Source: Tepidicaulis marinus (GTDB lineage Bacteria; Pseudomonadota; Alphaproteobacteria; Parvibaculales; Parvibaculaceae). Taken from it: a stretch of DNA of 64,000 nt. Position 1 is the first letter of the stretch; the number at the start of each line of letters is the position of its first letter. A model generated the notes under the pieces. It was not told the origin of the DNA. It was given only the letters and a program-made list of their open reading frames with translations, and did no database searches. The stretch covers positions 124,001 through 188,000 of the forward strand of contig NZ_BBIO01000004.1 of NCBI RefSeq assembly GCF_000739695.1, given 5' to 3'. Position numbers and translations under genes: made by a program. This document shows, one piece after another, positions 1 to 64,000 of this stretch.

Positions 1-78
1 TATAGAAACAATATGGCGAGAAGACTATATTCCGCGATAGGTCAGCATTGCTAACTCATTGATTTTGCACGATAATTA

Positions 79-107
79 TTGACAGAAGGCAGCGCCCTTC
101 CTACATT
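79..107 (+). promoter_or_regulatory. Candidate sigma-70 promoter for the left-edge non-coding region
   Basis: A perfect -35 hexamer TTGACA (79-84) is followed after exactly 17 bases by TACATT (102-107), a 4/6 match to the -10 consensus. Transcription would start near 114 and run rightward into a region with strong hairpins and no convincing protein gene. The spacer and -10 lie inside a 9-bp inverted repeat (92-100 with 109-117). This is seen in sequence only; promoter activity is inferred. Confidence 0.4.
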
Positions 108-113
108 CGAAGG

Positions 114-416
114 GCGTCAACGAACCTAAGGAGGTTTATAAAGTTGGCTCCACCGACGTTCATTGGCGGTGACAATTGAATAGAGAAGTGGCTTTTGTAG
201 ACAGCTGGACCGGTGACGTTCCGCGGCAGCGAAGCAAAGGAGTTTAGGCCAGATAGCGCGAGAGAGACCTTAAGCTTCCCCCTGCCGGGAAATAGTTGGT
301 TACAGCCTATCCTGCAAAGAAATAGCCCGGCTTATAAGTCAGGGCGGGTGCCAGATGGCACAACCAGACAGCAACCCCGTGCAGGGATGAAATCCTGCTT
401 GACGGGGTTGCTTGAT
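114..416 (+). ncRNA. Candidate structured RNA, family not recognised
   Basis: This stretch follows a promoter-like pair and contains no reading frame resembling a known protein. It holds a small stem GTGCC/GGCAC (348-361), then a 41-base hairpin at 371-411 in which GCAACCCCGT pairs perfectly with ACGGGGTTGC and an inner GCAGG/CCTGC stem continues the helix. No run of T follows the hairpin, so it is not a textbook terminator. The strand is assigned from the promoter; the hairpin itself is symmetric. I looked for RNase P, tmRNA, SRP and 6S signatures and did not find enough to name it. It could also be leader or intergenic structure rather than a separate RNA gene. Confidence 0.3.
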
Positions 417-484
417 ATGTCCCCTTCCCCTTTGGCCGACGCCCTCGGCAAAACGTTTCTTGCCCGCCTATCCGCGCGGCCCGG

Positions 485-1039
485 TTATTCAACCCGTCTG
501 AAAAGCCCTGGATAGAGCGTCACAAGCCCTTGCTCATCCACCTCAATGTCCCGCGTGAAATCGCTGTCGAGAGAGGCATAGCGGTAAAGGGCATTTTTCT
601 TCAGGCATGTATAACGCTGCGGGTCCGGCAGGACTTCCATCCCGGGAAAGGAGATATAGGCCGTCACGATATCTGCCGTCTCGCCCTCCTCCAGCCGCAG
701 CCGGCGAATGGGCAGGGTATTGGTGAAAGGGGAAACGGCGAGATCTATGTCCACCGCATCGGAAAGGCCGTTCAACGTCTCGCCGGTTTCGTCCCGCCAA
801 TGGCCATGGCCGTCGCTTTCCAGCGTATGCTTGCAGCCCGTATCGACCACGGTGAGGTCCAGCCTTTGAAACCGCCAGGCTGCATCGCACCGGAGGGTAT
901 AATGCAGCCCGAATGCATCGCCGCCTGCGACGCCGATCACAACCGAGCGGGCAAGATAGCCATCCGCCAGTTCTTCCAGAACCAAGTGCTCGTGTCCTTG
1001 GCCCGACCAGCTTTCCCATCTGATACTGTCACGCCACAT
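485..1039 (-). CDS. Putative glycolipid-binding family protein (DUF1089-like)
   Basis: The 184-residue product has the look of the putative glycolipid-binding family (formerly DUF1089): short, soluble, rich in beta-prone segments, with a conserved-looking central RDETGETLNG segment and a C-terminal half containing YTCLKKNALYRY. No signal peptide or membrane segment is visible. The family's biochemical role is not established, so the name describes a fold assignment rather than a demonstrated activity. It lies 14 bases downstream of the flavin oxidoreductase gene on the same strand and is probably co-transcribed with it. Confidence 0.65.
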   Translation of the reverse strand: MWRDSIRWESWSGQGHEHLVLEELADGYLARSVVIGVAGGDAFGLHYTLRCDAAWRFQRLDLTVVDTGCKHTLESDGHGHWRDETGETLNGLSDAVDIDLAVSPFTNTLPIRRLRLEEGETADIVTAYISFPGMEVLPDPQRYTCLKKNALYRYASLDSDFTRDIEVDEQGLVTLYPGLFRRVE

Positions 1040-1053
1040 GACCGCGCTCCCAT

Positions 1054-2355
1054 CTATCCGGCCTTGCGCAGTTTCGTTGCCGTCATTTCCTCGTTGCGCT
1101 GGTAATTGCGGAAGGCGGAGAAGACCCCCATGGCCGTGTCAGGATCAAGCCCGCGGCCCATGCGGATAAGCTGCAGGCAGAACCAGCCTTGCTGGCCCCA
1201 GCCATTCAGCGCCTTGATGAGGTTGATCGGGCTGTGCGGCCCCAAGAGCCAGGGGCCGATCTTCAAGGTTTTCTCGAAAGCCGGTGTTTCACTGATTTCC
1301 CCCGAAAGCAGTTTTGCCGGCACGTTGGGATCGACGCAGAGCGGGCGGCCGAGCCCCACCACATCCACCTCGCCGCTTTCCAGGGCCGCGTTCATGCCCG
1401 CCGCGCTGCGGAAGCCGCCCGTCACCATGAGCGGCATGGACGTGGCCTTACGAATGTCTTTTGCGTATTCCAGGAAATAGGCCTCGCGGGCGAGCGTGCT
1501 TTCGCGGCGTTTTTCCGCCTTCTCGGGCGAAAGCGTCATGTCGTCGGCGCCGACCATGCGCGGCTGCTCGTAAGTGCCGCCGGAAATCTCCAATAGGTCC
1601 ACCGTCTCCTCGTTCAGCCAGCGGGCGACTTTAAGAGATTCTTCATGCGAAAAGCCGCCGCGCTGGAAATCGGCGGAATTGAGTTTGACGGAAATGGGGA
1701 AATATTCGCCCACCGCATTACGCACGGCACGCACGACTTCAAGAAGAAGCCGCGCCCGGTTCTCCAAACTGCCGCCCCATTCGTCGGTGCGGGTGTTCAC
1801 GTCGGGCGACAGGAACTCGCTGAGCAAATAACCATGGGCGGCGTGAATTTGCACGCCGGTAAAGCCGGTATCCCTGGCAATGCGGGCCGCATGCGCGAAG
1901 CGGGACACCACATCCCAGATTTCCTCGCTGCTCAAAGCGCGCGGCTTGCCGAACTGGCCGCCCGGCATATTGAGCCCCTTGTCGGAGGGACCAGCCGGCG
2001 TGGTATTGACGAGCGCAGGGGTCTGGCGTCCGGCATGGGAGATTTGCATCCACAGATGATTGCCGCCTGCCGTGCCTGCCTGCGCATATTTTTTGAGCGC
2101 GGCGATCGCCTCGTTGGATTGGGGGCCGTCGATCGCCACATTGCCCGGCCGCTCCATATAGCGCCGATCCACCTGCACATTGCCGGTCAGCAGCATTCCC
2201 GCCCCGCCCAGCGCCCAGCGCCGGTAAAGGGTTGCCAATTCCGGCGTGGCGCGGTTCATCTCATCGGCCAGGCCCTCGGTCATTGCCGCCTTGACCAAGC
2301 GGTTTTTGAGCACCGCCCCGCATGGCAGCGTCAATGGCGTCTCGATCATGCCCAT
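1054..2355 (-). CDS. NADH:flavin oxidoreductase, Old Yellow Enzyme family
   Basis: An FMN-dependent TIM-barrel oxidoreductase of about 433 residues that would reduce activated double bonds with NAD(P)H. Visible family marks are the N-terminal LKNRLVKAAMTEG strand, SHAGRQ near residue 107, HAAHGYLLSEFLSP near 171-184 (substrate/flavin-contacting histidines), and VTGGFRS plus GLGRPL in the phosphate-binding C-terminal half. No C-terminal 4Fe-4S or FAD domain is present, so it is the short form rather than a 2,4-dienoyl-CoA reductase. I chose ATG at 2355 because AAGGGG lies 8 bases upstream; a GTG nine bases further out is also possible. The natural substrate is unknown. Confidence 0.85.
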   Translation of the reverse strand: MGMIETPLTLPCGAVLKNRLVKAAMTEGLADEMNRATPELATLYRRWALGGAGMLLTGNVQVDRRYMERPGNVAIDGPQSNEAIAALKKYAQAGTAGGNHLWMQISHAGRQTPALVNTTPAGPSDKGLNMPGGQFGKPRALSSEEIWDVVSRFAHAARIARDTGFTGVQIHAAHGYLLSEFLSPDVNTRTDEWGGSLENRARLLLEVVRAVRNAVGEYFPISVKLNSADFQRGGFSHEESLKVARWLNEETVDLLEISGGTYEQPRMVGADDMTLSPEKAEKRRESTLAREAYFLEYAKDIRKATSMPLMVTGGFRSAAGMNAALESGEVDVVGLGRPLCVDPNVPAKLLSGEISETPAFEKTLKIGPWLLGPHSPINLIKALNGWGQQGWFCLQLIRMGRGLDPDTAMGVFSAFRNYQRNEEMTATKLRKAG

Positions 2356-2578
2356 CCATCTCACCCCTTTTTATGCCGGCGCCGCCAGCATGAAATCCCC
2401 ATTGCCGGCAACCTACCCTGGACACATGGCGGACGCCAGGGTACCGCTTCCAGAATCCTGCGAGAATCGACTAAGGTGGACGGGTATTCGCACATGGCAC
2501 TTGGAGCCTTGTGCGGCTAAGGCGCCCCGCCGCTTCTTCTTTCAACCTTTCCTACAGGCTGCAGCAAGGTTCGCGTTT

Positions 2579-4654
2579 ATGGCCCCTTCCAAACCTTCCA
2601 CCCCGCGCAAAACGGATACGCCCGATCTGTTCACCGGCACCGCCAAGGCAGCCAGCGCAAAGGCGGCGGCGAAAAAGAAGACGGCCGCAAAAACCGCCGG
2701 CGCGAAACCTTCCGGCAAGGGCGATGCCTATTCCGCCAAGGACATCGAGGTTCTGGAAGGGCTGGAACCGGTGCGCCGGCGCCCGGGCATGTATATCGGC
2801 GGCACGGACGAGCGCGCGCTGCATCACCTTTTCGCCGAGGTGCTGGACAATGCCATGGACGAGGCCGTGGCCGGCCATGCCACCCGCATCGAGGTGGAGC
2901 TTTTGGAAGACGGCTCGCTGAAAGTCTCGGACAATGGCCGCGGCATTCCCATCGACCCGCACCCCAAGTTCAAGGACAAGTCGGCGCTCGAAGTCATCAT
3001 GACGACGCTGCATGCCGGCGGCAAATTCGGCGGGGATGCCTATGAGACGAGCGGCGGCCTGCACGGGGTCGGCGTTTCGGTGGTAAACGCGCTGTCCGAA
3101 TGGCTGGAAGTGGAAGTTGCCAAGGATCAGCAGCTTTATGCCCAGCGTTTCGAGCGCGGCCAGCCCAAGGGCAAATTACAAAAGAAGGGCGCGGTGAAAA
3201 ACCGGCGCGGCACCACCGTCACCTTCCACCCGGACAAGGAAATTTTCAGCAAGGAGGCCGCCTTCCGCCCCGAGCGGCTTTACCGCATGGCGCGCTCGAA
3301 AGCCTATCTCTTCGGCGGGGTGGAAATCCGCTGGAAGTGCCCGGCGGAGATGCTGCCGCCCAAAAGCAGCGCGCCCGCCGAGGCGACGCTGCGCTTTCCC
3401 AACGGGCTCAGCGACTTTCTGGCCAGCCAGACGGAAGGCTATACGACCGTCACGAGCGAGGCTTTTACCGGCAAGGTCTCCAAGAAGGGCCAGAACGGCA
3501 CGGTGGAATGGGCCGTGACCTGGTTCGGCGATGCGGACGGTTTCACGAATTCCTATTGCAACACGATCCCGACGCCCGAAGGCGGCACCCATGAGGCGGG
3601 CCTGCGCGCGGCGCTGACCAAGGGGCTGAAAGCCTATGCCGAACTTGCGGGCAACAAGAAGGCGGGCGGGCTGACCGCCGATGACGTGCTCACCTCCGCC
3701 GGGGCAATGCTCTCGGTTTTCATCCGCGAGCCGGAATTCGTCGGCCAAACCAAGGAAAAGCTGTCCACCGGCGAGGCGGCGCGCCTTGTTGAAAACGCCA
3801 TCCGCGACCATTTCGACCATTGGCTGACCGCCCAGCCCCAGCAGGCCAACAAGCTGCTCGACTGGGTGCTCGACCGGATGGACGAGCGGCTGAAGCGCAA
3901 GCAGGAAAAAGACATCGGCCGCAAGACCGCGACCCGCAAGCTGCGCCTGCCGGGCAAGCTGGCTGACTGCGCGCAGTCCGGTGCGGCCGGCTCGGAGCTT
4001 TTCATCGTGGAAGGCGACAGCGCCGGCGGCTCGGCCAAACAGGCCCGCGACCGCAAGAGCCAAGCGGTACTGCCCCTGCGCGGCAAGATCCTCAATGTCG
4101 CCAATGCCACGGCTGGCAAGCTGGCGCAGAACCAACAGCTTGCCGATCTCATTCAGGCGCTCGGCGTGCGGCCCGGCAGCCATTACCGCGACGAAGACCT
4201 GCGCTATGAAAAGATCATCATCATGACGGACGCGGATGTGGACGGGGCGCATATCGCCTCGCTCCTCATCACCTTCTTTTACCAGCAAATGCCGCAGCTT
4301 ATCCGCGAGGGGCATCTGTTCCTGGCCGTGCCCCCGCTTTACAAGCTCGCCCAGGGCGGCAAGACGCTTTATGCGCGGGACGATGCGCATAAGGACACGC
4401 TGGTCGCCAAGGAGTTCAATTCCCGCGCCAAGATCGAGGTGAGCCGGTTCAAAGGGCTCGGCGAAATGCTGCCCGCCCAGCTGAAAGAAACCACCATGCG
4501 CCGGGACACCCGCACCCTCCTCCAAGTCGTGTTGCCGGAGGACGAGCGCGAAGAAACGCAGCGCGCCGTGACCCATTTGATGGGCAACAAACCGGAGCTG
4601 CGCTTCCAGTTCATCCAGGAACACGCCGAATTCGCGACCAATCTGGACATTTGA
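2579..4654 (+). CDS. parE: DNA topoisomerase IV subunit B
   Basis: ATPase subunit of topoisomerase IV, which with ParC decatenates daughter chromosomes. The 691-residue product has the GHKL ATPase (EVLDNAMDE near 87-95, then DNGRG and the G-rich ATP lid GGLHGVGVSVVNAL), the transducer domain, and a TOPRIM domain with EGDSAGG (about 478) and the acidic DADVD (about 550). A GyrB-type insertion is absent and the short C-terminus fits ParE. The first 50 residues are a Lys/Ala/Pro-rich tail not found in the E. coli protein. ATG at 2579 is the last methionine before this tail; the reading frame is open further upstream but that part looks non-coding. Confidence 0.93.
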   Translation: MAPSKPSTPRKTDTPDLFTGTAKAASAKAAAKKKTAAKTAGAKPSGKGDAYSAKDIEVLEGLEPVRRRPGMYIGGTDERALHHLFAEVLDNAMDEAVAGHATRIEVELLEDGSLKVSDNGRGIPIDPHPKFKDKSALEVIMTTLHAGGKFGGDAYETSGGLHGVGVSVVNALSEWLEVEVAKDQQLYAQRFERGQPKGKLQKKGAVKNRRGTTVTFHPDKEIFSKEAAFRPERLYRMARSKAYLFGGVEIRWKCPAEMLPPKSSAPAEATLRFPNGLSDFLASQTEGYTTVTSEAFTGKVSKKGQNGTVEWAVTWFGDADGFTNSYCNTIPTPEGGTHEAGLRAALTKGLKAYAELAGNKKAGGLTADDVLTSAGAMLSVFIREPEFVGQTKEKLSTGEAARLVENAIRDHFDHWLTAQPQQANKLLDWVLDRMDERLKRKQEKDIGRKTATRKLRLPGKLADCAQSGAAGSELFIVEGDSAGGSAKQARDRKSQAVLPLRGKILNVANATAGKLAQNQQLADLIQALGVRPGSHYRDEDLRYEKIIIMTDADVDGAHIASLLITFFYQQMPQLIREGHLFLAVPPLYKLAQGGKTLYARDDAHKDTLVAKEFNSRAKIEVSRFKGLGEMLPAQLKETTMRRDTRTLLQVVLPEDEREETQRAVTHLMGNKPELRFQFIQEHAEFATNLDI

Positions 4655-4655
4655 C

Positions 4656-4674
4656 GCCGCCCGCGCCGGGCGGC
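4656..4674 (+). other. GC-rich hairpin just after parE
   Basis: GCCGCCCG and CGGGCGGC form a perfect 8-bp stem around a 3-base loop, starting two bases after the parE stop. No T-run follows, so it may stabilise the 3' end or aid termination but is not a canonical intrinsic terminator. Confidence 0.4.
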
Positions 4675-4788
4675 CGTCCAGCTTCCTTTAGAGCCCCGCA
4701 CCAAGCCCCCATTCAGGGCACAGAGAATACGCAGTGGGCCTAATTGGCCACAGCCGCCAACTTAGGGAAACCGGCGCTGAGGGCGCTG

Positions 4789-4816
4789 TTGACAAGTTGT
4801 CGATATCTTCTATGGT
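4789..4816 (+). promoter_or_regulatory. Candidate promoter of the DEAD-box helicase gene
   Basis: TTGACA (4789-4794), a 16-base spacer and TATGGT (4811-4816) make a plausible sigma-70 promoter. It would leave a leader of roughly 95 bases before the helicase start at 4918, which is common for RNA helicase genes regulated at low temperature. The assignment is by motif only. Confidence 0.45.
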
Positions 4817-4917
4817 CGCGGCAAATCCACGAGCCGTCCCCTTTTAGGCTGACGGCAGCTCACCCGGTAAAATCCGGATTTTCCGGCCGGTGAAGCGGAA
4901 CCCAAAACCAAGCGTGC

Positions 4918-6474
4918 ATGAAGTTTGATGAACTAGGGCTAGGCCCTAAAGTCCTACAGGCAGTTACCGAGGCGGGGTACGAAACCCCCACGCCCATTCA
5001 GGCCGAAGCCATTCCAAAGGCTTTGCAGGCCCGGGACATTCTGGGCATTGCCCAGACGGGAACGGGCAAGACCGCCTCTTTCACGCTTCCCATGATCGAC
5101 ATTCTGTCGCGCGGCCGGGCGCGGGCCCGTATGCCCCGCTCGCTCATTCTCGAGCCGACGCGCGAGCTTGCCGCACAGGTCTCCGAAAATTTCGAGACCT
5201 ATGGCAAGTACCACAAACTTTCCATGGCGCTGCTCATCGGCGGTGTGTCCTTCGCGGACCAGGAAAAGAAACTGGACCGCGGCGTCGACGTTCTGATCGC
5301 CACGCCCGGCCGCCTGCTCGACCATTTCGAGCGCGGCAAGGTGCTGTTGAACGGTGTGCAGATTTTCGTGGTGGATGAAGCCGACCGCATGATGGATATG
5401 GGGTTCATTCCCGATCTGGAGCGGATCTGCAAACTCCTGCCCTTTACCCGCCAGACGCTTTTCTTCTCGGCCACCATGCCGCCGGAGATCCAACGCCTGA
5501 CGGATACGTTCCTGCACAATCCCGTCAAGATCGAAGTGGCCCGCACCTCCTCGACGGCCGCAGCCATTACCCAGCGCGTGGTCTATACGTCGAAAGAAGA
5601 CAAGCGCGATACGCTGCGCCGGATCATCAACGCGCAGGACCCGATCAAGAACGCGATCATTTTCTGCAACCGCAAGCGCGACGTTGCCGTGCTCGACCGG
5701 TCCATGAAAAAGCACGGCTTTGCCGCCGGGGCGCTGCATGGCGATCTCGATCAGCATGTGCGTATGCAAACGCTGGATAAATTCCGCAGCGGCGAGCTGA
5801 CTTATCTCATCGCCAGCGACGTGGCGGCCCGCGGCCTCGACATCCCCGATGTCAGCCATGTTTTCAATTTCGACGTGCCGACCCATGCGGAAGACTATGT
5901 GCACCGGATCGGGCGCACGGGACGCGCGGGACGCAGCGGCCAGGCCTTCACGCTGGCGATGCCGGAAGAGCAGAAATATATCGCCGCGATCGAAAGCCTC
6001 ATCCAGAGCGATATCGAGCGGGCGAGCGAGTTCGAGCCGGAAGATGTGGAAACGCTGCTGAAAGAAGGCGGCAAGCGCCGCGGCGGGCGCACCCGCGGAG
6101 GCAAGAAACCGGCTCCCGCCAAACCGGACGCTAAACCGGCTGCCAAAGCCGAAGCCAAACCGGTCGAAGAAAAAGCTGCCGCAGCACCGGAAGACGCGCC
6201 GCAAGCGGAAAAGAAAACCCGCACACGCAAGCCCAGGCAAGCTGCCAAGAAAGACGCGGCCCCCAAAGAGGAAGCCGCTCCTGAAGCTGCCAAAGACAGC
6301 CAGCCGGAAAAAGACGCCGCATCGCGCAAGAGCAAAGATGCGGAAAGCGGCCAGTCCCGGGGACGGCGCGGCGGCGGGCGCGGCTCCGACAAACAGGGAA
6401 ACAAGGAAGTCGGTCTGGGCGATCACACGCCGGCCTTCCTGCTGCGCCCCGTGCGGAAAGCCGTCAACGCCTGA
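4918..6474 (+). CDS. rhlE: DEAD-box ATP-dependent RNA helicase, RhlE type
   Basis: ATP-dependent RNA helicase of 518 residues that remodels structured RNA, likely in ribosome assembly or RNA decay. Motifs in order: Q-motif region (MKFDELGLGPKVLQA...TPTPIQ), motif I AQTGTGKT (about 44), Ia PTRELAAQ, motif II DEAD (about 154), motif III SAT (about 184), then the C-terminal RecA domain with ARGLDIP and HRIGRTGRAG. Residues after about 380 form a low-complexity Ala/Lys/Glu and then Arg/Gly-rich tail typical of alphaproteobacterial RhlE proteins, probably for RNA binding. rne lies far away at 41308, so a degradosome partnership is possible but not shown by context. Confidence 0.88.
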   Translation: MKFDELGLGPKVLQAVTEAGYETPTPIQAEAIPKALQARDILGIAQTGTGKTASFTLPMIDILSRGRARARMPRSLILEPTRELAAQVSENFETYGKYHKLSMALLIGGVSFADQEKKLDRGVDVLIATPGRLLDHFERGKVLLNGVQIFVVDEADRMMDMGFIPDLERICKLLPFTRQTLFFSATMPPEIQRLTDTFLHNPVKIEVARTSSTAAAITQRVVYTSKEDKRDTLRRIINAQDPIKNAIIFCNRKRDVAVLDRSMKKHGFAAGALHGDLDQHVRMQTLDKFRSGELTYLIASDVAARGLDIPDVSHVFNFDVPTHAEDYVHRIGRTGRAGRSGQAFTLAMPEEQKYIAAIESLIQSDIERASEFEPEDVETLLKEGGKRRGGRTRGGKKPAPAKPDAKPAAKAEAKPVEEKAAAAPEDAPQAEKKTRTRKPRQAAKKDAAPKEEAAPEAAKDSQPEKDAASRKSKDAESGQSRGRRGGGRGSDKQGNKEVGLGDHTPAFLLRPVRKAVNA

Positions 6475-6504
6475 CGGCGCCCCATTTCTCTTGAAATTCC
6501 AAAG

Positions 6505-6529
6505 AAGGCGCTCATCCGGGCGCCTTTTT
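6505..6529 (+). terminator. Intrinsic terminator after the helicase gene
   Basis: AAGGCGC (6505-6511) pairs with GCGCCTT (6520-6526) and is followed by a T-run (6525-6529). It sits 31 bases after the helicase stop codon. Confidence 0.8.
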
Positions 6530-6601
6530 GCATTTTGGGCTCTTCCCGCGGTTGCACGAGCCAGCCGCAGCGCGGAATGGAGTGGTCATTCTAGCCGTCT
6601 C

Positions 6602-6622
6602 ATAGTAAAGTATCCTTACTAT
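6602..6622. promoter_or_regulatory. Inverted repeat in the DUF1329 gene promoter region
   Basis: ATAGTAA (6602-6608) and TTACTAT (6616-6622) form a perfect 7-bp inverted repeat with a 7-base spacer, in an AT-rich patch immediately before the ribosome-binding site GGGAGGAG of the gene at 6640. Its position fits an operator or a promoter element. The cognate regulator is unknown. Confidence 0.4.
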
Positions 6623-6639
6623 ATAGGGAGGAGTTCAAC

Positions 6640-8037
6640 GTGCGCTTATCAACACGGACAGGTTTGAAAAGCCTGCTCAGCGCCGGCACTTTATGCGCCG
6701 GTTTCATTTTCACCGGCTCTGCCGCGCTGGCCGAGGTGCCGGATGCCGTAGCTGCCCGGCTCGGCCAGGACCTGACGCCCATGGGCTCGGAAAAAGCGGG
6801 CAATGCGGAAGGCACCATTCCCGCCTGGACCGGGGGGCTGACCACGCCGCCGCCTAGCCTTGGCTATGAAGTGGGCATGCACCACGTCAATCCTTTCGCC
6901 AGCGAAAAGGAACTCTTCCGCATTACCCGCGAGAATATGGACCAATATGCCGGCAAGCTGACGGGTGCGCATAAGGCGCTGCTGAAGGATTACGGCGACA
7001 CTTACTTCATGAAAGTGTTCCCGACGCACCGCACCTGCGCGCTGCCCGAACACGTTTATCAGGCGAACCGGCGCAATGCGAAAGTGGGTCTTCTGGCGGA
7101 GGGCGGCAACGGGGTGAGCCAGGCGATCATGGGCAAGCCCTTCCCCATTCCCAACAGCGCGCTCGAGATCATCTGGAACCATATGCTCGGGTTCATCAAC
7201 CACAAGGCAACGCGGCAGTTCGCGGCGGCCATTCCGACCCAAGGCGGGGATTACACGATCTACACCGTGCAGGATGAAGCCATCGTCGCCTGGAACGATC
7301 CGACGAAAAAATCCGCCGAAGAGCTCGGCAATATCTGGGCGAAATATATCGCCCACACGGTGGCCCCTGCCCGGCGCGCGGGCAACGTCACGCTTGTGCA
7401 TGAAACGATCAACATGGCCAAACAAGGCCGCCTTGCCTGGCAATACAGCCCCGGCACCCGCCGCGTGCGCCGCGCCCCCGACATCGCCTATGACAATCCG
7501 GGCACGAACTCGGACGGCATGACGACCGTGGACAGTTTCGGCGGCTATAACGGCTCGCCCGACCGCTATAACTGGACGGTGATCGGCAAGCAGGAAGCCT
7601 ATGTGCCCTACAACAATTACGATCTGGGATCGGACAAGCTGAAATACGAAGACATTCTCAACCAGCGCCATATCAACCAGGAGCATTCGCGCTACGAATT
7701 ACACCGGGTCTGGGTGATCGAGGCAAATTTGAAAGAAGGTATGCGCCACGTCTATCAGCGCCGCCGCTTCTACTTGCAGGAAGATACCTGGAACATCGTC
7801 GCCGCCGAACTATACGACACGCGCGGTGAGCTTTGGCGCGTGCAGGAGCATTTCCCCATCACCGCCTATGAGGTGCCGCTCTGCGCGGGCATTGCCGCCA
7901 CCTATTACGACCTCACCAATGGGCGCTATCTGGCGGGCGGCCTGATCAACGAGGAACCGGCGATCAACTTCTTTGCCAACGAGCTGGATGAAAACCGCTA
8001 TACGCCGTCGGCCATCCGCCGGATCGGCATTAGGTAG
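6640..8037 (+). CDS. Exported DUF1329 family protein
   Basis: The 465-residue product starts with a clear Sec signal peptide (basic start, hydrophobic stretch, AALAEV cleavage region near residue 31) and then matches the DUF1329 outer-membrane/periplasmic family: GTIPAWTGG near 66, and the tyrosine-rich YNWTVIGKQEAYVPYN and HRVWVIEANLKEG segments. The family resembles lipoprotein-localisation (LolB/LppX-like) folds and often sits near hydrophobic-compound metabolism genes, but its role is unproven. GTG at 6640 is chosen because GGGAGGAG precedes it at good spacing. It is probably monocistronic, lying between two terminators. Confidence 0.82.
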   Translation: MRLSTRTGLKSLLSAGTLCAGFIFTGSAALAEVPDAVAARLGQDLTPMGSEKAGNAEGTIPAWTGGLTTPPPSLGYEVGMHHVNPFASEKELFRITRENMDQYAGKLTGAHKALLKDYGDTYFMKVFPTHRTCALPEHVYQANRRNAKVGLLAEGGNGVSQAIMGKPFPIPNSALEIIWNHMLGFINHKATRQFAAAIPTQGGDYTIYTVQDEAIVAWNDPTKKSAEELGNIWAKYIAHTVAPARRAGNVTLVHETINMAKQGRLAWQYSPGTRRVRRAPDIAYDNPGTNSDGMTTVDSFGGYNGSPDRYNWTVIGKQEAYVPYNNYDLGSDKLKYEDILNQRHINQEHSRYELHRVWVIEANLKEGMRHVYQRRRFYLQEDTWNIVAAELYDTRGELWRVQEHFPITAYEVPLCAGIAATYYDLTNGRYLAGGLINEEPAINFFANELDENRYTPSAIRRIGIR

Positions 8038-8077
8038 GCTTTCACTGCCGGGCACTCCTCCGACACTCCCGGCAAAC

Positions 8078-8108
8078 AAAAAGGGCGGCCTCCGGGCCGC
8101 CCTTTTTT
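8078..8108. terminator. Bidirectional terminator between convergent genes
   Basis: A run of A (8078-8082) precedes an 8-bp perfect stem GGGCGGCC (8083-8090) / GGCCGCCC (8095-8102) with loop tccg, then six T (8103-8108). It can end both the DUF1329 gene (rightward) and the aldehyde dehydrogenase gene (leftward). Confidence 0.88.
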
Positions 8109-8125
8109 CTTTTTACCGAAAAGGC

Positions 8126-9589
8126 TTAGCGCTTGATCTGACTTGCCAGGAACTTGCGCGTTTTTTCCGTGTAAGGCGGGCGCATCATCTCGACGATGAA
8201 CTTGGCTTTTGCCTGCGTGTAAACCGACTTGGCATGGCTGAAGGTGCGGAACCCGTCGATGCCGTGATAGGAGCCCATGCCTGCCGGGCCGACGCCGCCG
8301 AAAGGCAGGTCTTCCTGAGCCACATGCATGATCACATCGTTCAGCGTCACACCGCCCGCCGTGGTGCGGGTGAGCACTTCCTTGTGCTCGTTCTCGTCCG
8401 GGCTGAAATGATAAAGCCCGAGCGGACGGGGATGAGCGTTGATGTAATCGATCGCCTCGTCGACTTTCTTATATCCCTTCACCGGCAAGAGCGGGCCGAA
8501 GATCTCTTCCTGCATGATCTTCATATCGTCGGTCGGATTGATGACCAGCGTGGGCGGGATCTTGTTGTAAGGCTGCTGAGTAAAGTCTTCATTCGCCGGA
8601 TTGATCTCGACGATGCGCGCGCCCTTCGTCTTCGCATCATCAAGGTAAGAGGTGATGCGGTCGTAATGGCGTTGGTTGATCACCGACGTGTAATCCGGGT
8701 TGTCCTTCAGCGTCGGATACATTTTCGAGACGGCGGATGTTGCCTGGGTGATGAACTGCTCAACCTTGTTCTCCGGCACCAGCACATAGTCGGGCGCAAG
8801 GCAGATCTGGCCCGCATTCATCATCTTGCCGGCCATGACCTTGGCGGCGGCGTCATCCATCGGCGCCTTGTCGGAAATAATGACCGGCGATTTGCCGCCG
8901 AGTTCCAGCGTCACCGGCACGAGATTTTCCGCCGCCGCGCGCATGACGTGATAGGCGATGGAGGTGGCGCCGGTGAAGATCAGATGATCGAAAGGCTGGC
9001 GCGAGAACGCCTCCCCGACCGCCGGGCCGCCGGTGACGACCGCGACTTCGGTTTCGTCATAAGCCTCGCGGAACATCCGGCTCATCAGCTCCGAGGTGGC
9101 CGGCGTGAATTCCGACGGCTTGATCACGGCGCGGTTGCCCGCTGCGAAAATACCGGCAAGCGGCGCCATCGTCAGGTTGACCGGGAAGTTCCAAGGCGAA
9201 ATGACGCCGATCACGCCGAGCGGCTGATATTCCACCCGCGCTTTTGCCCCGAACAGGCCGAGCGGGAACTGCACCTTGCGCTTTTCCGGCTTCATCCATT
9301 GTTCCAGATGCGCCTTGGCGTGTTTCAGCGGCCCGATGGAGCCCATTACGTCCGTCAGCAAGGTCTGCTCATGGCTGCGATGGCCGAAATCGGCGGCAAG
9401 GGCCTCTACGATTTCCTTTTGATAATCGACCAGCAGCCCGATGGACCGGTCGAGCCAGTCTTTCCGGCGCTTGACGCTGGGGGGGCCTTCGGCCAAATGC
9501 GCCGCCTTTTGACGGTCCACGATCTGGCGGATCGAGGCGGCAATGGACGCGCTATCGCCATCCGGCAAGTTCGATTCGGCAACGCTCAT
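8126..9589 (-). CDS. NAD(P)-dependent aldehyde dehydrogenase, coniferyl-aldehyde dehydrogenase-like
   Basis: A 487-residue ALDH-superfamily enzyme oxidising an aldehyde to its acid. Visible: SPWNFPVNLTMAP and KPSE (cofactor site), FTGATSIAYHVM, the general base region ELGGKSP (about 253), and the nucleophile in NAGQICLAPDYVL (about 287). The APDY after the catalytic Cys and the C-terminal PFGGVGPAGMGSYHGIDGFRTFSH segment are typical of the class 3/coniferyl-aldehyde and long-chain aldehyde dehydrogenase branch. The substrate could be an aromatic or fatty aldehyde. It is transcribed leftward toward the shared terminator and looks monocistronic. Confidence 0.88.
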   Translation of the reverse strand: MSVAESNLPDGDSASIAASIRQIVDRQKAAHLAEGPPSVKRRKDWLDRSIGLLVDYQKEIVEALAADFGHRSHEQTLLTDVMGSIGPLKHAKAHLEQWMKPEKRKVQFPLGLFGAKARVEYQPLGVIGVISPWNFPVNLTMAPLAGIFAAGNRAVIKPSEFTPATSELMSRMFREAYDETEVAVVTGGPAVGEAFSRQPFDHLIFTGATSIAYHVMRAAAENLVPVTLELGGKSPVIISDKAPMDDAAAKVMAGKMMNAGQICLAPDYVLVPENKVEQFITQATSAVSKMYPTLKDNPDYTSVINQRHYDRITSYLDDAKTKGARIVEINPANEDFTQQPYNKIPPTLVINPTDDMKIMQEEIFGPLLPVKGYKKVDEAIDYINAHPRPLGLYHFSPDENEHKEVLTRTTAGGVTLNDVIMHVAQEDLPFGGVGPAGMGSYHGIDGFRTFSHAKSVYTQAKAKFIVEMMRPPYTEKTRKFLASQIKR

Positions 9590-9802
9590 GAATTTCCTCC
9601 GCTGCAGCTTTTCCCACCCCGCTTGCTGAGCCGATAAGTCCGGGCGCGGGTATGAAAGGTTTGTTTAAGGATTACGCAAATCCTACGCGCAAACTATAGC
9701 AATTAAAGCCTTTTTCGCCAGTTTTTCGGCTTGGCCGCCCCGGATGCGGGGAGGAACGCAGGGGCCGCGGCGGCTGGCCGGAGCTTTCTCAAACCGCCCG
9801 AC

Positions 9803-9817
9803 TTAACGGAGACGTAA
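9803..9817. promoter_or_regulatory. Near-match CtrA box upstream of the diguanylate cyclase gene
   Basis: TTAA (9803-9806), seven bases, then GTAA (9814-9817) differs by one base from the alphaproteobacterial CtrA site TTAA-N7-TTAA. It lies about 90 bases before the likely start at 9906. The rest of 9590-9905 has no gene; it holds a small stem GGATT/AATCC near 9670 and the aldehyde dehydrogenase upstream region. Confidence 0.3.
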
Positions 9818-9905
9818 CGCTCTTGGGCTAACTTTGACCATACGCGGGGTCCGGCGATCTGCAAATCCGGGCCATAAATCAAGTTTTGGTGGATGGGGTA
9901 GGACC

Positions 9906-10967
9906 GTGGAGAGGCAGAAAGACGAACGTCAGATGGTCGAGAAATTCGGCACGCAGGCCTTCGATTTTCTGCGCGGCCACAAGATCACGCCCACGCCCCG
10001 CCATTATGAAATAGCCTATGCGCATATGTCGGGCGCCAACCCGGCATTGAGCGAGGCGCTTACCCTGGCTCTGAAAGAGGGCGCGCAATGCGACGATGCA
10101 CTGCTCGAGGAAATCGGCGCGCAGTTCCTGCACAATCCTGAGTCTCTGGCCGATACGACCAACGACACCAGCGCCCAGCTTCAAAACGAGATGGAGCGCG
10201 TCTCCAAATTGATCGAGACGGCGACCAACGACACGAGCCGCTTCGGCGACAGCATGCAAGGCGTCAGCCGGAACCTTTCGGCCAATACCAAGCCGGAAGA
10301 TCTGGCCATCGTGATCGAGACGATCGTTTCCGCTTCCCGCCAGATGGAATCGCGCTCGCGCGAGCTGGAAGGCGAGTTGCAGGCATCCCAGGAAGAGATC
10401 AGCGAATTGCGCAAACGCCTTGAAAGCGCGCGCAACGAAGCCTTCACCGATCCGCTGACCGGCATCGCAAACCGCAAGGCATTCGACGAAGAGCTGCACA
10501 AAGCCTCGCGCGAGGCCATGGAAACCGGCACCAGCTTCTGCCTGCTGCTCGGCGATATCGATCATTTCAAACGCTTCAACGACACCTATGGCCACCAGAC
10601 CGGCGACCAGGTGCTCAAGCTCGTTGCCGGCTGCATGATGGCCAATGTGAAAGGCCGCGATACGGCGGCCCGTTATGGCGGCGAGGAATTTGCCGTCATT
10701 CTGCCCAAGACCGCGCTGCGCGATGCGCAGACCCTGGCCAATTCCATCCGCGAGATGGTGCAGTCGCGCGAGCTCGTCAAACGCTCGACCGGCGAACAGC
10801 TTGGCCGCATCACCATGTCGATCGGGGCGGCGGAATTCCGTTTCGGTGAACCGTTGAACGAACTCGTCGAGCGCGCCGACACATGCCTTTATGCCGCCAA
10901 AGATAGCGGGCGCAATTGCGTCATCGCCGAAACCTCCCTGCCCGCGCAGAAAGCCGCCGCAAGCTAA
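9906..10967 (+). CDS. GGDEF-domain diguanylate cyclase
   Basis: A soluble cyclase of about 353 residues expected to make cyclic di-GMP from two GTP. The N-terminal part (FGTQAFDFLRGHKITPTPRHYEIAYAHM) is an alphaproteobacterial helical domain of unknown ligand, followed by a coiled coil (ELEGELQASQEEISELRKRL) that would dimerise the enzyme. The catalytic domain begins at DPLTGIANRKAF, has DIDHFKRFND, and carries an intact active motif GGEEF. The inhibitory I-site reads KGRD rather than RxxD, so product inhibition is probably weak. GTG at 9906 follows GGGGTAGGA; an upstream ATG at 9834 and an internal ATG at 9933 are alternatives. Confidence 0.88.
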   Translation: MERQKDERQMVEKFGTQAFDFLRGHKITPTPRHYEIAYAHMSGANPALSEALTLALKEGAQCDDALLEEIGAQFLHNPESLADTTNDTSAQLQNEMERVSKLIETATNDTSRFGDSMQGVSRNLSANTKPEDLAIVIETIVSASRQMESRSRELEGELQASQEEISELRKRLESARNEAFTDPLTGIANRKAFDEELHKASREAMETGTSFCLLLGDIDHFKRFNDTYGHQTGDQVLKLVAGCMMANVKGRDTAARYGGEEFAVILPKTALRDAQTLANSIREMVQSRELVKRSTGEQLGRITMSIGAAEFRFGEPLNELVERADTCLYAAKDSGRNCVIAETSLPAQKAAAS

Positions 10968-11140
10968 GTTCCCGGCGCGCCTAAACAAGCGGCAATTGAC
11001 GCTGCGTTTCCCGCGCTTTCTCACGCTCCGGTTTTGCGGGGCTTTACGCCCCCTTTCCCATGGATATGCTGACCGGCAACAAAGCCGGCCCGGCACTTTT
11101 GCGCGCGGCCTGGCGCTCATGGGAAAACGCGGAAGGTCTT

Positions 11141-11929
11141 ATGGAAACGGTACTTTATGAAGTCGCAGGCGGCGTGGCGAAACTCACGCTGAACCGCCCC
11201 GATGTGCTCAATAGTCTCAACACATAGCTGATCAGCGATATCCGCGCGGCCATTGCCGCCGCAAATGAGGACAAGGATGCCGGCGCCATTTTGATGACCG
11301 GCGCCGGGCGCGGCTTTTGCGCCGGTGCGGATCTGGCCAGCGGCGGCCCGCGCAAGGAAGGCGCGAGCACGGGCGAGAATGTCGCTTACGGCATGGAGAT
11401 CGCCTTCAACCCGATGGTGCGGGAAATCGCCGGCTCTGCGAAACCCGTCATTGCCGCCGTGAACGGTGTCGCGGCAGGCGGCGGCGTCGGCCTGGCGCTG
11501 TCCGCCGATATCGTGATCGCGGGCAAGTCCGCCTCCTTCGTGCAGGTTTTCGGGCCGCAGCTGGCGCTCATTCCGGATATGGGCTGCACCTGGTATCTGC
11601 CCAATCTCGTCGGCCGGGCGCGGGCCCGCGGGCTGGCGCTGCTTGGCGAAAAATTGCCGGCCGAACGCGCCGCCGAATGGGGCCTCATCTGGCAATGCGT
11701 GGAAGACGACGCGCTGATGGAAGAAGCGATGAAAATCGCCGCCAAACTGGCCGGCGGGCCTTCCAATGCCTTCGGGGAAATCAAGCGCGCGCTCGACAAT
11801 GCGCTGACGAGCGATCTGAGCACGCAGCTCGATTACGAGCGCGACACGCAAGGCATGCTGGGCGACCACCCGAACTTTGCCGAAGGCGTCACATCCTTTT
11901 TGCAAAAGCGCAAACCGAATTTCCAGTGA
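11141..11929 (+). pseudogene. Enoyl-CoA hydratase/isomerase (PaaG-like) interrupted by an in-frame TAG
   Basis: Starting from ATG 11141 (GGAAGG eight bases upstream) the frame encodes METVLYEVAGGVAKLTLNRP and would continue to 11929 as a 262-residue crotonase, but codon 29 is TAG (11225-11227). The context LNSLNT-stop-LISDIR matches the family where a polar residue, often Gln, is expected, so a single C-to-T change from CAG explains it. Downstream the frame is intact: GRGFCAGADLASGG, the oxyanion-hole AVNGVAAGGGVGLAL, and the PaaG-like IPDMGCTWYLP. Restart at ATG 11291 or 11294 would lack the first CoA-binding strands and has no ribosome site. The neighbour at 11984 is an intact paralogue. 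Recent inactivation, readthrough or sequence error are all possible. Confidence 0.8.
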
Positions 11930-11983
11930 TAGGCTGCTCGACAACCCCATTCTTATAATCGCCACCAAAACAGGGAGAGAGAG

Positions 11984-12775
11984 ATGGATTTCAACAGGGT
12001 AAGGCTCGATATCGAGGGCACGACGGGCATTCTCGTGCTCAACCATCCGGAAGTCATGAACGCGGTTTCCGATGAAATGCTCGAAGGGCTGATGGATGCC
12101 ATGGACGCGGTGGAAGACCCGGCCAATGGCCTGCGCTGCCTGATCATGACGGGCGAAGGGCGCGGCTTTTGCTCCGGCGCCAACCTGCAAGGGCGCGGCG
12201 ATAATAAAGGCGGCGCGCCGGATGCAGGCTCGCGCCTTGAAACCGCTTACCACCCCTTCCTGCGCCGCTTGCGCAATCTGGAAATGCCGTTCCTGACGGC
12301 GGTGAACGGGCCGGCTGCCGGTGTCGGCATGAGCTTCGCGCTGATGGGCGATCTCGTGCTCTGCGCCAAGTCCGCTTATTTCCTGCAGGCTTTCCGCCGC
12401 ATCGGGCTGGTGCCGGATGGCGGCTCGACCTGGCTTCTGCCGCGCCTTGTCGGCAATGCCCGCGCGAAAGAGCTTTCGCTGCTGGCCGAAAAACTGCCCG
12501 CCGACAAAGCCCTCGACTGGGGCCTCGTCAACCGGGTCTATGAAGATGGCGACCTTCTCGGCGAAGCGAAGAAGCTGGCCGGCGAGCTTGCCGCCGGACC
12601 TACCGTCTCGCTTTCCATGATCCGCGAGCTTTACTGGGAGAGCACGGATAATACGTATGAAGAGCAGCTCAATCTCGAGCGCCAGAAACAGCGTATTGCC
12701 GGGCGCACGGACGATTTCAAGGAAGGCGTGAAGGCCTTTCTGGAAAAACGCCCGGCAAAATTCCAGGGCAAATAA
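11984..12775 (+). CDS. Enoyl-CoA hydratase/isomerase family protein (PaaG-like)
   Basis: A 263-residue crotonase-fold enzyme acting on CoA thioesters. Visible are GRGFCSGANLQGRG (CoA and oxyanion region), TAVNGPAAGVGMSFAL (oxyanion hole), and IGLVPDGGSTWLLPRLVG, where the Asp in VPDGG replaces the second catalytic Glu of classical hydratases. That replacement is characteristic of PaaG-type 1,2-epoxyphenylacetyl-CoA isomerases and related isomerases, so isomerase activity is as likely as hydration. GGGAGAGAGAG precedes the start. It forms a tandem pair with the disrupted paralogue 54 bases upstream. No other paa genes are nearby, so a phenylacetate role is not supported by context. Confidence 0.85.
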   Translation: MDFNRVRLDIEGTTGILVLNHPEVMNAVSDEMLEGLMDAMDAVEDPANGLRCLIMTGEGRGFCSGANLQGRGDNKGGAPDAGSRLETAYHPFLRRLRNLEMPFLTAVNGPAAGVGMSFALMGDLVLCAKSAYFLQAFRRIGLVPDGGSTWLLPRLVGNARAKELSLLAEKLPADKALDWGLVNRVYEDGDLLGEAKKLAGELAAGPTVSLSMIRELYWESTDNTYEEQLNLERQKQRIAGRTDDFKEGVKAFLEKRPAKFQGK

Positions 12776-12803
12776 AAAGAGGCGGGCTTGGGCCCGCCTT
12801 TTC
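12776..12803. terminator. Bidirectional terminator after the hydratase gene
   Basis: An A-rich lead, then GGCGGGC (12781-12787) pairing with GCCCGCC (12792-12798) around ttgg and followed by TTTT. It ends the rightward hydratase gene and could also end the leftward suf/tfoX operon. Confidence 0.82.
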
Positions 12804-12833
12804 TTTACCTCACATCATTGCCTCACGCGCGCG

Positions 12834-13208
12834 CTATTTCTTGGCGGCTGCTTTGCGCTTCTTCTTGGGCTTTGCCTTCTTGCCGCGCACCGCCGCCTCG
12901 ATTGCATTTCGGGCCCAATGCGTCAGCTCTTCAGGCTCGTCATAAAGGCGCTCGGGCACTTCCCAATAGGACATGGTGATGGTTTTGCCCGATGGCGGGG
13001 CATAAACGAAGGCTTCCGTTCCTTCCGCCTCGAAATCCGGCCGGTTGATCTCATCCGCCTTGAAATAGAGAACTTCACCGGCGATCAGCCCGAACATGAG
13101 ATCGCCGTAATAAACGCCCGCTCCGCCGAACATATTGCGGATGCGCACTTGTCCGAGCGGGGCAAGCTGTTCCAGCACGAAGGCTTTATACTCCGTGCTG
13201 ACGGCCAT
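12834..13208 (-). CDS. TfoX/Sxy N-terminal domain protein
   Basis: A 124-residue protein matching the TfoX N-terminal domain: MFGGAGVYYGDLMFGLIAGEVLYFKAD and FVYAPPSGKTITMSYWEVPE are characteristic. The DNA-uptake regulator TfoX/Sxy has an additional C-terminal domain that is missing here, and the tail is instead Lys/Ala-rich. Function in alphaproteobacteria is not established. ATG at 13208 begins one base after the sufA stop, so translation is probably coupled to sufA and the gene is the last cistron of the suf operon. Confidence 0.78.
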   Translation of the reverse strand: MAVSTEYKAFVLEQLAPLGQVRIRNMFGGAGVYYGDLMFGLIAGEVLYFKADEINRPDFEAEGTEAFVYAPPSGKTITMSYWEVPERLYDEPEELTHWARNAIEAAVRGKKAKPKKKRKAAAKK

Positions 13209-13209
13209 G

Positions 13210-13584
13210 TTATTGAAGCGCGTCTTCGGGCACGGGCTGAATGGTGACGCTTTCACCGCAGCCGCAGGCATCGATGGCGTTCGGGTTGTTGAACTGGAAC
13301 GTACTCGAAAGCTTGCCCACTTCGTAATCCATTTCCGTGCCGAGCAGGAAGAGAATGGCTTTAGGATCGATCAGCACACGCACGCCTTTATCTTCGACCA
13401 CTTCGTCCATCGGGCCGATTTCCTCGGCATATTCCATCGTATAGGCCATACCGGCGCAGCCGCCTTTTTCCACGCCGATGCGCACCCCGACAATCTTCTT
13501 GTCGGAATTTTCAATGATCTCCTTGACGCGGGCAGCTGCCGCATCGGTCAAAGTAATCGCTTTCGGGCGCTCTCGCTTGGCCAT
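13210..13584 (-). CDS. sufA: A-type Fe-S carrier protein SufA/HesB family
   Basis: A 124-residue A-type carrier that would receive clusters from SufBCD and deliver them to apoproteins. The three cluster ligands are visible: the Cys in GGCAGMAY and the CGC pair in ACGCGES near the C-terminus, with usual family spacing. The context at the end of a suf operon favours SufA over IscA or ErpA. The first ten residues are basic. The gene is followed after one base by the TfoX-like gene and preceded by a gap of 85 bases that holds an extended -10-like sequence. Confidence 0.88.
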   Translation of the reverse strand: MAKRERPKAITLTDAAAARVKEIIENSDKKIVGVRIGVEKGGCAGMAYTMEYAEEIGPMDEVVEDKGVRVLIDPKAILFLLGTEMDYEVGKLSSTFQFNNPNAIDACGCGESVTIQPVPEDALQ

Positions 13585-13648
13585 GGATTTCTCCGTTATG
13601 CGAGGACTACATACTTAAATTGGTGGGTTTGCCCCGGAATGACAAGGC

Positions 13649-13660
13649 CCCATTATAACA
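13649..13660 (-). promoter_or_regulatory. Candidate extended -10 promoter for sufA-tfoX
   Basis: On the minus strand TGT immediately precedes a perfect TATAAT (plus-strand ATTATA at 13652-13657), an extended -10 pattern. No good -35 lies at the right distance. It is in the only sizeable gap within the suf operon, between sufT and sufA, and could give the distal genes separate expression. Confidence 0.35.
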
Positions 13661-13669
13661 AGGCAAACC

Positions 13670-14077
13670 TCAATACATGTTAAGGGCGACGCGTGCCTCA
13701 TCCGACATGCGGCTCGGGTCCCAAGGCGGATCGAAGACGAGGTTGACCTGCACATCGCCCACCCCGTCGACGGAGCGCACGGCATCTTCCACCCAGCCCG
13801 GCATTTCACCGGCCACGGGACAGCCCGGCGCGGTCAGCGTCATATCCACCAGCACATCCCGGTCATCGGAAATGTCGATCTTGTAGATGAGCCCCAGCTC
13901 GTAAATATCCACCGGAATTTCAGGGTCATAAACGGTCTTGAGCGCGCCGATAAGATCGTCCGTCAGCCGCTCGATTTCCTCGGGCGGCAAGGCGGAGCCG
14001 GGCGCGGCGGGCGCATTTTCCACCGGCTCGGGCGCGGTTTCGGTTTTGCTTTCAAGGTCCATTTCGTCAGCCATCAT
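13670..14077 (-). CDS. sufT: SUF system protein SufT (DUF59/MIP18 family)
   Basis: A 135-residue protein with an acidic, Pro/Ala-rich N-terminal extension (to about residue 35) followed by a DUF59 domain: DDLIGALKTVYDPEIPVDIYELGLIY, DMTLTAPGCPVAGEMP (with the conserved Cys) and VNLVFDPPWDPSRMSDEAR. SufT-type proteins assist Fe-S cluster maturation of some apoproteins. It starts 8 bases after the sufS stop, consistent with an operon. The first two codons are both ATG, so the exact start may differ by one residue. Confidence 0.88.
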   Translation of the reverse strand: MMADEMDLESKTETAPEPVENAPAAPGSALPPEEIERLTDDLIGALKTVYDPEIPVDIYELGLIYKIDISDDRDVLVDMTLTAPGCPVAGEMPGWVEDAVRSVDGVGDVQVNLVFDPPWDPSRMSDEARVALNMY

Positions 14078-14085
14078 CTTACCCG

Positions 14086-15339
14086 TTACCCGAAGAACCC
14101 GGCCGCATGATGGAGCGCATCCACCAGCCGGTCGATATCTTCTTTCGTATTATACATCGCAATCGAGGCGCGCGAGGTCGCCGGCACGTCAAATCTGTCC
14201 ATCAGCGGCTGGGCGCAGTGATGACCCGCCCGCACGGCAACGCCGGAGCGGTCGATGATCATGCTGATGTCATGGGGATGCGTGCCCTCGATCACGAAGG
14301 AAAGAATGCTTCCCTTATTCGCGGACGTACCGATCAGCCGGAGCTTCTCCACTTCCTGTATCCGTTCCGTCGCATAAGCCAGAAGCGCGCTTTCATGAGC
14401 CAGAATATTTTCCCGGCCGAGCCCGTCCACATAATCGAGCGCCGCGCCGAGGCCGATGGCCTGCACGATAGGCGGCGTGCCCGCCTCGAAACGGTGCGGC
14501 GGGTCGGCATAGGTGACCCGGTCCATGGAGACCTCACGGATCATTTCACCGCCGCCCCGGTAGGGGCGCATCTTCTCCAGATGCTCGCGCTTGGCATAAA
14601 GCGCGCCGATGCCGCTCGGCCCGTAAATCTTGTGACCCGTCAGCGCAAAGAAATCGCAATCGAGGTCTTGCACATCGATGGGCAGATGCACCGCCGACTG
14701 CGAGCCGTCCACCATTACCGGAATGCCGCGCTCATGCGCCATTTTCACGATGCGCTTCATCGGTGTGATGGTGCCGAGCGCATTCGACATATGGGTGAGC
14801 GCCAGTAGTTTCACTTTCGGCCCGAGCAGCTTATCGAGCGCGTCGAGATCGAGATCGCCTTCATCCGTCACCGGCGCCCATTTCAAGACGGCGCCATGAC
14901 GCTCGCGCATATAGTGCCAGGGCACGATGTTGGAATGGTGCTCCATGATGGAGAGAACGATTTCATCGCCCTCCCCGATCAAAGGCTCGAGATAAGAAGA
15001 AGCGACAAGGTTGATCGCATCGGTCGAGCCGGAAGTGAAGATGATCTCTTCCTGCTCCTTGGCGTTCAGGTAGCGGCGTACGCTTTCCCGCGCCGCCTCG
15101 AAGCGCTCGGTCGCAAGATTGGAAAGGAAATGCAGGCCCCGGTGGACATTTGCGTATTCCGCTTCATAGGCATGGCGCACCGCATCGATCACGGCGCGCG
15201 GCTTTTGCGCGGAGGCCGCATTGTCGAGATAAGTCAGCGGCTTGCCATAAACTTCCCGCGAGAGAATGGGAAAGTCGGCGCGCACGCGGTCCACGTTAAA
15301 CGCGGACACCACATCCTTCACCAGGGGCATTTCGCTCAT
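14086..15339 (-). CDS. sufS: Cysteine desulfurase SufS (group II)
   Basis: PLP-dependent desulfurase supplying persulfide sulfur for cluster assembly. The 417-residue protein has the PLP lysine in ALTGHKIYGPSGIGALY and the active cysteine in RAGHHCAQPLMDRF, in the short group II loop, plus TYLDNAASAQKP near the N-terminus and IIFTSGSTDAINLVA. Its ATG overlaps the sufD stop by four bases. No SufE or SufU gene was found in the operon, so the sulfur-acceptor partner must be elsewhere or replaced. Confidence 0.94.
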   Translation of the reverse strand: MSEMPLVKDVVSAFNVDRVRADFPILSREVYGKPLTYLDNAASAQKPRAVIDAVRHAYEAEYANVHRGLHFLSNLATERFEAARESVRRYLNAKEQEEIIFTSGSTDAINLVASSYLEPLIGEGDEIVLSIMEHHSNIVPWHYMRERHGAVLKWAPVTDEGDLDLDALDKLLGPKVKLLALTHMSNALGTITPMKRIVKMAHERGIPVMVDGSQSAVHLPIDVQDLDCDFFALTGHKIYGPSGIGALYAKREHLEKMRPYRGGGEMIREVSMDRVTYADPPHRFEAGTPPIVQAIGLGAALDYVDGLGRENILAHESALLAYATERIQEVEKLRLIGTSANKGSILSFVIEGTHPHDISMIIDRSGVAVRAGHHCAQPLMDRFDVPATSRASIAMYNTKEDIDRLVDALHHAAGFFG

Positions 15340-16664
15340 CTTGTTTCACTCCCTGCCAATGCGCTGGCGCGGAACCAGACATCGATCTGGCTTCCAATAT
15401 CCTGCTTGACGCCGTCCAGCGGGATCGTTTCAAGCACCTCATCCAAAAAGGCGCGGATGAGAAGACTGCGGGCCGTGGCTTCGTCGATGCCGCGCGAGCG
15501 CAAATAAAAGAGCGCCGTCCCGTCGAGCTCGCCGATCGTCGAGCCGTGGGCGCATTGCACGTCATCGGCATAAATCTCAAGCTCGGGCTTGGCATTCATG
15601 CCCGCATCGCGCGACAGAAGCAGTGCGTTGGAAAGCTGGCGGCCATCCGTCTTCTGCGCGTCCTTGGCAACCAGGACGCGGCCTTGGAAAACACCCGTCG
15701 CTTCCTCGTCCAGCACGGACTTCACATGAGCATTCGAGCTGCAACCGGGCACTGCATGATCCACATAGGTGCTGATATCGCCGAGCTGTTTGCCGCGCAG
15801 CGCAAGCGCCCCGTGCATATCCGCATGGGCGCCCTCGCCTTTGAAAACAGCATCCGTTTCATGGCGCGACAGCCGCGCGCCGAGCGCCAGCACGAAACCG
15901 TAATATTTGGCGTTTGCCGCAAGGCGCAGATTGTTCGCTGCCACATGCAGCGCATCCTTTGCTTCATCCTGCAGCTTGATATGGGTCAGCGCCGCGCCTT
16001 CCCCCAAATGGGTTTCGGTGACGTGATTGGCAAGATAGCCTGCGCCGCCCTGGCCCAGATGGGTTTCCAAGAGGCAAAGTTTGGCGTCTTCTTCAAGCGC
16101 GATGACATGGCGCATATGCGCCGCCGAGGCCCCGGCAGAAGTCGTCACATGCACCATATGAAGCGGCTTGCCGGCATCTTTTCCCGCCTCGACGCGGATC
16201 ACGAGCCCATCCTGCATCAGCGCGCTGTTGAGCGCATTGACGGGATGAAGATTGTCGTCCGTCGTCAAAAAATCTTCAAAGCCGGTTTCCTTCACCGCTT
16301 CGCTGAGCGGTTTGATGCTGACGCCATCGGGCAGATCCGCCGAGGAAAGATCGGGGCGGAAGAAGCCGTTGACGCAGACCAGCATATGCCGCTCGACATC
16401 GCCGAAGGCGGCCGCCCCCGGCCCGACCGTTTCAACGTCATAGGCAAGCGGGCCGTCATAACGCTGTGCCGGCACATAACCTTCTTTGGCAAGCGCGCGG
16501 CGCAGGTCCGTATAGCGCCAGGCTTCAACGCGCCGGTGCGGAAAACCCGCCGCAGCGAAAATGTCCCGCGCCATACGGCGGCGAGCCAAAAGCCAGGCCG
16601 GGTCGCCCTGCGGCGCGAGCGCGCTGAAAGCTTCCAGATATTGTTCTTCGATACTGGCCGTCAT
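15336..16664 (-). CDS. sufD: Fe-S cluster assembly protein SufD
   Basis: Scaffold subunit of the SufBC2D complex, 442 residues. The N-terminal half is variable and helical (FPHRRVEAWRYTDLRRAL is the typical SufD entry motif), and the C-terminal half is the beta-helix core with RVLVAKDAQKTDGRQLSNALLLS and YADDVQCAHGSTIGELD; the His in CAHGSTIG is the residue implicated in cluster formation in the family. It follows sufC by six bases and overlaps sufS by four, so the order sufB-C-D-S is translationally tight. Confidence 0.93.
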   Translation of the reverse strand: MTASIEEQYLEAFSALAPQGDPAWLLARRRMARDIFAAAGFPHRRVEAWRYTDLRRALAKEGYVPAQRYDGPLAYDVETVGPGAAAFGDVERHMLVCVNGFFRPDLSSADLPDGVSIKPLSEAVKETGFEDFLTTDDNLHPVNALNSALMQDGLVIRVEAGKDAGKPLHMVHVTTSAGASAAHMRHVIALEEDAKLCLLETHLGQGGAGYLANHVTETHLGEGAALTHIKLQDEAKDALHVAANNLRLAANAKYYGFVLALGARLSRHETDAVFKGEGAHADMHGALALRGKQLGDISTYVDHAVPGCSSNAHVKSVLDEEATGVFQGRVLVAKDAQKTDGRQLSNALLLSRDAGMNAKPELEIYADDVQCAHGSTIGELDGTALFYLRSRGIDEATARSLLIRAFLDEVLETIPLDGVKQDIGSQIDVWFRASALAGSETR

Positions 16665-16670
16665 TTACTC

Positions 16671-17414
16671 TCAGGCCTCCACAATATCGGCGTAACCGGT
16701 TTCCTCGAGCTCATGCGCCAGCTCCTTGCCGCCCGTGCGCACGATACGGCCCGCGGAAAGCACATGCACTTTGTCGGGCACGATGTGATTGAGCAGGCGC
16801 TGATAGTGCGTGATCACGATCATCGAGCGGTCAGGACTGCGCAGGGCGTTCACCCCGTCGGAGACGACTTTCAGTGCGTCGATGTCGAGGCCGGAATCGG
16901 TCTCGTCCAGCACGGCAAGGCTCGGCTCCAACAGCGCCATTTGCAGAATTTCCGCGCGCTTCTTTTCCCCGCCCGAAAAGCCGACATTGAGCGGGCGCTT
17001 GAGCATATCTTCGGAGACATTGAGCGGACCGGCCTTCTCGCGCACAAGGCGCAGGAATTTCACGGCATCGAGCTCTTCTTCCCCGCGCGCCTTGCGCTGC
17101 GCGTTAAGCGCGGTCTTAAGGAAGGTCATGGTCGTCACGCCCGGTATCTCGATCGGATACTGGAAGGCGAGGAAGAGGCCGGCAGCGGCGCGCTCTTCGA
17201 TCTCCATGGCGCGCAGGTCTTTGCCCTTGTAAAGGATCTCGCCCTTCGTGATCTCATAGCCCTCCCGGCCCGAAAGCACATAAGACAGCGTCGATTTGCC
17301 CGACCCGTTGGGTCCCATGATCGCATGGACCTCGCCGGTGCCAACGCTCAGCGTGATGCCTTTCAGAATTTCTTTGCCGTCCACATTGACGTGCAGGTCT
17401 TTGATCTCAAGCAT
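16671..17414 (-). CDS. sufC: Fe-S cluster assembly ATPase SufC
   Basis: ABC-type ATPase of 247 residues that drives conformational change in SufBD. Walker A GPNGSGKST, Q-loop region FLAFQYPIEIPGV, signature FSGGEKKRAEI, and Walker B LAVLDETDSGLDID are all intact; the D in DETDSGLD is typical of SufC. The frame is open upstream, but ATG at 17414 (MLEIKDLHVNVDG) is the right start by family length and lies 13 bases after the sufB stop. Confidence 0.94.
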   Translation of the reverse strand: MLEIKDLHVNVDGKEILKGITLSVGTGEVHAIMGPNGSGKSTLSYVLSGREGYEITKGEILYKGKDLRAMEIEERAAAGLFLAFQYPIEIPGVTTMTFLKTALNAQRKARGEEELDAVKFLRLVREKAGPLNVSEDMLKRPLNVGFSGGEKKRAEILQMALLEPSLAVLDETDSGLDIDALKVVSDGVNALRSPDRSMIVITHYQRLLNHIVPDKVHVLSAGRIVRTGGKELAHELEETGYADIVEA

Positions 17415-17427
17415 TTGTCTTTCCTTA

Positions 17428-18876
17428 TCAGCCCACGCTGCCTTCCAGGCTGATGCCCACAAGCTTCTGCGCTTCAACCGCAAATTCCATCGGCAATTGC
17501 TGCAGCACATCCCGGCAAAAGCCGTTGACGAGCAGCGCCACCGCTTCTTCTTCTCCAAGCCCGCGCTGCATGCAGTAGAAGAGCTGGTCTTCACTGATTT
17601 TCGAGGTCGTTGCCTCATGCTCCAGCACGGCGCTGGGGTTCTTCGACTCGATATAGGGCACGGTATGGGCGGAACACTTGTCGCCCACGAGCAAAGAGTC
17701 GCACTGCGTAAAGTTGCGCGCGTCCTCCGCCTTCTTATGCACGCTGACAAGACCCCGGTAGGTGTTGGAGCTCTTGCCCGCCGAAATGCCCTTGGAGATG
17801 ATCCGGCTCGAGGTGTTCTTGCCCAGATGGATCATCTTCGTGCCGCTGTCCACCTGCTGGTAATTGTTCGAGATGGCGATGGAATAGAACTCGCCCACCG
17901 AATTGTCACCGCGCAGGATGCAGCTTGGATATTTCCAGGTGACGGCAGAACCGGTTTCGACCTGCGTCCAGGAAATCTTCGAATCCGCGCCGCGGCAATC
18001 GCCGCGCTTGGTCACGAAATTATAGATGCCGCCCTTGCCGTTCTCATCGCCCGGATACCAGTTCTGGACGGTGGAATATTTGATCTCCGCCCCTTCCAGC
18101 GCCACAAGCTCGACCACGGCAGCGTGCACCTGGTTCTCATCACGCATCGGCGCGGTGCAGCCTTCCAGATAGCTCACATAAGAGCCTTCATCGGCAACGA
18201 TCAGCGTGCGCTCGAACTGACCCGTCTGCGCTTCATTGATGCGGAAATAGGTCGAAAGCTCCATCGGGCAGCGCACGCCCTTTGGGATATAGACGAAAGA
18301 GCCGTCCGAGAAGACCGCCGAGTTGAGCGTTGCATAAAAATTGTCGCTGACCGGCACGACCGAACCCAGATACTTGCGCACGAGATCGGGATAATCCCGG
18401 ATCGCTTCGGACATCGGGCAGAAGATGACGCCGGCTTCCTTCAGCTTGCCTTTGAACGTGGTGGCAACGGAAACGCTGTCGAACACCGCGTCCACCGCGA
18501 CACCGGCCAGCATCTTTTGCTCGGAAAGCGGAATACCGAGCTTCTCATATGTTTCCAGAAGCTTCGGGTCCACTTCATCGAGGCTCTTCGGCCGGTCTTC
18601 GTCCGATTTCGGCGCCGAATAATAATAGGCATCCTGAAAATCGATTTTGGGATAATTGACCTTGGCCCAGGAAGGCTCCTGCATGGTCAGCCAGCGCCGA
18701 TAGGCATCGAGCCGCCATTCCAGCATCCATTCCGGCTCGTCCTTTTTGGCCGAGATGAAACGGATGGTGTCTTCGTTCAAGCCCTTGGGCGCTTTCTCGG
18801 ATTCGATATCCGTGAAAAAGCCGTACTTGTACTTGCCGACTTCATCTACCGTTTCAACTGTCTCACGAACCGCCAT
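17428..18876 (-). CDS. sufB: Fe-S cluster assembly scaffold SufB
   Basis: Core scaffold of the SUF machinery, 482 residues, the usual length. Recognisable segments include [37 protein letters not shown], and [13 protein letters not shown] followed by [17 protein letters not shown], the conserved C-terminal block containing the cysteine and acidic residues used in nascent cluster binding. Unlike SufD it retains the full Cys set of the family. It starts 22 bases after the IscS-like desulfurase gene. Confidence 0.94.
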
Positions 18877-18898
18877 GATCTGTTTCCCTTAAGATCGC

Positions 18899-20083
18899 TT
18901 AGCTTGCCATGACGGCGCCGGGGGCCGGCGCGTCATGTTTTACTGCGGCACCGGCCCATGTATCGGCCAGCGCCAGAACTTCTTCCAATGTGCTCTCCCG
19001 CCCAAGGCTCATGCGGATGGCCGAACGGGAAAGCCTGTCCTCCACCTGCATGGCGGAGAGCACATGCGAGGCGGCCACTTTGCCCGACGAACAGGCCGCG
19101 CCCGAGGAGACGGCAAAACCCGCCAAGTCGAGCTTCATGAGCAGCATTTCGGCGCTCACATCCGCATCCGCCAGCGCAAAGCAGCTTGTATTGGCAAGCC
19201 GCGGCGCGCTTTCGCCGAAGATGACGACACCGGGCGCATAGTCTTTCAGCTTCGCCTCGAAGGCATCGCGCAGCGCGCGCTGATCCTCGAGGCTTTCCAT
19301 ATCATTCAGCGCGGCCTTGGCTGCTGCGGCGAAACCGGCAATACCGATCACGTTTTCGGTACCCCCGCGCCGCCGCCGCTCCTGCCCGCCGCCATGAAGA
19401 AGCGGCGTGAGCGGCATATCTTCGGCCAGCACCAATGCGCCGACACCCTGCGGCCCGCCCATCTTATGGGCGGAGATGGCACCCATATGAATGCCGAGCG
19501 CCTTGATGTCGATCGCCGTCTTGCCCGCGCTCTGCACCAGATCGGAGGCAAGAATGCCGCCCGCCTCGCGCACGAGGCGTGCTGCCTCTTCAAGCGGCTG
19601 AACGACACCCGTCTCATTATTGGCGTGCTGCAACAGCACGAAGGGCTTTTCTCCGGCCTCTTTCAGCAATGCGCCGAGCGCGTCCAAATCTACCAGCCCA
19701 TTGGCGAGGAGCGGAATGGGCCGGCTTTCAAGCGGGCTCGCCTCCGCCGCGCCGATGCCGCAGGCATGCTCGCTCGCCCCGTAAAGAACGGCGCTGCAGC
19801 CCAGCGCTTCGGCCTGCGCGGCGGCAAGGTTCACCGCTTCGGTGCCCGAACCCGTAAAGATCACCCCTTCGGCGGGCGCGCTTAAAAGCGCTGCCACATC
19901 GCGGCGCGCCTCTTCGACAAGCGCGCGGGCCTTGCGCCCTTCGCCGTGCACGGACGAGGGATTGCCCAGCCCCGTGCCCGAGGCTTTTTCCGCGGCCGCG
20001 ATAGCACGGCGCATCGCTTCGCCAGCTTCGCTGCGCAGCGGCGCCGTTGCGTTATAATCGAGATATATGCGCGTGCCCGTCAT
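18899..20083 (-). CDS. Cysteine desulfurase, IscS/NifS-like (group I)
   Basis: A second PLP-dependent desulfurase in the same operon, 394 residues. IYLDYNATAPLR opens the protein, GSGTEAVNLA lies in the cofactor pocket, the PLP lysine is in SAHKMGGPQGVGAL, and the catalytic cysteine is in the flexible group I loop SGAACSSGKVAASHVL. It is placed between the Rrf2 regulator and sufB, the common arrangement in alphaproteobacteria, where it may supply sulfur for Fe-S clusters or tRNA thiolation alongside SufS. Confidence 0.91.
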   Translation of the reverse strand: MTGTRIYLDYNATAPLRSEAGEAMRRAIAAAEKASGTGLGNPSSVHGEGRKARALVEEARRDVAALLSAPAEGVIFTGSGTEAVNLAAAQAEALGCSAVLYGASEHACGIGAAEASPLESRPIPLLANGLVDLDALGALLKEAGEKPFVLLQHANNETGVVQPLEEAARLVREAGGILASDLVQSAGKTAIDIKALGIHMGAISAHKMGGPQGVGALVLAEDMPLTPLLHGGGQERRRRGGTENVIGIAGFAAAAKAALNDMESLEDQRALRDAFEAKLKDYAPGVVIFGESAPRLANTSCFALADADVSAEMLLMKLDLAGFAVSSGAACSSGKVAASHVLSAMQVEDRLSRSAIRMSLGRESTLEEVLALADTWAGAAVKHDAPAPGAVMAS

Positions 20084-20134
20084 CAGGTCCCGGTCTTCCC
20101 GTTCAGTGTCTTCCCGTTCAATTTTGCCCCCGGC

Positions 20135-20641
20135 TCACTCGGCCGCATGCACTTTAGGCTGCTGGGTAGCGGCGGCCGCTTCCGGCGTATCGCCGATAAA
20201 GTCCGGCACCTGGCTCGCGCGCTTTTCGCGCAGCCGGCCCGAAATCACATCGCCCAGGGAAACCGAAGCCAGGAAAAGATGGATCTGATCGCTCAGTGCG
20301 TCCCAAAGATCATGGGTCAGGCAGCGCGAGGAATCCGACATGCAGCCCTGCGGGGAGCCGGCATGGCAGCGCGTGGCTTTCAGCGGCTCGTCCACCGCCA
20401 AAATGATATCCGAAATCCGGGTGGCGTCCGGGTCGTGCGCCAATAAATACCCGCCGCCCGGCCCGCGCACACTTTTTACGAGGTCGTTCTTGCGCAGGCG
20501 GGAAAAGAGCTGCTCGAGATAAGACAGCGAAATTTCCTGACGCGAGGCGATATCGGCAAGCGAAACCGGGCTTCCCTGACTGTGGCGCGCCAGATCGGTC
20601 ATCGCCATCACCGCATAGCGTCCCTTCGTCGTAAGTTTCAT
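20135..20641 (-). CDS. Rrf2/IscR family Fe-S-sensing transcriptional regulator
   Basis: A 168-residue regulator, first gene of the suf operon and probably its controller. The winged helix is clear (MKLTTKGRYAVMAMTDLA, ISLSYLEQLFSRLRKNDLV, VRGPGGGYLLA). Three cysteines and the downstream His in LTH follow the IscR cluster-ligand order, but the spacing is C-x7-C-x6-C instead of the E. coli IscR C-x5-C-x5-C. The start was set at ATG 20641, preceded by GGGAGATAGAGACC, rather than the longer frame. The extended alanine-rich tail (after about residue 145) has no known role. Confidence 0.88.
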   Translation of the reverse strand: MKLTTKGRYAVMAMTDLARHSQGSPVSLADIASRQEISLSYLEQLFSRLRKNDLVKSVRGPGGGYLLAHDPDATRISDIILAVDEPLKATRCHAGSPQGCMSDSSRCLTHDLWDALSDQIHLFLASVSLGDVISGRLREKRASQVPDFIGDTPEAAAATQQPKVHAAE

Positions 20642-20840
20642 GGTCTCTATCTCCCATTCCGGCCAGCGCAATGTGCCCAGCCGGTAATCAGCTAAAGGGC
20701 TGAAAAATCTGCCTTATTCAGGACTTTTTGACCTCGGCGCGCGGTTAAACTTGCAAATCCAGCCGCAGAGTGTGCTAAGAAACGCGCCCAGGTCCGGTAC
20801 CGGGTGGCCCTTTCGCTACCCAATTCCGAGCCCTGTAGTC

Positions 20841-20895
20841 AACTATTTAGTTATTTTCAGGCGGATTTCCAGCACAGAAAACCAACTAATTTAGT
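20841..20895. promoter_or_regulatory. Pair of AT-rich inverted repeats between the suf regulator and the hydrolase gene
   Basis: Two similar palindromes sit 44 bases apart: AACTATTTAGTT (20841-20852, arms AACTA/TAGTT) and ACTAATTTAGT (20885-20895, arms ACTAA/TTAGT). Both are upstream of the rightward hydrolase gene and at longer distance from the leftward Rrf2 gene. They look like repeated operator half-sites. The remainder of 20642-20958 shows no gene. Confidence 0.35.
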
Positions 20896-20958
20896 AAGGC
20901 TTTCCACCCAATAGCGCGGATGCCCCGTTTCGGGTTCCGCTGGAGAGATGTGTCCCCT

Positions 20959-21612
20959 ATGCCCGACGTGATTTTCAATGGCCCGGCAGGCCGCATTGAA
21001 GGCCGGTATCACCACTCGAAAGTCGAAAACGCCCCAGTTGCCCTGGTTCTGCACCCGCACCCGCAATTCGGCGGCACGATGAACAATCCGGTGGCGTATC
21101 AGCTCTATCATATCTTCGTGGAGCGCGGCTTTTCGGTGCTGCGGTTCAACTTCCGCGGCGTGGGCCGCAGCCAGGGCTTTTACGACGGCGGCGTAGGCGA
21201 GCTTTCCGACGCGGCAACCGCGCTCGATTGGCTGCAATCCCAGAACGCCGAATCCGGCCGCTGCTGGATTGCCGGCTTTTCCTTCGGCGCCTGGATCGCC
21301 ATGCAGGTGCTGATGCGCCGCCCGGAAATCGAGGGCTTCATCTCCGTCGCCCCGCCCGCCAATCTTTACGACTTCACGTTCCTCGCCCCCTGCCCCTCTT
21401 CCGGCCTTATTCTGACCGGCAGCGCGGACCAGGTCGCCCCGGAAGCGGACACGCAAAAGCTGGTCGAGCGGCTGAAGACGCAGAAGGGCATCGTCATTCA
21501 GCACCAGTCGATCCCCGGCGCGAACCATTTCTTCGAAAATCATCTCGATGTCATGAAAGACGCCGCAGGCAGCTATCTCGACAAGCGCCTGGCGGAGGTC
21601 GAGGCGAAGTAG
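20959..21612 (+). CDS. Alpha/beta hydrolase family protein
   Basis: A soluble serine hydrolase of about 217 residues. The oxyanion region HPHPQFGGTMNN, the FRGVGRSQG loop, the nucleophile elbow GFSFGAW, the acid near GSADQVAPE and the catalytic His in GANHFF are all present in order. It resembles the alphaproteobacterial dienelactone-hydrolase-like/COG2945 alpha/beta hydrolases, whose substrates are mostly unknown. ATG at 20959 is preferred; the frame extends 13 codons upstream without a better ribosome site. Confidence 0.82.
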   Translation: MPDVIFNGPAGRIEGRYHHSKVENAPVALVLHPHPQFGGTMNNPVAYQLYHIFVERGFSVLRFNFRGVGRSQGFYDGGVGELSDAATALDWLQSQNAESGRCWIAGFSFGAWIAMQVLMRRPEIEGFISVAPPANLYDFTFLAPCPSSGLILTGSADQVAPEADTQKLVERLKTQKGIVIQHQSIPGANHFFENHLDVMKDAAGSYLDKRLAEVEAK

Positions 21613-21618
21613 CAGGCC

Positions 21619-21972
21619 TCACCCGTCATTTGCAAGCGCCCGGTCCACCGCTTCAGGCTCGCGCTCGATGACGCTCAAATAAGCCATTAAAGCAGGGTCG
21701 GGCCTTTTCCGGGTCCGGCCCTGTTCTATGTCCTTGAGCCGCGCAATATTGATGCGGAAACGGGCCGCGAAATCTGCCTGACTAAGCCCCAGTTTTTTGC
21801 GCACGCGTTTTACTTTCACGGACATCAGCTCGTTTTCGCTGAGAGGCGGATTATCCGCATCGGCAAGGGCACCCGCATTTATTTCGGCATCGCTCATCGC
21901 TCCGAGACGGCGCCGTTGCTCGTCCGTCAGTTCAGACGGCTTTCCCTCACTCAGTTTCACCCGTTTCGTCAT
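21619..21972 (-). CDS. Xre-family HTH antitoxin partner of the BrnT toxin
   Basis: A 117-residue protein with a disordered, acidic N-terminal half and a helix-turn-helix near the C-terminus (VKRVRKKLGLSQADFAARFRINIARLKDIEQGR). Its start overlaps the stop of the upstream BrnT-like gene by four bases, the usual toxin-first layout of BrnT modules. The usual partner BrnA has a ribbon-helix-helix or similar fold; here the DNA-binding part is Xre-like (COG2944-like). By context it should neutralise the toxin and repress the pair. Confidence 0.8.
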   Translation of the reverse strand: MTKRVKLSEGKPSELTDEQRRRLGAMSDAEINAGALADADNPPLSENELMSVKVKRVRKKLGLSQADFAARFRINIARLKDIEQGRTRKRPDPALMAYLSVIEREPEAVDRALANDG

Positions 21973-22238
21973 CTGTAAGCCCGTGTCTCATTCATATTCG
22001 CGCGCCTTGCGGAAATGATCCGGCAAATGTCACCACGCATGGTGAATACGACCGTGAAGATCTTTCCTTCAATCTCTCCAATAATCTTTTGGCGCCGTTC
22101 ACCATCCGCCTTCCGGCTGGCATCGAGCAGCACATGCCCTTCATCGAGAAAAACGCGGATCGCATATTCAAAAGGGACGCGATGTTTGGCTAGATTGCTC
22201 TTGGCCTTGGCTTCATCCCATTCGAACAATTCCGGCAT
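21969..22238 (-). CDS. brnT: BrnT-family RNase toxin
   Basis: An 89-residue protein of the BrnT family, which has a RelE-like fold and cleaves RNA. FEWDEAKAKSNLAKHRVPFEYA is the hallmark opening, followed by GEIEGKIFTVVFTMRGDICRIISARRAN; the HRV, R and terminal ARRA residues correspond to the conserved active-site region of the family. ATG at 22238 has a GAGGAG ribosome site. It forms an overlapping toxin-antitoxin operon with the Xre-type gene and has a perfect palindrome just upstream. Confidence 0.85.
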   Translation of the reverse strand: MPELFEWDEAKAKSNLAKHRVPFEYAIRVFLDEGHVLLDASRKADGERRQKIIGEIEGKIFTVVFTMRGDICRIISARRANMNETRAYR

Positions 22239-22256
22239 ATGTACTCCTCACGAGTG

Positions 22257-22271
22257 TACGGAATTTCCGTA
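22257..22271. promoter_or_regulatory. Operator palindrome of the toxin-antitoxin operon
   Basis: TACGGAA (22257-22263), one base, TTCCGTA (22265-22271): a perfect 15-bp palindrome 19 bases before the brnT start, overlapping where a -10 would be expected. A second short repeat ACTC/GAGT lies between it and the start codon. The position fits autoregulation by the Xre-type antitoxin; binding is inferred. Confidence 0.6.
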
Positions 22272-22291
22272 TATCCTCAAGCAATAAATAC

Positions 22292-23410
22292 CTACCCCCT
22301 CGCCCGCTTGGCGCGGTGCAATATGCCACCGGTCAGGGGCTCCGGTACGCCCGTCGTGCCGGGCTCGCTGAGCGGCAGGCCCCGGAGAGAGCGGACGGCG
22401 AGGTAGGCGAAGGCTTCGGCCTCCACATCGTCCCCGCGCCAGCCCGCATCTTCCGCGCCGATCACCGCGCCGGGCAGGCGTGCCTTCAATTCATCCATCA
22501 GCGCCGGGTTGTGCCGCCCGCCGCCGCACACGACCCAGAGCCGGGGCTCCTCGGGCATATGTTCCATGGCCTTGGCGATGGAGGCGGCGGTAAAGGCGGT
22601 GAGCGTCGCCGCGCCGTCTTCCACGGAAAGCCCTTCGGCGTAATCGGCGGAAAAATCCAGCCGGTCGAGGGATTTGGGCGGCGTGCGCGCGAAATAGAGA
22701 TTGGTAAGCAGCCGCTCCAGCACTTTTTCATCGACGCGGCCCGCCCGCGCCAGCGCCCCGTCCTTGTCGATCGGCGTTTCGGTATGGGTAAAGGCCCAAT
22801 CGTCGATCAGCGCGTTGCCGGGGCCGGTGTCGAAGGCCAGCAGCTTCTTGTCACTGCCGATAAAGGTGACGTTCCCAACCCCGCCGATATTCACCACCGT
22901 GATCGGCCCGTCCGCATGAAGCCCGGCGGCAAGAGCGCGGTGATAAAGCGGGGCGAAGGGCGCACCCTGCCCGCCCGCCGCCACATCGGCGGCGCGGAAA
23001 TCATTGACCACATCGATGCCCGCGAGATCCGCCAGCACCTCGCCCAGACCAAGCTGCACCGTGATGCCCTCTTCCGGGCGGTGCAGTACGGTCTGGCCGT
23101 GAAAGCCAATGATGTCGATCTCTTTGGCCTCCATGCCCGCCATCTCCAGCATCTTGCGCACGGCCATGGCATGGGCATAGGTGACGGCGCGCTCCGCCTC
23201 GGCAATTTCCTCCGGCATCAGCCCCTTGCCGCCCCAATCGGCGGCTACATCGAGGGCAAGGCGCAGAAAAGCCCGCTCCTCGGGCAGGTAAGGAAAGCTC
23301 GCGGTTTTGACGGGCTTCAGATAGGCCTCGCCGTCGGTTTCCAGGATCGCGGCATCGATCCCGTCGAGCGAGGTTCCGCTCATCAGCCCCAAGGCACGCA
23401 CAAAGCCCAT
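22292..23410 (-). CDS. anmK: Anhydro-N-acetylmuramic acid kinase
   Basis: Recycles cell-wall sugar: phosphorylates 1,6-anhydro-MurNAc to MurNAc-6-phosphate using ATP. The 372-residue product has the hallmark GLMSGTSLDGIDAAI near the N-terminus, IGFHGQTVLHRPE, VVNIGGVGNVTFI, DTGPGNALIDDW, and the late VCGGGRHNPALM motif. Length fits the family. It diverges from tyrS with 148 bases between starts. Confidence 0.93.
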   Translation of the reverse strand: MGFVRALGLMSGTSLDGIDAAILETDGEAYLKPVKTASFPYLPEERAFLRLALDVAADWGGKGLMPEEIAEAERAVTYAHAMAVRKMLEMAGMEAKEIDIIGFHGQTVLHRPEEGITVQLGLGEVLADLAGIDVVNDFRAADVAAGGQGAPFAPLYHRALAAGLHADGPITVVNIGGVGNVTFIGSDKKLLAFDTGPGNALIDDWAFTHTETPIDKDGALARAGRVDEKVLERLLTNLYFARTPPKSLDRLDFSADYAEGLSVEDGAATLTAFTAASIAKAMEHMPEEPRLWVVCGGGRHNPALMDELKARLPGAVIGAEDAGWRGDDVEAEAFAYLAVRSLRGLPLSEPGTTGVPEPLTGGILHRAKRARG

Positions 23411-23558
23411 TTTCCGCTCCCCTTACCGCCGGTTTTCGCCCTTAAGCCCCTGCACGGGCCCGAAAAAGCTGATATACCACGCCCGCGCCGCATAGCGAGG
23501 GCGCGCCGCCTACGTACAGCCAACAGACCTAACCAGCAAACAACATACAGAAAGTCCG

Positions 23559-24812
23559 ATGAGCCAGTTTAAATCCGAATTCCTGAAAGTCATGGACGAG
23601 CGCGGTTTCCTGAACCAGTGCTCGGATTATGCGCTGCTCGACGAGCGCGCCGGCAAGGGGATCGTCACCGGCTATATCGGCTTCGATGCGACGGCGGCCT
23701 CGCTCCATGTCGGCCATCTCATCCAGATCCTGATGCTGCGCCAGCTGCAGCGCACCGGCCACAAGCCCATCGTGCTGATGGGCGGGGGCACGACGCGGGT
23801 CGGCGACCCTTCCTTCAAGGATTCCGCCCGCCCGCTCCTGACCGACGAGCAAATCGACGCGAACCTTGCGGGCATCAAGGAAGTCTTCAAAAAATTCCTG
23901 ACCTTCGGCGACGGGCCGACCGACGCCATTATGGTCAATAACCGGGACTGGCTGGATGAGCTCCATTACATCGACTTCCTGCGCGATTACGGCCGCCATT
24001 TCTCCGTCAACCGCATGCTCTCCTTCGACAGTGTGAAGCTGCGGCTGGAGCGGGAGCAGTCCTTTTCCTTCCTCGAATTCAATTACATGATCCTGCAGGC
24101 CTATGACTTCGTGGAGCTGAACCGGCGCTATGGCTGCGATCTGCAAATGGGCGGCTCGGACCAGTGGGGCAACATCATCAACGGCATCGAGCTCGGCCGG
24201 CGCACGCAAGATTCCGAGCTTGTGGGCCTGACGACGAACCTCCTCACCACCTCTTCGGGCCAGAAGATGGGCAAGACCGCGCAGGGCGCCGTCTGGCTGA
24301 ACGAGGATATGCTTTCCGTCTATGACTACTGGCAGTTCTGGCGGAACACGGAAGATGCCGATGTCGGCCGCTTCCTGAAACTTTTCACCGACCTGCCCTT
24401 GGAAGAAGTCACCCGGCTCGAAGCGCTGGAAGGCGCGGAGCTGAACGATGCAAAGAAGATTCTCGCGACCGAAGCAACCGCCATGGTGCATGGACGGGAA
24501 GCGGCGGAAAAAGCCGCCGAGACCGCCCGCGTCGCCTTCGAGCAAGGGGCGATCAGCGCCGACTTGCCGACGGTGGAAGTGCCCGCCGCCGAGCTCGATG
24601 CCGGGATCGGCGTCCTTTCCGCCTTCGTCACCGCCGGGCTTTGTGCCTCCAACGGCGAAGCCCGCCGCCAGATCAAAGGCGGCGGCCTGCGCGTCAATGA
24701 CGAGCAGGTAAAAGACGAAAAGCTCTCCCTCACCCGCGAACACGTGACCGGCGACGGCGTGGTGAAGCTGTCGCTCGGCAAGAAGAAGCATGTGCTGTTG
24801 AAGCCGGTGTGA
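23559..24812 (+). CDS. tyrS: Tyrosyl-tRNA synthetase
   Basis: Class Ic aminoacyl-tRNA synthetase of 417 residues charging tRNA-Tyr. The HIGH-type motif is HVGHL (about 49-53), tyrosine specificity residues lie in [14 protein letters not shown] and GGSDQWGNI, and the KMSKS-type loop reads KMGKT (about 238). The C-terminal S4 RNA-binding domain is seen as [18 protein letters not shown] repeat element and a terminator follow. Confidence 0.95.
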
Positions 24813-24875
24813 GGGTTTAGTTTCCGCGTCTCCTCGAGTGCTCGCACTGAGACTGCGGCCGGCGGATAAGCTGCA

Positions 24876-24970
24876 TGGACCCCGGCACGGGGGCCGGGGT
24901 GACAGCCTGCGTAAAGAGCGCAGCCCCGCCACATCCACTAAGTGTCACCCCGGGCTTGTCCCGGGGTCCA
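24876..24970. repeat. REP-like intergenic inverted-repeat element, copy 1
   Basis: Arm TGGACCCCGG...GGGGTGAC (24876-24903) and arm GTCACCCCGG...CCGGGGTCCA (24944-24970) are near-complementary, with each arm itself hairpin-forming (CCCCGG/CCGGGG). It lies between tyrS and the downstream terminator. A second copy is at 60037-60136. The sequence could fold into a long cruciform or double hairpin. It has no coding capacity. Confidence 0.75.
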
Positions 24971-24987
24971 TGGGCACCAGCACACAC

Positions 24988-25017
24988 AAAAAGCCCGGGA
25001 GAACATCCCGGGCTTTT
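24988..25017. terminator. Bidirectional terminator between tyrS and the diiron gene
   Basis: A-run, then GCCCGGGA (24993-25000) pairing with TCCCGGGC (25006-25013) around gaaca, then TTTT. It separates convergent genes. Confidence 0.85.
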
Positions 25018-25037
25018 CGCATTCCATAAAAAGAAAA

Positions 25038-26198
25038 TCACTCGGCGGCAGACGTCCCGCCCAACGCAAAGAGACTGCCGTCTCCGCCCGCGCCGTTGAT
25101 TTCTTTCAGATATTTGATGCCTTCTTCGGCAATGGCATCGCCCACCATGCGGTCGCCTTCGGCATAAAGCTCTTCAAGGTCCACATAGGCGGCATATTTG
25201 GGCGCCGTGCGCTCGGTGATGATGCCGGCTTTCAGCAGCGTCTTGATCAGCGTACGGAAAATGCTGGTGCCGCTGCGCATTTCCTTGCGCATGCGGGTAT
25301 CCGTCATCGCCTCCATCAAAGCGCCCTGCACCCAGCGCCAGTCGAGGCCGACTTTTTCATAAAGGTGCTTCTTCTGCTCGGGGCCGGAAGAATTGTTGAG
25401 AAGCCGCAGGAAGACCTCCAGCGCCCAGTCTTCGATCATGTCGCGCTCTTCCGGCGGCAAGTTCGGCACCGTGCGGTCCGCCCAGATCTTGCCGAACTTG
25501 TGATGGAAGGCTTCATCCGTCATCACAAGCTGCATGAGGCGCTTCAAAAGCGGGTCATGGGTGCGCGCATAGAAGGCGGCGAAGGTACCCATGGCGAGCC
25601 CTTCGAGCACCATTTGCATGCCGACGAGTTTCTTCCAGACGACGGGCGTGCCTACCAGCTCGACAAGCAGTTCCTCGAGCACCGCGCCGCAGGGCGCGGG
25701 CTTGCCCCAGCGGGCCTGAATGTAGCGGGAGAACCCCGTCACATGGCGCGCTTCCTCGCGTGTCTGGTTCGCCGCATATTCCTGCGCGCCCGGGTCTTTC
25801 ATGATGTGGCAAAGGCTTGCGGAAAGATTGAGCGCGCCCTGCTCTCCGTGCAGGATGGACGACATGGTCCAGCGCACGGATTCATTTACGAGGTAGATTT
25901 TCTGCCCCTCGTCCAGCTTGTCGGAAACGGCGGTGCGCAATTCCAGATTCATATCCTCCGGAATGAGCATTTCCTTTTCCAAATCCCAAGGCTGAGAGAA
26001 GTCGATATATTTCGTGTCGAGCGGGTCCCAGAAATGATCATGGGTCGCTGAAATAATCTTGTCGAAAGCCGTGGACCTTTTGCCGTACCGGTCCACCTCC
26101 ATCATCGCCGGGAAATCGTCCGGCGCCACCGCATCATAGGCGGGATCGATCGTGATCTGATTTTTCCCGGCCGATTCCGCTCCTACCGATTTCGACAT
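25038..26198 (-). CDS. Ferritin-like diiron protein of unknown function
   Basis: I do not recognise a named family with certainty. The 386-residue protein carries two symmetric diiron motifs of the ferritin/R2 type: E in GEQGAL followed after 29 residues by the second E of EEARH (ExxH), and E in VLEGLAMG followed after 29 residues by E of DEAFHH (ExxH). This pattern can bind two irons in a four-helix bundle and would support an oxygenase or oxidase. No signal peptide is present. ATG at 26198 is preceded by GGAGGAGGA, so the 19 extra upstream codons are unlikely. It stands alone between a terminator and the AsmA-like gene. Confidence 0.75.
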   Translation of the reverse strand: MSKSVGAESAGKNQITIDPAYDAVAPDDFPAMMEVDRYGKRSTAFDKIISATHDHFWDPLDTKYIDFSQPWDLEKEMLIPEDMNLELRTAVSDKLDEGQKIYLVNESVRWTMSSILHGEQGALNLSASLCHIMKDPGAQEYAANQTREEARHVTGFSRYIQARWGKPAPCGAVLEELLVELVGTPVVWKKLVGMQMVLEGLAMGTFAAFYARTHDPLLKRLMQLVMTDEAFHHKFGKIWADRTVPNLPPEERDMIEDWALEVFLRLLNNSSGPEQKKHLYEKVGLDWRWVQGALMEAMTDTRMRKEMRSGTSIFRTLIKTLLKAGIITERTAPKYAAYVDLEELYAEGDRMVGDAIAEEGIKYLKEINGAGGDGSLFALGGTSAAE

Positions 26199-26302
26199 GA
26201 GCTGTTCCTCCTCCAGACATTCGAAATGCATATATTTATGGACGGATGATGCCACCCATTAGCGCCCCTGACCAGCTTTGGCTGCATGAAGGCGCGCCGG
26301 TT

Positions 26303-29300
26303 CTAGGGTGCGGGGGCTCTGCCCTCATCGGGACCGGGCATCTCTTCCAGAGGTGCCTCAGCCGGTTCGCCCGCCTTTTCAGGGGCTTTTTCCGGTGCCG
26401 CCTCAGGGGCCTCGGCGTCCGTCTCCTCGGGTAGGGTGGAGCCGAATTCAAAGACCCGGCGCAGGAAGCCCGGCGCGAGCGCGGCCAGCGGGTTGACGAT
26501 GATTTGCGGGTCTTCCGCCTTGCCCTTGATGGCATAGGTCGCGGCGAAAATTCCCTCGCCCTCGCGCCCGACAAAGAGATCGCCGAGGATCGGCACATTG
26601 CCGAGAATGGAATTGATCGTGTAAGCGGGAACGATGGTGCCCGCAAGTTCCATAACATCCGAGCGCTGATCGATTTCCCCGCGCAAGGTAAGCCCGATGG
26701 CCGGCCCGACCATATGCGCCTCGTCGATATAAAGCCGCGTCTCGGTGGAGCGGAACGGCACTTTCATCTGCTCAAAGCGGATACCTTCCCCGCCCATCGT
26801 GTCGGCAATGCCGGTGAAAGACCCCACCGTCAAAAGTTTCGCCAGAAGCGGCGCATCGATGACGCGCAGATCGGCGCCCGTCAGTGTGCCTTTGAGAACG
26901 GGGTTTGTTTCCTCGTTCTCGAAATGCCCATTGACCGAAACCTTGCCGCCTTCGATGGACTCGTAAAAGTCGATTGCCTTGAACGCGCGGCCAGCATTCT
27001 CCGTGCTGGCGGTCAGGCGGCGCACGCCAGCCTCATCGCGCGCGATCATGGCGAGGATGGGCGGACCGTCCTTCCAGGTCGCGGTGAGCTGCAATTCTTC
27101 GACGCGCTCTTCTTCCTGCCGCAAGAAGAAGACGACATTTTCCACCTCTTCGCCGTGATAGGCATGGGCTTTCTGAAAGGCCGCATCGATTTCGAGCGGC
27201 TCGGCGGGCTCATCCTCTTCCGGCTCATAGTCACTTTCCGGCATGCCTTTGACGCCGCCGCCGAAAAGCTCATCCAGAACGCCGCGCGCATCGAGGCTTG
27301 GCCCCCTTATCATCATGGAGGTCTTGCCGCTTTGCGCATCGCGCTTGGCGCTGAGTGTGCCGCGCGTGCGCTCGCCCAGGCGGAAGGTGGAAATATCCGC
27401 GCTCGCAACTTTGCCGTCCGCGGTAATATCGACCTTGCCTGCCGCCTCAAGTTCCGCGCCGCCAAGAGCGATGTCATTCAGCGCAAAGCCGCCGCCTTTT
27501 TTAAAGGCCAGATCGAAGGAGCCGTTTGCCGGGCTGCCCGCCGGTTTCCACCAGCCGATGGAGCCGATCTTGATGATCGTGTCCGTCAGGTCGAGTTTGA
27601 CGGGCCCGCCCTGAATGTCCTGGCCATCGCCGGTAAAGACCGCGTCCACGCCGGTGGGTCCGATCACATACTCATCGAGCGAAATGCCGAGCGCCCGCCG
27701 GTCCGCCCCTTCCAGCGCCCCTTGCAGGCGGATGCGCGTGGCAGGCCCCGCCGCGCTTTTGGAAATCCGCTCGCGCCAAGCGGCGCGTACCCGCGCGCCG
27801 TTGAGCTTCACCGGCCCTTCGATGGTGAGCGCTTCCGGGTTCACCGCAATGTCGAGCATGCCCTCGCTGATGGAAATATTTTCGATAATCCCCGGCAGGC
27901 TCGCGTTTTGCGCCTTGGCGGTGCCTTTGTAGTTCACTTCTTCCAGCATGATGCCGTCGCGCAGCGGCAATTTGATTTCGCCCTTAAGGCTGCCCGTGCC
28001 GCCCGCGCTATCGGGGTCGAGACCGAAGCCGGAAATGAAGCCCAAAGGCTCATGATCGAAATAATTCAAAAGACCTTTGAGCGTGCCATCGACGGCAAAA
28101 TAAATCTCCCCCGGCCCGCCTTTGACGTGGAGCGCGGGGGCGAAGAAGCGGCCCTCCGTCACGTTCAGCGTCTCGCCCGCCACCTCGATCGCGCCTTGCG
28201 GCACCAGCGCCTCGAACGTGTCGCCCGTCAAATGCCCCCGCGCCTCAGGCACCGCCATGCGCGGCATGGGGCCGAGATAGGACAGAGAAATATCTTCCAG
28301 CGTGAAGCGGAAATCGAGCGCATCCAGCGGCAGCTCGCCGTGATTGTCGGCAATGGCGATCATGCCGGGCTCAAGCGCGGCGGTGAAATCACCCGATGTT
28401 ACCGTGCCCCCTTCGACATTTTCGAAGAACCATTTGCGCGCGCCTTTCGCAAGCCCGATGGGCCAGAGATGGCGCAGGTCCGCAACGGTAATATTCTCGA
28501 CCTTCGCCGTGGCATGAACGGCGGGCGAATCCGGCGTCTCGGGCGCGTCTTCCACTTCCCCTTCGAAAGAAACGAAACCCGTTTCGGTACGCAAAGTAAG
28601 ATCGGAGAATTTCGCCCGGCGCTCGGTGAAGAAGAGATCGCCCGCCACATGCACCGAGGCAAGGTTGAGCTCCCCGTCGATCACCTCCGGCACCGCGGCG
28701 GACAGATTGCGCGCCGTCAGGTCAACCTTGGCTGAGGTGACGGAAAAAGGCCCATCGCGTTTGAAGTCAGCGCGCCCTGTAACCTGTGCGCGGTTCGCGC
28801 CCGCTTTATAATCGAGCTCGTAAATGATCAGCGTTTCGGCAATGGGATCGAGCGCCACATCGAGCCGGGCCTGCTCGATGGCGATGGGCTCGGGCGACAG
28901 CTCGGGCACGTTCATTTCGCCGGGCTCGGAGGTCAGCTCCACCCGCGCGGAAAGCAGCGCGCCGTCTTTGAGAGAAATATCGACGAGCCCCGTTCCCTCG
29001 AAAACGAGATCGAAGGGCGCAAAGTCCGAAAACATCGGCGAGGACCGGCCAAGCACAGCCGGGTTGAAACCGGAAATAGCAAGATCGAGATTGGCATGAT
29101 CGGCCTTCGGCTCCACCAACCCCGTCAGCGTCATATGCGCGCGCAGATCGCCGATCACGATGTCGGAATCGAAATTAGCCGACACCCCTTCCGCATCGCG
29201 CAGCGCCGCAAAGGTTGCCGAGGGCGCCTGCCAGGTTACGTTATTCACCTGATCGACGAAGGTCACTTCCGCCCGGCGGACCACCATGCGCTGGAGATAG

Positions 29301-29809
29301 CGGAAGGGAGAACCGGGCGCCGCTTCGTCTGCCAGCCCCGCCAGAAGCGGGCCGAGTTCCGGGCCGGTGCGCTCATCCCCGTCCTCGCCTTGCGAGACAA
29401 GCGCGATCTCGACGCCCGTATCCGGACGGCGCACCACTTTCGCCGAGACGCCGAAGAGCCCGATCTTTTGCGGCGCGAATTCCCCCAGCAGCAAGGAGCG
29501 CAGGCGCAAGTCGACAAAGGCGCGCGGCACGGATACAAGCTCCTCGCCGCTGCCGTCCTTCACCACCACATTGCGCAGATAGATCAACAGCTCGGTGCGG
29601 TCGTCCGACCAGTCCAAAATGGTCTCGCCAATATCGAGCTGGCCCGTCTCCAGGCGCTCATTGGCCAGGGTCTCCAGCGTCTCAGTCAGGAAGTTCAGGG
29701 AAATCGGGCCGGTGGAAAGCTGCCAGACCGTCACCCCGATGAGCAGCATTCCGGCGGCAAGAACGACGCCAAGCGCTTCAAGCGTATATTTCGTGGTACG
29801 GCGGATCAC
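26303..29809 (-). CDS. Large AsmA/YhdP-like (DUF3971) envelope protein
   Basis: The 1168-residue protein has one N-terminal membrane segment (about residues 10-30, LEALGVVLAAGMLLIGVTVW) and a huge periplasmic region of repeating beta strands, as in the YhdP/TamB/AsmA group proposed to move phospholipids between the inner and outer membranes. The C-terminal AsmA-like block contains GIRFEQMKVPFRSTETRLYIDEAHMVGPAIGLTLRGEID and YTINSILGNVPILGDLFVGREGEGIFAATYAIKG, typical of YhdP, and ends in a Pro/Glu/Ala-rich tail. The gene diverges from bcp across a long palindrome. Lipid transport is inferred from the family. Confidence 0.85.
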   Translation of the reverse strand: MIRRTTKYTLEALGVVLAAGMLLIGVTVWQLSTGPISLNFLTETLETLANERLETGQLDIGETILDWSDDRTELLIYLRNVVVKDGSGEELVSVPRAFVDLRLRSLLLGEFAPQKIGLFGVSAKVVRRPDTGVEIALVSQGEDGDERTGPELGPLLAGLADEAAPGSPFRYLQRMVVRRAEVTFVDQVNNVTWQAPSATFAALRDAEGVSANFDSDIVIGDLRAHMTLTGLVEPKADHANLDLAISGFNPAVLGRSSPMFSDFAPFDLVFEGTGLVDISLKDGALLSARVELTSEPGEMNVPELSPEPIAIEQARLDVALDPIAETLIIYELDYKAGANRAQVTGRADFKRDGPFSVTSAKVDLTARNLSAAVPEVIDGELNLASVHVAGDLFFTERRAKFSDLTLRTETGFVSFEGEVEDAPETPDSPAVHATAKVENITVADLRHLWPIGLAKGARKWFFENVEGGTVTSGDFTAALEPGMIAIADNHGELPLDALDFRFTLEDISLSYLGPMPRMAVPEARGHLTGDTFEALVPQGAIEVAGETLNVTEGRFFAPALHVKGGPGEIYFAVDGTLKGLLNYFDHEPLGFISGFGLDPDSAGGTGSLKGEIKLPLRDGIMLEEVNYKGTAKAQNASLPGIIENISISEGMLDIAVNPEALTIEGPVKLNGARVRAAWRERISKSAAGPATRIRLQGALEGADRRALGISLDEYVIGPTGVDAVFTGDGQDIQGGPVKLDLTDTIIKIGSIGWWKPAGSPANGSFDLAFKKGGGFALNDIALGGAELEAAGKVDITADGKVASADISTFRLGERTRGTLSAKRDAQSGKTSMMIRGPSLDARGVLDELFGGGVKGMPESDYEPEEDEPAEPLEIDAAFQKAHAYHGEEVENVVFFLRQEEERVEELQLTATWKDGPPILAMIARDEAGVRRLTASTENAGRAFKAIDFYESIEGGKVSVNGHFENEETNPVLKGTLTGADLRVIDAPLLAKLLTVGSFTGIADTMGGEGIRFEQMKVPFRSTETRLYIDEAHMVGPAIGLTLRGEIDQRSDVMELAGTIVPAYTINSILGNVPILGDLFVGREGEGIFAATYAIKGKAEDPQIIVNPLAALAPGFLRRVFEFGSTLPEETDAEAPEAAPEKAPEKAGEPAEAPLEEMPGPDEGRAPAP

Positions 29810-29948
29810 GTCTGGGCTGGCCTTTTCTGTCTCATTGCGCCCTTGCAGGCGGCGGTCATTTACCGCAGCTTGCTGTCCGGTTGCCGGACGCCCCTTCCCC
29901 CGTTAAACATTTGCCCACTAGACATTGGCAACGGAAATGTGACGTCAA

Positions 29949-29977
29949 GATGTTGATATTTTTGAAATATCTTCATC
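29949..29977. promoter_or_regulatory. 29-bp palindromic operator candidate upstream of bcp
   Basis: GATG-TT-GATATTT (29949-29961), TTG, then AAATATC-TT-CATC (29965-29977). The inner 7-bp arms and the outer 4-bp arms are perfectly complementary; only the TT pairs do not match. It is AT-rich inside GC-rich DNA, 68 bases before the bcp start and 140 bases before the AsmA-like start. It looks like a dimeric regulator site. No regulator gene is adjacent. Confidence 0.55.
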
Positions 29978-30044
29978 TTCCAAAAGGCCGCCGCGCGCAA
30001 GCCAAACCGCGCATTCCGGCCCCGTAAACGCCCCAGGAGGTTTC

Positions 30045-30530
30045 ATGAGCGACATGCTGAGCGAAGGCGACAAGGCCCCGGCTTTCACCCTGCCGACGGA
30101 CGAGGGAGGCAAGATCCGCCTCTCGGACCTTAAGGGCCAGAATGTCGTGCTCTATTTCTATCCGAAAGACATGACGCCCGGCTGCACCACCGAGGCCATC
30201 GACTTTTCCGCGCTGATGCCGAAATTCCAGAAGGCGAATACCGCCGTCATCGGTGTATCGAAGGACAGTATCGAGCGGCATGGCAAGTTCCGCGAAAAAC
30301 ACGATCTGAAAGTTACCCTCGCCTCCGACGAAGACGGCACAATGCTGGAAAAATACGGCGTCTGGGCCCTGAAGAAGCTCTATGGGCGTGAGTTCATGGG
30401 CATTGTGCGCGCCACCTACCTCATCGACGCCAAGGGCAAGATCGCCCGCGTCTGGCCGAAGGTGAAGGTGAAAGGCCACGCCGAGGAAGTGCTGGAAGCT
30501 GCCAAGGCGCTCGCCAAGGCCGGGGCATGA
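30045..30530 (+). CDS. bcp: Peroxiredoxin, Bcp/PrxQ family (1-Cys form)
   Basis: Thiol peroxidase of 161 residues reducing hydrogen peroxide and organic hydroperoxides. FYPKDMTPGCTTEAIDFSAL contains the peroxidatic Cys; the position five residues later, which holds the resolving Cys in E. coli Bcp, is Ile, and no other cysteine occurs in the protein. It would therefore need an external thiol. A long palindrome lies upstream, and the stop overlaps the start of the DUF455 gene by four bases (ATGA). Confidence 0.93.
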   Translation: MSDMLSEGDKAPAFTLPTDEGGKIRLSDLKGQNVVLYFYPKDMTPGCTTEAIDFSALMPKFQKANTAVIGVSKDSIERHGKFREKHDLKVTLASDEDGTMLEKYGVWALKKLYGREFMGIVRATYLIDAKGKIARVWPKVKVKGHAEEVLEAAKALAKAGA

Positions 30531-31360
30531 TAGAGGGCATGACCCGAGCTATGACAGAGGCTTTGCCTGAAAGCCTCCATGAGGCCGTGCTCGGCGTGCT
30601 GCATACCGCCGATGCGGATGGGAAGGCGCGCGCCGCCGCTGCCGCCGCCAAGGCTTGGGCGGCGGGCCGCCTTGAGGCTGAATACCGGCCCGGCAGCATG
30701 CCCTCCCGCCCCGCCCGTCCGGCGCGCCCGGAACTGCTTTCCCCCGCCGCCATGCCCCGGCGCACCTTCAAAGGTGAGCGCGGGCGCTTTGCGCTGCTCC
30801 ATTCCCTTGCCCATATCGAGCTCAACGCCATCGACCTTGCTTTCGATCTTGTTGGCCGCTTCGGCCATGACATGCCCCGCGCCTTTACCGATGACTGGCT
30901 GAAGGTCGGCGGCGAGGAAGCCAAGCATTTCCTTGCCTTGCAGGGGCGGCTGGCGGCGATGGGCGGCGCTTACGGCGACCTGCCCGCCCATGACGGGCTT
31001 TGGGAGGCGGCGGAAAAGACCGCCCATGACCTCACCGCCCGCCTCGCCGTCGTGCCCATGGTTCTGGAAGCGCGCGGCCTCGATGTGACGCCGAAAACCG
31101 TGGAGCGGCTGCGGGGGGCGGGCGACACCGAAAGCGCCCAGGTCCTTGAAATGATCTATGAGGAAGAAAAAGGCCATGTGCGGGCGGGCACCGTCTGGTT
31201 CACCCGGCTGGCAGCGACAAAAGGCGCGGAGCCGGCGGCGCTTTTTCACGATATGGTGCGCACCTATTTTAAAGGAGCGCTTAAACCGCCCTTTAACGCC
31301 GATGCGCGACATTATGCAGGGCTAGATGCAGCGTTTTACGAGCCGCTTGCCGGCGGGTGA
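30527..31360 (+). CDS. DUF455 ferritin-like protein
   Basis: A 277-residue protein of the DUF455 family, a ferritin-like fold predicted to bind a metal pair. The motif residues are in LLHSLAHIELNAIDLAFDL, GGEEAKHFLAL and YEEEKGHVRAG, giving the E/H ligands of a four-helix bundle. Overlapping stop/start with bcp suggests translational coupling and a shared oxidative-stress or metal role. No biochemical function is established for the family. The first in-frame starts lie in MIEGMTRAMTEALPE, so the exact N-terminus could be up to eight residues shorter. Confidence 0.85.
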   Translation: MIEGMTRAMTEALPESLHEAVLGVLHTADADGKARAAAAAAKAWAAGRLEAEYRPGSMPSRPARPARPELLSPAAMPRRTFKGERGRFALLHSLAHIELNAIDLAFDLVGRFGHDMPRAFTDDWLKVGGEEAKHFLALQGRLAAMGGAYGDLPAHDGLWEAAEKTAHDLTARLAVVPMVLEARGLDVTPKTVERLRGAGDTESAQVLEMIYEEEKGHVRAGTVWFTRLAATKGAEPAALFHDMVRTYFKGALKPPFNADARHYAGLDAAFYEPLAGG

Positions 31361-31451
31361 GCCGTCATCAGGCGGTAAAAATTGGCGGCTAAAACGGCGC
31401 AAAACCGGGCCCGCGCGCGCGAAAAACGGAAACTGTCGTCAGTTTGTTAGG

Positions 31452-31470
31452 GTTAACACGATATGTTAAC
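31452..31470. promoter_or_regulatory. Inverted GTTAAC pair upstream of the M23 peptidase gene
   Basis: GTTAAC (31452-31457), seven bases, GTTAAC (31465-31470). Each is a TTAAC half-site of the kind read by CtrA, though the TTAA-to-TTAA gap is nine rather than seven. It lies about 80 bases before the peptidase start and 47 bases before the full CtrA-like box. Confidence 0.35.
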
Positions 31471-31516
31471 TCGTTCCTGTTGAAATTGACGACGGATTGA
31501 GATGAAATCAGACCTC

Positions 31517-31532
31517 TTAACAGGGGGTTAAC
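31517..31532. promoter_or_regulatory. CtrA-like box upstream of the M23 peptidase-bactofilin operon
   Basis: TTAACAGGGGGTTAAC matches the full CtrA consensus TTAA-N7-TTAA (31517-31520 and 31528-31531). It ends 18 bases before the peptidase ATG, so binding there would probably block or set the start of transcription of a very short leader. CtrA control is inferred from the motif. Confidence 0.55.
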
Positions 31533-31549
31533 GGGGGTTTCTGAGGGGT

Positions 31550-32920
31550 ATGCTCCACAGCTCTGGCCATTGGCTTGATCGGCTTAGCAATTTCTGGGCG
31601 CGGTTTTATACCGAGCGTCAGATTTATCTGCGCAGCCACGGTCAAGTGCAGTTCATTTCGCTTTCGCCGCTCACCCAGCTCGGGTTGAGCGCCATCGCGC
31701 TGTGTTTCTTTTCCTGGGTCGCCTTCACATCCGTGAATGTGGTCTTCAAAGAGCAGATCATCGCGTCGAAGGACCGCAAATATGTGCGTATGCAAGCCGC
31801 TTATGAAGAGCGTGTCGCGCAGATGCAGTCCGCCTATGACGATCTGAACGGACAATTGGTGCTCGCGCAGGAACGCTTCCTGGCGACGACCAAAGAGCTT
31901 GAAAGCAAGCATCAGCAGATTTCCGAAATCCTGGCCCAGCGTGAAGCGGCCAGCAAACAGATCAAGACCATGCGCGAGCGTTTCGCGCAGACCAATGCCG
32001 AAGGTTCCGATAAGGGCCGCACCAATAAAGTGCTGATGGCGGCAACGGACCTGGCCGGCGCGCCGCGCCTTTCCCGCGTCGATCACGCCAGCCTCGACCA
32101 ATCCGAGACGCGCCACCGCGACACGGACAACGCCTTCGGCCTTGCCTCGCTTTTTGCTTTTTCCTCCACACCCGCGCCTTCGGCTGCCGACATGGGCATC
32201 GAAAAGCGTCTTGAAGGGCTCGACCGGGCCCAGCAAGCCTTCGTCAATTCCATGGAAGAGACGACCGACCGGCAGATCCGCGAGATTGAATCCGTGATTT
32301 CCATGACCGAAGTCGTGGATGCCGAGGACATTCTCTCGCGCGTTGAAGGCGGTGAAGGCACAGCCTCGGGCGGCCCGCTTCTGACCCTGACCGAAGGGGA
32401 CGAATTGGCCGGCGGTGCGGAAGAAGCAGGGTTCGGCCGTCAGGTCTACCGGATTTCGCGCAATCTCGACCGTCTTTCCGGCCTCAATGAAGCGCTGGCG
32501 AAAATGCCGCTTGGCTCCCCCCTCTACCACAACAGAATTACCAGTGACTTTGGCCGCCGCGTGGACCCGTTCACGCGCAAACTGGCCTATCACTCCGGTG
32601 TCGATATGGGGGCACCCAGCGGAACATCCGTCTATTCCACCGCCCCCGGCATCGTTACATACGCGTCTCACCATGGCGCATATGGCCGGCTGATCGAAAT
32701 TGATCATGGAAATGGGCTGAAGACGCGTTACGCTCATCTTCGGTCCATTCATGTTAAGGTCGGTCAGAAAGTCGGCTTCCGGCACAAGGTTGGACGTGTC
32801 GGCTCGACGGGCCGCTCGACGGGTCCGCATGTTCATTATGAGGTCTGGTTCGACGGTAAAGTCCGCGACCCCTCCAAATTTATTGAGGCAGGGCGATATG
32901 TTTTCACGCAGCAAGGGTAA
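31550..32920 (+). CDS. M23/LytM family metallopeptidase with coiled coil
   Basis: A membrane-anchored peptidoglycan endopeptidase candidate, 456 residues. One N-terminal membrane segment (about 43-64) is followed by a long coiled coil (about 75-140), a linker, and a C-terminal LytM domain with the zinc ligands in HSGVDMG (about 347) and HVHYE (about 424). All ligands are present, so it should be active. The reading frame overlaps the bactofilin gene by 23 bases. Such peptidase-bactofilin pairs (LmdC-like) shape stalks, buds or helical cells in other bacteria. The ATG at 31550 has a GAGGGGT upstream. Confidence 0.9.
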   Translation: MLHSSGHWLDRLSNFWARFYTERQIYLRSHGQVQFISLSPLTQLGLSAIALCFFSWVAFTSVNVVFKEQIIASKDRKYVRMQAAYEERVAQMQSAYDDLNGQLVLAQERFLATTKELESKHQQISEILAQREAASKQIKTMRERFAQTNAEGSDKGRTNKVLMAATDLAGAPRLSRVDHASLDQSETRHRDTDNAFGLASLFAFSSTPAPSAADMGIEKRLEGLDRAQQAFVNSMEETTDRQIREIESVISMTEVVDAEDILSRVEGGEGTASGGPLLTLTEGDELAGGAEEAGFGRQVYRISRNLDRLSGLNEALAKMPLGSPLYHNRITSDFGRRVDPFTRKLAYHSGVDMGAPSGTSVYSTAPGIVTYASHHGAYGRLIEIDHGNGLKTRYAHLRSIHVKVGQKVGFRHKVGRVGSTGRSTGPHVHYEVWFDGKVRDPSKFIEAGRYVFTQQG

Positions 32921-33464
32921 CGAGAAGCAATCCGCAAGCGCGCCGGTTCCGGCGAAGCGGAGCGTCGCGCGCACCGCACCGTCGATCATTTCCGCTGACC
33001 TGGAAGTCCAGGGCAATCTGATTGCATCCGGCGATATTCAGATCGACGGCGTCGTGCATGGCGATGTGCGCTCGGGTTCGTTGACCGTCGGCGAAAAAGC
33101 CACCATCCACGGCGAAGTCATGGCGGACGATCTGGTCGTGCGCGGGCGCATCGTCGGCTCCATCCGCGGCCGCCGCGTGCAGCTTTGCTCCACCTGTCAT
33201 GTGGAAGGCGACATTCTGCACGAAGCGCTGGCCGTCGAAACGGGCGCTTTCTTCGAAGGCAATTGCCGCCATTCCGACGACCCGCTGGCCCAGACCACGC
33301 CGGTCAGCAGCCAGAGCGCGGCCCGCCCGCAGCCGGCCCCTGCCCCGCAGCCCGCACCGGCTGCCGCGCAGAAGTCAGCCGCCAATGGCTCCGGTAAAGT
33401 CGGCGACAGCCCCGTTGTCGTGAAAGACGGCAATGTGGTGGTGAAGCGTCCGGCTGCTCAATAA
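32898..33464 (+). CDS. Bactofilin cytoskeletal protein
   Basis: A polymer-forming protein of 188 residues with a central bactofilin beta-helix: ISADLEVQGNLIASGDIQIDGVVHGDV, then repeats at about six-residue periodicity through VVRGRIVGSIRGRRVQL and HVEGDILHEALAVETGAFFEG. The termini are disordered: a Lys/Ser/Ala start and a Pro/Ala/Gln-rich tail, ending basic. It starts inside the end of the M23 peptidase gene, so the two are coupled. Bactofilins scaffold local cell-wall growth, and the adjacent peptidase is the expected client. Confidence 0.92.
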   Translation: MFSRSKGNEKQSASAPVPAKRSVARTAPSIISADLEVQGNLIASGDIQIDGVVHGDVRSGSLTVGEKATIHGEVMADDLVVRGRIVGSIRGRRVQLCSTCHVEGDILHEALAVETGAFFEGNCRHSDDPLAQTTPVSSQSAARPQPAPAPQPAPAAAQKSAANGSGKVGDSPVVVKDGNVVVKRPAAQ

Positions 33465-33499
33465 GCATCCAGGAAGCAGCGCGCTTCCCGCGACAAAAC

Positions 33500-33526
33500 A
33501 AAGGGGCCTCGAAGGCCCCTTTTTTT
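33500..33526 (+). terminator. Intrinsic terminator after the bactofilin gene
   Basis: AGGGGCCT (33502-33509) pairs with AGGCCCCT (33513-33520) around a 3-base loop and is followed by seven T. It ends the peptidase-bactofilin operon 38 bases after its stop. Confidence 0.88.
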
Positions 33527-33620
33527 ATTGTCTGCTTTTCTTCATCCTGCATCGCTGCCCTGATCGAGAGGCGGCATGAACCGGAGGGCTTAAGCGTGGC
33601 GCCAGCTTTTGCGCCTCTCC

Positions 33621-34502
33621 TCAGCTTTGTTGCCGGAGCCAGCCCAACAGATGCTCCAGACGGTCCTTATGAGGATGTGTAGGCAGGAACACCGCCCAAT
33701 AAGTCAGACCTGGCAAAGCGATATCGGACAGTTGCACAAGCTCGCCCGCCTTCAGCAGATCCGCCACAAGATGCTGCGAGGCCAGCGCCGCCCCTTGACC
33801 GGACACCGCTGCGTCAATTGCGTGGATTTCTTCGGAAAAGCTTTGCGCCGCGGCTGGCAACGGCACTGTAGCGCCGGCATGGGCATGCCAGCGCCCCCAA
33901 CTCGGCGCGTTGCTTGAGGCGGTTTTCCAGCGGTATTCCAGCAAGGGCAGCGACAGAACCTCATCCGGCGCGAGCGGCGGCGTCTCGACCAGATCCGGCG
34001 CGCAAACCGGTATGATTGCGTCGGCGAAAAGCCGGTGCCATTCCGCCTGGCCATCGGGCTCGGCGGCATAGCGGATTGCCATGTCGACATCCGATGCATG
34101 CAGGTCGGCGGGCAGATCGGCAGCTTCGACCGTGACGTTGAGTCCCGTTTCTGCGCGCAGACGCGGCAGGCGCGGCATCAGCCAGCGGCTGGCAAAGGCC
34201 ATCGTGACCGATAGGCGCAGCGGCGCCCCAGGCGCGGTGACGGTCAGCTGATCGATCGTGCCTGCAATCTGGTCGAGCGCCGTGCATAGAACCGGGAACA
34301 GCTTTTCCCCCGCGGGAGAAAGCCGCACGGGGCGCGGAAAACGAGAAAACAACTCCACCCCGAGGATCGCTTCCAGCTGCCGCACCTGATGGCTGATCGC
34401 GGTTGGTGTCAGGCCGAGCTCGTCTGCCGCGCGGGCAAAATGCAAATGCCGCGCCGCAGCCTCAAAGGCGCGCAAGGCATGCAGAGGGGGAAGTTTGCGC
34501 AT
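33621..34502 (-). CDS. LysR-family transcriptional regulator (GcvA-like)
   Basis: A 293-residue regulator with the standard winged-helix N-terminus (LPPLHALRAFEAAARHLHFARAADELGLTPTAISHQVRQLE) and a substrate-binding C-terminal domain of the GcvA-like branch (PLRLSVTMAFASRWLMPRL, DVDMAIRYA). It is divergent from the AzoR gene with a 124-base intergenic region holding two palindromes, so it probably controls AzoR and itself. The effector may be a quinone or electrophile by analogy, which is inference only. Confidence 0.88.
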   Translation of the reverse strand: MRKLPPLHALRAFEAAARHLHFARAADELGLTPTAISHQVRQLEAILGVELFSRFPRPVRLSPAGEKLFPVLCTALDQIAGTIDQLTVTAPGAPLRLSVTMAFASRWLMPRLPRLRAETGLNVTVEAADLPADLHASDVDMAIRYAAEPDGQAEWHRLFADAIIPVCAPDLVETPPLAPDEVLSLPLLEYRWKTASSNAPSWGRWHAHAGATVPLPAAAQSFSEEIHAIDAAVSGQGAALASQHLVADLLKAGELVQLSDIALPGLTYWAVFLPTHPHKDRLEHLLGWLRQQS

Positions 34503-34517
34503 GGCAGCCTCGCATGA

Positions 34518-34530
34518 TGAATCTCATTCA
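34518..34530. promoter_or_regulatory. LysR-type T-N11-A inverted repeat
   Basis: TGAATCTCATTCA is a perfect 5-3-5 inverted repeat of the T-N11-A form used by LysR proteins. It lies 16 bases before the LysR start codon, consistent with autoregulation. Confidence 0.45.
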
Positions 34531-34551
34531 CTATAGGCCTGAAATATTCGC

Positions 34552-34561
34552 TTTGGCCAAA
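34552..34561. promoter_or_regulatory. TTTGGCCAAA palindrome in the lysR-azoR intergenic region
   Basis: A perfect 10-bp palindrome in the divergent promoter region, 66 bases before the azoR start. It may be a second regulator site or part of the azoR promoter. Confidence 0.35.
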
Positions 34562-34626
34562 ATTTTTGACGGCTGCTAGCTCCTGGCGTGACGGGGACAC
34601 ACCGCCCCCACACACAGGAGGAAACC

Positions 34627-35313
34627 ATGACCACCCTGCTCCGCATCGACGCCAGCGCCCAGCAGCAAGACCGTTCCCTGACGCGCATGCTGACAAATCT
34701 CTTTACGACCGAATTATTGCAGGCCAATCCGGACGTAAAAGTGATCACCCGCGATATCGGGCAAGACCCAGTGCCGGCTATTGATCACCGCTTTATCCAC
34801 GCGGCCTTTACCCCGCCTGACGCACGCGAAGACTGGATGACCGACCGGCTGGCCCTTTCCGATGCGCTGATCGACGAGGTCGCAGCTGCGGATATCATCG
34901 TAATGGGGGCGCCGATGTACAATTATGGAATGCCTGCCGCTTTAAAAGGCTGGATCGATCACATTGCGCGGATCGGCCGGACCTTCTCGTTTGACCTGGC
35001 GCGCGGCGATTTCCCGATCGAACCGATCCTGAAGGGCAAGCAGCTGGTCGTGCTGTCGTCGCGCGGCGAGTTCGGATTTGAACCCGGCGGGCCGCGGGCG
35101 CATATGAACGCACTTGACCCCGCCATTGCCGCCTGCGCTCACTATTTCGGCGTCGACGCGGCGAACATCCATACGGTCGCCATCGAATATCAGGAGTTCA
35201 AGGATGAGCGGCATGAGCGGTCGGTCATCGCCGCAAAAGATGCGACGCGCGCCTTGGCGCGGCGGTTTGGACAAGCCCGCGGAACGAACGATGCCTGCGT
35301 GCCTGCGGGATAA
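34627..35313 (+). CDS. azoR: FMN-dependent NADH:quinone oxidoreductase/azoreductase
   Basis: A flavodoxin-fold reductase of 228 residues that reduces quinones and azo compounds. The phosphate-binding region begins near RIDASAQQQDRSLTRML and the FMN-contacting motif APMYNYGMPAALKGWIDHIARIGRTF is diagnostic of AzoR. AGGAGG lies seven bases before ATG 34627. It is divergent from the LysR gene, the common arrangement for quinone-responsive regulators. Confidence 0.9.
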   Translation: MTTLLRIDASAQQQDRSLTRMLTNLFTTELLQANPDVKVITRDIGQDPVPAIDHRFIHAAFTPPDAREDWMTDRLALSDALIDEVAAADIIVMGAPMYNYGMPAALKGWIDHIARIGRTFSFDLARGDFPIEPILKGKQLVVLSSRGEFGFEPGGPRAHMNALDPAIAACAHYFGVDAANIHTVAIEYQEFKDERHERSVIAAKDATRALARRFGQARGTNDACVPAG

Positions 35314-35414
35314 GAGTAGCTCCATCCGCCACCGCCGCCCGGACCGGGGTCCACATGGCAGCAGTAACAGCCCAGGAGCCTTGAGGGCGGCGCCGTTAAA
35401 GGCGAACAGCCGCC

Positions 35415-36546
<1,132 letters not shown>

Positions 36547-36663
36547 GCGTGTCTCCTCAAGCTTTCCGAACGGTGGGTACGTTTCGGGATGAAGCCGGGG
36601 ATGTCCCGGCGCGGGCGGACCATAGGCATAAGGCCCGGACCTGTAAAGACGGGAGCCCCGTTT

Positions 36664-39249
36664 CTAGTAGAGGCCGCCCGTCCCTGCGCCGAGCGACACA
36701 TCCGGTTGCCCTTCGCTGTAAACGCCCTCGCCGCCGATCGCGCTATAAGGCTCGGCTTCGGGCGCCGACGGCTCGGTGCCGTCGCGGAAGGCTTCGAGAA
36801 TGACATTGTCATCGCCCGGCTGGGCGATCTGCCCCGTCTTGGCATTGACCCGAACGAGATTGACACCGGGGGGAATGCGGAAAGGCACACCTGGCTCGTC
36901 GCCGATGGCTGCCTGCATGAAATCCCGGAAAATGGGCGCGGCGACACCGCCGCCCGTCTCCCCCTTGCCCATGGGTTTGGGTTCATCGAAACCGACAAAG
37001 ACGCCGACGGCAAGGTTCGGCGAGAAGCCGACAAACCAGGCATCGCGCTCGTCATTGGTGGTGCCTGTCTTGCCCGCCAGCGGCACGCCGACGGAGGCGA
37101 CCGTGCGGCCCGTGCCCCGCTGCACCACACCTTCCAGCATGGAGACGATCTGATAGGCAGTTTGCGGGGAGATCACTTGTTCGCGCAGGTCGGGCAATTG
37201 CGGAGGCTCCTGGCCAGTCCATTCCTGGGCATCGCATTTCTCGCAGACCCGCTTTTCATGGCGGTAGATGGTGCGCCCCCAGCGGTCCTGAATGCGGTCG
37301 ATCAGCGTCGGTTCGATCTGCTTTCCGCCATTCACCAGCATGGCATAGGCGGTGGTCATGTCGAGCAGCGTCGTCTCGCCCGCACCGAGCGCCATGGAAA
37401 GAACCGGGGGCATATTATCCGTCACGCCGAAACGCTCCGCATAATCCACCACCTTGTCCATGCCGATATTCTGCGCCAGGCGCACGGTCATGACATTTCT
37501 CGACTTCTCGATACCGAGACGCAGTGTCGAGGGGCCATAGAACCGGTTGCCATAGTTTTCCGGTTTCCAGAGCGCCAGACCCGGCCCCTGGTCCATGACG
37601 AAAGGCGCGTCCAAGATAAGGCTCGACGGGGTGAAGCCGGAATCGAGCGCGGCAGCATAAACGAAGGGCTTGAAGGAAGAGCCCGGCTGGCGCTCAGCCT
37701 GCACGGCACGGTTGAATTCGGACAGATCGAAGCTGAAACCGCCCTCCATCGCCAGGATGCGGCCCGTATGCGGGTCGAGCGCGACGACGGCGCCGTTCAC
37801 CTGCGGGATCTGGCGCAGCGCATATTTGCCCTCTTCGCCTTCCAGCGGCTCGACATAAACGATGTCCCCCACGGCAAGCACGTCTGCGGGCTTGCGCACT
37901 TCCGGACCCAGCGCATTCTCGCTTTTATACTCACGCGCCCATTTCATGTCGCTGAGCGCAATGGTGCCGGTCACGACCTTTTCGGAGAAGGAACCTGAAA
38001 TAAGTTTTTCCGGGCGCAGGCCGATCTTGGCGCTTTTCTCGGTCAGCCCCACCACGGCGGCCAGGGTCCAAGGCTCGATATCGCCGGCAAGTTCCATTTC
38101 GGACAGCGCCTTGTGCCAGTTCTGCCCCGGCTCCAATTTGTCCACGGGACCGCGCCAGCCATGGCGCTGGTCATAGGCAACCAAGCCGCGGCGCAGCGCC
38201 ATGCGGGCGGCGGCTTGCAGTTCCGGATCGAGCGTGGTGCGGACCGAGAGCCCGCCCTCGTAAAGGCGTCCCTCGCCATAGCGGTCGTAAAGTTCGCGGC
38301 GCACTTCCTCGACGAAGAAATTGGCATTCACGAGCTGCGCGCCGAAGGGCCGCGGGGTGACGACCAAATCCTCGCCGCGCGCTTCGGACGCGTCGAATGA
38401 GGTCACGAAGCCGTTTTCTTCCATCCGGCCGATCACCCAATTGCGCCGGGCGATGGCCCGCTCGCGCTGGCGGAAGGGATGATAATTGTTCGGCGCCTTG
38501 GGTAAGGCAGCCAGATAAGCTGCTTCTGCAACAGTGAGTTGGTCGAGAGACTTGCCAAAATAGTTCAAGGCGGCAGCCGCCACCCCGTAAGAGCCGAGAC
38601 CGAGATAAATCTCGTTGAGATAAAGCTCGAGGATCTGCTGCTTGGAGAAAGCTTCCTCGATCCGCAGGGCCAGCAGTGCTTCCTTCAGTTTGCGCTCGAC
38701 GGTGACATCGGAGCTGAGGAGGAAGTTCTTGGCCACCTGCTGCGTGATGGTCGAGGCGCCCTGCAAGCGGCGGTCATTGATGATATTGCCGATATTGGTC
38801 AGCACCGCGCGCATCACGCCCTGGGCGTCGATGCCGTCATGCTGATAGAAATTCTTATCCTCGGCGGCGAGGAAGGCATTGATCACATGGGGCGGAATGG
38901 CCTCGATCGGCACATAAAGACGGCGCTCGCGGGCATATTCGGCAATCAGGCCGCCATCGCCCGCATGTACGCGGGTCATCACCGGCGGCTCGTAGCGGGC
39001 CAGATGATCGTAATCGGGCAGGTCGTTCGACAACCGCCAGATCATATAGACCCCCGCCAGGGCGCCGCCGACAAGCAGCACCAGCGCTGTGGCACTCAAA
39101 ACCGCGAAAACTCTTAGCATGCGTGTACGCCTAGCCCCCTTCCGCGCGAGCTCATCCTTGCGGGCCGCGCGGCGCCGTTGCCGATCACTATAGTGCTTTA
39201 CCATGCTCTCGCCCACGCGGGAGAGAGATTGGCGCAATTTTACGAACAA
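36664..39249 (-). CDS. mrcA: Penicillin-binding protein 1A (bifunctional)
   Basis: Class A PBP of up to 861 residues that polymerises and cross-links peptidoglycan. After a basic cytoplasmic start and one membrane segment (about 46-68), the glycosyltransferase domain has the catalytic Glu in AAEDKNFYQHDGID and QGASTITQQVAKN. The transpeptidase has SxxK in GSSFKPF, SRN in EKSRNVM and KTG in AGKTGTTNDERDAWFVGF. An OB-like insert lies between the domains. The longest frame opens with TTG at 39249 (GAGG seven bases upstream); ATG at 39204 is an alternative. A TTAACCAT CtrA half-site (39261-39268) lies just upstream. Confidence 0.92.
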   Translation of the reverse strand: MFVKLRQSLSRVGESMVKHYSDRQRRRAARKDELARKGARRTRMLRVFAVLSATALVLLVGGALAGVYMIWRLSNDLPDYDHLARYEPPVMTRVHAGDGGLIAEYARERRLYVPIEAIPPHVINAFLAAEDKNFYQHDGIDAQGVMRAVLTNIGNIINDRRLQGASTITQQVAKNFLLSSDVTVERKLKEALLALRIEEAFSKQQILELYLNEIYLGLGSYGVAAAALNYFGKSLDQLTVAEAAYLAALPKAPNNYHPFRQRERAIARRNWVIGRMEENGFVTSFDASEARGEDLVVTPRPFGAQLVNANFFVEEVRRELYDRYGEGRLYEGGLSVRTTLDPELQAAARMALRRGLVAYDQRHGWRGPVDKLEPGQNWHKALSEMELAGDIEPWTLAAVVGLTEKSAKIGLRPEKLISGSFSEKVVTGTIALSDMKWAREYKSENALGPEVRKPADVLAVGDIVYVEPLEGEEGKYALRQIPQVNGAVVALDPHTGRILAMEGGFSFDLSEFNRAVQAERQPGSSFKPFVYAAALDSGFTPSSLILDAPFVMDQGPGLALWKPENYGNRFYGPSTLRLGIEKSRNVMTVRLAQNIGMDKVVDYAERFGVTDNMPPVLSMALGAGETTLLDMTTAYAMLVNGGKQIEPTLIDRIQDRWGRTIYRHEKRVCEKCDAQEWTGQEPPQLPDLREQVISPQTAYQIVSMLEGVVQRGTGRTVASVGVPLAGKTGTTNDERDAWFVGFSPNLAVGVFVGFDEPKPMGKGETGGGVAAPIFRDFMQAAIGDEPGVPFRIPPGVNLVRVNAKTGQIAQPGDDNVILEAFRDGTEPSAPEAEPYSAIGGEGVYSEGQPDVSLGAGTGGLY

Positions 39250-39260
39250 TTTGATGCCTC

Positions 39261-39268
39261 ATGGTTAA
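39261..39268 (-). promoter_or_regulatory. CtrA-type half-site before the PBP1A gene
   Basis: On the minus strand TTAACCAT lies 12 bases before the TTG start of the PBP1A gene. It equals the 8-base CtrA half-site. Alone it is weak evidence. Confidence 0.25.
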
Positions 39269-39371
39269 CAAAGGCGCCGAATTGTCCTGCTTTTAGCGGC
39301 GAAATGTGGCTGACAAATGACCAGCTTTAAGACAGCCGGGGGCGCTGCTGGGCCAGAAGCTGTTCCAGATG

Positions 39372-40643
39372 CTATTGGGCCGGCCCCGCATAAACCCCTT
39401 CGGCATAGCGGTCACCGAAATAGCTATCCACCGCGCGCACAAGGCTGCCTGCCACTTTGGTGCGCCAGGCAGCCGACATAAGGTTCTTCTCATCGGAGCG
39501 GTTGGTCAGGAAGCCGAGCTCCACCAGCACGGAGGGCACATCCGGCGCCTTGAGCACGCGGAAGCCGGCGAAGCGATGCGTGCGTTGAAGCAGCTTGGTG
39601 GATTTCCCAGCATAATCAACGACTTTGCGGGCGAAGTTCGCAGAAAAGTTCTTCGTCTCCCGCTGCGCCAAATCAATCAGAATATCCGTCACCTCGCCCG
39701 GCTCGCCGTAAAGATCGACCCCGGCAATGACGTCGGAGAGGTTTTCCTTGCGGGCCAGTTCCGCCGCTTCCTTGTCCGAGGAGGTTTCGGAGAGCGTGTA
39801 AACGGACATGCCGCGCACATTGCCTTTGCCCACCGCATCGGCATGGATCGAGATGAACAGGTCCGCCTTGTGCTGGCGGGCGATCGCCACACGCTGGCGC
39901 AGCGGAATGAAACGGTCCGTATCGCGGGTCAGGCGTACATGATAGCGCCCGGTTGCAGCAAGCTGGCGGTGCAGCTCTTTGGCGAAGGCCAGCACCACGT
40001 CTTTTTCCTGCACCCCGGTCGAGCCATGAGTGCCCGGATCGACGCCGCCATGACCCGGATCGATGACGACCACGCGTTTCGTGTCATGGGCGGGCTGCAC
40101 CGGGACCGGCGTCTGTACGGGCGGTTTGACCGTGGGCTGGGCCGGCCACTCGCGGCCCTGCAGGAAGGCGCTGCGGGTCGTCTCGGTCAGATCGAGCACG
40201 ATGCGGTAGCCGAAGCCGCTTTGCGGATCGAGGGCAAAATCCTTGGAAATGGCCACCGGCACCGTGGTGTCGATCACGATGCGCGACTGACCGGCCTGGA
40301 AAAGACCGTAGCGGTAGCCCTTGATGAAGCCGCGCCCGTCTTGCCCGGCCGATTGGGGCAGGTTGAACTCCACCTCGGGCAGATCGATCACCACCCGGTA
40401 CGGGTCGGCAAGGGTAAAGGTTTTGTGTTTGACGGGCTGGGCGAGTTCGATGACGAAACGGGTACTTTTGCCGTGATCGCCAAGGCGCACGCTGTTGACG
40501 GCGGGCGAGGTGCCGAGCGCGGCGGGCACGGGCGCCTCCGCCCTCACGGCCGCCTGCCCCGCTGCAAGCGCGAAAAACGCAGCGGAGAGGAAAAGAATCA
40601 CTTTCCCCCATGATGCGGCAGCCCTGGCCGAAACTTCCATCAT
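39372..40643 (-). CDS. amiC: N-acetylmuramoyl-L-alanine amidase with AMIN domain
   Basis: Periplasmic amidase of 423 residues that cleaves the peptide from MurNAc during septal splitting. A signal peptide (about 1-35, AAFFALAAGQAAVRAEA) is followed by an AMIN domain (about 50-160, VIDLPEVEFNLPQS) and an Amidase_3 domain beginning at VVIDPGHGGVDPGTHG, with the zinc ligands DPGHGG, the later Glu and SIHADA, and the catalytic Glu in VLVELGFLTN. It lies upstream of the PBP1A gene on the same strand, separated by 122 bases. The region to rne is 664 bases. Confidence 0.9.
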   Translation of the reverse strand: MMEVSARAAASWGKVILFLSAAFFALAAGQAAVRAEAPVPAALGTSPAVNSVRLGDHGKSTRFVIELAQPVKHKTFTLADPYRVVIDLPEVEFNLPQSAGQDGRGFIKGYRYGLFQAGQSRIVIDTTVPVAISKDFALDPQSGFGYRIVLDLTETTRSAFLQGREWPAQPTVKPPVQTPVPVQPAHDTKRVVVIDPGHGGVDPGTHGSTGVQEKDVVLAFAKELHRQLAATGRYHVRLTRDTDRFIPLRQRVAIARQHKADLFISIHADAVGKGNVRGMSVYTLSETSSDKEAAELARKENLSDVIAGVDLYGEPGEVTDILIDLAQRETKNFSANFARKVVDYAGKSTKLLQRTHRFAGFRVLKAPDVPSVLVELGFLTNRSDEKNLMSAAWRTKVAGSLVRAVDSYFGDRYAEGVYAGPAQ

Positions 40644-40739
40644 GCCTGCTCAGAATCCCCGTAACCGAGACCACACCTAACTGCCGGTCCCCAAACGATA
40701 TTCTCAATTCGCCTGGATATCCGGCTACTTTGCGGGAAT

Positions 40740-40769
40740 TTAACCAAATATCAATGGAGAAATGGTTAA
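40740..40769. promoter_or_regulatory. Inverted TTAACCA pair between amiC and rne
   Basis: TTAACCA (40740-40746) and TGGTTAA (40763-40769) are perfect inverted copies separated by 16 bases. The right copy reads as the CtrA half-site TTAACCAT on the minus strand. The pair lies about 100 bases upstream of amiC and could serve either divergent gene. Confidence 0.4.
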
Positions 40770-41307
40770 TACGGAACGGCCTGCGCCAGGCGCTGCCTGC
40801 CAATGCAGCTTGCCAAGTCGAAGCAGGTAACGGTAAAACGAGTACCGGTAGAAGACCCCGGCAGGAGAGACAGTGATTCCTCTCCCCAGAAAGCCGGTTC
40901 CGATCCGTCTCCAATAGGAAAACGGTCCCTTCGGAACAGTTTGTCTCAGCCATGTGAAATCCAGGCCATTCCGGCCGGGGTTCACGTAAGCAAGAATTCG
41001 CCACGCGCCCGGCGATTAAGGGGCGCGGGAGCCAAGAGAATGCACGAGGCGCATATAATAACGACAACAGCGACCCCGGAGATGCGGTGCCTGGCAGTAG
41101 CAATGCCCCGCCCGTCCCGCAGGATCGCTTTGCCGTCGGCCCTCGGTACTTCACCCTTTATCACCAATCCGGATCGCCGCGCGCCCGCTGGACGGACGCG
41201 AAACCCGGCCTTCATCCGGAACCATACAATCAACGCCGCCACCTCCCGCCGCGGGTTAAAGACCACGCGCGAAGAGTTCCCGGGCCGGCGTTGCGGAGAA
41301 GAATTTA
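40770..41307 (+). other. Long rne 5' leader, no protein gene recognised
   Basis: About 540 bases without a convincing gene precede rne. In E. coli and some alphaproteobacteria the rne leader is long and structured and lets RNase E cleave its own message to autoregulate. This stretch contains several short self-complementary segments and a purine-rich GGAGAAG just before the start codon. Autoregulation is inferred from family precedent. Confidence 0.4.
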
Positions 41308-43920
41308 ATGGGAAGCAAAATGTTGATCGACGCGGCCCACCCGGAAGAAACCCGGGTGGTGGTCGTGAACGGCAATCGAGTCGACGAATTTGATTTTGAA
41401 TCGGAAACCAAAAAACAGCTACGCGGGAACATCTATCTCGCACGTGTAACCAGGGTCGAACCCTCGCTGCAGGCCGCCTTTGTCGAATATGGCGGCAACC
41501 GCCACGGTTTTCTTGCCTTTAGCGAAATCCATCCGGACTACTACCAAATTCCGGTGGCCGACCGCGAAGCGCTGCTCAAGCAATATTACGAAGAAGAGCG
41601 CCGCGACGAGGAAGAAGACGAACGGCAGGAGAAAACCGGCGACGCCAATGGCGAGAGCACCGGCGAAGGCCGGGACGGCGATCAGGACGGCGACCAGTAC
41701 GGCGATCCGGGCGATGAGACGGAAAATGACGGCGAAGCTGTCGCCTCCGACGACACTGTCGAGGATGTCGGGGCGGGTGATGCGCTGGAAGAGATTTCCG
41801 CCAAGAAAGAGCGCCGCACCCAGCGCTCCTACAAGATCCAGGAAGTCATCAAGCGCCGCCAGATTCTGCTCGTCCAGGTCGTCAAGGAAGAGCGCGGCAA
41901 CAAGGGCGCGGCGCTGACCACATATCTCTCGCTTGCCGGGCGTTATTGCGTGCTGATGCCGAACACCGCGCGCGGCGGCGGCATCTCCCGCAAGATCACC
42001 AATGCAGCCGACCGCAAGCGCCTGAAAAGCGTGACCAGCACGCTGGACGTGCCCGAAGGCATGGGCCTGATCGTGCGCACCGCGGGCGCCCAGCGCACCA
42101 AGGCGGAGATCAAGCGCGATTTCGAATATCTGTTGCGGCTTTGGGAGACGGTGCGCGAGCGCACGCTGGAATCCATCGCCCCCTGCCTTGTTTATGAAGA
42201 AGGCAGCCTGATCAAGCGCTCGATCCGCGATCTTTACAATAAGGATATCGACACCGTTCAGGTGGAAGGCGAGGAAGGCTACCGGGAGGCGAAAGACTTC
42301 ATGCGCATGCTCATGCCGAGCCATGCCAAGAAGGTGCAGCCTTATAAAGAGAACCATCCTCTTTTCCAGCGCCATCAGGTGGAACAGCAGCTCGATGCCA
42401 TGTTCAGCCCGATCGTGACGCTGAAATCTGGCGGTTATCTGGTGATCAACCAGACCGAAGCGCTGGTCTCTATCGACATCAACTCGGGCCGCTCCACCAA
42501 GGAGCGGAACATCGAGGCGACGGCGGTCAAAACCAATCTGGAAGCGGCGGAAGAAATCGCCCGCCAGCTGCGCTTGCGCGACCTTGCCGGGCTCATCGTG
42601 ATCGACTTCATCGACATGGAAGAGAACCGGAACAACCGGGCCGTCGAGCGCAAGATGAAAGACTGCCTGAAAATGGACCGTGCCCGCATTCAGGTGGGCC
42701 GCATCAGCCATTTCGGCCTTCTGGAAATGTCGCGCCAGCGCATGCGCACCGGCGTGCTCGAAGGCTCGACCATGCAGTGCCCGACCTGTCAGGGGGCGGG
42801 CATCATCCGCTCGGTCGAATCGAAGGCGCTGCATGTCCTGCGCGAGATCGAGGCGGAAGCCATCAAAGGCCGTGCCCCGGCGCTCACCGCGCGGGTGCCC
42901 GATCAAGTCGCGCTTTACATTCTCAATCAGAAACGCGGCCATCTGCTTGAAATCGAAGAGCGTTACGGCCTTTCCATCTATGTGGAAGCCGATCCGGAGC
43001 TGGGCTCCGACGCGCACCGCATCGAAGCGGCGGGCGCGCGCGAGCTGACCCGCAAGTCCGCCGAAGCCAAGGCCGCCGATTCCAAAGCCATCAGCTACGA
43101 CATGGCCTATACGAACGATGCGGATGGCGATGCGGACGGCGACGTGCAGGATGAAGAAGACGACGGCGACGAGGAAACCGGCGAAGACCGGGAGACCTCC
43201 GGTGATGGCGACGACCAGCCGAAGAAGAAGCGCCGCCGGCGCCGCCGCAAGCCCGCCCGCAAAGATGGCGATGAAGAAGGCGCGCAAGACGACGACGCCT
43301 CTGAAAACAACGATAAGGACAACGGCGACGCGGACGACAAGAACGAAGGTGATGACGGCGACACGGACGAAGACGGCAAGCCGAAACGCCGCCGCCGCCG
43401 GGGCCGCCGGGGTGGACGCCGCAACCGCCAGAAACGCGAGGGCTCGGATGAGAACTCGGGCGAGAGCGATGGCGAGAATGACGGCGATGAGCGGGAAAAA
43501 TCCGGCGACACCGCCGCAGAAGAAGGCCGTCAACCGGAGGAAAGCGGGCCGGAAGACGGCGGGCTGGAGGATAATGGCGGCGGCGAGACGCCGCTTGCCG
43601 CCTCAAGCAGCGAAAGCGAACCGCCCGTGCTCGTTTCCTACACAAGCAGTGTGGAAGCGGTAGAGGAAGCCGCGCAAACGCCCGCCGCCGACGTGGTGGT
43701 CGAGACGCCGGCCCCAAAGGCTGAGGTTGAAGCTGAGGTTGAGGCGGAAGCCGAACCGGAAGCCACGACCGAACCTGCCGAAGTGCCCGAGGCGGAACGT
43801 GAACCTGAAATGGCCGAAGCGGCGCCTGCCGGTGAAGCTGATCAGGCTGAGGAAGAACCCGCGCAGAGCAAGCCGCGCAGCCGCAAGCGCGGCTGGTGGC
43901 AGCGCAAAACGGGCGGCTAA
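41308..43920 (+). CDS. rne: Ribonuclease E
   Basis: Endoribonuclease of 870 residues, the organiser of RNA decay. MGSKMLIDAAHPEETRVVVVNGNRVDEFDFE opens the protein as in alphaproteobacterial RNase E. The S1 domain is split by a very acidic insertion (about 95-165). The DNase I-like catalytic domain has SIDINSGRSTKERNIEATAVKTNLEAA and IDFIDMEENRNN with the catalytic aspartates, and the Zn-link CPTCQGAG. The C-terminal third is low-complexity, alternating acidic and Arg/Lys-rich (KKKRRRRRRK, RRRRGRRGGRRNRQ), the scaffold part that binds RNA and degradosome partners. It ends one base before the convergent aminotransferase stop. Confidence 0.94.
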   Translation: MGSKMLIDAAHPEETRVVVVNGNRVDEFDFESETKKQLRGNIYLARVTRVEPSLQAAFVEYGGNRHGFLAFSEIHPDYYQIPVADREALLKQYYEEERRDEEEDERQEKTGDANGESTGEGRDGDQDGDQYGDPGDETENDGEAVASDDTVEDVGAGDALEEISAKKERRTQRSYKIQEVIKRRQILLVQVVKEERGNKGAALTTYLSLAGRYCVLMPNTARGGGISRKITNAADRKRLKSVTSTLDVPEGMGLIVRTAGAQRTKAEIKRDFEYLLRLWETVRERTLESIAPCLVYEEGSLIKRSIRDLYNKDIDTVQVEGEEGYREAKDFMRMLMPSHAKKVQPYKENHPLFQRHQVEQQLDAMFSPIVTLKSGGYLVINQTEALVSIDINSGRSTKERNIEATAVKTNLEAAEEIARQLRLRDLAGLIVIDFIDMEENRNNRAVERKMKDCLKMDRARIQVGRISHFGLLEMSRQRMRTGVLEGSTMQCPTCQGAGIIRSVESKALHVLREIEAEAIKGRAPALTARVPDQVALYILNQKRGHLLEIEERYGLSIYVEADPELGSDAHRIEAAGARELTRKSAEAKAADSKAISYDMAYTNDADGDADGDVQDEEDDGDEETGEDRETSGDGDDQPKKKRRRRRRKPARKDGDEEGAQDDDASENNDKDNGDADDKNEGDDGDTDEDGKPKRRRRRGRRGGRRNRQKREGSDENSGESDGENDGDEREKSGDTAAEEGRQPEESGPEDGGLEDNGGGETPLAASSSESEPPVLVSYTSSVEAVEEAAQTPAADVVVETPAPKAEVEAEVEAEAEPEATTEPAEVPEAEREPEMAEAAPAGEADQAEEEPAQSKPRSRKRGWWQRKTGG

Positions 43921-43921
43921 G

Positions 43922-45073
43922 TCAGAGCCAGGCTTTCAGGCGGCGGACGGCTTCGGCCATATCCGCCTCCGCCCCTGCGTATGAAAAGCGGACGAATTTG
44001 TGGCCGCGCACCGGATCGAAATCGAGCCCCGGTGTGGCGGCCACTTTCGCTTCATGCAGCATACGCTTGCAGAAGCCGATCGCATCGTCCGTCAGGTTCG
44101 AGACATCCGCATAAAGATAAAAAGCCCCGTCCGCAGGCGCGATATGGGTAATGCCCACCTCCGGCAGCCCTTCGAGCAGGATATTGCGGTTGCGCGCATA
44201 ACCCGCCACGCGCCGGTCAAGCTCGGGCTGCGCATCGAAAGCGGCCATCGCCGCGATCTGCGAGAGGCTGGGCGCGGAGATGAAAAGGTTCTGCGCCAGC
44301 CGTTCGATGGTGCGCGTCACACGCGGCGGCACGGCAAGCCAGCCCAGCCGCCAGCCCGTCATGCAGTAATATTTCGAGAAGCTGTTGACCACGATGACAT
44401 GATCGCCCTTTCCTGCCGCGCTGACCGCGCGCTGGTTGAAGGTGATGCCGTGATAAATCTCATCGGAAATGAACCAGCGCTCATGGGCCTCGCAATCGGC
44501 GATCAAGGCGCCCAGCGTTTCGGGCGATTGCATGGTGCCTGTGGGATTGGCGGGGCTTGCCACCATGATCCCGGCAAGGGGCCCATGCTTCTTTTCCGCT
44601 TCCTGCACGAGATCGACGGTGAGCTGCCAGCCCGTCTCGGGACCGACGGGAATGCCCACCGCCTCCACGCCAAGCGCCTTTAGAATGTTCCGGTAGGCCG
44701 GATAGCCGGGCTCGGCGAGCCCGACTTTATCCCCCGTCTCAAAACACGCGGTGAAAGAGAGAATGAAACCGCCGGAAGAGCCCGGCGTGACGATCACATC
44801 CGCCGCATCGGGCCCGTGGCCATAAGTTTCCTGATAGTGCCGGGCGATGCGGGCTTTGAGCGCAGGCATGCCCAGCGCATCGGTATAGGCAAGCCTGTCG
44901 GCCTCCAGCGCATGGGCGGCGGCTTTGCGGATTTCATCCGGGGCGGCCAGCGCGGGCTGGCCCACTTCCAGGCGCATGATGTCTTCACCCGCCGCGCTTA
45001 AGGCATTGGCATCGCGCATGATGTCCATGGCAAGAAACGCCGCCACATCGCTTCGTTGAGAAAGCTGCGACAC
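43922..45073 (-). CDS. Class I/II pyridoxal-phosphate aminotransferase
   Basis: A fold-type I aminotransferase of 383 residues resembling aspartate/alanine-type AAT-Ib enzymes. The PLP lysine is in VVNSFSKYYCMTGWRLGWLAVP, with the N of ASPANPTGTM and the Y in DEIYHGITF as cofactor contacts, and the carboxylate-binding R near FVRFSYAG. The exact amino donor cannot be told by reading. The stop codon lies one base past the rne stop in the opposite direction, so the two 3' ends meet. Confidence 0.88.
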   Translation of the reverse strand: MSQLSQRSDVAAFLAMDIMRDANALSAAGEDIMRLEVGQPALAAPDEIRKAAAHALEADRLAYTDALGMPALKARIARHYQETYGHGPDAADVIVTPGSSGGFILSFTACFETGDKVGLAEPGYPAYRNILKALGVEAVGIPVGPETGWQLTVDLVQEAEKKHGPLAGIMVASPANPTGTMQSPETLGALIADCEAHERWFISDEIYHGITFNQRAVSAAGKGDHVIVVNSFSKYYCMTGWRLGWLAVPPRVTRTIERLAQNLFISAPSLSQIAAMAAFDAQPELDRRVAGYARNRNILLEGLPEVGITHIAPADGAFYLYADVSNLTDDAIGFCKRMLHEAKVAATPGLDFDPVRGHKFVRFSYAGAEADMAEAVRRLKAWL

Positions 45074-45091
45074 CTGTCCGCTCCGGATTGG

Positions 45092-46549
45092 TCAGTTCCC
45101 TGCCGAAATCGCCTCTAGGCCGAGCCCGGCGCCTTTCGGATCGACGCCGAAGCTGCATTCATTCGCCCCGCGCGGCAAGCCTTGCGGACAAACCAGCGCC
45201 TGGACGCGCGGATCGGGCCCGGGATGGGCATTTTCAAGCGCGTTCGACAACGGCACATCCCCATCGATCAAGGTTTCCTTCAGCACTTTTTGCACCGAAG
45301 CGGTGGCGACCGGCCCGCCTGCCGAGGCACCAGCAAAGAACAGGTTGTTCGTGAAACGGTTCGTCACCAGAACGGGTGAGAGGAAGGCGCCAGCCAGCCC
45401 CGCCACCGGCGCGGCGGGCGATTTGGCCAGCACGATGCCCGTGCCGCGCGCCACCTTGCCGGTGCCGAACGGTCCGTTATTGGTCACCCCGCAGGCCACC
45501 GCATCGCCGTTCCCCGTGGCAACCACAAAGGAAGTCGAGCCCATATCATCGGGGATCGCACCCGGGGCGCCGAGGGCCGCGGCCGTCTGGCGGGCGGCGG
45601 CAAGGGCGTCCACATTGCCTGCCGCGACTTTTTGCCAAAGCTGGGCGGAAAAAGCGCCCGCGCCGAGCGCCGCGCTCGGCAGGTGCAGATATTCATTATC
45701 CATTTCAACGCGCTGGGAAATGGCGACGGTCGGGCGGTAGTTCTGCAAATCTTCCGCCGAAAGCCCGGCCCCCACCGCTTGCGCGGCATCGGCAAAGGTG
45801 CGCGCTTCTTTCGAGGCGTAAAGCCCGGCGGGCCCGCGCGCGCGCACCAGCGCCAGCGAAGCGGCAAGCTGGGGCAGCGTCACCATTTCATGTTCGGCAA
45901 GCGGCTGCCCGGCCCGGTTCAAATAAGAAGCGGCAAGCTCAGGATCGCCGCGCAGGAGCCCCGCATTTTCCACCAGGCGCTGGGCGCTGGCCCGCGTCAG
46001 TTTGAAACCGGTGGCGGCCATGGTTTCCGCAGGTGAGACGAGTTCCGCCCAGGCAAGGCGCCCGAAGCGGGCATGCATGAGCGAGAAGCCGCGCACATTG
46101 CCTGGAATGGCCGCTTCCCCGCCACTCAGAGTTTGCCGGGGCAGGAAATCGACGCTTTCCGTCGTGCCCTTTTCAGAATCATGCACGAGGCAGATGCCGC
46201 CGCCGCCCAGCGAGGCGGAGGCGGGATAAGTCACCGAAAGCGTGAAATAGAGCGCCGTTGCCGCATCCACCGCATTGCCGCCCTTTTCCAATATGTCGCG
46301 GGCGACAAGAGACGCATGCGGTTCCTCCGAAAGGACCACGCCGCCCAGAACGCCGCCATCCGCCCCCGAAAGACGGCCGGAAAAAGCCCGGTCCGACCGG
46401 CCGGGGCTGACACCGGAGGCGCTGGCGCCAAGGGGCGTGTCGATTGACGGATCGCTTTCACCGAAGACGCCGCAGGCGGAAAGGCCAAGGCTCAAGGAGC
46501 CTGCCAGCATAGCCGAACAGATGGATTTCACAGTCTTTTGCATTCTCAT
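45092..46549 (-). CDS. Gamma-glutamyltransferase-like lipoprotein
   Basis: A Ntn-hydrolase family protein of about 485 residues. A lipoprotein signal ends in LSLGLSAC near residue 23. The N-terminal part carries GGNAVDAATALYFTLSVTYPASASLGGGG, the hallmark of GGT heavy chains. The likely autoprocessing nucleophile is the Thr in DMGSTSFVVATGNGDAVA, though the surrounding sequence is less conserved than in true GGTs, and the protein is shorter than the usual 550-580 residues. It may hydrolyse glutathione or another gamma-glutamyl compound in the periplasm, or be catalytically altered. The start was chosen at ATG 46549 because the upstream open frame lacks family similarity. Confidence 0.75.
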   Translation of the reverse strand: MRMQKTVKSICSAMLAGSLSLGLSACGVFGESDPSIDTPLGASASGVSPGRSDRAFSGRLSGADGGVLGGVVLSEEPHASLVARDILEKGGNAVDAATALYFTLSVTYPASASLGGGGICLVHDSEKGTTESVDFLPRQTLSGGEAAIPGNVRGFSLMHARFGRLAWAELVSPAETMAATGFKLTRASAQRLVENAGLLRGDPELAASYLNRAGQPLAEHEMVTLPQLAASLALVRARGPAGLYASKEARTFADAAQAVGAGLSAEDLQNYRPTVAISQRVEMDNEYLHLPSAALGAGAFSAQLWQKVAAGNVDALAAARQTAAALGAPGAIPDDMGSTSFVVATGNGDAVACGVTNNGPFGTGKVARGTGIVLAKSPAAPVAGLAGAFLSPVLVTNRFTNNLFFAGASAGGPVATASVQKVLKETLIDGDVPLSNALENAHPGPDPRVQALVCPQGLPRGANECSFGVDPKGAGLGLEAISAGN

Positions 46550-46832
46550 GGACACCGGTTTTCTCTTCACTCGCTGGGCTTTCTTCTTAACGGTCATTGG
46601 CGGAGCGGTCCAGTTATCTGCTTGAAACCGTTGGAGAAGGCATGAGAGGGAAGAAAAGGGAACAAAGTTTGGCCAGATTTGCTTGGTGTATTTATGGCTA
46701 TACGGCCTGCCCGGCATTAAATTAGCCAGTGACCGGATATTGGCAGGGGCTGGCAAGCGGGCAGTCCGGCGCGCCAGCCCGGTGCGGCAGGATGGACGGT
46801 ACCCGATGAGCGGTGAAAGAGTTGGTAGGATC

Positions 46833-48167
46833 ATGATGACATCACGCTTGCGCGGCGGCTTTTCCCTTCTGGCGATCGCTCTGCTCACCCTTGTGACCTT
46901 TGCAGGGCCTGCCCAGGCCATCGGCCTCATCCGCGATGCGGAAACCGAGCATATCATCCGCAAATATTCCGAGCCGATTTTCCGCGCCGCCGGGCTCAAC
47001 CCCAATGCGATTTCCATTCATATCGTCAACGATAACAGCCTCAACGCTTTCGTGGCGGGCGGCCAGCGCATGTTCGTCAATACCGGCATGATCCGCCGGG
47101 CCGACTCGCCCAATATGCTGATCGGCGTGATCGCGCACGAAACCGGCCATATCGCCGGCGGCCACCTCGTCACGCGGCGCAACGCCATCGAGGGCAATAC
47201 GGCTGCCGCCATCCTCTCCTTCGTGCTCGGCATCGGCGCGGTTGCGGCTGGCGCGGGCGATGTGGGCGGGGCGATCCTTGCGGGCGGCACCTCCGTCGCC
47301 CAGCGCAATATCCTCGAATATACCCGCGTGCAGGAAGCCGCCGCCGACCAGGCCGCGATGACCTATCTCAATCAGGTCGGCTGGTCGGGCCGGGGCCTCG
47401 TTAAAACCTTCGAGCTTTTCCGCGGCTATGAAGTGCTCTCCTCGCGCCAGCAGGACCCTTATCTGCGTAGCCACCCGCTGTCGAGCGAACGCTTGAGCTC
47501 GCTTGAAGACCGGGTCGAGAATTCCCCTTACAAAGACCGTAAGGACCCCAACGACTGGCAATTCGAACATGACATGGTGCGCGCGAAGCTCGCCGGGTTT
47601 CTGGACCGGCCCGCCGTCACCTTCCGCCGCTATCCCAAAAGCGATGAAAGCGCCCCTGCCCGCTATGCGCGCGCTGTCGCCCATCACCATGCCAGCGACC
47701 TTGGCAAAGCGCTGGTGGAAATCAGCTCGCTGGTCGAGGAATTTCCGGACAATCCCTTCCTGTGGGAGCTGAAAGGCCAGATCCTCTTTGAAAGCGGCAA
47801 GGCCCGCGAGGCGATCGCCCCTTATGAAAAATCCGTCGATCTTCTGGGCGACTCGCCGCTGCTGCGCGTCGGCCTTGCCCAGGCGATGCTGGCGACGGAC
47901 GACCCTTCGCTCACCAAACCCGCCGTCGAACATCTGGAAAAATCCCTGCGCTACGACCGGGAAAACTCCTTCGCCTTCCATCAATTGGCAATGGGTTATT
48001 CACGCCTTGGTGATAAGCCTTTGGCAGACTTGGCAACCGCCGAACGGTATTATTTGACGGGTGACATCAGGCAGGCCAAACAGCATGCCTACCGCGCGCA
48101 GGAAGGATTGCCCGAAGGCACGCCCAACTGGCTGCGCGCGCAGGACATTTTGAATTCAAAAGGGTAA
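46833..48167 (+). CDS. M48 zinc metalloprotease with TPR repeats (BepA-like)
   Basis: Periplasmic protease and chaperone candidate for outer-membrane assembly, 444 residues. A signal peptide (about 1-29, ending GPAQA) precedes a peptidase M48 domain with the zinc motif HETGH (102-106) and a third ligand in the QEAAAD segment. The C-terminal half is helical TPR-type (ALVEISSLVEEFPDNPFLWELKGQILFESGKAREAIAPYEKS). BepA and LoiP degrade or fold beta-barrel proteins such as LptD. ATG at 46833 or 46836 is the start; GGTAGGA is close. The DsbA-like gene starts eight bases after its stop. Confidence 0.88.
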   Translation: MMTSRLRGGFSLLAIALLTLVTFAGPAQAIGLIRDAETEHIIRKYSEPIFRAAGLNPNAISIHIVNDNSLNAFVAGGQRMFVNTGMIRRADSPNMLIGVIAHETGHIAGGHLVTRRNAIEGNTAAAILSFVLGIGAVAAGAGDVGGAILAGGTSVAQRNILEYTRVQEAAADQAAMTYLNQVGWSGRGLVKTFELFRGYEVLSSRQQDPYLRSHPLSSERLSSLEDRVENSPYKDRKDPNDWQFEHDMVRAKLAGFLDRPAVTFRRYPKSDESAPARYARAVAHHHASDLGKALVEISSLVEEFPDNPFLWELKGQILFESGKAREAIAPYEKSVDLLGDSPLLRVGLAQAMLATDDPSLTKPAVEHLEKSLRYDRENSFAFHQLAMGYSRLGDKPLADLATAERYYLTGDIRQAKQHAYRAQEGLPEGTPNWLRAQDILNSKG

Positions 48168-48174
48168 CCGGGTA

Positions 48175-48981
48175 ATGACACACTCCGCCGCTTCTTCCAC
48201 CAAACGCCTGCCGCTTTATCTGGCAGCCTTTGTCGGCGCGCTTTGCGTGGGCGGCGTCTTGTTCATCGCCGAATCCATGGCGGCGGACAGCAGCAAGCCA
48301 GCGCCCGCGCCCGCCGCTTCGAAAGATAAAGCGGAGATCGAACAGATCGTGCGCGACTACATTCTGCGCGAACCGGAAATCCTGCTCGAAGCGCTGACCA
48401 TTCTGGAAGAAAAACAGGCCGCCTCCGCCAACCTGGAGCAACAGCGCCTGATCGCGGAAAATGCCGGCGCGCTGCAACGCGACCCCAATTCCTTCGTGGC
48501 CGGGAACCCGGACGGCGATGTGACGATCGTCGAATTCTTCGATTATCAGTGCGGCTATTGCAAACGCTCCGTCGAGCGCGTCATGAACGTGCTTGAGGAA
48601 GACGGCAATGTGCGCCTGGTGCTGAAGGAATTCCCGATCCTCGGCGAAACCTCGGTCTTTGCCTCGCGCGCCGCCATCGCCGCCATTCCGCAGGGCAAAT
48701 ATATGGACCTGCATGTGGCGCTGCTGACATCCAAAGGCGAGCTGACGGAAGACCGCGTTCTGCGCATGGCCGAAGACGTGGGCATCGATATCGCCCGGCT
48801 CAAGCAGGACATGAAAGACGCGCGGGTGAGCGAAACCATCGAGGCCAATTACGATATGGCCCGCCTCATCGGCGTTGAAGGCACGCCCGCCTTCATCATC
48901 GGCACCGCCTTCGCGCCTGGTGCCATCGACGAAGAAGAAATGACGCGCCTCATCGAAGAAGCCCGCGCCAGCGCGTCTTAA
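48175..48981 (+). CDS. DsbA-family thiol:disulfide oxidoreductase (Com1-like)
   Basis: A 268-residue exported thioredoxin-fold protein. An N-terminal membrane or signal segment (about 13-33) is followed by a helical pre-domain (about 50-100) and the thioredoxin domain with CGYC (about 126-129) in FFDYQCGYCKRS and the cis-Pro in GVEGTPAFIIG. The architecture matches ScsC/Com1-type suppressors that oligomerise through the N-terminal helices and may isomerise disulfides. It forms an operon with the BepA-like protease. A strong terminator follows. Confidence 0.88.
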   Translation: MTHSAASSTKRLPLYLAAFVGALCVGGVLFIAESMAADSSKPAPAPAASKDKAEIEQIVRDYILREPEILLEALTILEEKQAASANLEQQRLIAENAGALQRDPNSFVAGNPDGDVTIVEFFDYQCGYCKRSVERVMNVLEEDGNVRLVLKEFPILGETSVFASRAAIAAIPQGKYMDLHVALLTSKGELTEDRVLRMAEDVGIDIARLKQDMKDARVSETIEANYDMARLIGVEGTPAFIIGTAFAPGAIDEEEMTRLIEEARASAS

Positions 48982-49002
48982 GGCTCAAGAAAATTCCCAA
49001 GC

Positions 49003-49032
49003 AAAAAGCCGGAGGCATACCTCCGGCTTTTT
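49003..49032. terminator. Bidirectional terminator between dsbA-like and thiG
   Basis: A-run, GCCGGAG (49008-49014), six-base loop, CTCCGGC (49021-49027), then five T. It separates convergent genes. Confidence 0.87.
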
Positions 49033-49066
49033 CTTTGTCTGCCAGTCCGCCTTTGCCCGCGCGGCC

Positions 49067-49879
49067 TTAAATCAGTCCGGCGAGCGGGGAGCTTGGGTCG
49101 GCATATTTCTTCCGGGGCATCCGCCCGGCAAGATAAGCATCGCGGCCCGCCTGGACGGCGTATTTCATGGCGCGCGCCATGCGGATCGGGTCCTTGGCTT
49201 CGGCGATGGCGGTGTTCATCAAAACGCCGTCGCAGCCAAGCTCCATGGCGATGGCGGCGTCCGAGGCCGTGCCGACGCCTGCATCCACCAGCACCGGCAC
49301 CTTCGACTGTTCGATGATGAGGCGGATATTGACGGGGTTTTGAATGCCGAGGCCCGAGCCGATGGGCGCGGCAAGCGGCATGATCGCGCAGCAGCCCATG
49401 TCTTCCAGCTTCTTGGCCATGATCGGATCATCCGAGCAATAGACCATGACATCAAAGCCGTCTTTCAGCAGCATCTCGGCGGCGGTCAAGGTTTCGGCCA
49501 TGTCGGGATAAAGCGTTTTTTGATCGCCCAGCACTTCGAGCTTCACCAGGTTCCAGCCGCCCGCCTCGCGCGCCAGGCGCAGCGTGCGCACCGCGTCCTG
49601 GCCGGTAAAACAGCCGGCGGTGTTCGGCAGGTAGGTGATTTTTTTCGGGTCCACATAATCCATCAGCATGGGCTGATTGGGATCGGAGACATTGACCCGG
49701 CGCACCGCGACGGTAACGATTTCCGCGCCCGATGCTTCGATGGCCGCCGCCGTCTCATCGAAATCCTTATATTTGCCGGTGCCGACAATGAGCCGTGAGG
49801 TGAAGCGGCGGCCCGCCACCTGAAAACTGTCTTCGGCTTGTCCGGCGCTGTTTGCGCCGCTGAGTGCCGCTTCGGCCAT
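49067..49879 (-). CDS. thiG: Thiazole synthase
   Basis: Forms the thiazole ring of thiamine from 1-deoxy-xylulose phosphate, dehydroglycine and ThiS-carried sulfur. The 270-residue TIM-barrel has the Schiff-base Lys in [40 protein letters not shown] and [17 protein letters not shown]. An N-terminal extension of about 20 residues precedes the domain. ATG at 49879 is preferred: AAAGGAG precedes it at seven bases. It follows thiS by 47 bases. Confidence 0.93.
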
Positions 49880-49926
49880 ATTTCGCTCCTTTGGCATCGA
49901 CTCACATCCGGGCTGTGCTGTCTGGC

Positions 49927-50127
49927 TCAACCGCCGCCGACGAAATGCACGATCTCGATTCGGTCGCCCTCTTCCAGCATCACGTCCTGATAGGCCGAAT
50001 GGGGCACGATTTCGAGATTGCGCTCCACCGCCACTTTGCGCCCTTCAAGGCCGAGCTGGCTCAAAAGCCCTTCGACGCTGAGCGCGCCCTTCAGATCGCG
50101 TGGCTCGCCATTGAGGATAATCTGCAT
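49927..50127 (-). CDS. thiS: Sulfur carrier protein ThiS
   Basis: A 66-residue ubiquitin-like carrier that delivers sulfur as a thiocarboxylate on its C-terminal glycine to Thi[13 protein letters not shown] starts the beta-grasp fold and VHFVGGG is the C-terminus, with the diglycine plus one extra glycine. The start is set at ATG 50127 by homology. No thiF or thiO is present in the window, so adenylation and glycine oxidation must be encoded elsewhere. Confidence 0.88.
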
Positions 50128-50518
50128 GCAAATTCCGGTCTTCAGGCCGCTTTCCCCTGCGTTCACCCCTTGCGTTCACTGGGGCCGGTCTTTTTGGCCC
50201 CCGCTCCCGCGCGCTGGAAAAGAGCCCGGAAAAGGTCTTGGATCGCCCCCAAAGCCTTGGAGGGCCGTAAGGCGGATATTGGTTAAAGAAGGCGGCGCGT
50301 CAAGGCAATGCTTTCCGCAGCCTTCCGCATTGCGTATAACATTTTCCACCCCTTGAGTCGGGGCCAAAAGCGGCCTTTTCCGGTCATATTTTGGCCTCTT
50401 TGCGCTCATAGACCCGGCGCTTGCCGGAGCGGGGCGAACGTGCCAAGAAAAGCCTTACGAAAGGCGGCGCGGCGCACCGGCCCGTCAAATGCCGCCCATC
50501 CGACGCCCGGGAGCACCC

Positions 50519-51004
50519 ATGGCCACGTCCAAAAAGACACCGCCGAAGAAGACGGCCACCGCCAAAGGCCCGATTTATGTGCTGAACGGCCCCAATCTCA
50601 ACCTGCTGGGCAAGCGGGAGCCGGAGATTTACGGCCGCGAGGGCTTGGCGGGTGTGGAAAAGCGCGTCAAGGAGCGGGCCGCGGCGCTCGGCCATAAGGT
50701 CGATTTCCGGCAGACGAATTCGGAAGGCGAACTTATCACCTGGATCCAGGAAGCAGGCACGAAGGGCGCCGGGATCGTGATCAACCCTGCCTCCTACAGC
50801 CACACCTCGATCGGCCTGCACGATGCCATCGCGGCGATCGATATTCCGGTTGTTGAAGTTCACATCTCCAACATTCATAAACGGGAAGCCTTCAGGCACC
50901 ATTCCTATGTTTCTTCCGTGGCGCTCGGCGTGATTTGCGGGCTTGGCCCGCTCGGCTACGAGCTTGCGCTGGAAGCATTGGCACAGGCACTGAAAAAGGC
51001 CTAA
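50519..51004 (+). CDS. aroQ: Type II 3-dehydroquinate dehydratase
   Basis: Third step of the shikimate pathway: dehydroquinate to dehydroshikimate. The 161-residue dodecameric enzyme has [16 protein letters not shown] with the catalytic Tyr, [15 protein letters not shown], and [16 protein letters not shown]. An N-terminal Lys-rich tag (about 16 residues) precedes the domain. It is followed by accB-accC-aat, a recurrent alphaproteobacterial cluster. The 391 bases before it hold no convincing gene; a TATAAC-like -10 near 50335 may belong to its promoter. Confidence 0.94.
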
Positions 51005-51063
51005 GACAACAAGACACCAACGAGACAAGTTTCAGGGACAAAGGGCGGGGTTTCAAACGAGCC

Positions 51064-51510
51064 ATGACCAAAAAGAGTATCGATCAGGAATTGATCCGCG
51101 AATTGGCCGATCTTCTGAAAGAAACCGATCTGACCGAGATCGAGGTTGAAGCGGAAGACGTGAAAATCCGCGTGGCGCGGCAGATCAATGCCCAGGTTTC
51201 CGTCGGCCATGCGCCGGCTGCGGCACCTGCACCGGCTGCAGCCGCCGCTCCGGCGAAAAGCGAAGGCGGCGCGCCTGCCGGCGCCGTGCCCTCGCCCATG
51301 GTCGGCACGGCCTACATGGCGCCTGAACCCGGCGCCGCGGCTTTCGTTTCGGTCGGCAGCCGCGTCAATGCAGGCGACACCTTGCTGATCATCGAAGCGA
51401 TGAAGACGATGAACCAGATCCCCGCTCCCAGGGCAGGTACCGTAACCCAAATCCTCGTGGAAGATGGCATGCCGGTCGAATACGGCGAACCGCTCCTGGT
51501 CATCGAGTGA
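51064..51510 (+). CDS. accB: Acetyl-CoA carboxylase biotin carboxyl carrier protein
   Basis: Carries carboxyl-biotin between AccC and AccAD. The 148-residue protein has the usual helical N-terminus ([24 protein letters not shown]), an Ala/Pro linker and the biotinyl domain with the modified lysine in EAMKTMNQI. The stop is 15 bases before the accC start. It sits 59 bases after aroQ and is probably co-transcribed with it. Confidence 0.95.
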
Positions 51511-51524
51511 GGGGAGGCTCCCCG

Positions 51525-52865
51525 ATGTTTGAAAAGGTTCTCATCGCCAATCGCGGTGAAATCGCGCTCCGTGTCCACCGGGCTTGCCAGGAGATGGGCA
51601 TTTCCACGGTGGCGATCCATTCCACCGCCGACGAAAACGCCATGCATGTGCGCCTTGCCGACGAAAGCGTGTGCATCGGCCCGCCTTCGGCGGCAGATAG
51701 CTATCTGAATATTCCCGCCATCATCTCGGCCTGCGAGATCACAGGCGCGGATGCGGTGCATCCGGGGTATGGCTTTTTGTCCGAGAATGCCCGCTTTGCC
51801 GATATTCTGGACGAGCACGGCATCACCTTTATCGGTCCGTCGGCGGACCATATCCGCCTGATGGGCGACAAGATCGCCGCCAAGACCACGGTGAAACGGC
51901 TCGGCATTCCCGTCGTACCGGGCTCCGACGGCGCGGTGACGAACGATATCGAAGCGAAAGCGATTGCCGAGGAAATCGGCTATCCCGTTCTCGTCAAGGC
52001 CGCAGCCGGCGGCGGCGGGCGCGGCATGAAAGTGGCGCGCAACGCCAAGGAACTGCCCCACGCTCTTTCCAATGCGCGTACGGAAGCGAAAGCCGCGTTT
52101 GGCGACGATGCGCTTTACATGGAAAAATATCTCGGCCAGCCGCGCCATATCGAGGTGCAGGTGATCGCCGACAGCCACGGCAATGTGGCGCATATGGGCG
52201 AGCGTGACTGCTCCTTGCAGCGCCGCCACCAGAAGGTGCTCGAAGAAGCGCCCTCGCCCGCTCTTAACGCCGAAGCGCGCGCCAAGATCGGCGACATCGT
52301 TGCCAGAGCCATCGAAGGGCTCGGCTATCTGGGCGTCGGCACCGTCGAATTTCTCTATGAGAACGGCGAGTTCTATTTCATCGAAATGAACACCCGCCTG
52401 CAGGTCGAACACCCGGTAACGGAAATGATCACGGGCATCGATCTGGTGCGCGAGCAGATCCGCATTGCAGCGGGTCTGGAAATGTCCTTCCGCCAGGAGG
52501 ATGTTACCTTTACGGGCCATGCCATAGAATGCCGCATCAACGCGGAGAATGCGCGCACTTTCGTGCCGTCTCCCGGCACGATCCGCGATTTCCACACACC
52601 GGGGGGGCTTGGCGTGCGCGTCGATTCGGGGGCCTATGGCGGCTACCGCATTCCCCCTTATTACGACAGCCTGATCGGCAAGCTGATCGTGCATGGGCGC
52701 AACCGCAACGAATGCCTGATGCGCCTGCGCCGCGCGCTGAACGAGTTCGTCGTGGACGGCGTGGACACCACCATTCCGCTTTTCAAGGACCTCATCAACG
52801 AGCCGGACTTCATGAACGGCGACTATCACATTCACTGGCTCGAGGATTTTCTTGCCAAGCTCTGA
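51525..52865 (+). CDS. accC: Acetyl-CoA carboxylase biotin carboxylase
   Basis: ATP-dependent carboxylation of biotin on AccB, first step of fatty-acid synthesis. The 446-residue ATP-grasp protein has MFEKVLIANRGEIALRV, HPGYGFLSENA, the glycine-rich KAAAGGGGRGMK loop, RDCSLQRRHQKVLEEAP and EMNTRLQVEHPVTE. GGGGAGG precedes the ATG at 51525. Complete and canonical; followed after 40 bases by aat. Confidence 0.96.
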   Translation: MFEKVLIANRGEIALRVHRACQEMGISTVAIHSTADENAMHVRLADESVCIGPPSAADSYLNIPAIISACEITGADAVHPGYGFLSENARFADILDEHGITFIGPSADHIRLMGDKIAAKTTVKRLGIPVVPGSDGAVTNDIEAKAIAEEIGYPVLVKAAAGGGGRGMKVARNAKELPHALSNARTEAKAAFGDDALYMEKYLGQPRHIEVQVIADSHGNVAHMGERDCSLQRRHQKVLEEAPSPALNAEARAKIGDIVARAIEGLGYLGVGTVEFLYENGEFYFIEMNTRLQVEHPVTEMITGIDLVREQIRIAAGLEMSFRQEDVTFTGHAIECRINAENARTFVPSPGTIRDFHTPGGLGVRVDSGAYGGYRIPPYYDSLIGKLIVHGRNRNECLMRLRRALNEFVVDGVDTTIPLFKDLINEPDFMNGDYHIHWLEDFLAKL

Positions 52866-52905
52866 GGCACCTTGCCCCGGCGCACTGGCCAGCCGCGGAT
52901 AAATC

Positions 52906-53556
52906 ATGTCCGAACTGACTGCCGATGTACTGCTTCGCGCCTATGCCTACGGGGTCTTCCCCATGGCCGAAGACAGTACATCGCAGGAGCTTTTCTGGAT
53001 CGATCCGGAAGAGCGCGGCATTCTGCCTCTCGATGCCTTTCACCTGCCCCGCCGCTTGCGCAAGACGGTCCGCCAGAACCCTTTCACCATCCGTGTGGAC
53101 ACCGCCTTCCGGCAGGTGATGGAAGCTTGCGCCGCCTCCCGGCCGGGGCGCGAGGGGACCTGGATCAACGATCAGATTCTGTCGCTTTACACCGAACTTC
53201 ACGAGAAGGGTTTCGCCCATTCCGTCGAATGCTGGCAGGGCGGCAAACTTGTCGGCGGGCTTTACGGCGTGCGGCTCGGCGCGGCGTTTTTCGGCGAGAG
53301 CATGTTTTCCGAGGTCAAGGACGCAAGCAAGGTGGCGCTCGTCCATCTGGTCGCGCGGCTGCGCCATGGCGGCTTCCTGCTGCTCGACACACAGTTCGTC
53401 ACCGATCATCTGGCGCAATTCGGGGCGGTGGAAATTCCGCGGGCGGATTACAAGATACTGCTGCAGCGGGCGGTCACGCAGCAGGGCGATTTTTACTCGC
53501 TGCCGCTCGATGCGCCGCCCGAGCTCGTTTTGCAATCGGTCAGCCAGACATCGTAA
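52906..53556 (+). CDS. aat: Leucyl/phenylalanyl-tRNA-protein transferase
   Basis: Adds Leu or Phe to N-terminal basic residues, marking proteins for ClpS-ClpAP degradation. The 216-residue product has the family block [34 protein letters not shown] and [19 protein letters not shown] with [21 protein letters not shown]. The 3' end overlaps the convergent DUF2155 gene by 64 bases, so the two transcripts are antisense at their tails. Confidence 0.93.
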
Positions 53557-54116
53557 ACCGGATGCTCGACGGCATTGAGGCCGGGGCTCGAAGCAAACAT
53601 CCAGCCGGAGAAAATACGGTCGGGATGCTCGGGGTCGCGCACGCCGGCAGGCCGTCCGCCTTCTTTACCGCCTGCGGATGGCGGGGGAGGCAATTCATTG
53701 CCTCCTTCATATTCGTTGGGCGCCACATCACTCTTGGCCAGATCGGAAATGGAAGAGATGACGGAGCCGATGTCCGGCGCTTGCTGCAGCGCCCTATCGT
53801 CGCTGCCATTCGCCCCCGCATCATCGCCGGGCACGACGAGGCCCTTTTCGAAGACTTCCACAAAGGCCGTGGTCTGCGGCGGCTCCTCGGGCGGGCGCTT
53901 GTTGCAGCTATGGACCAGCACTTCCAGTGTGCCGAAGGTCACTTTCTTGCCAAGCGGGGCTTCGAGCTTCGAAATTTCCGCCGTGATTTTATCGAGGGCG
54001 GAAAAAACGGCAATGTCGTAAGTGGTCTCGGCCTGCGCGGCAGAAGAAAACGCCAGCGCGGCGGAAAAAACGAGAGCCGGATAGAAGACCCGGTGCGAAA
54101 CACAATCCTTTTTCAT
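53493..54116 (-). CDS. DUF2155 exported protein
   Basis: An exported protein of about 207 residues with a signal peptide ([11 protein letters not shown]...FSSAAQA, about 1-27) and the DUF2155 domain: [46 protein letters not shown] near the front and the C-terminal [28 protein letters not shown]. Two conserved-looking cysteines lie in these blocks. A Gly/Ser/Pro-rich low-complexity insert separates them. The function is unknown; it is conserved next to aat, mlaD and NDUFA12 in alphaproteobacteria. ATG at 54116 follows AAAGGGAG. Confidence 0.85.
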
Positions 54117-54174
54117 CACCGAACTCTCCCTTTGAACTTGAGCGGCACCGCCGCATCCCCGCCTTGGCAGCGGC

Positions 54175-54624
54175 TTACGGCGCATCCTGGGCGCTGAAAA
54201 TCGCCTGACCGACCAGCCCGATCAAATCGATCGAGCCTTGGGTAAACTGAATTTCCTCGCCGTTTTCCAAATAATCCTCGCTGCCTCCCGGCAGAATGGA
54301 CACATAATTGCCGCCGAGCAGGCCTTCACTCGTAATCTTGGCACTGGAATCGGTCGGAAGTTTGATGTCCGAGCGGATTCTGAAGGTCACGCGCGCATAA
54401 TAATTTTGCGGGTTGAGTTCCTGGCTGACCACGGTGCCCACCTTGATGCCCGACATCCGGATGTCCGAGCCGGTGGTCAAACCGTCCACCCGGTCGAATT
54501 CGGCCGTCAGCCGGTAGCCTTCCGTGCCGCCCACATCGGCAATGGAATAGCCGTAAGCCAAAAACCCCGTCGCCACCGCAATCACAGCGGCGCCCACCAG
54601 TGTTTCCACGAAATTGTTCTGCAT
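54175..54624 (-). CDS. mlaD: MlaD-type MCE-domain protein
   Basis: Inner-membrane anchored lipid-binding subunit of a phospholipid transport (Mla) system. The 149-residue protein has one membrane helix (about 8-28) and a single MCE domain (LTAEFDRVDGLTTGSDIRMSGIKVGTV...LLGGNYVSILPGG). The rest of the Mla operon (mlaE, mlaF, mlaC) is not in the window, so MlaD is separated from its partners here, as is common in alphaproteobacteria. It lies 39 bases downstream of the NDUFA12 homologue. Confidence 0.9.
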   Translation of the reverse strand: MQNNFVETLVGAAVIAVATGFLAYGYSIADVGGTEGYRLTAEFDRVDGLTTGSDIRMSGIKVGTVVSQELNPQNYYARVTFRIRSDIKLPTDSSAKITSEGLLGGNYVSILPGGSEDYLENGEEIQFTQGSIDLIGLVGQAIFSAQDAP

Positions 54625-54663
54625 TTGCCCTCCTGCCGCCGCTTGCCGCGCAGCCCCCTCGCT

Positions 54664-55047
54664 TTATTCCGGCTGCCAGGCGTCGTAATCGCCCGTCACG
54701 CGCGGGCGCCCGCCGCTATTTGCCAGGCTCCCGTCGGGCTTATAAGCGCCGGGTGTGCCCGTTAGATTGGCCTTGTGCGGCTTTTCCCAAGCGCGCGGCG
54801 TATAGGTCTCTTCGCTGGGCGGCACATCCACCACGTGATGCAGCCAGCCATGCCAGCCCGCCGGCACGCGCGAGGCTTCGGCCAAGCCGTTATAAATGAC
54901 CCAGCGCCGGTCCGATCCGTCCTTGGAGACGAAATAGCGGTTGCCCTGATCGTCCTCGCCCACCAGGCGGCCCTTGCGCCATGTAAACAGGCGCGTGCCG
55001 ATGGTCTGGCCGTTCCACCAGGTAAAGATCTCAGTCAAAAGGCTCAT
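54664..55047 (-). CDS. NADH:ubiquinone oxidoreductase subunit NDUFA12 family protein
   Basis: A 127-residue homologue of the mitochondrial complex I accessory subunit NDUFA12 (B17.2). GTRLFTWRKGRLVGEDDQGNRYFVSKDG, DRRWVIYNGLAEASRVPAGWHGWLHHVVDVPPSE and the Pro-rich tail NLTGTPGAYKPDGSLANSGGRPRVTGDYDAWQPE are highly characteristic. Alphaproteobacteria keep this subunit apart from the nuo operon. ATG at 55047 is chosen by homology to family starts. Confidence 0.92.
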   Translation of the reverse strand: MSLLTEIFTWWNGQTIGTRLFTWRKGRLVGEDDQGNRYFVSKDGSDRRWVIYNGLAEASRVPAGWHGWLHHVVDVPPSEETYTPRAWEKPHKANLTGTPGAYKPDGSLANSGGRPRVTGDYDAWQPE

Positions 55048-55211
55048 TTGGACCGTTTTCCGCAATTATGCTGTGTTTAACGTGCGGGGGAATATGGCAC
55101 CCGCATGGCGGGGCGTCCAGCCCCTTCCCCCGGGCCTCACCGACGCTTTACGGCGCGTGTTGCCCGCCTGCATACCCTCCCGGTATCTGGCGGGCATGGC
55201 TGGCTAAACAG

Positions 55212-55733
55212 CTAGTCTATCAGGATAAAATCGTCTTTTGCGGGGCTGGGGGCAGCGGGCTTCTTGGCGATGGGGGGCTGGCGGTAAATCTTGCCCGCCC
55301 GCTCGAACGGGCGGTCGTCCTGCAGCACCCATTCCAGGCGTTCCAGAAGCAGCTGCGGCTTGACCGGCTTGACCAGAAGCTGGCTTGCCCCGCCGGCAAA
55401 GGCGGCCTTGATGAGCTTGGGCTCGGCATGGCCGGTCAGCACGACCACGGGCATGAAACAATGGGGCGTGTTTTCCACATCGCGCAGCTCGCGCAGGAAG
55501 CTCTCGCCATTTACCGGCTGCATTTCCCAGTCGAGCAGCACGAGATCGGGCATGGAGGGGCGGATCATATCCAGCGCCTCGGCGCCATTGCGCGCCTGAA
55601 AGACTTTGGCGCAGCCGAAGGCGCGCAGAAACGAGACCAGCAACAGGCGCATATGTTTGGAATCGTCCACGACCAAAACCGACAGCTCGGAAAGCCGCCG
55701 TCCATACGCGCTATGCCATCTCGCCCCGGTCAT
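55212..55733 (-). CDS. Single-domain response regulator
   Basis: A CheY-like receiver of 173 residues with extra tails and no output domain. LVVDDSKHMRLLLVSFL, the phosphoacceptor Asp in LVLLDWEMQP (about 68), T in VVLTGHAEPK and the conserved Lys in LLVKPVKP are all present. After the receiver, a basic, Pro-rich tail ends at the last residue. No histidine kinase is adjacent. The true start could be later because the receiver begins at about residue 16. Region 55048-55211 has no gene. Confidence 0.87.
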   Translation of the reverse strand: MTGARWHSAYGRRLSELSVLVVDDSKHMRLLLVSFLRAFGCAKVFQARNGAEALDMIRPSMPDLVLLDWEMQPVNGESFLRELRDVENTPHCFMPVVVLTGHAEPKLIKAAFAGGASQLLVKPVKPQLLLERLEWVLQDDRPFERAGKIYRQPPIAKKPAAPSPAKDDFILID

Positions 55734-56204
55734 GAAATTGTGGCCTTGAAATCGCCCCGCCTGAAGCTGAAAGGTGCACCAGCCGGCTTAAATTTCCTTA
55801 AGCCCATAAGGGAGAATTTTAACGAATTGGGCGCTCGGCCCCCCTCTCCCCTGCGATTCGCATAAGGCCCGCCTCCCGGCCCGAAAGAGGCCCGGCGCGG
55901 ATGCCGCGCCATTGCTCGCATTCCCGAGCATGCTTGACGGACCCCCGTTTCCGATACGACAGTTTGTGTCGGTCAGGGGACGATCCACACCATCTGGTGC
56001 TCACGGCAAAATGCCTCTTGGACCCGAAAACTGCTCCCGCGCTCGGCCCTTCCTCAAAAGGGCGGAAAACGGGGCGTCGGGTAACGGGCTCTTTTGCGCC
56101 CTAGAAGGGGGCGGGCAGGCACCGGCAAAAGGTTAAGGCCGGATCGAAACTTGGGGGAATGGCGGGCGCGGCGGCCCGCAACACAACGAACGGGGCCAGA
56201 AGAT
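55734..56204 (+). other. nrdJ upstream region, no gene recognised
   Basis: About 470 bases without a convincing gene. A TTGACG at about 55933, followed some 17 bases later by GATACGAC, could be an upstream promoter, and GACA/TGTC arms flank the following GTTTG. No cobalamin riboswitch consensus could be recognised. Several short GC-rich hairpins lie near 56050-56130. Confidence 0.3.
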
Positions 56205-59200
56205 ATGCGTATCCAGCGTTGCTTCACCGACGAAACCAAGTCGCCTTACGAAGGCATCGAGTTCCGGAACACGTCCAGCGAGATCCGCAATCCGGACGGC
56301 TCCGTGGTTTTCGCGCAAAAAGAGATCAGCGTGCCTGCCGCCTGGAGTCAGGTGGCCGTGGACATTCTGGCGCAGAAATATTTCCGCAAGGCGGGCGTGC
56401 CCGCCGAGTTGCGCCCGGTGAAGGAAGAAACCGTGCCGGGCTGGCTCTGGCGCCATGAGGCCGACACCGCCGCCCTGGAAGCCCTGCCCGAGGGCGAGCG
56501 CTACGGCGCGGAGACGGACGCGCGGCAGGTTTTCGACCGGCTGGCCGGCACCTGGACCTATTGGGGCTGGCAGGGCGGCTATTTCGATACCGAAGAGGAT
56601 GCCCGCGCCTATTTCGATGAAATGCGCTACATGCTGGCGACGCAGATGGCGGCGCCCAATTCCCCGCAATGGTTCAATACCGGCCTGCACTGGGCTTACG
56701 GTATCGACGGCCCGGCCCAGGGGCATTATTACGTCGACTTCCGCACCGGCGAGCTTTTGTCCTCGAAAAGCGCCTATGAGCATCCCCAGCCCCATGCCTG
56801 TTTCATCCAGAGCGTGAATGACGATCTGGTCAATGAAAACGGCATCATGGACCTGTGGGTGCGCGAGGCGCGGCTCTTCAAATACGGTTCGGGCACGGGC
56901 ACGAATTTCTCCTCCCTGCGCGGCGCCAACGAGGCGCTCTCGGGCGGGGGTAAATCCTCCGGCCTCATGAGCTTTTTGAAGATCGGTGACCGCGCAGCCG
57001 GAGCCATCAAATCCGGCGGCACCACGCGCCGCGCGGCCAAGATGGTGATCGTCGATATCGACCATCCGGATATTGAGGAGTTCATTTCCTGGAAGGCCGT
57101 GGAAGAGCAGAAAGTGGCAGCTCTCGTCACCGGTTCCAAGGTCAATGCCCGCCACCTCACCGCCATCATGAAAGCCGCGCATAATTGCGAAGGCGAAGGC
57201 GACGACTGTTTCGATGTGAAAAAGAACCCGGCGCTGAAACGCGAGGTGATTGCCGCGCGTAAGGCCGAGGTGCCGGAAAATTATATCCAGCGCGTCATCC
57301 AGTTCGCCAAACAGGGCTTCACGGAAATCGAGTTCAAGACCTATGACACGGACTGGGATTCGGAAGCCTATCTGACCGTCTCCGGGCAGAACTCGAACAA
57401 TACCGTGCGCGTCACGGACGATTTCCTGCGCGCCGTGGAAGAAGACGGCGCGTGGAACCTTATCCGCCGTCTCGACGGCTCGGTGCAGAAGACCGTGGAT
57501 GCCGCCGAGCTTTGGGACCAGATCGGGGAAGCTGCTTGGTCCTCCGCCGATCCCGGCCTGCAATTCCACACCACGATCAACGATTGGCACACCTGCCCGG
57601 CAAGCGGGGAGATCCGGGGTTCCAATCCGTGCTCGGAATATATGTTCCTCGACAACACGGCCTGCAACCTTGCCTCGCTCAACCTCATGCAGTTCCGCAT
57701 GAAGAATGGCCGCTTCGATGTGGAAGCCTTCGAGCATGCGGTGAAGCTGTGGACGGTGACGCTCGAAATTTCCGTGCTCATGGCGCAGTTCCCCTCCAAG
57801 GAAATTGCCGAGCGCTCTTTCCGCTACCGCACGCTCGGCCTCGGCTTTGCCAATATCGGCGGGCTGCTCATGGCAAGCGGGCTGCCTTATGACAGCGATG
57901 AAGGCCGCGCGCTTTGCGGCGCGATTTCCGCCATCATGACGGGTGTTTCCTATGCCACTTCCGCGCAGATGGCGCGCGAGCTTGGCGCTTTCCCCGGCTA
58001 CAAGGACAATGAGCCGCATATGCTGCGCGTCATGCGCAACCACCGCAACGCGGCCTATGGCAACAAAGAGGGATACGAAGCGCTGAACATGGCGCCCGTG
58101 CCGCTCGATCATGCCCATTGCCCGCAGGCCGATCTCGTCGAACATGCGAAAGCTGCCTGGGATCTTGCCGTTTCCATGGGCGAGGCCTACGGCTACCGCA
58201 ATGCGCAGGCCACCGTGATCGCCCCCACCGGCACGATCGGCCTCATTATGGATTGCGACACGACCGGCATCGAGCCCGACTTCGCGCTGGTGAAATACAA
58301 GAAGCTGGCCGGCGGCGGCCATTTCAAGATCATCAACCGCATGGTGCCGCTCGCGCTGAAGACGCTGGGTTATGACGCAGACACCGTAAAAGCCATCGGC
58401 GATTACGCGGTCGGCCACGGCACGCTGAAAGGCGCCCCTCATATCAGCCACAAGGCGCTGAAAGCCAAGGGCTTTACGGATGAAAAGCTCGCGGTGATCG
58501 AGGAGAACCTTGCCACCGCCTTCGATATCCGCTTCGTCTTCAACCAGTGGACGCTGGGCCGCGAGTTCTGCACCGGAGAGCTCGGCCTTTCCGAAGACGA
58601 ACTCGATAATCTCGATTTCGACATGCTCCGCGCCCTCGGCTTTACCCGCGGGGAGATCGAGGCGGCCAATCTTTATGTCTGCGGCGCGATGACCGTGGAA
58701 GGCGCGCCGGGCCTGAAAGACGAGCACCTGCCGGTCTTCGACTGCGCCAATCCGTGCGGGCGCATCGGCAAGCGCTATCTTTCCGCCAGCTCCCATATCC
58801 ACATGATGGCGGCGGCCCAGCCCTTCATTTCCGGGGCGATTTCCAAGACCATCAATATGCCGAATTCCGCAAGCGTCGAGGATTGCAAGGAAGCCTATAT
58901 GCTTTCCTGGAAACTCGCCCTCAAAGCCAATGCGCTTTACCGCGACGGCTCGAAACTGTCCCAGCCGCTCAATGCGCAGCTTGTGGAAGATGAAGACCTG
59001 GAAGACGAGGAGGCGCTGGCCACCTCGCCGACCGAAGCCCTTTACGCCCAGCCGCAAAGCGAACGCGTGGCGGCGGTTGCCGAAAAGATCACGGAAAAAG
59101 TGGTAGAGCGGGTGGTCGAATATCAAAACGGCGAGCGCTCAAAACTGCCGCACCGGCGCAAGGGCTACACTCAGAAAGCCGTGGTGGGCGGCCACAAGGT

Positions 59201-59957
59201 CTATCTGCGCACCGGCGAATATGACGATGGGCGGATCGGGGAAATCTTCATCGACATGCACAAGGAAGGCGCCGCCTTCCGCAGCCTGATGAATAATTTC
59301 GCCATCGCCATCTCCCTCGGCCTGCAATATGGCGTGCCGCTGGAAGAATATGTGGAGGCCTTCACCTTCACCCGCTTCGAACCGGCCGGCCTCGTGCAGG
59401 GCAACGACTCGATCAAGAATGCGACCTCCATTCTCGATTATGTTTTCCGGGAATTGGCGATCTCTTATCTCGGCCGCAACGACCTTGCCCATGTCGATCC
59501 CTCCCAGCTTGCGCCCGATGCGCTGGGCGGCGGCGTGGGAGAAGGCAAGCTGCCGGCCTCCGCCATTGCCAGCCCCGGCTTTACCCGCAACCCGCAGCTT
59601 CAGAACTTCTATGTGGTGCGCGGCGGCGGCGCGGTAAGCGCGGAAGCCTCGGCGACGGCCAGCACCGCCATGCGCGATGCGCAGGCGGCGGCCGAGGCGA
59701 TCTCCGCGGAAGCCGTTTCCGCAGAGGCGCAGGGGCCGGAGGTCATGAGCACCTCGATGGACACGGTGGAAGTTGCCATGATGGCATCGGGCGGCGGGCG
59801 CAGCGCGTCTTTTTCCGCCGGCATGACCGCCATTACCCAGGCGCGCCTGAAAGGCTATGAGGGCGAGCCTTGCGGGGAGTGCGGCAACTTCACCATGGTG
59901 CGCAACGGCACCTGCCTGAAATGCGACACCTGCGGCTCGACAAGCGGCTGCTCTTAA
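56205..59957 (+). CDS. nrdJ: Vitamin B12-dependent ribonucleotide reductase (class II)
   Basis: Makes deoxyribonucleotides using adenosylcobalamin, so works with or without oxygen. The 1250-residue protein has [16 protein letters not shown], the first redox cysteine region [24 protein letters not shown], the active-site motif [21 protein letters not shown] and [22 protein letters not shown] Zn-ribbon CGECGNF...[14 protein letters not shown] ends the protein. Between them lies an Ala/Glu-rich linker (about 1150-1210). ATG at 56205 is the homologous start; the longer frame upstream looks non-coding. No class I genes are in the window. Confidence 0.94.
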
Positions 59958-60036
59958 GAACCGGCCATTCTTCCAGCGGCACCTTTGGGTTAAGCCCGAG
60001 GGTCCATTGGAACAATGAATAAGCTGGACCGTTATG

Positions 60037-60136
60037 TGGACCCCGGGTCAGGCCCAGGGTGACAAGTGTGCCTAGATATGAAGGCACCGCATCTCCCAAA
60101 TGCAAAGTGTCACCCCGGCCTGCGAGCCGGGGTCCA
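60037..60136. repeat. REP-like intergenic inverted-repeat element, copy 2
   Basis: Arm TGGACCCCGG...AGGGTGAC (60037-60063) and arm GTCACCCCGG...CCGGGGTCCA (60109-60136) repeat the arms of the element at 24876-24970, with a different middle. It lies 80 bases after nrdJ, again beyond the 3' end of a rightward gene. The rest of 59958-60279 holds no gene. Confidence 0.75.
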
Positions 60137-60279
60137 AGCAGCTTTGCGGCTTACCTGTGTGCTTGAGATTTGGAGTGCGGGGCGGAAACGCCGCTCCCCC
60201 TCCCCGTCGCAATTCCGACAAAATGAAGCGTAAGGCTGAGTGAAGCGCAACCCGCAAAAGAAAGAGAGACCTCTTTATC

Positions 60280-60825
60280 ATGGCCCGCTTGACGACCTTT
60301 TTGACCGCCTTTGCCTTTCTCGCCCTTGCCGCCCTGCCCGGCCAAGCGAAAGCGGCGGATATTTACGAGACCTTGAAAGCCGATCCTCAGTTTTCCATCC
60401 TGGTGCAGATCATCGAGGGGGCGGACCTCGAGTGGCGCTATCAGGACGAGCGCCCGCGCACCGTCTTTGCGCCCGTGAATGCGGCCTTCGAGAGCATTCC
60501 GGGCGGCTATGAAGACATGCTGCCCCCGCTCAACCCCTCCACGAAGGAAAATGTTTCCGCGCTCCTTCTCTACCAGATCGTGCCCGGGCGCGTGCGGCCC
60601 GAAACGCTGACCGGGCAGCTCACCAGCATGACCACCTTTCAGCGGGGCAAGGTTATGATCGACGGCACGAAAGACCCGCTGCGCTATGGCGGCCGCTTCG
60701 GCGGCAATGTCGCCGGGCCGGTTCAGGAAGCCTCGAACGGGCTTATTGTGCCGATCGATGCCATGCCCATTCCGCAATTCGAGGAAGTGACGCCGCCGAA
60801 ACTGGAAGCCCCGGAAGGTCAGTAA
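60280..60825 (+). CDS. Fasciclin (FAS1) domain exported protein
   Basis: A 181-residue protein with a Sec signal peptide (MARLTTFLTAFAFLALAALPGQAKA, cleavage near 26) and one FAS1 domain: the TVFAPVNAAFESIP motif, then LLLYQIVPGRV and the late VPIDAMPIP. FAS1 domains usually serve adhesion or envelope interactions. The protein lacks the second domain of larger fasciclins. A short Pro/Glu-rich end follows. Its partner is unknown. Confidence 0.88.
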   Translation: MARLTTFLTAFAFLALAALPGQAKAADIYETLKADPQFSILVQIIEGADLEWRYQDERPRTVFAPVNAAFESIPGGYEDMLPPLNPSTKENVSALLLYQIVPGRVRPETLTGQLTSMTTFQRGKVMIDGTKDPLRYGGRFGGNVAGPVQEASNGLIVPIDAMPIPQFEEVTPPKLEAPEGQ

Positions 60826-60834
60826 AAAATGGGC

Positions 60835-61626
60835 TCAGGCGAGGAGCGCTCCCGCCCCTTGCCAGAACACGTAAAGCCCGGTTGCGATGACCAGCAGGGC
60901 AAAGAGCGTGGTGAGCAGTGCCTTTTTTCCGGCAAGGCGGCGGGCGAGAAGAACGCCCAAAATGCCGCCTGCCGCCCCGCCCGCCACAAAGAGCCCGGCC
61001 ACCGGCCAGTCCACGAGCCCGGCAAGGCTGTAGGACGTCGCCGTCGTGGCGCCGAAAGCGGCGACGGAGACGAGGGACGAGCCCACCGCATTCAGCATCG
61101 GCATGGCGGTTGCGCCGATCAGCCCCGGCACGATCAAAAACCCGCCGCCGATGCCGAAAAAGCCGGAGAGCGCACCGACGCCGAGCCCGGCCAAGACGAG
61201 CTTCGGGGCAAGGCGCGGGGCGCTTTCAAAGGTGAGCCGGACATCCGGGTTACCCAGGACATCGCGCCGGCGCAGCATCATCGCGCCCACAACGAGCATG
61301 AGAAGGCCGAAAAGCGCGAGCAGTTTTTGCCCGTCCACGGCCTGGCCCGCCCGCGCGCCGAGCGCCGCGCCGATTATGCCGGAGAGCGCGAAGGTAAGCG
61401 CGCAAGGCCATTTGACGTTCGCCGCGCGCGCATGACCGGCGAGCGAGAAAAGCGCGCTGGCCGCCACCGCGACCGCGCTGGTGCCGATCGCGGCATGGGG
61501 CGAGCTTACCCCCACCACATAAACAAGGAGCGGCACGGCAAGGATGGAGCCGCCGCCGCCCACCAGGCCGAGCGTCAGCCCGACCAGGGCGCCGGAGGCA
61601 AGAGCGAGAAGAATTTGAGGGTCCAT
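60835..61626 (-). CDS. TauE/SafE family sulfite or sulfur-compound exporter
   Basis: An integral membrane protein of 263 residues with about eight hydrophobic segments in two homologous halves; the first opens with LASGALVGLTLGLVGGGGSILAVPLLVYVVG and the second with GALSGFFGIGGGFLIVPGLIG, the glycine-rich family repeat. It belongs to the BigR-linked sulfur cluster and probably exports sulfite or thiosulfate produced by the persulfide dioxygenase. AGGAG lies before ATG 61626. Confidence 0.9.
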   Translation of the reverse strand: MDPQILLALASGALVGLTLGLVGGGGSILAVPLLVYVVGVSSPHAAIGTSAVAVAASALFSLAGHARAANVKWPCALTFALSGIIGAALGARAGQAVDGQKLLALFGLLMLVVGAMMLRRRDVLGNPDVRLTFESAPRLAPKLVLAGLGVGALSGFFGIGGGFLIVPGLIGATAMPMLNAVGSSLVSVAAFGATTATSYSLAGLVDWPVAGLFVAGGAAGGILGVLLARRLAGKKALLTTLFALLVIATGLYVFWQGAGALLA

Positions 61627-61658
61627 GGCCGCGCGCTCCTGTTTAAAACGGCTACCTG

Positions 61659-62180
61659 TTACGCGGCACGCCGGTTCCAGGGCATGATTGCAAGCAACCG
61701 CGCCATGCCGCACCATCCGGTGATCCCGGCCATCATCAGCCCCGCGCCCACGAATGCGGAGAGCAGGTAAAAGGCCGGGGAGGCGGCCGCGCCGAGCACG
61801 ACCCCGCTCAGCACCAGCGCGCCCGCCGTAATCTGCACCTGGCGGTTGACTTCCAGGGGCTGGCTGGTGTCGGCGAGCACGGGCAGGCCCGCCTTCTTCC
61901 AGGCATCAAGACCGCCTTCCACGATGAAGGCTTCGCAGGAGGCAGCTTCCGCCAGTTTTTGCGCATTCGCGCCCGTGCGCATGCCCGTCTTGCAATGATA
62001 GACGATCATGCCTTTCGGGTTCGTCAGGCTTTTCGGGGCGAGCTGGTCGAGCGGCCAGTTTTCCGCGCCCCTAATACGCTCGCGGGCATGTTCATCCGCG
62101 CCGCGAATGTCGATGAGGCTCGCGCCTTCTTTCACAAGTTTCGCCGCCTCTTGCGGCGTAATGGTTTTAAGTGCGGTCAT
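61659..62180 (-). CDS. Rhodanese-DUF2892 membrane sulfurtransferase (YgaP-like)
   Basis: A 173-residue protein with an N-terminal rhodanese domain (catalytic Cys in YHCKTGMRTG, about residue 63) followed by the DUF2892 segment with about two membrane helices (about 120-165). This is the YgaP layout, in which the rhodanese faces the cytoplasm. Within the BigR cluster it would transfer persulfide sulfur. GGAGAAGACC lies before ATG 62180. The TauE/SafE gene starts 32 bases past its stop. Confidence 0.9.
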   Translation of the reverse strand: MTALKTITPQEAAKLVKEGASLIDIRGADEHARERIRGAENWPLDQLAPKSLTNPKGMIVYHCKTGMRTGANAQKLAEAASCEAFIVEGGLDAWKKAGLPVLADTSQPLEVNRQVQITAGALVLSGVVLGAAASPAFYLLSAFVGAGLMMAGITGWCGMARLLAIMPWNRRAA

Positions 62181-62225
62181 GGTCTTCTCCATCAAAGCCC
62201 GGCGCTTCGAGGCCGGGCATAACGT

Positions 62226-62552
62226 TCAAGGGCAATAAATTTCTTTCAGGACGGAAAGCAGCTTTGCGGCATTCGGGTCCGCAATGCGGTAGTGGATCAC
62301 CTGCGCCGCGCGCCGTGTCGCCACCAGCCCGTCCGCCCGCAGCTTCGCCAAATGCTGGGAAAGCGCGGATTGGCCGAGCCCCACCGCTTCGGCAAGCGCG
62401 CCGACGCTCATTTCCCCATGCGCCACAAGCTGGCAGAGGATCAGCAGCCGGTTTTCATTCGAGAGCAGCTTCATCATCGCCGCTGCCTCGCCCGCCCGCG
62501 CGGCCAGTTCTTCCAGATCGTCCGGCATATGGGTGGCCAGGGTTTCCGCCAT
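62226..62552 (-). CDS. bigR: BigR/SqrR-type persulfide-sensing ArsR repressor
   Basis: An ArsR-family winged helix of 108 residues with the two regulatory cysteines in the SqrR/BigR positions: C40 (NENRLLILC) and C107 (EIYCP). In this family they form a di- or tetrasulfide on sulfane-sulfur exposure and release DNA. VGLGQSALSQHLAKLRADGLV is the recognition helix. It is divergent from the persulfide dioxygenase gene, and two tandem operators lie between them, so it represses both arms of the cluster. Confidence 0.93.
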   Translation of the reverse strand: MAETLATHMPDDLEELAARAGEAAAMMKLLSNENRLLILCQLVAHGEMSVGALAEAVGLGQSALSQHLAKLRADGLVATRRAAQVIHYRIADPNAAKLLSVLKEIYCP

Positions 62553-62570
62553 TTTTTTCCATCCTATATT

Positions 62571-62599
62571 TTAGGTGTTGCTAATTTAGTATTTTCTAA
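62571..62599. promoter_or_regulatory. Tandem BigR operators between bigR and the dioxygenase gene
   Basis: TTAG-N6-CTAA occurs twice, at 62571-62584 and 62586-62599, with centres 15 bases apart, in a very AT-rich patch between the divergent genes. They overlap the likely -35/-10 of the dioxygenase gene (TTGCTA near 62578, ATATAT near 62601). Binding by BigR is inferred from context. Confidence 0.65.
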
Positions 62600-62635
62600 T
62601 ATATATGTCAAGACGAACAGCAAAGGAGGCGTCCC

Positions 62636-63556
62636 ATGACCACTCAGCAGACGGCGCAACCCGAAATTGAAGCCTTTTTCGACGAACCCACCAACACGGT
62701 GAGCTACCTTGTGTGGGATCCGGCGACGCGCGAGGCGGCGATTATCGACCCGGTGCTCGATTACAATCACCGCTCGGGCAAAGCCTCCGCCCGCTCCGCC
62801 GACGCGCTGCTGAAGGCAGCAGCGGATAAAGGCCTCACCATCACCTGGGTGCTGGAAACCCACGCCCATGCGGACCATCTGACCGCCGCGCCCTATATCA
62901 AGGCAAAGACCGGCGCGCCCGTCGGGATCGGCGCGCGCATCCGCGAGGTGCAGAAAATCTTCCGGCCCGTTTTCAACGCCAAGGACGTGTCGGGCGAAGG
63001 CACGGAATTCGATCACCTTTTTGAAGAAGGCGAGACGTTCAAGATCGGCAATCTCACGGGCGAGGTCATCGCCACGCCCGGCCATACGCCCGCCTGCGTC
63101 TCTTACAAGATCGGCGAGAATGTCTTTGTGGGCGACACGCTTTTCATGCCCGACTACGGCACCGCGCGGGCGGACTTTCCGGGCGGGGATGCGGCAACGC
63201 TTTACCGCTCCATCCAGAAGCTTCTGGCCCTGCCCGCACGCACCCGGCTTTTCATGTGCCATGATTACAAGGCGCCGGGGCGCGATACTTATGCCTGGGA
63301 AACAACAGTAGAAGAAGAGCGCACCCGCAATGTGCATGTGCATGAAGGGGTGAGCGAGGCCGAGTATGTCGCCATGCGCCAGAAGCGCGATGCCGGGCTC
63401 GACGCCCCGCTGCTGCTCCTCCCCTCGATCCAGGTCAATATCCGGGCCGGCCATTTCCCGGAAGCAGAGGAAAACGGTGTGCGCTATTTGAAAGTGCCGC
63501 TCAAGCTGGAGGGGGCGCTGGAAAGCAGCACGCTAGAAAAAGACAGCGCCGCCTGA
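62636..63556 (+). CDS. blh: Persulfide dioxygenase (Blh/ETHE1-like MBL fold)
   Basis: A metallo-beta-lactamase-fold dioxygenase of 306 residues that oxidises glutathione or cysteine persulfide to sulfite. The metal motif HAHADH (76-81), ATPGHTPACVSY, GDTLFMPDYGTARADFPGG and HDY are all present. It matches the Blh proteins of BigR operons. AAAGGAGG precedes the ATG at 62636. Together with the rhodanese and TauE/SafE genes it forms a complete sulfide/persulfide detoxification route. Confidence 0.92.
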   Translation: MTTQQTAQPEIEAFFDEPTNTVSYLVWDPATREAAIIDPVLDYNHRSGKASARSADALLKAAADKGLTITWVLETHAHADHLTAAPYIKAKTGAPVGIGARIREVQKIFRPVFNAKDVSGEGTEFDHLFEEGETFKIGNLTGEVIATPGHTPACVSYKIGENVFVGDTLFMPDYGTARADFPGGDAATLYRSIQKLLALPARTRLFMCHDYKAPGRDTYAWETTVEEERTRNVHVHEGVSEAEYVAMRQKRDAGLDAPLLLLPSIQVNIRAGHFPEAEENGVRYLKVPLKLEGALESSTLEKDSAA

Positions 63557-63575
63557 CCCTTCCCTCTCACTAAAA

Positions 63576-63609
63576 AGAAAGGCCCGGAGCAACACTCTCC
63601 GGGCCTTTC
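63576..63609. terminator. Bidirectional terminator after the dioxygenase gene
   Basis: A-run, GGCCCGGAG (63581-63589), loop, CTCCGGGCC (63597-63605), then TTT. It separates the dioxygenase gene from the leftward YHS-domain gene. Confidence 0.87.
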
Positions 63610-63640
63610 AATTGAGCGGCTTCAGGTCTGGGGATGAGAT

Positions 63641-64000
63641 TTACTGAAGTGCCACCCAATTTTCGTTCGCCTGTTCGATGTAACCGGGAATGTCTTCTTC
63701 CCAGGTGCTCTGAACTTTCGGGCTGTAATTGAGATAAAGTTTGCCGTCGACGATGGTCCACAGCTCGGGCTCCGTCGTCGCCTTGGCGCCTTTAGCCACG
63801 CCATAGGCGCACCAGCCGCCATATTGCGGGGCATATTTTTCAGGGTTCGCGGCGAAGAGGTCGCGGTTCTCCGCGCTGGCGAAACGCCAAGTCGCGCCCT
63901 TCCATTCATACGTATAATCGGCCGAGCCCTGCACAGGCTTGCTCTGCGTGAAATAGGCAACCGGGTCCGTGCCGTTGATCGCCACACCGTCCTCGGTATA
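63641..64000 (-). CDS. YHS-domain protein, cut by the right edge
   Basis: The C-terminal 119 codons of a YHS-domain protein. DPVAYFTQSKPVQGSADYTYEWKGATWRFAS and RDLFAANPEKYAPQYGGWCAYGVA are diagnostic of the YHS family, in which a cysteine-containing loop may bind metal or heme. The frame continues through position 64000 without a start, so the N-terminus, possibly with a signal peptide, lies outside. Its proximity to the sulfur cluster may be chance because a terminator intervenes. Confidence 0.85.
   Translation of the reverse strand, partial: YTEDGVAINGTDPVAYFTQSKPVQGSADYTYEWKGATWRFASAENRDLFAANPEKYAPQYGGWCAYGVAKGAKATTEPELWTIVDGKLYLNYSPKVQSTWEEDIPGYIEQANENWVALQ

Follow-up and report, generated by a model that had tools for sequence, protein, structure and literature searches.

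Does an in-frame stop codon in an otherwise open gene mark a gene that has just been lost, a codon that is still read as sense, or an error in the assembly? This question is raised by ECH1, a gene for a PaaG-like enoyl-CoA hydratase/isomerase located at positions 11141..11929 (plus strand; delimited by its open reading frame and by homology) of the 64,000-nucleotide stretch of Tepidicaulis marinus DNA analysed here, which we call the window. ECH1 is interrupted by a TAG at codon 29 (11225..11227, plus strand), read directly in the sequence. We consider it likely that ECH1 is a newly formed pseudogene, which arose through a recent C-to-T nonsense mutation changing CAG to TAG at this codon.

The interrupted gene and its neighbours

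The ECH1 frame opens with an ATG at 11141, preceded by a likely ribosome-binding site (GGAAGG, 11131..11136, plus strand) that was recognized by eye and has the same letters in the congener, and ends with a TGA at 11927-11929. The 261 codons other than codon 29 are open and homologous to enoyl-CoA hydratases/isomerases, with no second stop and no indel. When codon 29 is replaced by X, the resulting 262 residues match Pfam ECH_1 (PF00378) over residues 9-262 with an E value of 1.2e-59; judged from the sequence, the homology across codon 29 is far beyond chance. The best solved structure is 4fzw_C, the 1,2-epoxyphenylacetyl-CoA isomerase PaaG, which aligns with residues 1-261 (E value of 2.2e-70), and the best NCBIfam match is also PaaG (TIGR02280). 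ECH1 thus resembles PaaG (TIGR02280; PDB 4fzw chain C) in both its top structural and its top family match, but differs from it in a score of 301 bits that lies under the family cut-off of 345.15; therefore, we do not file it as PaaG and name it no further than PaaG-like.

ECH1 adjoins an intact paralogue, ECH2 (11984..12775, plus strand), which matches NF004635 with 440.3 bits, above the cut-off of 351. As a nearby control, we used the aldehyde dehydrogenase-like gene at 8126..9589 (minus strand), for which several aldehyde dehydrogenase models match and none shown reaches its own cut-off. A reading made earlier from the window's sequence alone had described a single TAG in an ECH1 frame intact on both sides, next to a paralogue free of such a stop, and the homology on both sides of 11225-11227 and the open ECH2 frame confirm this description. 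In most family genomes, ECH1 and ECH2 stand in tandem, near GGDEF and aldehyde dehydrogenase genes. The host genome is a draft of 3,475,736 bases in 46 contigs, rated 99.98% complete. Of its 33 ECH_1 matches listed, ECH1 alone contains an internal stop; its 48 short-chain dehydrogenase matches have none.

Origin and age of the stop

One other species of the genus, G001, was compared. Over the length of the gene, its DNA shares 93% identity with ECH1 of the window, and codon 29 is CAG; the encoded protein is uninterrupted and 95% identical to that of the window over residues 1-262. Another 28 orthologues in the family encode K (8 genomes), Q (6), A (4), T (4), E (3), R (2) or P (1) at codon 29, showing that this position is variable and that many residues are tolerated. 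All 29 aligned orthologues, G001 included, have a sense codon here and none has a stop; all are homologous across codon 29, in alignments that start at residue 1, 2 or 3, which does not bear out the idea that orthologues begin at a start codon downstream of the TAG. Given the CAG of G001 and the lack of a stop in any orthologue, a C-to-T change is the simplest cause of the TAG. The comparison with sister genomes thus supports the proposal of the sequence-only reading, in which CAG-to-TAG was named as the simplest origin. We infer the direction of the change on the same grounds.

The events that would follow can be outlined. At codon 29, a C-to-T transition would have replaced CAG, which encodes glutamine, by TAG; translation would still be initiated at 11141 and would be terminated by release factor 1 after 28 residues. 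Termination would come before the ECH1 segments corresponding to the oxyanion-hole and catalytic loops of crotonase-fold proteins, roles that we presume to hold for these segments. The mutation would be recent relative to the split from G001, and it may still be segregating among strains.

The divergence from G001 bears on this timing. When the window is compared with G001, dN is 0.029 and dS is 0.246 for ECH1, with a dN/dS of 0.116, compared to 0.024 for ECH2 and to a median of 0.057 for 43 hand-picked window genes, 6 of which reach at least 0.116. In species pairs that we picked ourselves and that are not independent, values range from 0.051 to 0.134 for pairs with a broken copy and from 0.016 to 0.118 for intact pairs (rank test, p = 0.03). 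Constraint on ECH1 is therefore still visible between the two species, which we counted against the pseudogene reading; the low ratio would mostly reflect the time before the stop.

When changes were polarised with the family, the window's ECH1 lineage showed 9 changes at the first two codon positions and that of G001 showed 2, with 9 each at position 3; for ECH2, the corresponding numbers were 2 and 2 at positions 1 and 2 and 10 and 11 at position 3. This excess is weak (p = 0.065; 8 versus 2 and p = 0.11 when the TAG itself is set aside; Fisher p = 0.125 relative to position 3), and a single cluster, at codon 32, may account for as many as three of the changes. The branch lengths are 0.061 and 0.028 for ECH1 and 0.028 and 0.038 for ECH2. 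The earlier statement that ECH1 shows no further decay thus holds for stops and indels, of which there are no others, and is tempered by this weak excess on the window's lineage. Of the ECH1 replacements, five could be assigned to the window's lineage and one to that of G001 (p = 0.22). If only these five post-date the stop, about 15% of the branch could have been free of constraint; if all 12 replacements that are not on the G001 lineage do, the unconstrained portion would be at most about 27%. Measured against the species split, the stop would thus be recent.

The DNA around the TAG (11223-11238) forms a near-perfect 16-base inverted repeat, with 7 of 8 pairs in the window and 2 of 8 in G001. 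We considered a quasi-palindrome origin of the stop, in which the changes at codons 28-32, centred on 11231, would have raised the pairing from 2/8 to 7/8. Among 60,964 centres in the window, pairing changed by +5 in three and by -5 in two, and 166 clusters hold at least five differences in 13 bases. The repeat was found after looking, so this origin is not separable from chance, and we set it aside.

Broken copies of ECH1 across the family

The family search covered 40 genomes, and a search at the level of the order gave the same 40. ECH1 could be examined in 36 of them, since contig ends cut it in two (G019 and G002) and two incomplete genomes (G011 and G031) gave no ECH1 match at 1e-40. Three genomes (G020, G022 and G018) fell under the threshold of the first search and were added after inspecting their loci. 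With the window's genome included, ECH1 is broken in 7 of the 36, each time by a different lesion, and the remaining 29 copies have no stops and are matched along nearly their whole length.

Besides the TAG at codon 29 in the window's genome, one genome, G039, has a TAG at codon 68. We rejected the possibility that this is the same stop, as the codon differs; moreover, eight relatives checked have CAG or CAA at codon 68, and the G039 stop is therefore a separate event. Three further genomes form one clade (support of 0.999), in which ECH1 carries two 1-base deletions and a 7-base insertion (G030), a 1-base and a 4-base deletion (G020), or an in-frame 141-base deletion (G022). Since these lesions all differ, the clade either lost ECH1 three times or lost it once through a change that we do not see; small indels in draft genomes can also be assembly errors.

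In G034, an insertion-sequence-like element interrupts ECH1 near codon 65: the end of contig 5 and the start of contig 8 lie in what appears to be a single insertion sequence, seen from both sides, with terminal sequences that look alike by eye and a transposase-like end (PF13586, E value of 5.4e-4, under the cut-off). The G034 assembly breaks at the element (end of L147, starts of L140 and L148), and a short CTAG or TAG target repeat can be seen there by eye. In G018, a deletion has left the first 30 codons of ECH1 beside the last 66 of ECH2, most of which it removed (L146:4301-4583); with ECH1 codons 2-30 adjoining codons 198-263 of ECH2, neither gene survives, and the flanking genes are kept.

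The control genes fared differently. ECH2 is full-length and stop-free in 35 of the 40 family genomes and broken in 1 of 36 (G018), and the aldehyde dehydrogenase (8126-9589) has no stop in any of the 36 family genomes with a match, two of these matches ending at contig ends. In a comparison that was made after the lesions had been seen, the 7/36 broken copies of ECH1 differ from both controls pooled (1/72; Fisher p = 0.0018) and, less clearly, from ECH2 (1/36; p = 0.055). Counting the clade of G020, G022 and G030 once gives p = 0.015 against the pooled controls, and 5/36 against ECH2 alone (1/36) gives p = 0.20.

In the simplest account, several lineages can now do without ECH1 and are losing it, and the window shows one such loss at a very early stage. 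The family would tolerate the loss of ECH1 and mostly keep the neighbouring ECH2. We infer both the loss of ECH1 function in the window's genome and the dispensability of the gene. On its own, the window's copy would be an ordinary pseudogene and its history ordinary gene loss. The modest addition made here is the repeated loss of one partner of a conserved tandem pair of crotonase-fold genes, ECH1, with the other, ECH2, mostly retained, a pattern that points toward a degradation step dependent on conditions. The case also shows that sister genomes can place an isolated stop when reads are not at hand.

Other explanations of the TAG

The genetic code looks ordinary in this genome. Among 44 hand-picked window genes, TAG terminates 9, TAA 19 and TGA 16. 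Release factor 1 (prfA) is intact, with 355 amino acids and 518 bits against TIGR00019 (cut-off of 423.25). The sequence-only reading had called for a search for an amber suppressor tRNA; none of the 44 tRNA genes found with the Rfam tRNA model has a CUA anticodon as assigned by ARAGORN, a search that a degenerate tRNA could escape. Genes for tRNA-Gln with CTG and TTG anticodons are both present (ARAGORN). A reading of TAG as pyrrolysine was rejected, as none of three matches to the PylS model is above the cut-off. A readthrough-stimulating RNA structure was rejected as well, since the 90 bases 3' of the TAG fold no better than their shuffles (z = 0.25).

These results bear on amber readthrough, one of the three causes that the sequence-only reading had left open, together with a very recent nonsense mutation and an assembly error. 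Near-cognate tRNA-Gln(CUG) could insert glutamine at UAG and so provide a low level of working enzyme. The tRNA with the CTG anticodon exists, glutamine is the residue of G001 and codon 29 varies in the family, so the inserted residue would be tolerated. Furthermore, ECH1 has a dN/dS far under 1 in the comparison of the two species, and Belinky et al. 2021 (PMC7918605) argue that in-frame stops in bacterial genes are often under purifying selection. Nonetheless, the lack of a suppressor tRNA among the 44, the intact release factor 1, the unremarkable fold of the 90 bases past the stop, the absence of the stop from every relative and a tendency of the changes on the window's lineage toward relaxed rather than kept constraint all weaken this explanation, which is without positive support and which we regard as very unlikely. 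In a variant of it, the TAG would be kept to lower, not abolish, ECH1 expression through low-rate readthrough by near-cognate tRNA-Gln(CUG), and the damage to ECH1 in the family would reflect selection for less isomerase beside an intact ECH2; we find this variant highly improbable. Translation might also start again within the gene, at the first in-frame TTG (11291) or ATG (11294) 3' of the TAG, and yield a shortened working protein. The residual frame (11291..11929, plus strand) runs through 212 codons without a stop and still encodes the loops aligning with the central region of PaaG. However, no Shine-Dalgarno-like run is seen by eye at the usual spacing before 11291 or 11294, the product would lack its first 50 or 51 residues, the stretch aligned with the N-terminal part of PaaG, and a downstream start is seen in none of the 29 aligned orthologues. 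We regard this explanation, too, as very unlikely.

A consensus or assembly error, with C as the real base at 11225 and an intact ECH1, is unlikely, if less so than the preceding explanations. The lesion is a single substitution in a gene with no other, the assembly is a draft of 46 contigs, and most of the broken copies in the family likewise come from draft assemblies. Against such an error, isolated false stops are uncommon in this genome, as seen from its ECH_1 matches listed (1/33) and its short-chain dehydrogenase matches (0/48). Moreover, one miscalled base is not expected to bring about the weak surplus of first- and second-position changes on the window's lineage, and within the same assemblies ECH1 is broken repeatedly and the two control genes hardly ever. 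A very recent nonsense mutation, with a stop that no aligned orthologue shares, is the best supported of the three causes.

ECH1 as a pseudogene formed by such a mutation also fits the description given by Belinky et al. 2021 (PMC7918605): in-frame stops in bacterial genes are widespread and mostly short-lived, the genes that carry them are often at a dN/dS below 1, and readthrough is discussed as a temporary way to lower expression. Like the cases in that study, one of which illustrates TAG and CAG, ECH1 has an in-frame stop in a conserved gene with a dN/dS below 1. It differs from the main set described there, which comprises stops common to at least two species, in that its stop occurs in one genome only, and from those cases in that other lesions break ECH1 in relatives.

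A programmed recoding event in the same window offers another point of comparison. In prfB (release factor 2), as in ECH1, a stop interrupts what is one continuous homologous protein. Unlike prfB, which combines CTT TGA C with a change of frame, ECH1 has no shift, no signal was found at its TAG and its stop is not conserved. The prfB gene lies at 35415-36383 on the minus strand, and CTT TGA C, which we take to be a known kind of +1 frameshift site, is found at 36480-36474 after a GAGGAGG run; there, a short upstream frame starting MRAEIQ joins the main frame.
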